In this document: positions 1 through 24,394 of the stretch, in pieces
Layout: the number at the start of each line of letters is the position of its first letter
Position numbering within the stretch: the stretch's first letter is position 1
Origin: a virus
Length of the DNA: 24,394 nt
IMG/VR virus record: IMGVR_UViG_3300022198_001487
Coordinates: 1 to 24,394 of that record
Direction: 5' to 3' (one strand)
Position numbers and translations under genes: made by a program
The notes under the pieces: model-generated
The model's input: only the letters and a program-made list of their open reading frames with translations
The model's database searches: none
Told to the model about the DNA's origin: nothing

Positions 1-627
1 ACCCACTGTCCACTGTGTCAAATATGCTGTTTTTCCTGCTGGCACTGTGTACAAACACATAAATGTCTGACCTCTACCTGCCGCACTGGATCCTGTGCCA
101 TCAACACCAATCTCAGCCAACACTGTGCTGGTGCTTTGACTTGTGACACTGATTGTGCCTTCATTAACACCACTAGTGCCTGCTGTGCTTACTCGGGCTC
201 TGAACACTCTGACAAATGTTTCAGTGCCTGCTGAACCGCCCACTGTGAGTGTTTCTGTTACCACTTCGTATGCAGAATTTAATCCCTGGATCTCAACAGT
301 TCTTGCACCTGTGCCTGTGGCTGAATCTGTGCCACTGCTACTGGTAATTGCTAGAGTCTCTGGAGATGCGATATAAGAATATATTCCACCGCCATCCCAT
401 ATGGTTTCTTTGTTTGAATCTACATCCACATTCATACCAAACTTTTCAATGTAACCAACACCATCAACTGCACCAGCACTGATATTGATGCTCCAGTCGT
501 AACTAGAACCACTGGTTCTCACAATGGGTTGGCCTGCTTGATTATAATCTAGAGCTTTGTGTATGTTATATGTGTTAGGTTCATCTGAGTGAACGTAATC
601 AGTTGAGTTTGGATTCTTTATTCCCAT
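1..627 (-). CDS. Virion structural protein, C-terminus cut off by window edge
   Basis: The minus-strand reading frame opens with ATG at 627 (MGIKNPNSTDYVHSDEPNTY) and stays open for 209 codons to the window edge, so the C-terminus is missing. The composition is Gly/Ser/Thr/Val rich with alternating beta-strand character, few Cys and no membrane segment, as in phage fibre, decoration or neck-appendage proteins. An AAGG Shine-Dalgarno-like stretch lies upstream, inside the end of the preceding gene. It is the last visible gene of a unit with the ILEI-domain protein and gp13, so a virion role is inferred from context. I do not recognise a specific family. Confidence 0.7.
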   Translation of the reverse strand, partial: MGIKNPNSTDYVHSDEPNTYNIHKALDYNQAGQPIVRTSGSSYDWSINISAGAVDGVGYIEKFGMNVDVDSNKETIWDGGGIYSYIASPETLAITSSSGTDSATGTGARTVEIQGLNSAYEVVTETLTVGGSAGTETFVRVFRARVSTAGTSGVNEGTISVTSQSTSTVLAEIGVDGTGSSAAGRGQTFMCLYTVPAGKTAYLTQWTVG

Positions 628-633
628 TTTTTA

Positions 634-1275
634 TTAAACCTTAATTCCTATAAAAATATGATCTACACGTGATGCTGTCCATGTGTTTGTTGCTGTTGCT
701 CCAAAGCCTGTAGTCAGTGCTGATCTAACATTACTGTCAAGAGCACTTGCATCCCACACAGTTAATATCACAATGCTTCCATTAGAAACACTGTTTAGTG
801 CATTGGCTAGTGACGTTACTGCTCCAGGATCGCCATAGGTATCATAATTTGCTGTGCTGAGTGTGTTACCATATGTATCTAATACTACCATGTTGTGACC
901 ACGAGCGCCAATGTTTAATACTTCAATATCATTAACCACTACACGAGCATTTTGATATCCTGGTACATCAAAAGATGATGAATATACGTAAATTTTATTA
1001 CCACTTGCATATTGTGTTGTTTCAATAGCACTGATTGTGTTGAATTCTTCATATACTGTAAAAGACGATGTTGGTATCCACGGACGGCCACCTACTAACC
1101 CTCCTGTATTTGGATTATCAATTACATCATTGTCATTGTATTGAGTTGGCAATTGTGTTATATCATATGTTGCTCTAGGATGTCCAGCGGCGGCACGTTT
1201 ACTTGCGGCTAGATCTAATTTGGATTTTTGACGCAACTCTTTGGTTGAAAGTGTTGATATACCGTTAGCCGCCAT
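634..1275 (-). CDS. Structural protein with ILEI-like (FAM3-type) domain
   Basis: This is a 213-residue protein. Residues 1-70 are a Lys/Ala-rich leader and linker (GISTLSTKELRQKSKLDL, then QLPTQY and NPNTGGLVGGRPW), a style I associate with marine phage virion proteins. Residues 95-213 resemble the interleukin-like EMT inducer (ILEI/FAM3) fold: the pattern GARGHNMVVLD, then YDTYGDP, a helix, GSIVILTVWDASA, and a closing HIFIGIKV strand. ILEI domains occur in eukaryotic FAM3 and POMGNT1 and in phage structural proteins, where they are thought to bind glycans or act as appendages. Start: ATG at 1275 with AGGA upstream, overlapping the end of gp13. The domain call is by pattern only. Confidence 0.65.
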   Translation of the reverse strand: MAANGISTLSTKELRQKSKLDLAASKRAAAGHPRATYDITQLPTQYNDNDVIDNPNTGGLVGGRPWIPTSSFTVYEEFNTISAIETTQYASGNKIYVYSSSFDVPGYQNARVVVNDIEVLNIGARGHNMVVLDTYGNTLSTANYDTYGDPGAVTSLANALNSVSNGSIVILTVWDASALDSNVRSALTTGFGATATNTWTASRVDHIFIGIKV

Positions 1276-1279
1276 TGTC

Positions 1280-2029
1280 TTATCCTATTACAAATGATAG
1301 TGGATCACCACCATCTACATATTTTTGAATTTCGTCTTCAAGTCTTTCCATGGCTGTTTGTGCTTCAGCCTTGAGTGCATCACCATTTAGTGTAACACCA
1401 CCCTGTGCACCAGGCAAAGAAGCAAATTTTGAACGTGCTTCTCCCAGCATCATTTTACACTGTGCAAGTGCATAATCTCTTATCCATGTTTTTGCATACG
1501 GGTCATCTAGCAGTGTTTCATCTGTTCTAAGCATATAAACTTGCAATAACAATGTTTCTGCATTTCTTGGGCGTCTAACAATTGTTAGTTTTTTAGTTAC
1601 TGTATCCCAAGTAAAATTAATTTTGTTACCAAACAATCTACCCACAGTTTCTTGATATTGACTGAATGCTTCCCAAGTGGATAATCCGCCAATTCTACCT
1701 GCCTGTAAAAAATACAAGTTAGTGTAGGCAATTTCAAATGGATCAACATCAATACCTGATTGTTGATCAGAGCCCAAAGCACGTCTAAATGTTTCACGCA
1801 CTTCAATTACTTCTGTTGGTAAAGTATACTCGTTTATGTCTTTTTCTAATCGTAAAAATAGTGTTGCTTCTTCATTGGCATTTGATGATCTTGCTCTGAA
1901 TCTATCAAACGCCATGTCTAAACCTTGATTGTAGTGTTTGGGATCAAGTTCAACATCAACCATACCATCACCTAGTAGGTTGCGAATATCCTCAATGATC
2001 TTGTCTCTGTTTGATTTATCTTTGGCCAT
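1280..2029 (-). CDS. gp13: Neck protein, T4 gp13-like
   Basis: This 249-residue protein has the layout of the T4-type gp13 neck protein of marine myoviruses. An N-terminal segment reads IIEDIRNLLGDGMVDVEL, with a following helix. In the middle is a LPTEVIEV strand. A conserved C-terminal block reads TWIRDYALAQCKMMLGEARSKF, then GGVTLNGD, and closes with an acidic helix ERLEDEIQKY. gp13 joins gp14 to close the filled head and receive the tail. It is somewhat shorter than T4 gp13 (about 309 aa). gp14 and gp15 lie just across the divergent promoter, which supports the call. It is the first gene of a minus-strand unit with the two preceding features. Confidence 0.75.
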   Translation of the reverse strand: MAKDKSNRDKIIEDIRNLLGDGMVDVELDPKHYNQGLDMAFDRFRARSSNANEEATLFLRLEKDINEYTLPTEVIEVRETFRRALGSDQQSGIDVDPFEIAYTNLYFLQAGRIGGLSTWEAFSQYQETVGRLFGNKINFTWDTVTKKLTIVRRPRNAETLLLQVYMLRTDETLLDDPYAKTWIRDYALAQCKMMLGEARSKFASLPGAQGGVTLNGDALKAEAQTAMERLEDEIQKYVDGGDPLSFVIG

Positions 2030-2048
2030 ATTTAAAATCCTATACTTG

Positions 2049-2056
2049 TATTTATT
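2049..2056 (-). promoter_or_regulatory. T4-type late promoter for the gp13 unit
   Basis: Read on the minus strand the octamer is AATAAATA, one base from the T4 late consensus TATAAATA. It lies about 20 nt upstream of the gp13 start at 2029. It is half of a divergent pair with the plus-strand promoter at 2253. The 252-nt intergenic stretch 2030-2281 is otherwise AT-rich, and I see no gene in it. Confidence 0.55.
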
Positions 2057-2252
2057 GTATTAGTGAAATTCAGAACTAGTACTATATGTATCGTTTTTTA
2101 TTTACGCAGTAGATTCTAGTTTAAATGCCTATTTAATTGCTTGTAAACCAGGTTTATTTTAGGATCTATTAGAATTTAGAGCAAATATGTATGCTTTTTG
2201 TAAATCCAATTTAAAACGCATAACAATAGGAATCGCACATGGTTTTTAGTTG

Positions 2253-2260
2253 AATAAATA
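2253..2260 (+). promoter_or_regulatory. T4-type late promoter for gp14-gp15
   Basis: The octamer is AATAAATA. If transcription starts about 6 nt downstream (near 2266), the mRNA would carry the AAAAGGATATA ribosome-binding stretch (about 2268-2278) just before the gp14 ATG at 2282. Confidence 0.55.
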
Positions 2261-2281
2261 CTTGTATAAAAGGATATAGAC

Positions 2282-4120
2282 ATGCCACGACTCAGCTTAT
2301 GGAAACCACAAAAAGGTAACGATTACAACATGATAGACCGTGTGATCCGCGAACATTTTAATGTTGGTGGCACTGGTGTATTCATCCACAAATACCTTGG
2401 TCCACATGCTCAAGCAAACACCACAGATTCAACCCAGCCTGACAATTCTGTGGTGCGTCCTAACAACATACAAGATTTATTATTTTTAGAAAACAGAGAT
2501 CGCAAGTACGATCCAGATGTGTATGATATGCGTGGAGTATATCAAGTACAGGATTCAGATTTTGATCTAACACAATTTGGTGCATTTTTATCCAACGATA
2601 CTATCTATATGACTTTTCATCTAAATGAAATGATCAATATATTAGGTAGAAAATTAATGAGTGGTGATGTATTAGAATTACCACATCAGCGTGATGACAC
2701 CATGTTAGACATGGCACGTTTAGAGTTCGCTACAAAGCCAGCAAAAAAATTTAGAAAAGGTGAAACTATTACAGGTGCAACCAGTGGTGTAACTGCAACA
2801 GTAGTGAACTACAATCACGATGCAAAAGTTTTAAGAATGGTCACAGACGGTGACTTTGCAGTTGGTGAAACTGTAACCGGTACATCAAGTACAGCCGTAG
2901 GAGAAGTAGCGGCATATTACCCAGAAGGTCCACAAGCAATCAACAGATACTATGTTATCGAAGATGCCGCTAGAGGTTCAGAAGGTTATTCACCTACTTG
3001 GTATCCACACATTTGGAGAGTTAAATGTACTCCACTAGTAGACTCACCAGAGTTTTCAGATATACTTGGTACTGGTGAACAAAAAGATGATTTACGAAAT
3101 TTAATTTCTACATATCAATCAGAAATTGACATCAGTGAAGCAATTGTTAATCAAGCACAAAATGAAGTTCCTAAAAAAGGTTTTGAAACTGCTCACTTGT
3201 ATGTTAACAAAGCAGATCAATATGTTCCAGGTATGGTTTATGGTCATTGGCAAACCAATACAGCATCATTTAAACTTTACGAGTCAACAAACACAAGTTG
3301 GCAAACATTTGACTACTTTGTAAGTTCAACGGCACCAACTGACAATTACAAAAACGGTGACTATTGGTTAGACACAGCAAATACCAGCTGGGGATTATAT
3401 GTTGGCGATGGTGCTGTGTGGAACAATCAAAGTGTATCAATAGTTGACTCAGCAAACATAGACGGTACTACCAAAGCACCAATATCATCATATGTACCTT
3501 CAAGTGATTATGCTGTAGTAGTTTCAGATAGAAACGTTGGTGCAACATATTTCAAAAAAGTCATCAACGGTTCGTGGGTAAAAATTGCAACAGATTCAAC
3601 CACAACTGGATTACTTGGTGTAGATGTTGCCATTAGTGCAACTGAACCACCAACAAATACTAATGGTAAAATATGGTGGCAACCAAATACAACAGGTGGA
3701 TTAAATGTATCATTTAAAAAATATTCTTCAACTACAAATAGTTGGGTAGCACAAGACATTACACTGCACTCAAGTCAAGATTCAGCCAATAACGCATTTG
3801 GATTTATGACCAAAGTTGGTGTACATGCCGGTGATGGTAAACCACCTAATGGTATACAAATTGCACACACAGGTTCAAGTTTCCCTAATTCATTAAATGA
3901 TGGAGATTACATACTACGTACAGATTACGAGCCAAATAGATTGTTCAAAAAAGTTGGTAACAGATTTATCAAAATTGAAGATGACTTGAGAGGTAACTAC
4001 TCTGCGGCAAACAGAATATTAAATACATTTATAGAAAATACAAACACAAGCACACAAACTGCTGACGGTAAAGAACAGCAAGGTTTAAGCAAAGCAGTTA
4101 AACCAAGGACAGATGTATAA
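2282..4120 (+). CDS. gp14: Neck protein, gp14-like, with large W-rich insertion/extension
   Basis: This is a 612-residue protein. Residues 1-130 match the marine T4-like neck/structural family: PRLSLWKPQKGNDYNMIDR, HKYLGP, NIQDLLFLENRDRKYD, QFGAFLSNDTIYMTFH, and GRKLMSGDVLELPH. T4 gp14 is only about 256 aa, so much is added here. Residues about 157-210 hold two GETITG/GETVTG repeats, common in marine phage structural proteins. Residues about 330-500 hold fibre-like repeats with NGDYWLDTANTSW and GKIWWQPNT, and a related NDGDYILRTDYEPN lies near 540. The added parts are probably surface-exposed decorations. The RBS AAAAGGATATA precedes the ATG, and the stop overlaps the gp15 start as TAATG. 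The gp14 assignment is by N-terminal pattern and neighbours. Confidence 0.7.
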   Translation: MPRLSLWKPQKGNDYNMIDRVIREHFNVGGTGVFIHKYLGPHAQANTTDSTQPDNSVVRPNNIQDLLFLENRDRKYDPDVYDMRGVYQVQDSDFDLTQFGAFLSNDTIYMTFHLNEMINILGRKLMSGDVLELPHQRDDTMLDMARLEFATKPAKKFRKGETITGATSGVTATVVNYNHDAKVLRMVTDGDFAVGETVTGTSSTAVGEVAAYYPEGPQAINRYYVIEDAARGSEGYSPTWYPHIWRVKCTPLVDSPEFSDILGTGEQKDDLRNLISTYQSEIDISEAIVNQAQNEVPKKGFETAHLYVNKADQYVPGMVYGHWQTNTASFKLYESTNTSWQTFDYFVSSTAPTDNYKNGDYWLDTANTSWGLYVGDGAVWNNQSVSIVDSANIDGTTKAPISSYVPSSDYAVVVSDRNVGATYFKKVINGSWVKIATDSTTTGLLGVDVAISATEPPTNTNGKIWWQPNTTGGLNVSFKKYSSTTNSWVAQDITLHSSQDSANNAFGFMTKVGVHAGDGKPPNGIQIAHTGSSFPNSLNDGDYILRTDYEPNRLFKKVGNRFIKIEDDLRGNYSAANRILNTFIENTNTSTQTADGKEQQGLSKAVKPRTDV

Positions 4121-5493
4121 TGGCACAATTTTGGTATGATCAACAGATAAGAAGATATCTACTACAGTTTGTACGTATCTTTAACGGCTTTCAAATTCAA
4201 AGCGGACAAAAAAATGCAGGTGGTACTGCTTCACAAACATATAGAACTGTACCAATGCGTTATGCAGATATGTCAAGAATGGTTGCACATATACTACGTG
4301 GCAATACAGAAAATGCATTAAACTCTGCACCATTTATGACTTGTCATATTGCTAACATGAATATTGCAAGAGAACGCAGACATGATCCAAAATTAATTTC
4401 ATCACAACAAGTACAGGAACGCAAGTATGATGCTATCAACGATCAATACACAGCAGAACTTGGCAATACATATACAGTTGATAGATACATGCCTGTGCCT
4501 TATGACTTAACCATTAATGTTGATGTGTGGTGTTCAAACACAGAACAAAAACTACAGTTGCTAGAACAAATACTTACACTGTTTAATCCCACAATAGAAA
4601 TTCAAGCAAATACTAATCCACTAGATTGGACCAACATCACAGTTGTAGAACTAATTGATATCCAATGGTCATCTAGATCAGTTCCACAAGGTGTTGATTC
4701 ACAATTAGATATTGCTACACTCATTTTTCAAATTCCTATTTGGATTAACCCTCCAGCAAAAGTTAAAAAACAATCAATTATACACGGAATTATTAATAGA
4801 ATACATATGGATGATCATTTATCAGATTTAGAATATGATAAAAACATGCAAGACTTTTTTGATCAATTTAGTAACCTAGAAGAAATAGTTGTTACTCCTC
4901 AAGATGCTCAAATTGATGTAACTGGTAATACAATTAGTTTATTAAATGCACATGGTGTAAATGAAGGTTATTCATGGAAAGAATTTTTTGAACAATACGG
5001 AGAATTTCAAGCATCAACATCAAAAATTAAATTAAGACGTGCATCTAATATAGAAGATTCAACACAAGACATAATTGGTACTATTGCTTATAACCCTGCA
5101 AATGATAACCAATTAATATTTACAATTGACTCAGCAACACTACCAACTAATACAAAAACTTCTGTATTAAAAATTATTGATCCACAAAAAAACACTCCAG
5201 GTGATGGCACACTAGCAGGTCAACAAGCAGGTCAAAGATATTTAATAATTAACGACATTATAGCTAATTCAAAGAATTGGGGTACTGTTGTTGCTTCTGC
5301 AAATGATATTATAGAATTTAATGGTACGCAATGGACTGTTTCTTTTGATGCAAGTCTAAATGGTGATACTCAACAATACGTAACAAACAGCACCACAGGT
5401 TATCAATATCAATGGAATGGCAGTGAGTGGATTGACACTTATCAAGGTCAATACAAACCTGGCTATTGGATTTTAAATCTAGCAGGACTTTAA
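4120..5493 (+). CDS. gp15: Tail completion / sheath stabiliser, T4 gp15-like
   Basis: This is a 457-residue protein. The N-terminal 240 residues match T4 gp15, which caps the tail tube and sheath and joins the tail to the neck: FWYDQQIRRYLLQFVRIFNGFQI, TVPMRYAD, RYMPVPYDLTINVDVW, LLEQILTLFNPTIEIQ, then a strand ending PIWINPPAKV. T4 gp15 is about 272 aa, so residues from about 260 on are an extension. The end of that extension (AGQRYLIINDI, then IIEFNGTQWTVSFDA, then YQWNGSEWIDTYQG) is a small W-rich beta domain like those in the adjacent gp14. It is translationally coupled to gp14 through TAATG. Confidence 0.8.
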   Translation: MAQFWYDQQIRRYLLQFVRIFNGFQIQSGQKNAGGTASQTYRTVPMRYADMSRMVAHILRGNTENALNSAPFMTCHIANMNIARERRHDPKLISSQQVQERKYDAINDQYTAELGNTYTVDRYMPVPYDLTINVDVWCSNTEQKLQLLEQILTLFNPTIEIQANTNPLDWTNITVVELIDIQWSSRSVPQGVDSQLDIATLIFQIPIWINPPAKVKKQSIIHGIINRIHMDDHLSDLEYDKNMQDFFDQFSNLEEIVVTPQDAQIDVTGNTISLLNAHGVNEGYSWKEFFEQYGEFQASTSKIKLRRASNIEDSTQDIIGTIAYNPANDNQLIFTIDSATLPTNTKTSVLKIIDPQKNTPGDGTLAGQQAGQRYLIINDIIANSKNWGTVVASANDIIEFNGTQWTVSFDASLNGDTQQYVTNSTTGYQYQWNGSEWIDTYQGQYKPGYWILNLAGL

Positions 5494-5502
5494 TTTATCA
5501 AG

Positions 5503-5533
5503 TTGACTAACTAAAAAAACCATGCTATAAATA
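5503..5533 (+). promoter_or_regulatory. Overlapping sigma70-type and late promoter for the Nudix gene
   Basis: TTGACT at 5503-5508, a 17-bp spacer and TATAAA at 5526-5531 form a near-ideal host-type promoter. The same bases 5526-5533 read TATAAATA, the exact T4 late consensus. Both would start transcription close to 5539, which is the ATG of the Nudix gene. Expression is therefore possible both early and late. Confidence 0.7.
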
Positions 5534-5538
5534 CTAGT

Positions 5539-5961
5539 ATGTATGACGCAGTAGGAGCCACATTTTTATCACAAGATACAAAAAAGTTTTGTCTTAATAA
5601 AAGATCAAAAAGCGTAAGCAATTCTGGTACTTGGAGTTTTTGGGGTGGTAAAGTTGAATCTGGTGAAACTGTCATTGGTGCGTTAAAAAGAGAAATCAAA
5701 GAAGAAATTGGATTTGTTCCTAAAATAGTAAAAATACATCCTTTAGATATCTATCAAAGTAATGATGGTCATTTTATGTATCATACATTTGTTATCATAA
5801 CACCAACTGAATTTGAACCAAATATGAACCATGAATCACAAGATTATAGTTGGTCGAAACTAGCAAATCTTCCTAGACCTTTACACCAAGGTGCACGTAA
5901 AACTTTACTAGATAAAAACAATGTTAAAAAGTTAAAACTGATAGTAAATAGTATTGACTAA
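5539..5961 (+). CDS. Nudix hydrolase
   Basis: This 140-residue protein has a complete Nudix box at residues 37-59: G37-x5-E43-x7-R51-E52-x2-E55-E56-x-G58-F59, beginning GGKVESGE. The acidic residues bind divalent metal for hydrolysis of a nucleoside diphosphate linked to another group. The substrate (NTP, ADP-ribose, NAD, Ap4A or an RNA cap) cannot be read from the motif. T4 also encodes a Nudix enzyme (NudE). The first beta strand (AVGATFL) starts right after Met1, so no downstream start is plausible. No Shine-Dalgarno sequence is present, and the predicted +1 coincides with the ATG. It sits alone between structural genes, after gp15. Confidence 0.9.
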   Translation: MYDAVGATFLSQDTKKFCLNKRSKSVSNSGTWSFWGGKVESGETVIGALKREIKEEIGFVPKIVKIHPLDIYQSNDGHFMYHTFVIITPTEFEPNMNHESQDYSWSKLANLPRPLHQGARKTLLDKNNVKKLKLIVNSID

Positions 5962-5989
5962 CAATACAATAAACTAAAGGATATAAACA

Positions 5990-6658
5990 TTGTCACGCAT
6001 AATAAACTTTAATCAGGCTAGAATAGCACACACTTTTGAAAAATTTGCAAAAGACAGTGTTATTACAGATAATATTCTTGAAAACATAGTTCCAAATTTT
6101 CATTTTCAAAGCGACATAGATGATGTTTTAAACGAATATACAGATCGTGATCGTAAACGTTACTTTAAAATTTTACAAGATATGAAAAATGCTGTAAAAC
6201 AAATGACCAGCGAAGACAACATGAGTATACGTTTTCAATTAGAAGATGAGTATTTTGAACTACTACAAAAATTAGAAACTAATAACATAAAATATAAGAT
6301 ACCGTCTATACTAATAAAATATAGAAAAGATATAAATCCTATTAGAGCATTAAAATTTGAACTAGAAGAAATTATGGCTATGCCTGAATCAGATGATGAC
6401 TATCATATATGGTTAATTAGACAATATAAAAATGAAGAAAAAATTAATAACATTATAAAAGATATTAATGCTGATTTAAGAAGTATTGTAAAAATGCAAG
6501 AAAAATACAAAGACGCTAAAAAAGAATATCCTTATTTTGTATTACCAATGAGTTATTATCACTGTATTGAAATTGAAACTGATATGAAAAGTTGGATTAA
6601 AACTCTAAAAGAATTTTTAATTTGGACTCAAGATTCTATCAACAAAAGATATCTTTAA
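5990..6658 (+). CDS. Unknown protein, probable TTG start
   Basis: This 222-residue protein is rich in Lys, Ile, Asp and Glu and is mostly helical by eye, with no signal peptide, membrane segment or motif I recognise. Start choice: TTG at 5990 is preceded by AAAGGATATAAACA, almost identical to the AAAAGGATATAGAC before the gp14 ATG at 2282, which strongly supports the rare start codon. It begins 28 nt after the Nudix stop and is probably co-transcribed with it. Its TAA stop overlaps the TAA stop of the convergent fibre gene in a shared TTAA. No function is proposed. Confidence 0.7.
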   Translation: MSRIINFNQARIAHTFEKFAKDSVITDNILENIVPNFHFQSDIDDVLNEYTDRDRKRYFKILQDMKNAVKQMTSEDNMSIRFQLEDEYFELLQKLETNNIKYKIPSILIKYRKDINPIRALKFELEEIMAMPESDDDYHIWLIRQYKNEEKINNIIKDINADLRSIVKMQEKYKDAKKEYPYFVLPMSYYHCIEIETDMKSWIKTLKEFLIWTQDSINKRYL

Positions 6659-8970
6659 ACAACAATGTTAACCAACTTAATGCCTGTGTTACTGTTATCT
6701 TCTAAAGATTTACCAATCACACAATAACCTGCCGGTGCTGGACTATCATCTGTTAGTGTTGTAGCAGTACCTGGTGTTACATTAGTTACAAGTAGATCGC
6801 CTTTTTTAACAGGACCTTCTACTTTACAAGGAACTTTACCACGAAGTGCAACTGCTACACCATCTGCATCTTTGTTCATTAGGTAGGCTGGTGCTGTTGA
6901 TACTACACCTGCTACTCTGTGATCTAATAATCTATTACACTGTGTAACTTCATGATCTCCACCAAACACAACAACTGTACCAGGTTCATAGTCTGCATCT
7001 GATTTATAAATCTCTGCCAAGTCAGCATACTGTGCCTGAGTTGCTGTTAGGTATGCAGTGGCCGCCTGTATGTCTGCATTTGCTGTAGCAACAATATTTA
7101 CATCTGCCGCAGTGTTTGTTGTTGTTGCCGCTACCCATCTATCATCTGTTTCATCCCAATACCATGCGGCATTGTTTTCAGCAGTACCACGTTGTACCAT
7201 AACACCACCATCATTGGTGTTGTTTGCTGGTTGTGTGCTGTGTTTGTTCAGCAACATTATAGCATCTTCAACTTCAACGTTGGTTACTTCAAGTGTTGTT
7301 GCTGTACCTGTAACTGTTAAGTTACCAAGTATTTGTACAACGCCTGTACCTTGTGGATCTAATACAATATTGTTAGCACCTGTTGAAATAATTGAATGTG
7401 TTTGTACATCTAAATCCCCGCCAAGTTGTGGTGTTGTATCATCAACAACTTCTGTGATAACATCTATACCTGCTGTCCAAATAAAAGATGATGTACCATG
7501 ATCGTATTGTAATAGTTTTCCATCTTCTGAAGCACCTACTGACGAAACACTACCTAAATCTGTCAATGTCATTGTAGCCGCTACTGCCTGTGGAGTAGCA
7601 CCAACCCAATTTGATCCATTATATCTTAACAAGTTGTTGGTTGCTGATGTTAATACTGGATTCATTGTAGGTGTTTGATTTATCCAAGTAGTGGTACTGT
7701 TTGCATATAGTATTTGTCCTGTTTGTTGTGATGTAATAGTTACATATTGTAAGTCATTAAGTTCGTCAGGTGTATCAATTTTAAATTCTGTTGCGGTAAA
7801 ATTTATATCACTTAATTCATATGCATTTGCGGCACCTGAATTAAATTGAACTGCAATTTTATATGCTACTGATGTTACTGATGGACTAGATCCTGTTAAA
7901 TCATCTAAATGTGTAAACCCTAGAGGAAAACCTTGGGTCATTGTATTGTACTCAACAACTGGTGTTGCTGGCCATACACCACTACCATTAATTGATCTAA
8001 ATAAACCAATTTTAGAACCACCTGCTGTTTCTGTATCAATATTAGATGCATATGAAATTTCAACTTTTCCATTTGTTGTAATAGTAAAACTAGAAATTAT
8101 TGCTACATCAGTCCAACTTGTTGCTAGACCAGTTAAGTTAACACTAGTTGTTGACGATTTTTGTGTGTTAACTACTCCAAGTGCTGGTGACTGTGCTACA
8201 AAATTTGCACCATTATACATTAAAATTTGTCCGGTTGCTGGAGCAACACTTGTAATGTCAACATCATTTAATGCGTCTACTGATGTTGTGGCAATTCTTG
8301 CATCAATGTCTGTGTTAGCTCTTGCAGTTGTATAGTATAAGTTTGTTCCTTCACTTAAATTGGTTGTTGATTTAGTTGCTAATCTTAAATCAAATCTTGT
8401 GTCTGTGTAGTATAGATTTGTGCCTTCTGTTAAATTTGTTGTTGTCTTGCCTGAAAATGCTGTGTCAAATCTACCTGTTGTATAATATAAATTTGTGCCT
8501 TCTGCTAAATTAGTTGTTGATTTAGTTGCTAATCTTGTGTCAAATCTACCATCTGTGTAGTATAAGTTAGTGCCTTCTGCCACATCATCTGTTGTTAGTG
8601 TGTCAAATTCAACTCCTGTTTCACCTGAATTTACTTTTAGATATCGTCCTGCTGTGCCCGTGTAACTTGCTGGAGTGTCTGATAAATTTGTCAAACTTGT
8701 ACTAATAGCGCCGGCATTAACAATATTAGCACCACCAAAATCCCAGCCACTACTACTAGTGTTATAGCCAAATGTAGCAATAATTGATCCACTTGATTCA
8801 ACTTCAATACCAGATAATTGAGTACCTGTTAGGGTACCGTCTTTATTAAGAGTAATTAGTCGATCTTTTACTGTTAAATCGTCTGTATTGGTTGTGATCT
8901 GTGATCCAGAAACCTGAAGATTTCCAGTAATAATTAAGTCGTTTGATCTAATAACTGTTTGATCTGCCAT
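6655..8970 (-). CDS. Tail-fibre-like / phage appendage protein with tandem EGTNLYYT repeats
   Basis: This 771-residue protein starts ADQTVIRSNDLIITGNLQVSG, a common fibre N-terminus. Residues about 13-60 (GNLQVSG, then LTVKDRLITLNK) are echoed at about 546-590 (GNLTVTG, then VEVEDAIMLLNK), an internal duplication. Residues about 132-220 contain tandem 25-residue repeats beginning EGTNLYYT. Residues about 647-771 (YADLAEIYKSDADYEPGTVV, FGGDHEVTQ, VALRGKVPCKVEGPVKKGD) look like the C-terminal domain of many marine phage fibres, which is related in pattern to auto-cleaving peptidase G2-type tail-spike ends. It is presumably a trimeric receptor-binding or whisker-like appendage. A late promoter lies at 8999-9006. 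Confidence 0.75.
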   Translation of the reverse strand: MADQTVIRSNDLIITGNLQVSGSQITTNTDDLTVKDRLITLNKDGTLTGTQLSGIEVESSGSIIATFGYNTSSSGWDFGGANIVNAGAISTSLTNLSDTPASYTGTAGRYLKVNSGETGVEFDTLTTDDVAEGTNLYYTDGRFDTRLATKSTTNLAEGTNLYYTTGRFDTAFSGKTTTNLTEGTNLYYTDTRFDLRLATKSTTNLSEGTNLYYTTARANTDIDARIATTSVDALNDVDITSVAPATGQILMYNGANFVAQSPALGVVNTQKSSTTSVNLTGLATSWTDVAIISSFTITTNGKVEISYASNIDTETAGGSKIGLFRSINGSGVWPATPVVEYNTMTQGFPLGFTHLDDLTGSSPSVTSVAYKIAVQFNSGAANAYELSDINFTATEFKIDTPDELNDLQYVTITSQQTGQILYANSTTTWINQTPTMNPVLTSATNNLLRYNGSNWVGATPQAVAATMTLTDLGSVSSVGASEDGKLLQYDHGTSSFIWTAGIDVITEVVDDTTPQLGGDLDVQTHSIISTGANNIVLDPQGTGVVQILGNLTVTGTATTLEVTNVEVEDAIMLLNKHSTQPANNTNDGGVMVQRGTAENNAAWYWDETDDRWVAATTTNTAADVNIVATANADIQAATAYLTATQAQYADLAEIYKSDADYEPGTVVVFGGDHEVTQCNRLLDHRVAGVVSTAPAYLMNKDADGVAVALRGKVPCKVEGPVKKGDLLVTNVTPGTATTLTDDSPAPAGYCVIGKSLEDNSNTGIKLVNIVV
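8310..8577 (-). repeat. 75-bp tandem repeats inside the fibre gene
   Basis: Three full 75-bp units start with the GAA of EGTNLYYT at 8577, 8502 and 8427, and a fourth, diverging unit starts at 8352. Each unit encodes EGTNLYYT followed by a short turn, a degenerate RFDxRLATKST segment and TTNL. The protein repeat is conserved better than the DNA, so this is an old, selected repeat. Such repeats form the coiled or triple-beta shaft of trimeric fibres. Confidence 0.85.
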
Positions 8971-8998
8971 GCTGTATTATGCTCCAATGTATATTACT

Positions 8999-9006
8999 TA
9001 TTTAGC
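8999..9006 (-). promoter_or_regulatory. T4-type late promoter for the fibre gene
   Basis: On the minus strand the octamer is GCTAAATA, a variant close to the CTAAATA form common in cyanophage late promoters. It lies 29 nt upstream of the fibre ATG at 8970 and downstream of the gp23 terminator, giving the fibre gene its own transcript. Confidence 0.55.
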
Positions 9007-9041
9007 AGATTTGGCCAATTTATAATATGTGTACAGTCAAG

Positions 9042-9070
9042 GGAAACCCCGGAATAAATCCGGGGTTTCT
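9042..9070 (-). terminator. Hairpin terminator after the major capsid gene
   Basis: A 10-bp perfect stem AAACCCCGGA / TCCGGGGTTT (9044-9053 and 9059-9068) is extended by one or two pairs, with a 5-nt loop. It lies 17 nt after the gp23 stop. It is the most stable and only GC-rich hairpin in its region. There is no clear U-tract after the stem on either strand, so it may also work as an mRNA 3'-end stabiliser. Confidence 0.7.
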
Positions 9071-9086
9071 ATATTGATATCTAATA

Positions 9087-10256
9087 TTAGATAAATGTTG
9101 CGTTTGAAATAGCAATTTTTGATAGGTAGTCTGCTGAATTACCAAGTGATGATGCAGTGTTTGTTAACTCTACATAACCGTATCTTGTCATAAAGCTCAC
9201 TACTGGTTCAAAAGTTGATGGATCCACAATAACGCCTGATGACATTAATGGGATGTATGGGCAATAGAATGCCGCCGCATCAACTTCACCTGCACCTTTG
9301 TAACCAATAAGTACTGGTGAATCATCTACTAAGTATGAGTTTACATATACTCTCATTGCACCGTTTAAAGTACCTACAAACTTAGTGTTTGTTGGAGCTT
9401 CAAAAGTACCTTCAGTTGTTCTTGCAAACGCTGAAGTTGTAGCTGATTGTAAAATTGTCAAAGCCTGTGGAGAAACAACAGCCCAGTTAGCCGCGCCTCT
9501 TCTTGTTCTTTGAGCAATTAAGTTTGCTTCTCTGTTGATAGCAACTGCCAATGCCGCATGTTCGTCACCAACAAATGTTGCTGTACCTGATACAGATGAT
9601 TGATTGTATGCTGTACCTGAACCTGCTAAGTTTGTTAATGAAGAAAGGATCTCTTGATCGATCTCAGCAGTAATTTCTTGTGCTAATGCCGCCATTACTT
9701 CTGCTTCTACATCTAAACCATGCATTGCTGATGCGTCTTGTGCCGCTTCAAATGTCCAACGTGCAGATAGCTTTCTTGTTTTAGCTTCTACAGTTTGTTT
9801 TAAAATTTGAATTGACATTTTGTTACCAGCTTCACCCTCTAAAGATGAAGTTGATGCACCTGCTACTGGTGATTGTGCACCAGAACCTGGATTTGCTGAG
9901 TAAGATCTTGCAATTTCAAAAGGTGAAAGTGCTTCAGTACCTGCTGTTACACCGTCTTTTGCATCTGAGTATCTAACTCTTAATGTGTGGATTTGACCTA
10001 CTGGACCTGTCATTGGTTGTACACCAACGATTTCGTTTGCAATTACTGTAGGCATCACACGTCTGATTATTGGAAGAATTACTTTGTTTAAAGCCGCTAC
10101 GTTACCAGCACCTGTGGCACCAGTTGAAGCCGCTTCAGCCAAGTACTTCTTTGTATTCTCAAGGACAGCATCCATTGATTTTGCTTTAGTGCCTGAAAGG
10201 CCTTCCATCAATGCTGATTTTGTTTCTGTCCAGTTTTCGTTGATCATGTTTGTCAT
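9087..10256 (-). CDS. gp23: Major capsid protein, T4 gp23-like
   Basis: This 389-residue protein matches marine T4-like major capsid proteins. The pro-region is followed by NVAALNKVILPIIRRVMPTV, IVGVQPMTGPVGQIHTLRVRY, RKLSARWTFEAAQD, EITAEIDQEIL, RTRRGAANWAVVSP, VLIGYKGAGEVDAAAFYCPY, and PVVSFMTRYGYVEL. It assembles the hexamers of the head. Residues YLAE/AAS (E41/A42) fit the (I/L)xE cleavage rule of the gp21 protease, giving a predicted mature form of about 348 residues. It is shorter than T4 gp23 (521 aa), as in many marine relatives. Start: ATG at 10256 with GGAG upstream, immediately after the gp22 stop. A second Met three codons in is less well spaced. Confidence 0.95.
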   Translation of the reverse strand: MTNMINENWTETKSALMEGLSGTKAKSMDAVLENTKKYLAEAASTGATGAGNVAALNKVILPIIRRVMPTVIANEIVGVQPMTGPVGQIHTLRVRYSDAKDGVTAGTEALSPFEIARSYSANPGSGAQSPVAGASTSSLEGEAGNKMSIQILKQTVEAKTRKLSARWTFEAAQDASAMHGLDVEAEVMAALAQEITAEIDQEILSSLTNLAGSGTAYNQSSVSGTATFVGDEHAALAVAINREANLIAQRTRRGAANWAVVSPQALTILQSATTSAFARTTEGTFEAPTNTKFVGTLNGAMRVYVNSYLVDDSPVLIGYKGAGEVDAAAFYCPYIPLMSSGVIVDPSTFEPVVSFMTRYGYVELTNTASSLGNSADYLSKIAISNATFI

Positions 10257-10257
10257 T

Positions 10258-11364
10258 TTACTTAACTCCTAGACCTGCTAGTTTTCTAAGTTCAACAATG
10301 TCACCAATGTCTGAACTTTTTGTTTCAGCAGGTGCCTCTCTGTTACCAGTTACCTCTGTTACTGATTCAGTAACAATAGTTTTATTTGCATCTGCTCTCA
10401 CAGATTCATTTAAAACTGCTGGTAAGTATTTGTTAAACTGTTTTTTCAAATCGCTTGTTTGTACAGATTCAAGCAATTCGTTCATTACTCGACGCTTTTC
10501 TTTGGATAAATTTGCAGTTAACTCTGTAAGAGCTTTTTCACGTACATTTTTATCTTCAGCAATTCTTAATTTAGTTTGAACTGCTTCAATTTCTGCGTCT
10601 TTTTCTTTTAGTTTAGATTCTGCTTCAACAGTAGTTGATTTTACAGTTTCTAATTCTTTTTGAAGTTTTCTAACCTCTGTACCCTCGGCTAGATGAGAAG
10701 ACATATACTCGCCTGCGAATGCTTCAAATACTTTTCTACCAAAGTTGTTTTCTTTAGCAACTTTGATGTCATCTTTAAGTTGTGATAATTCGCTTCTCAA
10801 ACTCTTCTCAACAGTGTTTTCAACAACCTGTGCCGCTTTAGAAACAAAACGTTGTTTCGCTTCAGCAATCATTTTCTTGCCTTCTGCTACTAATTTAACT
10901 TTTTGTTCTACAACTGCTTTTTTGTCGTTTTCAAACTCTGTTATCTCTTTTGCTAATTGTTTAACAACAAAGTTTTCCAATTTTGCAAAATTGTTTTTCA
11001 AGTCTGTTCTATCAGCGTGTAGTTCTTTTACTTCTTTAGCTAATTGCTCAGCAACAAATTTGTCTACTAGACCAACATGTTTTTGAATGTTAGTTTTGTA
11101 AGCAACTGTTTGCTCAGCCAATGCCGCTCTGTCAGCCTTCAGCTCTTCAATTTCAGCTGTAATTCTGTCAGTTAGCATTTTGTCCATAGCTTCAACTATT
11201 TGCCCTTTGTCATTTTCATAACGTTGAGCAAATTCATCGCGAAGTTCAGCAGTGATCTCTTCTCTGGCTTCATCTAACTTAGATTTCCACGTTTCTTGAA
11301 TCTGAGTTCTCAATTCTTCTGAAATGTTATCTGACTCAAGTATTCCGTTAAAAATATCTGCCAT
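10258..11364 (-). CDS. gp22: Prohead core scaffold, T4 gp22-like
   Basis: This 368-residue protein is almost entirely charged coiled-coil helix (long Lys/Glu/Gln/Ala heptads from about residue 10 to 290, such as AELRDEFAQRYE and KLRIAEDKNVREKALTEL), followed by a conserved end MNELLESVQTSDLKKQFNKYLPAVLNE. This is the design of gp22, the main scaffold of the T4 prohead, which the gp21 protease degrades during maturation. It is larger than T4 gp22 (about 269 aa). It lies between gp21 and gp23 as in T4. It has a strong AAGGAG ribosome-binding site before the ATG at 11364. Confidence 0.9.
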   Translation of the reverse strand: MADIFNGILESDNISEELRTQIQETWKSKLDEAREEITAELRDEFAQRYENDKGQIVEAMDKMLTDRITAEIEELKADRAALAEQTVAYKTNIQKHVGLVDKFVAEQLAKEVKELHADRTDLKNNFAKLENFVVKQLAKEITEFENDKKAVVEQKVKLVAEGKKMIAEAKQRFVSKAAQVVENTVEKSLRSELSQLKDDIKVAKENNFGRKVFEAFAGEYMSSHLAEGTEVRKLQKELETVKSTTVEAESKLKEKDAEIEAVQTKLRIAEDKNVREKALTELTANLSKEKRRVMNELLESVQTSDLKKQFNKYLPAVLNESVRADANKTIVTESVTEVTGNREAPAETKSSDIGDIVELRKLAGLGVK

Positions 11365-11376
11365 GAGTAGTTCTCC

Positions 11377-12006
11377 TTATAACTTCAACTCTTTTATTAA
11401 TTTAACTATCTCATCTCTAAGATAGTTTTCTGCTTTGCGATCATACATAGCATCTGCGCCTATACCATATAAACGTCTTCCACCACGCATGTTCATCAAA
11501 CCTTCGTATATTGCTTTTGGATAAGCATCTGGGGCCGATGGTTGTGCAACAATATCTACTGTAACAATTTCAAAATCAGACACTTTGCCTGACTCATTCA
11601 CGTTACCAGTACCTCTTGATGACACACCCAATTTTGCTCCACTTTCCAAAAGGGTTTTTACAATGTTTCCCATTGGGGTTGGTAAAATTTTAAGTTTACC
11701 AATTCCGTTTGGACCGTCCATCCACATTGATTCAATCATGTGTGACACACGATCTAAATTCACTGTTAATTCTTCAGGGTGATCTGCTTCACCTAGCACA
11801 GAATAACCACCTTTCAAACGTTCGTCCACTGAAGTCACCGCTTTTTCGATTTCTTCAAGTGGATAAACACGTTGATTTTGATTCTTTACTCCGCCTTGGA
11901 TGAATACACCTTTCATGAATAAGTTTTTCTTTCCCTCTTCACCTTCATGTAATACTTGCATGCCAGCTTGATCAAAAGTTAAACTTTCTAAAAGTGGTTT
12001 TATCAT
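11377..12006 (-). CDS. gp21: Prohead core protease, T4 gp21-like
   Basis: This 209-residue serine protease of the prohead contains the characteristic GVKNQNQRVYPLEEIEKAV, GEADHPEE (His76), and LGVSSRGTG (Ser129 or Ser130 nucleophile), then the strand FEIVTVDIVAQPSAPDA. It cleaves scaffold and capsid precursors after (I/L)xE. PLLE near its own N-terminus fits that rule and may be a self-processing site. It has an AGGAG ribosome-binding site 9 nt before the ATG. It is followed after 12 nt by gp22, so the core operon is tightly packed. Confidence 0.93.
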   Translation of the reverse strand: MIKPLLESLTFDQAGMQVLHEGEEGKKNLFMKGVFIQGGVKNQNQRVYPLEEIEKAVTSVDERLKGGYSVLGEADHPEELTVNLDRVSHMIESMWMDGPNGIGKLKILPTPMGNIVKTLLESGAKLGVSSRGTGNVNESGKVSDFEIVTVDIVAQPSAPDAYPKAIYEGLMNMRGGRRLYGIGADAMYDRKAENYLRDEIVKLIKELKL

Positions 12007-12030
12007 CTTGACGATCTCCTATAAATCAAA

Positions 12031-12927
12031 TTATGCTTTAGCCTTTGGAGCAGGTGATAATTTAGCCGCGCCTTGTTTAGGACTATTTGGATTGTCCTTC
12101 ACTGCTGGTGCCTTACCGCCTTTTTCCTCACCGCCTTGAGCAATGTTTGATGTTGAACCACCCATATCGTTTTTACCCGCTACTGGTGATTTTGAATTAG
12201 CACCGTTGTCTCCACCTTTTGGAGTTGCAACAGCTTTTAATTCAGTTGCTTCTTCAAGCTCTTCGCTTTCATCTGAATCAGATGCATCTTCAAGTGCAAC
12301 TTCGTCAGCAACTTCAACAGTTTCTTCTGCTGGCATTTCCATAGATGGCATTTCTGCTTCTAGGTCGTCAGCGGCTTCTTCGTTGTCGTCACCTTCTTCG
12401 TCGTCTTTGTCGCCCATCATTTTTTCAAATTCAGCTTTAAGATCTTCTAAAGCATCTTCTAGATCGTCAACTCTGTCTTCAACTTCCTCATGATCATGGT
12501 CATCAGCTTCGCCATCTTCATCACCATCATCTTCGTTAGTTTCTTCATGCTCAATTTCTTCAGCATGAGCGTCTGCTTCGTCTTTGACAGCAGTAGTTAA
12601 ATCTTCTTCTTGATCGCCTAAACCGCCAACTTTTTCTTCAACGGTTTCATCACCTGACTCGTCAGTTGCTTCTTCAACAGCTTCCTCATCTGATTCTTCT
12701 GCTTCTTCAACTGCTTCTTCAGTTGATTCTTCTGATTCATCTACAGTATCTGTATCTTCTTCAGTTAAATCTTCTTCAATTTCGTCAGTTTGACTTTCGA
12801 TCAACTCTTCATGTATTTTTCTAGCCTTTTCAACAATTACATCATGTAAAAGCTCTTGAGCTTTTTCTGATTCATTGTTAACTAGATATTCTAGAACTTG
12901 TTCTAGTTTAGACTTTGTAGTAGACAT
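12031..12927 (-). CDS. gp67: Highly acidic prohead core protein, gp67-like
   Basis: This is a 298-residue protein from ATG at 12927. An in-frame ATG 15 nt upstream (12942) overlaps the GGAG ribosome-binding site that is correctly spaced for 12927, so the shorter form is preferred. Residues 5-45 form a helix (KLEQVLEYLVNNESEKAQELL, then KARKIHEELIE) resembling the start of T4 gp67 (PIP). The rest is extremely rich in Asp and Glu with a short predicted coiled coil (RVDDLEDALEDLKAEFEKMM), ending in a Gly/Lys/Pro tail. T4 gp67 is about 80 aa, acidic, and sits in the same slot between gp20 and gp21. VIVE and ELIE fit protease sites. The assignment rests on position, acidity and the N-terminal helix. 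Confidence 0.65.
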   Translation of the reverse strand: MSTTKSKLEQVLEYLVNNESEKAQELLHDVIVEKARKIHEELIESQTDEIEEDLTEEDTDTVDESEESTEEAVEEAEESDEEAVEEATDESGDETVEEKVGGLGDQEEDLTTAVKDEADAHAEEIEHEETNEDDGDEDGEADDHDHEEVEDRVDDLEDALEDLKAEFEKMMGDKDDEEGDDNEEAADDLEAEMPSMEMPAEETVEVADEVALEDASDSDESEELEEATELKAVATPKGGDNGANSKSPVAGKNDMGGSTSNIAQGGEEKGGKAPAVKDNPNSPKQGAAKLSPAPKAKA

Positions 12928-12943
12928 AATGTTAATCTCCATA

Positions 12944-12985
12944 ATATTACTAGTAATATCGCATAGAGCTCTATAGAAAGCTCTA
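12944..12985 (-). promoter_or_regulatory. Two stem-loops in the 5' leader of the gp67-gp23 operon
   Basis: A perfect 16-bp palindrome ATATTACTAGTAATAT at 12944-12959 sits just 3 nt upstream of the GGAG ribosome-binding site. A second hairpin (TAGAGCT / AGCTCTA, 12964-12970 with 12979-12985, 8-nt loop) lies just upstream of it. Both fall between the late promoter at 13004-13011 and the gene start, so they would be part of the mRNA leader. A role in translation control or mRNA stability is inference. Confidence 0.5.
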
Positions 12986-13003
12986 ACGTATGTATTATTT
13001 ACT

Positions 13004-13011
13004 TATTTATA
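13004..13011 (-). promoter_or_regulatory. Consensus T4 late promoter for the gp67-gp21-gp22-gp23 operon
   Basis: Minus-strand TATAAATA is an exact match to the T4 late consensus, 76 nt upstream of the gp67-like start. It would drive the prohead core and capsid genes. Confidence 0.75.
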
Positions 13012-13070
13012 GAAAAATTAGTGGAAAAGGCGCCTATTTTGACTCGTTTTGTAATAATAATGTAATATTA

Positions 13071-13271
13071 TTATACAGCAGGCGGTTGTGCGTACATCGT
13101 AGCCACAAATTCACGGTTTTTTTCTTGATCTGCTTTACGCATTTCACGTACTTTACGCAATTTGTTAAGGTGTTTTAGTGTAAGACGTGTTTTGCGACTA
13201 TCATCAATATGAGCCATATGATAGTGATCATGCTCTGGAAAATAGTTTTCTTTTAGTTCACTGTAACGCAT
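13071..13271 (-). CDS. Small charged protein, possible packaged internal protein
   Basis: This 66-residue protein is rich in Lys, Arg, His and Glu: MRYSELKENYFPEHDHYHM, then TRLTLKHLNKLRKVREMRKADQEK. It lies between gp20 and the gp67-like gene; T4 has small core genes in this region. The first eight residues, MRYSELKE, resemble the T4 capsid-targeting peptide and end with LxE, the cleavage rule of gp21. It could be a packaged internal protein or a gp68-type core component. Start ATG at 13271 has AAGG about 12 nt upstream. Family not identified. Confidence 0.6.
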   Translation of the reverse strand: MRYSELKENYFPEHDHYHMAHIDDSRKTRLTLKHLNKLRKVREMRKADQEKNREFVATMYAQPPAV

Positions 13272-13279
13272 GTTTGTAT

Positions 13280-13630
13280 TTACCTTTTTCCTCTACGAGC
13301 TTTAATTGCCAAGTTTGCACGTTTTACACGTTGTGATGCTTGGCTGAACTTTTTAGTATATGTTGATCTTTTACCGTGAATTGAACCTTTTGCTCTACGT
13401 GTGCTTTTCATTTTGGTACTTTGTCTAATATTTAAAGGCTTGTTACAAGTGCTTGGATTAGCAACAATACGTCCTTTTCTTGGTCCAGTAGGACATCTAA
13501 AACGCTGTGTTGTTATAGTTCCTTTACCTTTGGTTTTTGATCTGGCTGTACGACCAAATATCTGTCTTGCACCTTCAGTAATAGGTTCAAAACAATATAA
13601 ATCTGTTGTGCTAATTTCGTAAATTTTCAT
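13280..13630 (-). CDS. Very basic small protein, candidate DNA-binding internal capsid protein
   Basis: This 116-residue protein is strongly basic (Lys/Arg throughout, ending KRANLAIKARRGKR), with the core RFRCPTGPRKGRIVANPSTC, a segment I recall in small proteins of T4-like marine phages. The N-terminus MKIYEISTTDLYCFEPITE/GARQ starts like the T4 capsid-targeting peptide and reaches ITE, an (I/L)xE protease site, before the basic body begins. The mature form would be almost purely cationic, suited to bind packaged DNA. It is encoded directly after the portal gene, with its own late promoter at 13650-13657. The role is inferred. Confidence 0.65.
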   Translation of the reverse strand: MKIYEISTTDLYCFEPITEGARQIFGRTARSKTKGKGTITTQRFRCPTGPRKGRIVANPSTCNKPLNIRQSTKMKSTRRAKGSIHGKRSTYTKKFSQASQRVKRANLAIKARRGKR

Positions 13631-13649
13631 AACAATACCTTTGTTATGT

Positions 13650-13657
13650 TATTTATG
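13650..13657 (-). promoter_or_regulatory. Late-type promoter overlapping the end of gp20
   Basis: Minus-strand CATAAATA spans the gp20 stop codon and lies about 20 nt upstream of the basic-protein ATG at 13630. An AAAGG-type ribosome-binding site follows it. One base differs from the T4 late consensus. Confidence 0.5.
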
Positions 13658-15362
13658 TCGCTGGAGTATCTGTGTCTGGAGTTAATGGTGATTCAGCACC
13701 GGCATCTGCGGCATCACCTGCTGGCTCATCTGTAGGACCTTCTAGATCAGAAGCTGGCATTGGAGCCGCGCCTACATCTGATAATCCTGCACCTCCGGCT
13801 ACATCATCACCTTGTGCTGGTGGTTGTGTACTATTAGCATTTTCTTCTGCCCATAGTTTTTCATTTCGATAAATTTCACCTTCATCAAGTCCAAGATAAC
13901 GTGACATAGCAAAACGTTTTGAAATAAATGGAATCTGTTGTAGTTGTGTAAAGATACTAACCTGTTGATTGTCGATTTCAATTTGTCTGTATTTGCCAAA
14001 GTTTTGTGGCTCATTAAATTGTATTTCAAATGAACCAGAATCAATTTCAATACCTCTGTGCTTTAAGAACATTTTGAATTCTTTGTCAAGTGTAGGCATA
14101 ACCATTGACTGTAAACGTTGACAAAATTTTGTAAAACGGAATTCTTGAATATATGCTGTACCAACTCTACCATCAGTGAATGCTGAACCTGGATCATCTG
14201 GTGTTGATGGCAAATAACTTGATGGAATTCTTAAACCTTTCATTAGCTTATTATTAAAGTATTTTAAGTCATCAATTTCACCTAGGTTTTGACCACCTGG
14301 TAGTGTTTCAACTTTAGAACCTCTACCTTCAGCCGTTTGTGCAAAGAAATAATCTTCAATCTGTGATAATGGATTGTAAGCGGCATCCATAATGTTTGCT
14401 CCACCGCCTGTTTTGTTTGGAATACGTTTTTGATGAATTTCATTTTTAACACGTTCAATAAATGCCATCGCTTTATTGGTTGGCATGTTACCTACGTCAA
14501 TGTAAAACACTCTACGTTCTGGTGCTCTTTGAACTCTATAAATGATAATTGCATCTTCTAGTAATTCTTTTTGTTTGTACACTTTGAATATTGCTTCTAA
14601 CACCGAAGTACCAAAAGGCCAAAATCTATCCATGCCTTCTGATAATGAAATGTGTGCAATGTGTGAAGCATCAACAGGTGTTGTCATCACTTCTAAATTA
14701 AATCTACCTGCTTGTGAACTTGTTGTTGCTGTGGTAATACCTCTGTATTTTGCATCAGTGGCAAAAGGCATGTTACCGCTTTGGTATGCTGTTGGAGCCG
14801 TGTATTGGTATTGACTCATTGTGGTTAAATTTAAATTTTGTAAATTTAAATCCAAGTCTCTGATAAAATATGCTTCTGGCTTTTTACCTTTGCCTTCGTT
14901 AACAACAATCTTTTCAATCTTTGCATGATCAACCCATAACAACTTGTAGGTTTCTGGATCTCTAACAAATACCTGATCACCATACTTGATTACATTTCTA
15001 AAAAGTTTAAAACATCTCTTGTCCCAATCATTAACATTGGACCATTGTTTGATTGCTTGATCTAAAATTTCTGTTTCTGTATCAGTTGGTTTGTCTTTGT
15101 AAAAAATTCTAAACGGAACACCTGTCTTTGGATCGTTTTGAGTTGAAAATTCTGCAATGGTATCAAGTGCCGCGTTTATCTCTGTGTCAAGATCCATTTG
15201 ATCATATTGATAATAACGCTCAATACGATTTGGCTGACCTGCATATACTTCTGGTAACCATGAGCTGTATTTTGATTGTGATGATTGTCCGTATGAACTG
15301 CCCACAGGACTTTGCTGTCCTAGTTTAGTTTCATATGTAGTAAAGTGTTTTTTCCAACTCAT
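13653..15362 (-). CDS. gp20: Portal vertex protein, T4 gp20-like
   Basis: This 569-residue protein has marine T4-type portal sequence blocks: SSWLPEVYAGQPNRIERYYQYDQMD, EINAALDTIAEFSTQND, WDKRCFKLFRNVIKYGDQVFVRDPE, HISLSEGMDRFWPFGTSVLE, LLEDAIIIYRVQRAPERRVFYIDVGNMP, NIMDAAYNPLSQIEDYFF, and ETLPGGQNLGEIDDLKYFNNKL. The dodecameric portal starts head assembly and passes DNA. The C-terminal 70 residues are a Gly/Ala/Pro/Asp-rich low-complexity tail. T4 gp20 is 524 aa. AAAGG lies upstream of the ATG, and a late promoter is at 15389-15396. Confidence 0.95.
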   Translation of the reverse strand: MSWKKHFTTYETKLGQQSPVGSSYGQSSQSKYSSWLPEVYAGQPNRIERYYQYDQMDLDTEINAALDTIAEFSTQNDPKTGVPFRIFYKDKPTDTETEILDQAIKQWSNVNDWDKRCFKLFRNVIKYGDQVFVRDPETYKLLWVDHAKIEKIVVNEGKGKKPEAYFIRDLDLNLQNLNLTTMSQYQYTAPTAYQSGNMPFATDAKYRGITTATTSSQAGRFNLEVMTTPVDASHIAHISLSEGMDRFWPFGTSVLEAIFKVYKQKELLEDAIIIYRVQRAPERRVFYIDVGNMPTNKAMAFIERVKNEIHQKRIPNKTGGGANIMDAAYNPLSQIEDYFFAQTAEGRGSKVETLPGGQNLGEIDDLKYFNNKLMKGLRIPSSYLPSTPDDPGSAFTDGRVGTAYIQEFRFTKFCQRLQSMVMPTLDKEFKMFLKHRGIEIDSGSFEIQFNEPQNFGKYRQIEIDNQQVSIFTQLQQIPFISKRFAMSRYLGLDEGEIYRNEKLWAEENANSTQPPAQGDDVAGGAGLSDVGAAPMPASDLEGPTDEPAGDAADAGAESPLTPDTDTPAT

Positions 15363-15388
15363 TGTGTGTACGTACCTTTATATGCTAG

Positions 15389-15396
15389 TATTTATG
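15389..15396 (-). promoter_or_regulatory. Late-type promoter for gp20
   Basis: Minus-strand CATAAATA lies 27 nt upstream of the gp20 ATG at 15362, in the 83-nt gap after the tape-measure-like gene. Confidence 0.55.
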
Positions 15397-15445
15397 TAAT
15401 TATATAGTATTTTAAATTTTAATGCAACCACTATGTTTTGGCCTA

Positions 15446-17764
15446 TTATAGTTTTTCTAAAGCCGCTACTTGTTTTTTCATTGTCTCAAGTTGCTGTTGT
15501 TGTAGAGAAATTGTTGTTTCATAAAATGCTGTTTCTGGAGAAGAATTTGGATCGCTTGATCCTCCCATTGGAAGATACTGTTTCATAATACGCATTCTAG
15601 CATCATTTAAAACTGATGGGTCTGTGTTTGCTACTCCATTGGCTTTTTCTTCTTCATTTTCTTTATTACCTAGATCATCAATTTTAGCTTTTTCTATCAA
15701 TTTACCAGCTTCTAACGATGCTTTGTAATCGTATTCACTAAAATATTTTTCAAATTCGCTACGATTTCCTTCCATTAATTTAGCCATAGCATCTTGATTT
15801 TTTTTGTTATTCTCATCAAGTGTACTAACTAAGTTTTTTAATGTTGTGTCTAACTGTGTAAGTTCGTCAGTGTACTCTGCAATTTTACTGTCATCACGAT
15901 ATTTTGCATTGCTTTCATACCATGCGGCGCCGCCGGCTGGCATAACTGCTTTGTTTTGTTCTCTTTCAAGTTTGCTTTGAAGTCTTTCTCTTCGAGCTTG
16001 TAAATCTGTAATCTCTTGACCGCCATATACATTTCCTTGTCTTGCTTCTTTTTCAATTGCTTTATATGGATTTAAGAAATCCTCGTTGAATCTTTCATTT
16101 CTAGATGTACCAATAAATGGTATATCCATTGATATCATTTCCCAGCCGGCTACAATTGCTCTTGTAATTGCATCACCTAGTGCTGAAAAAATTGGTCCAA
16201 GTGCTTTTGCAATAAAGTCTCCAATACTTGTTGCTTGGGTAAGATCACCCATCCAGTTGCCTAACCATGTGCCTATTTTATCAGCAAAACCCAAAACCCA
16301 ATCTGCTAATTTTTGTGCATTCTCTGTAAGCATAGTCATTGTTTTTTCAATTGCTTTTAGTAATTTGTCATTGCCAAATAATCTTGTAAAGAATGTGTTA
16401 AATACCATTTTAAATTTTTGTGTTGCACGTTCAAAATTAATAAAAGCAACTGACAGTTGATCAATTTTTGATTCTTGTCTTAGTTTTTGAAGATCTTTGT
16501 ATATTTCTATTTTACCATCTTCTTCTAACTGTTGAATTTTATTAATTAATGCAATTTGTTGTCCAGCCGCCGCCGCATATTCTGTGTTAGAACGTTCAAT
16601 AATTCCTAGTCTTTCTCGTTCAGCTTTACTAGTGTTAGCAATTTCATCAATTAAATTTGCAGTGGCTTCTGCCGCTTCTTGATCACTCATGCTTTCTAAA
16701 TTGTTTATAATACCATCTAATGAATTATACAATCTCTTGTTAACTGCTAGTAATGATCTACCTGCTTCTGTAAAGAACAATCCTCCTCGTCCATATGCCT
16801 GTGTAAATGTTGTAGCAAGTTGATCACCAAACTGTGTTCCTAGTCCAGCAAACATACCTGCAACTGTTTGTGTTGCGGCTATCAATGTACGCTGTACTGT
16901 TGCTGGTAATGTATTCATTCTATTAGTAAATGCGTCTATCGATGTTGCTGATTTTATCACTGCATCAATTTGATCTCTACTTACATTTGAAAGTTGAGTA
17001 AACGCTGTAATATTTTTTAAATAGTTCGAAGCCATTTCTTCTAAATATTCGTTATTTTCGTTTGAAAGAATACCAGCATCTTTTAGTTGTTCAATATAAC
17101 TTCCGGTATATTCTGTTAGTTCTGACAAACTCATGCCTAACAAACCTTGACTTTGTAAATTATCCCTAATTGATTTGTTTAGCTCAGAAAAATTTCGAGT
17201 TCCTAAAATTCCAACTGATGTTGCATACTTGCCAAGAATTTCTGTATATTGATCTATACCCATTTCAGCCGCCACTGCCGCCTTTGCTAATCCCATTGCT
17301 CCCTGTTCAAATCTAAAACCCATTGAGAACATTTGTCTATAAGCATCTGAAAACTGTTTTAATCTTCCAATTACTGCTCCAATTGCCATTGCAAAGCCGC
17401 CTACAGCCGCACCTATAAATCCTAATTTCATAGCAAATCTTCCCATTATTAGGTTAACTGATTTGAAAGGAGTTTTTAAATTTTTATCAACTAAACTTTT
17501 AGTATAATTTCCACTTTTTTCACGTAACGACTTAACAAGATTTTTCGAATTTTGACTTTGTGCTTTCATGCTTTCTTCAAATCTTTGAGTAAGTGTTTTT
17601 ATTGATTTAGTTTGAGTTTGTTGTTCTTTTAAATCTTTTTCGTCGGATTTTTTAGAACCTTCTAATGCTTTAAGAATTTTGTTTTGAGTGGCTTCGGTAG
17701 CCCATTCTGGTATATCGCTACCAAAATTTATTTTATCTATAGTGATTCTATCGCCGTCAGCCAT
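15446..17764 (-). CDS. Probable tail tape-measure protein
   Basis: This 772-residue protein begins with a charged helical region (residues 28-90, Lys/Gln/Glu rich), followed by a Gly/Ala-rich hydrophobic segment at about 105-133 (LGFIGAAVGGFAMAIGAVIG). Then comes a long helical body with Ala/Gly-rich stretches, a second amphipathic hydrophobic region near IGTWLGNWMGDLTQATS and IAKALGPIFSALGDAITRAI, and a coiled-coil C-terminus ending SLQQQQLETMKKQVAALEKL. This architecture fits a tape measure (T4 gp29 is 590 aa). It faces the gp26/gp51 chaperone genes across a shared promoter, and tail chaperones normally neighbour the tape measure gene. It could instead be another large tail or hub protein. 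Confidence 0.6.
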   Translation of the reverse strand: MADGDRITIDKINFGSDIPEWATEATQNKILKALEGSKKSDEKDLKEQQTQTKSIKTLTQRFEESMKAQSQNSKNLVKSLREKSGNYTKSLVDKNLKTPFKSVNLIMGRFAMKLGFIGAAVGGFAMAIGAVIGRLKQFSDAYRQMFSMGFRFEQGAMGLAKAAVAAEMGIDQYTEILGKYATSVGILGTRNFSELNKSIRDNLQSQGLLGMSLSELTEYTGSYIEQLKDAGILSNENNEYLEEMASNYLKNITAFTQLSNVSRDQIDAVIKSATSIDAFTNRMNTLPATVQRTLIAATQTVAGMFAGLGTQFGDQLATTFTQAYGRGGLFFTEAGRSLLAVNKRLYNSLDGIINNLESMSDQEAAEATANLIDEIANTSKAERERLGIIERSNTEYAAAAGQQIALINKIQQLEEDGKIEIYKDLQKLRQESKIDQLSVAFINFERATQKFKMVFNTFFTRLFGNDKLLKAIEKTMTMLTENAQKLADWVLGFADKIGTWLGNWMGDLTQATSIGDFIAKALGPIFSALGDAITRAIVAGWEMISMDIPFIGTSRNERFNEDFLNPYKAIEKEARQGNVYGGQEITDLQARRERLQSKLEREQNKAVMPAGGAAWYESNAKYRDDSKIAEYTDELTQLDTTLKNLVSTLDENNKKNQDAMAKLMEGNRSEFEKYFSEYDYKASLEAGKLIEKAKIDDLGNKENEEEKANGVANTDPSVLNDARMRIMKQYLPMGGSSDPNSSPETAFYETTISLQQQQLETMKKQVAALEKL

Positions 17765-17810
17765 TTTTCATTAAATACCCATATAATTAAGTAGATAAGT
17801 ACTACTATTA

Positions 17811-17824
17811 CATAAATATTTATC
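17811..17824. promoter_or_regulatory. Palindromic bidirectional late promoter
   Basis: The 12-bp perfect palindrome ATAAATATTTAT (17812-17823) contains CATAAATA on the plus strand (17811-17818, 45 nt before the gp26 ATG) and GATAAATA on the minus strand (17817-17824, 53 nt before the tape-measure-like ATG at 17764). The two late octamers overlap by two bases. Confidence 0.65.
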
Positions 17825-17862
17825 GTATTAGTTATCTACGTATATAATAGGAAAGAAAAAAC

Positions 17863-18705
17863 ATGAGCGAAAGCAAACTAGCAAAATACTACAGAGCACC
17901 AAAACTGTATGTTCGTATACCAAGTCAGGGTGCATTTAATCCTGATATAGAGCAGTCTATGAGTGAAGAACTTGCTGTTATGGCAATGACTGGGCGTGAC
18001 GAAACTATGATCAAAAACCCAGATGCGTTGTTAAACGGAGAAGCAATTACATCAGTTATCAAAAGTTGTGTTCCAGGAATCAAAGATCCAAAGGATATTC
18101 CAATCACAGATGTTGATACTCTTTTAATTGCTATTAAAATTGCAACCAACGGTGAAGAACACGAAGTAAGTGCTAAATGTCCAAAATGTAAAACAGAAAC
18201 TAGAGGTGTAGTAAATTTAAGAAACGTACTACCTACTGTAAAATTATTGGAATCAGAATACCCAATCAAATTAGATACCGGTGTAACCGTTTATATTAAA
18301 CCTTATACCTATGCTATGCAAACCGAAGCGGCGTTGGCGGCATTTGACGAAACAAAAACATTGCAAAACTTAACTAAAGAAAAAGAAATAAATTCTGAAA
18401 GTATGGCAATATATAATAAAAGTTTTAGAAGAATGGCAGAAATGAGTGTTTCATTACTAGCAAGAAGTATTGTAAAAGTTGTTACTCCGGAAGGCGATGA
18501 AGTTTCTGATCCAAATGAAATTTTTGCATTTATTCAAAACATTGACTCTACTGCGGCAAAAACAATCGATGACACTTTAGCAAAAATCAATTCAATTGAT
18601 ATAGACAAAAGAATTGAAATGACTTGTGAAAATGAAAACTGTAAAAATGTTTGGAGCACTGAAGTAGAATATAATGCGGCAGATTTTTTCGGAATTGGCT
18701 CTTAA
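17863..18705 (+). CDS. gp26: Baseplate hub / tail assembly chaperone, gp26-like
   Basis: This 280-residue protein matches the T4 gp26-type hub-assembly family of marine myoviruses: KLYVRIPSQGAF, ITSVIKSCVPGIKDPKDIPITDVDTLLIAIKIATNGEEHEV, then a four-Cys zinc-ribbon-like pair, CPKCKTE near residue 106 and CENENCKNVW near 263, and TGVTVYIKPYTYAM. It has an AGGAAAG ribosome-binding site before the ATG. Its last codons carry a slippery heptamer and stem-loop, so a fraction of ribosomes should read on into the gp51-like frame. The zero-frame end is DFFGIGS. Confidence 0.8.
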   Translation: MSESKLAKYYRAPKLYVRIPSQGAFNPDIEQSMSEELAVMAMTGRDETMIKNPDALLNGEAITSVIKSCVPGIKDPKDIPITDVDTLLIAIKIATNGEEHEVSAKCPKCKTETRGVVNLRNVLPTVKLLESEYPIKLDTGVTVYIKPYTYAMQTEAALAAFDETKTLQNLTKEKEINSESMAIYNKSFRRMAEMSVSLLARSIVKVVTPEGDEVSDPNEIFAFIQNIDSTAAKTIDDTLAKINSIDIDKRIEMTCENENCKNVWSTEVEYNAADFFGIGS

Positions 18706-18716
18706 AGGCTGAGCCA
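18684..18716 (+). promoter_or_regulatory. Programmed -1 ribosomal frameshift signal
   Basis: The slippery heptamer T TTT TTC (18684-18690) is in the correct phase: zero-frame codons are GAT TTT TTC. After a 5-nt spacer (18691-18695) comes a 6-bp stem TGGCTC / GAGCCA (18696-18701 with 18711-18716) with a 9-nt loop that contains the zero-frame stop codon. Phase, spacing and downstream structure all fit the X XXY YYZ class known from lambda-type tail chaperone genes. Confidence 0.8.
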
Positions 18717-18920
18717 CAAGAAATAAATGTCTACTTTGAACAATTAGAAAAAGAAAGAAACTCAATCAAACAACAGATAACCGAAATCTGTTGGTACATG
18801 CGTGGTTCCATATCTTGGGAAGAAGCATGGAGTTTGAGTGATGTTGACCGTAATGACTTAACTAAATTTATTGGTGAAAACGCCGAACGATTTAAAAAGG
18901 CCGGTCAAATAGTTGTTTAG
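18684..18920 (+). CDS. gp51: gp51-like domain reached by -1 frameshift from gp26
   Basis: In the -1 frame relative to gp26 the reading frame is open to TAG at 18918-18920. After a slip at 18684-18690 it adds 76 residues after F276 (RNWLLKAEPQEINVYFEQLEKE, then ITEICWYMRGSISWEEAWSL, then DVDRNDLTKFIGENAERFKK), for a predicted 352-residue gp26-gp51 fusion. The CWYMRGSISWEEAWSL core resembles T4 gp51-type and lambda-T-type tail-assembly chaperone domains. A TAA lies in this frame just upstream of the slip site, and no ATG, GTG or TTG occurs before the mid-domain ATG at 18798, so independent initiation would lose half of the domain. The stop overlaps the stop of the convergent nuclease gene. Confidence 0.8.
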   Translation, partial: FFRNWLLKAEPQEINVYFEQLEKERNSIKQQITEICWYMRGSISWEEAWSLSDVDRNDLTKFIGENAERFKKAGQIVV

Positions 18921-19414
18921 GTAGACTGCTGTTTAACAGCATCTGAATTTAATTGCCAAAAATCTTTATATTCAATATAATGAAATTGTTTATAATCTTT
19001 AGTTTGTTTTAAATTGTTCCATTGAGTTGGATCCCATAATACAAATTCACCTTGTCTAGAAATTTTAACACACAATAACCATTTGTCATTTGCTTCACAT
19101 GACTCTTGTGCTTGTTGAATAAAACTATCTAATTGTTTTACTTCTTTACCAAGTGCAAGATTATGCCACTGTAGTTCGCCATAATTTTTTGCTTCAATAA
19201 CCAACAATGGAAATGTATCAGGTGGAATAATATCACCTTTGAATCCTCTGGTTTGATTTTCAGAAAGTGTTTCTGTTCTAGAAATATTTTTACCGCCAAT
19301 ATAAGCACCACTATAAGGAACCCGGGTAAAAGACTCGTTGTATAATTCACTTAAAAAGTTAGCTACTTCTCTTTCGTAGGTTTTGCCTTTGTTTTTAGAT
19401 TTTGCACCACTCAC
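18917..19414 (-). CDS. PD-(D/E)XK-fold nuclease, Holliday-junction-resolvase-like
   Basis: This 165-residue protein is rich in Lys at the N-terminus (SKNKGKTYEREVANFLSEL). The candidate active-site set is Glu14 in the first helix, Asp61 in FKGDIIPP, and Glu74-x-Lys76 in LLVIEAKNYGE. This is the PD-(D/E)XK order of archaeal Hjc-type resolvases and related phage endonucleases, and the length (100-170 aa) fits. It may cut branched DNA in recombination or packaging; this is inferred. The start is GTG at 19414, overlapping the TGA of the upstream gene (GTGA) with AGGA 9 nt before it, so translation is probably coupled. Confidence 0.75.
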   Translation of the reverse strand: MSGAKSKNKGKTYEREVANFLSELYNESFTRVPYSGAYIGGKNISRTETLSENQTRGFKGDIIPPDTFPLLVIEAKNYGELQWHNLALGKEVKQLDSFIQQAQESCEANDKWLLCVKISRQGEFVLWDPTQWNNLKQTKDYKQFHYIEYKDFWQLNSDAVKQQST

Positions 19415-19704
19415 TCGTTTGATTCCTCTTCTGTTTTGTTAACTAAATTTGAAGGTTTGTCTATTGGTAACCCTGCTCTGTCAAACCAACGACCATCTGC
19501 TGTTTCATATACATGTGAAAAAAAGTTACTTCCGCTAATGCCTTTTACACTTATTCTACGTTTGTTTATAGCACCTTCATATAGTTTGCCGTCCTTTTGA
19601 ATTAATCTAAGAGTATGATCTGCACCGTATATCCTATCTATAAAGATAGGTTCCCCTTTTTCATCTTCGCCTCTTATATTAGATACCATTGTAAAGTCTT
19701 TCAT
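19411..19704 (-). CDS. Small unknown protein, probable leaderless start
   Basis: This is a 97-residue protein from ATG at 19704 (MKDFTMVSNIRGEDEKGEPI). The frame extends 22 codons further upstream to 19770, but that part contains the -35 and -10 boxes of a strong promoter whose predicted +1 falls on this ATG, so the longer form is unlikely. A further ATG at 19689 is an alternative. The protein is polar, with a beta-rich look (DHTLRLIQKDGKLYEGAINKRRISV) and no motif I recognise. It is followed by the nuclease gene through a GTGA overlap, and the two probably form an early operon. Confidence 0.65.
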   Translation of the reverse strand: MKDFTMVSNIRGEDEKGEPIFIDRIYGADHTLRLIQKDGKLYEGAINKRRISVKGISGSNFFSHVYETADGRWFDRAGLPIDKPSNLVNKTEEESNE

Positions 19705-19710
19705 TGTTCT

Positions 19711-19739
19711 AGTATATAACCAAATAAAAAAATAGTCAA
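19711..19739 (-). promoter_or_regulatory. Sigma70-type early promoter, minus strand
   Basis: Minus-strand TTGACT (19739-19734), a 17-bp spacer and TATACT (19716-19711). The predicted +1 is at about 19704, the ATG of the small unknown gene. It stands back to back with the plus-strand promoter at 19755-19784. Confidence 0.7.
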
Positions 19740-19754
19740 GTTTAATAATTCTGG

Positions 19755-19784
19755 TTGACTTTTTACCCAATTTAATCGTATACT
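19755..19784 (+). promoter_or_regulatory. Sigma70-type promoter for the candidate structured RNA
   Basis: TTGACT (19755-19760), an 18-bp spacer and TATACT (19779-19784), with a predicted +1 near 19791. Its boxes are identical to those of the divergent promoter 15 bp away. No protein-coding frame of useful length lies downstream on this strand. Confidence 0.65.
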
Positions 19785-19794
19785 TTAATTATTA

Positions 19795-19929
19795 AGGCTA
19801 ATATCTACAAAAACAATAACTCTTTTTAGGCTAACATAGGCAATATAGCAACACAACTGATAGAAATATCCTAGAAATGCGCCGTTAAACGGTGGTGAAT
19901 CTAGAGTTGCGAAACTTAGGCTAATATCT
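19795..19929 (+). repeat. Repeated AGGCTAATATCT boxes in the RNA region
   Basis: The 12-mer AGGCTAATATCT occurs exactly at 19795-19806 and 19918-19929, and a related box, AGGCTAACAT, occurs near 19828. The spacing is about 123 bp between the exact copies. In an RNA they could be alternative pairing partners or protein-binding sites. Confidence 0.6.
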
Positions 19930-20191
19930 GCTAAATGATGGGGCCCTGTGAAAAAGATACAACCCCAACCATGTGTATAGTGCTAACTTATTTTATACAC
20001 ATTGGTTCCGTTGGATGAGACGCAGTTGATGGGAGTACCGGCCAACCGCTTCCGTAGGACTGTAAAGTTAGAATGGCGTGATCTCGTATGATGCGAAGTT
20101 ACCACTCACCCGTAACTGGGTGAGTCATGACTGATTCTGTATGATACGATACAAAGTGTTTTGGTAGTACCTTTTATAAAAGAATAAAAGA

Positions 20192-20238
20192 TATTGTTAA
20201 CGATAGTTAACAATAATACTAACTGACGTAGTCAGTTA
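20192..20238. terminator. Paired hairpins between the RNA region and the radical SAM gene
   Basis: The first is a 10-bp stem TATTGTTAAC/GTTAACAATA (20192-20201 with 20206-20215, loop GATA). The second is an 8-bp stem TAACTGAC/GTCAGTTA (20220-20227 with 20231-20238, loop GTA), ending one base before the radical SAM stop codon. They could end both the plus-strand RNA and the convergent minus-strand operon. U-tracts are short (CTTTT after each on one strand), so termination is inferred. Confidence 0.45.
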
Positions 20239-20239
20239 C

Positions 20240-21433
20240 CTATTGTGACTTTTCTATTGCTGTTCGATGTTTCTCAGGAATTTGTGCATTTGTTCGATGT
20301 CCGTAATGTCTACAAGATTTAATACACACATCTAAATTAAATTTATTTTTATCAGTTTTTAAATTATTATTAATATATTTAAATGTTTCACTAGTTAATA
20401 CATCATATAACAAATGATTATTTGTGATTTTTATATCTTCTAACTCTATATAACTTTTTTCTTTATTATGATTCATTAGTTTTTCCCATTGTTTTATTTC
20501 TCTTAAATAACTATAACTTTCTCCACTATTTAAAAAACTTAATGATTTATTATTCCATATATTTTTATTTTTTAACCAATACAAATAATGATAATGACTG
20601 GTCCAACAACATGGCCAGACTGTCATATCACTGACTATTTGTATTTCTTTGTGTACTTGCCAAACACATACATCATTGTATTGTTTAGTATCATTTGGAA
20701 AGTCATTTTCAATAATATAATCTTCATTGGAAAAATCTATTGTCCAATTTTTAACTTTTTGTTTATACAATTCTACGTTTTTTGGTTTATGAATTAAATC
20801 TTTAATTAAATTTCCGCCCCATGTTCCATCATTTAAAGAAAAATCCCACCCCCAACTTTTTGCTAGATTACGTGCTTGATCAACTTGATGTGCATTATGA
20901 TCAAAACGATTCATTCTCCATCTTACATTAACCTTGTGCTTACGCAATATTTCTGCGTTTGTTAGAATGTGTTTCCATTGTACATTTCTTCTATACAAAT
21001 GATTAGTATCTTCTAAACCATCAATTGAAAAAACCAAATGTATATCTGCATTTGGATTTTGTTGCGAAATATAACTACCAATAGTTTCAAACTTTTTAGC
21101 CCATGGTCCGCCACCGTTTGTGTGTAGAGTTTGTTTTATCTCTGGTTTATTTTTGTCAACATCAATTAATATTTTATCAACATTTGGATGCATCATTGCA
21201 TCACCTATATTACCATTATACACAATTTTTTTTAATTTTTTTAAACGTGGATCTATAACAGATTGCACAAACGAATTTACATCATTTAATGTTGAATGTC
21301 GTTGCGTGTGAACTATATTAGGTTGTGTTAGCATTGTTTCTTTGTCTGTTCTTGGACAAACTAAACAATTTGCGTTGCAATAACTGGTCGGTTCCCATTG
21401 TACTAGTTCTAGTTCTTCTGGTTTTATGTACAT
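20240..21433 (-). CDS. Radical SAM protein with SPASM-like C-terminus
   Basis: This 397-residue protein has the radical SAM cluster motif C19-x3-C23-x2-C26 in EPTSYCNANCLVCPR, which binds the 4Fe-4S cluster that cleaves S-adenosylmethionine. The usual barrel landmarks follow: YNGNIGDAMMHP near 72-83, TLHTNGGG near 102-109, and VFSIDGLED near 134-142. The C-terminus has further cysteines (C256, C275-C276 in VWPCCW, C370 and C374 in CIKSCRHYG), as in SPASM/twitch domains that hold auxiliary clusters. SPASM enzymes often modify peptides or sugars, but the substrate here is unknown. It is last in an operon after gp46 and the glycosyltransferase-like gene, with only 8 nt between the latter two genes' ends. 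Confidence 0.85.
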   Translation of the reverse strand: MYIKPEELELVQWEPTSYCNANCLVCPRTDKETMLTQPNIVHTQRHSTLNDVNSFVQSVIDPRLKKLKKIVYNGNIGDAMMHPNVDKILIDVDKNKPEIKQTLHTNGGGPWAKKFETIGSYISQQNPNADIHLVFSIDGLEDTNHLYRRNVQWKHILTNAEILRKHKVNVRWRMNRFDHNAHQVDQARNLAKSWGWDFSLNDGTWGGNLIKDLIHKPKNVELYKQKVKNWTIDFSNEDYIIENDFPNDTKQYNDVCVWQVHKEIQIVSDMTVWPCCWTSHYHYLYWLKNKNIWNNKSLSFLNSGESYSYLREIKQWEKLMNHNKEKSYIELEDIKITNNHLLYDVLTSETFKYINNNLKTDKNKFNLDVCIKSCRHYGHRTNAQIPEKHRTAIEKSQ

Positions 21434-21441
21434 AATAATAC

Positions 21442-22578
21442 TTATAGTGTTTCAACTAACCGTTTTACAGCGTCATCATATCTTCTGTGTAATCTTAAAT
21501 AATTGTACTGTGAGGTTTCATATGCCCGTACCCAATCAATTGGATTATTATAGATATATTTCACAGTATCAGCGATCATTTCCATTCGTTTGTCTGTGTC
21601 AAATTCTAAATCATAATCTTCTGGCCAAAAATCTGAAAACGTTTGGTATTGTCTAGCACGAAGTTGCTCTAAAAATTTTGGAGTAGACGCAATAACAAAC
21701 GGATGTTTGTTTATAATAGCTCTTGCAGTTTTTTCTGTAATCATAAATTCGTCGTCTGCTTCTACATGTGTTTCTGCAATAATACTATATTTGGTATTTT
21801 CGTACAGTGTATGGTCAAATGGATATCCTAAATAATGATCTGCTTGGCCATCATAATTTATGTTATCTGGACTGTGTGGAATTTTGCTGTAGAACCAATC
21901 AAAATCATATTTGGTTATTATATGTGATACCTTTGGATATAAATCTTGTACTGTGTGTGCAGTGTTTAAAGACCATATACCGTACTTTAAAACATCTTTG
22001 TTATGTAATCTAACTGCAAGATTTAATCTATTTGCTTTGTGAATTTTAGCATTTAAAAATAAAAATTCGTTTTTAACAAAATTTTGTAATTCATCAAACT
22101 TTTTATTTGCTAGATCAATATCTCCTTGATAAAATCTCCAAACAGCATCAGTTTCAAAATGTGGATATGCAATAACAGTTATTCTATGTCTAAAAACATT
22201 TTCTGATATACAGGCCTGTTTATATAATTCTAAAAAATCAAACTCATCTTGGCATCCGACAACATATATAATTTGCTGTGCTGTGCATATTTCACTTTGT
22301 ATTAACCAATCAATAAAAACAGCATGAGCTCGTAGTATTTTACTGTCAATGTTTAACCTTTCTCTTACATGAGAAATCATAATTCTACGTTTGGGATTTT
22401 TTAATTTTCTTAAAGATAAATTTTTAAATTCTGGACACAAATGATATGGTTGATTGCGATAAGCATTAAATTCTAATATATCAAAATTATTGTCATCAAC
22501 ATAGTTTGCTAAACCATACTTGCCAGGGCTTTCAAAATGATATGCTAAAGTATTAGGCGCTAACTGTATCGTACTCAT
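21442..22578 (-). CDS. Glycosyltransferase-like protein
   Basis: This is a 378-residue protein from ATG at 22578; a TTG four codons upstream is possible but less likely. The middle has FLFLNAKIHKANRLNLAVRL, then YGIWSLN. The C-terminal part has ENTKYSIIAETHVEADDEF, ITEKTARAIINKHPFVI, and a closing FLEQLRARQYQTFSDF. This pattern (an ITEKT helix after a strand ending in E, then HPFV) recalls the donor-binding half of GT-B fucosyltransferase-like enzymes and related phage and marine proteins. The N-terminal 170 residues I do not recognise. It overlaps the end of gp46 by 26 nt, so it is probably translated by coupling. The acceptor could be DNA, virion protein or host glycan. Confidence 0.5.
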   Translation of the reverse strand: MSTIQLAPNTLAYHFESPGKYGLANYVDDNNFDILEFNAYRNQPYHLCPEFKNLSLRKLKNPKRRIMISHVRERLNIDSKILRAHAVFIDWLIQSEICTAQQIIYVVGCQDEFDFLELYKQACISENVFRHRITVIAYPHFETDAVWRFYQGDIDLANKKFDELQNFVKNEFLFLNAKIHKANRLNLAVRLHNKDVLKYGIWSLNTAHTVQDLYPKVSHIITKYDFDWFYSKIPHSPDNINYDGQADHYLGYPFDHTLYENTKYSIIAETHVEADDEFMITEKTARAIINKHPFVIASTPKFLEQLRARQYQTFSDFWPEDYDLEFDTDKRMEMIADTVKYIYNNPIDWVRAYETSQYNYLRLHRRYDDAVKRLVETL

Positions 22579-24382
22579 GATCTTTTGCAAATAGTTCTTT
22601 GTGTGTTTTATGGTCTATAGTTTCTATATCCGTTGCAAAAGACGTAAATCCATTTTCTTTAACTACATTAAGTACATTAGAGCATCTTGATGTTAATTCA
22701 TCTCTATGTGAAATAAGGAAAATATTCTTACCGCCTTCTCTAGACATTTTTTTCAATACACCCATTGCTGACTCAACACCCATAGTGTCCATGCCACTGT
22801 CTACAAGCTCGTCAATAAACAACAGGTTTACAGATGTATTCATAGATTCATATACATCTCTAAATGCCCAACTTAATCCTAGGATTAATCTATTGCGTTC
22901 ACCTCGAGAAAGATTATCAAAATCTAACTCTCTACCTAATTCAGTAATTTCTACAGTTAGGTCTGATTTAAATACCACTTCATGTGGTAATCCAATTTTA
23001 TCTAAGTAGTAGTTTAATCTTGAATTCAAATATAACAAGTTTTGATCAATAATTTTTTTACGTATAAATGAATCTTTTGATGTTAGTAATTTATATAAAA
23101 AGTCTTGATGATCTTTTAATTTTTGCAGTGCATTAATACGAGTGTAGTCTACTTCTTCTATGTTTTTAGATTTTAATTCGTCAATTTGTTCTGTGTGTGG
23201 ATTTTCTTTTTGTTTTTCATTTTCTAATTGACTCTTTAGTTCAGCAAGATTTTGTCTATGATCATATGCTTCATCAGAAGAACTATATGCTGTTTCTGGT
23301 CTTGCACCCAATTCACCTTGTTCACTAATTTGTTTTTTAATTGATTCTATTGTATCTAGTATTTGTTTTTGTTCTTCTATCTTATTAGTATGTTCTTGTT
23401 TGATATCTTCAACTAGTTGATCATGTTTATCAGTGTGTAATTCTTGTTCACACATAGGACATTCTTTACCTTCTAGTTTTGTTAATTGTGAACTTAACGA
23501 TTCTATTAGTTTTTCTATTGACGATAAATTACTTTTATTAAAATTTAAATTTTGTTCATATGATTTAATTTTTTGCGAACGTTCTTGCCAATGTGCTAAT
23601 AACTTATGCTGTTGTATTTCTGAATCAATGTTAATTTTTTCCAATTCTTTTATACCATGTGTAAGTTCTGCTATTGATTTTTTGTGTGATTCTTCCCAAC
23701 TAATACTTCTAATTTGAAACTTACGAATAGTTTCTTCAATTTTTTCGTTTGAAATTTTTACCTGTTCTAATCGTACTTGTTCAGTTTTCATATCGTCATT
23801 GGTTTCACGCATTAGCTCTTTTAAACGTTCTGCTTTTTCACTTAAACGAGATATACCCAAAAGTTCTTCAATAATAGCACGTTGCTCATTTGCTTTCATA
23901 GCCAAGAAAGGCTCAGTATAAGTGTTAAGGGCAACTATGTGTTTAAACATTGTGTGGCTCATGTCAAAAACCCTTAACACTTCTTCCTGAGTAAGCCTAT
24001 TTTCGCCTTGAGCTTCGTCAGTTCCTTGCTCATTAACAATAGAGTCATCAACAATAAACTGAAACTTGTTAGGCTTACGACCTCTTTCTATTCTGTAACG
24101 GTGTCCGTCTCTTTCAAAGTCAACAGTAACTAACATGTTTTTATTGTTGGTTTTGTTAACCAAATTATCCTTGCGGATATTTGTTAGAGCTTGACCGTAT
24201 ACAGCATAACTAAGAGCATTTATAAGTGTGGTTTTACCTGTGCCGTTTCGCGAGCCTTCGCCTCCAAGATCCATATTGTTACCAAGTACCAATGTTAATC
24301 CATCGTGTGCAAAGTTTACAGCCTGTGTGGTGTTACCTACACTCATAAAATTTTTAATAGTAATGTTTTTGATTTTTATCAT
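22553..24382 (-). CDS. gp46: Recombination endonuclease subunit, T4 gp46-like (Rad50/SbcC type)
   Basis: This 609-residue SMC-type ATPase starts IKIKNITIKNFMSVGN and has a Walker A motif ending GTGKTT at 47-52, with an unusually long GNNMDLGGEGSRN lead-in. It continues with a Q-loop region, a coiled coil to about residue 300, the zinc-hook CPMC at 308-311, a returning coiled coil, the ABC signature LSRGERNRL near 490, Walker B NLLFIDELVDSG near 520, and an H-loop FLISHRDEL. With gp47 (presumably just beyond the window edge) it forms the Mre11/Rad50-like complex that resects DNA ends for recombination-dependent replication. The start is ATG at 24382, with only 12 nt upstream visible, so the ribosome-binding site cannot be judged. 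Confidence 0.95.
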   Translation of the reverse strand: MIKIKNITIKNFMSVGNTTQAVNFAHDGLTLVLGNNMDLGGEGSRNGTGKTTLINALSYAVYGQALTNIRKDNLVNKTNNKNMLVTVDFERDGHRYRIERGRKPNKFQFIVDDSIVNEQGTDEAQGENRLTQEEVLRVFDMSHTMFKHIVALNTYTEPFLAMKANEQRAIIEELLGISRLSEKAERLKELMRETNDDMKTEQVRLEQVKISNEKIEETIRKFQIRSISWEESHKKSIAELTHGIKELEKINIDSEIQQHKLLAHWQERSQKIKSYEQNLNFNKSNLSSIEKLIESLSSQLTKLEGKECPMCEQELHTDKHDQLVEDIKQEHTNKIEEQKQILDTIESIKKQISEQGELGARPETAYSSSDEAYDHRQNLAELKSQLENEKQKENPHTEQIDELKSKNIEEVDYTRINALQKLKDHQDFLYKLLTSKDSFIRKKIIDQNLLYLNSRLNYYLDKIGLPHEVVFKSDLTVEITELGRELDFDNLSRGERNRLILGLSWAFRDVYESMNTSVNLLFIDELVDSGMDTMGVESAMGVLKKMSREGGKNIFLISHRDELTSRCSNVLNVVKENGFTSFATDIETIDHKTHKELFAKDHEYDTVSA

Positions 24383-24394
24383 AGTCTATTGTAT

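Follow-up and report, generated by a model that had tools for sequence, protein, structure and literature searches.

Background

The closest described systems are the tail assembly chaperones (TACs) of phage lambda and of the T4-like phages. In lambda, the short form (TAC-N) is G, the long form (TAC-NC) is GT, and the slippery sequence is G GGA AAG. In the T4-like phages, frameshifting is reportedly kept in several groups, while T4 itself is said to use genes 26 and 51, according to Vladimirov, Gautam and Davidson in 2022. Some T4-like phages do without frameshifting and have one gene for the short TAC and another, fused gene for the long TAC (PRFect, PMC10885494), and poly-T slippery sequences are known in the TAC-N genes of T4-like phages (PMC12846349). 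On T4-like TACs, each of the two papers cites the same study (Vladimirov, Gautam & Davidson 2022, Virology 566:9-15). A further comparison is offered by the TAC of Vandenendeviridae and Andersonviridae, represented by phage Adele (PMC12846349), in which a -1 frameshift likewise takes place in TAC-N at a T-rich motif and the long form extends over a stretch that carries another annotation. The motif in Adele, however, is GTTTTT.

The sequence analysed here, referred to below as the window, is a 24,394-nucleotide stretch of viral DNA (IMG/VR record IMGVR_UViG_3300022198_001487). Its positions 17863-18920 very probably constitute a single TAC gene with a programmed -1 ribosomal frameshift at T TTT TTC. 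As far as the citing papers describe the T4-like TACs of Vladimirov et al., the locus shares with them the family (T4 26/51), the short and long pair, and a poly-T slippery site in TAC-N. It is thus a further example of an arrangement already published for T4-like phages. An earlier note on this DNA, made from the letters alone, knew of no described frameshift linking T4 gp26 and gp51; this does not hold, since the T4-like TAC genes were identified in Vladimirov et al. 2022, as cited in PMC10885494 and PMC12846349. The features peculiar to the clade of the window, the spread of the arrangement in jumbo phages, and a covarying cyanophage stem lying over the annotated gp51 start may be unpublished.

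The zero-frame gene and its genomic context

The zero-frame ORF (17863-18705, plus strand) encodes 280 aa, and its 3' end reads GCG GCA GAT TTT TTC GGA ATT GGC TCT TAA, the TAA stop at 18703-18705 ending the short form. The product is probably a TAC-N of the T4 gp26/gp51 type. It matches the T4_baseplate family (PF12322, E=4e-19, above the cut-off) in a Pfam search and PHROG_150, 'baseplate hub' (E=2.9e-23), in a PHROG search. A protein search found homologues in 63 phage records; the matches listed are mostly jumbo phages of ~285-490 kb, such as 121Q, RaK2, PA5oct, Atu_ph07, Phosso and SCTP-2. The protein carries two cysteine pairs, C106/C109 and C255/C260, and the cysteines are conserved. 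Its predicted structure (mean pLDDT 81) has no significant match among PDB structures, the HK97 tail assembly chaperone 2ob9 standing at rank 11 (E=2.9, TMt 0.42), and a PDB sequence search gave no convincing match.

The chaperone gene adjoins a divergently transcribed gene for a 772-aa tape-measure-like virion protein (15446-17764, minus strand). In several jumbo relatives a counterpart has the same position, between portal and gp26, and the one in RaK2 is annotated as similar to tape measure protein. The 772-aa protein matches no Pfam family above the cut-off; judging from synteny and that one annotation, it is probably the tape measure protein. The record of PA5oct contains mass spectrometry notes on the portal and the tape-measure-like protein, and none on the gp26-like gene. 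The earlier note was right that a tape-measure-like gene lies next door, but it lies on the opposite strand and is divergent, and not downstream as in lambda.

A close relative, 79% identical in the -1 domain, lies on a 328-kb contig (IMGVR_UViG_3300020477_000990), so the 24 kb of the window probably represent one piece of the genome of a jumbo marine myovirus. Elsewhere in the window, there is a protein with an ILEI (interleukin-like EMT inducer) domain (634-1275, minus strand; PF15711, E=2e-12), a NUDIX hydrolase amid structural genes (5539-5961, plus strand; PF00293, E=1.6e-17), and a radical SAM-like protein whose match is below the curated cut-off (20240-21433, minus strand; PF04055, E=1.5e-5). 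A 771-aa protein with the repeated motif 'L(S/A/T)EGTNLYYT' (6655-8970, minus strand) belongs to no Pfam family and is probably a tail fibre or structural protein.

The slippery heptamer and the -1 frame

The heptamer T TTT TTC occupies positions 18684-18690 (plus strand). Position 18684 is the third base of GAT, which places the heptamer in the X XXY YYZ phase, 12 nt ahead of the zero-frame stop. The number of heptamers was rejected as evidence, as the AT-rich window holds 18 copies against 15.2 +/- 3.5 expected by chance. This one is the sole in-phase T-TTT-TTC among the 8 Phe-Phe pairs in the 22 main ORFs of the window, where TTC makes up 12% of the Phe codons.

That the heptamer reflects more than chance follows from its conservation across lineages. 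Homologues of the zero-frame gene, jumbo phages and cyanophages included, were grouped into lineages at 60% identity. At the equivalent in-phase place, 15 of the 19 lineages have TTTTTTC, one has TTTTTTT and three have neither. The chance expectation from codon use is ~9% per lineage, and the corresponding binomial values are tiny while assuming independent lineages, which is only roughly true. Specifically, TTTTTTC is kept at 80/80 cyanophage-type IMG/VR loci, and is found in phase in the cyanophages Bellamy and Sf-FS3, the Schizotequatrovirus phages VH7D and V07, and the Ishigurovirus Aswh_1. In phage 3M the site is G GTT TTC, of the T7 gene 10 type. The deep alignment contained no stretch conserved enough to serve as a family search query, and IMG/VR queries with 121Q and Atu_ph07 returned few new loci.

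The base following the heptamer points in the same direction. In 13 of 16 lineages, G is the first base of the zero-frame codon at this place (background 0.335, P ~1e-4), while the residue that it encodes varies among Gly, Ala, Val, Glu and Asp. With G in first position, the -1 codon becomes CGN, that is Arg, and it lies upstream of any possible start. We regard this as a mark of double coding, which supports reading through the slip site.

The -1 frame (TAC-C, 18690-18920, plus strand) is open from TTT TTT CGG to the TAG at 18918-18920. The first of its 76 new codons is CGG (18690-18692), and the predicted long form has 276 + 76 = 352 aa. In ten sequences of the clade of the window, pN/pS is 0.226 in the -1 frame, the two remaining frames having 1.47 and 1.86; there are no stops in the -1 frame and many in the others; and third codon positions of the -1 frame are the most variable, 52 of 71 of them differing. 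These measures show purifying selection on the -1 frame. Searched by itself, the -1 domain gave no significant match in Pfam or PHROG. Its model (pLDDT 75) is all-helical, with helices at 2-8, 11-40, 45-49 and 53-72, and has no significant fold match in the PDB. Lineage conservation of the heptamer and selection on the -1 frame together back the proposal of the earlier note that two chaperone parts are joined at T TTT TTC by a programmed -1 frameshift.

The downstream hairpin

In the window, a 5-nt spacer, GGAAT (18691-18695), separates the heptamer from a stem-loop, TGGCTC-TTAAAGGCT-GAGCCA (18696-18716, plus strand), a candidate stimulator of slippage. The 6-bp stem consists of the arms TGGCTC (18696-18701) and GAGCCA (18711-18716), and the loop TTAAAGGCT (18702-18710) holds the zero-frame stop. 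For the 38 nt downstream of the heptamer, the MFE is -9.2 kcal/mol (z=-2.2). Direct reading confirms every coordinate first proposed for the heptamer and its phase, the spacer, the stem-loop with the stop in its loop, and the 76-codon -1 frame. The spacer has equal length in ten clade members, and TGGCTC...GAGCC is unchanged in 10/10 sequences of the clade, against the 52/71 variable third positions of the -1 frame.

Beyond the clade the picture is more varied. Salicola phage SCTP-2 retains GGCTC/GAGCC with an altered loop. Other lineages have different stems at nearly equal distance (for example IC12, z=-4.5), and in some the hairpin is weak or absent. In Phosso (z=-3.4) and Atu_ph07 (z=-6.6) a longer-range stem follows the heptamer. 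These two phages have a stem in common, GGCTCTTG/CAAGAGCC or GGCTCTTTG/CAAAGAGCC, with a long loop (L001 4831-4930, L003 4816-4895). Comparison of related loci thus confirmed the heptamer in 15/19 lineages, and the spacer and hairpin within the ten clade members, but the hairpin differs between lineages and a start codon is present in some relatives.

The cyanophages provide a parallel. Their gp26 and small 'gp51' (Kyanoviridae, Bellamy; Sf-FS3) show an in-phase TTTTTTC, Arg as the next codon, a -1 domain, and a hairpin ~7 nt downstream; in contrast to the window, TAC-C is shorter (~64-68 aa), an ATG usually lies inside the stem, and two genes are annotated. The cyanophage stem has 8 bp, begins 7 nt past the heptamer, and is paired in 93% of cells (30 distinct sequences). 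None of 500 shuffles and no slid register reaches its covariation score; most of the signal comes from one pair, and this evidence is suggestive, not overwhelming. The annotated cyanophage gp51 start ATG sits in the 5' arm of this stem. A role of such lineage-specific hairpins in stimulating slippage would be consistent with these observations.

Relation to T4 gp26 and gp51

In T4, genes 26 (208 aa) and 51 (249 aa) are divergent neighbours, and both products hit PF12322 (216 and 178 bits). Of the 282 positions of PHROG_150, T4 gp51 spans 13-280 and T4 gp26 14-235; in cyanophages, the zero frame aligns to 5-232 and the -1 frame to 231-277. In hhalign, the C-terminus of T4 gp51 and the cyanophage -1 frame match at 97.4% (E=1.5e-11). 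This coverage and the profile match of the cyanophage -1 domain to the end of gp51 identify T4 gp26 as the short form and T4 gp51 as the long one, each with its own gene of a paralogous pair. On the same comparison, T4 gp51 is equivalent, in a single frame, to the complete frameshift product and not to the -1 segment. The zero-frame product of the window belongs to the family of both T4 proteins, and the layout of gp51 is that of the fusion; the difference is that T4 makes both forms from two divergent paralogous genes without slippage.

The jumbo-type -1 domain, that of the window included, is longer than the cyanophage type and occupies the same place in the chain. Its direct match to T4 gp51 is weak (hhalign 15%, E=0.0018) and its match to the cyanophage -1 domain moderate (hhalign 55%, E=1.2e-4). 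The jumbo and the T4/cyanophage C-parts share an FF..LL..P.EI start and an R-containing helix start after it. T4 gp26 ends in KEFFELL, with G TTC TTT G at the site equivalent to the heptamer, which may be a remnant of a slip site.

The view that gp26 and gp51 are the T4 counterparts of G and GT is correct in essence; the locus is, however, better described as a TAC-N with an optional TAC-C than as gp26 fused to gp51. The -1 domain was also considered as an independent T4 gp51, as in the earlier note. This was rejected: T4 gp51, at 249 aa, spans both parts and corresponds to the whole fusion, and the domain alone lacks a significant Pfam or PHROG match.

Alternative explanations

It is improbable that the frameshift is real and its products are structural proteins of the baseplate hub instead of tape measure chaperones. 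T4 gp26 is placed in the hub by some studies (PMC3004832), and databases name the family 'baseplate hub'. On the other hand, T4 gp51 is needed for assembly yet absent from the particle, and gp26 and gp51 are both listed as hub assembly chaperones (PMC3004832). Moreover, it is a hallmark of TACs that slippage yields a short and a long form next to a tape-measure-like gene, and the TAC assignment has already been published, according to the citations of Vladimirov et al. 2022 in PMC10885494 and PMC12846349. By analogy with lambda G/GT, where the gp26-like protein would correspond to the short form (TAC-N) and the fusion to the long form (TAC-NC), and with the T4 data, the two forms are presumably tape measure chaperones.

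Very improbable is a second explanation, by which the -1 segment would be a small gene in its own right, of the ordinary kind, translated from its own start or through translational coupling at the gp26 stop. Its appeal lies in the annotations of several relatives, where the C-part is a separate gene (in cyanophages, 'gp51, baseplate hub assembly catalyst'). None of the 11 jumbo-phage records examined annotates the joined frame, the C-part being a separate gene, sometimes late-started, or left blank. An ATG overlaps or just follows the stop in 121Q, Phosso, Atu_ph07, VH7D and cyanophages, so that the C-part could also start separately there, and Pseudomonas phage Cygsa01 and Vibrio phage K444 have a TAATG start and no heptamer. 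In the window, however, the -1 frame contains no ATG, GTG or TTG, only ATA and ATC, from the preceding -1 stop to a Met codon 114 nt past the heptamer start, and PA5oct, RaK2 and Aswh_1 likewise lack ATG, GTG and TTG before the conserved sequence. The absence of a usable start codon, as originally noted for this frame, is thus borne out. A separate start would also leave unexplained the conserved TTTTTTC and Arg codon upstream of any start, the cyanophage ATG is buried in a conserved stem, and T4 gp51 has both parts in one chain. A sequencing or assembly error (miscounted T's) or a decaying gene is already refuted and has practically no probability left: the site does lie within a T homopolymer, a known error type, but six T's, no more and no fewer, and the same frames are found in nine further contigs of the clade, whose -1 domains show 77-83% identity, isolate genomes of many phages agree, purifying selection acts on the -1 frame, and the base-call error near 18684-18690 that the earlier note had allowed for is not borne out.

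Some relatives may have adopted other solutions. The TAATG in Cygsa01 and K444 suggests stop-start coupling as a possible third way. Four loci of Ackermannviridae have no T TTT TTC; the gp26-like gene ends in (A/G)TT TTC AT(T/C) followed by a stop, and the -1 frame still reads the conserved FHL(I/M)FE. There is TAATG in RC-2014 and ATT or ATC at this place in the others, where slippage at a weaker site or initiation at a non-ATG codon may take place.

Proposed mechanism and implications

Under the frameshift reading, most ribosomes would stop at 18703-18705 and release the 280-aa short form, which corresponds to T4 gp26 and lambda G. On T TTT TTC, a minority would shift back by one base, aided by the hairpin 5 nt downstream, with the P-site UUU and A-site UUC re-pairing on UUU UUU, and would then read CGG. 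The 352-aa long form made by these ribosomes would end in a helical domain and correspond to T4 gp51 and lambda GT. In tail assembly, the two forms would act as chaperones of the tape measure protein, and neither would stay in the virion. T4-type phages would obtain the same protein pair from the paralogous genes 26 and 51. The sequences themselves show the signal and its conservation, that the -1 frame is selected for coding, and that T4 gp51 is homologous to such a fusion; that slippage occurs and is the minor event, its rate, the part played by the hairpin and the chaperone function are inferences.

It seems rather likely that the same holds for most T4-related phages outside the T4 group, both jumbo phages and hundreds of cyanophages. 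In these, the annotated small 'gp51' would be the C-terminal part of a frameshift product, and a lineage-specific hairpin 5-7 nt past T TTT TTC would stimulate slippage and, in cyanophages, also hide the apparent gp51 start. The two-gene layout of T4 would then be a derived exception.

The frameshift reading places T4 gp26 and gp51, long called hub proteins of unclear function, among the short and long tape measure chaperones. The frameshift form would be widespread in marine and jumbo relatives, and many deposited genomes would carry a missing or mis-started reading frame for the C-terminal part.
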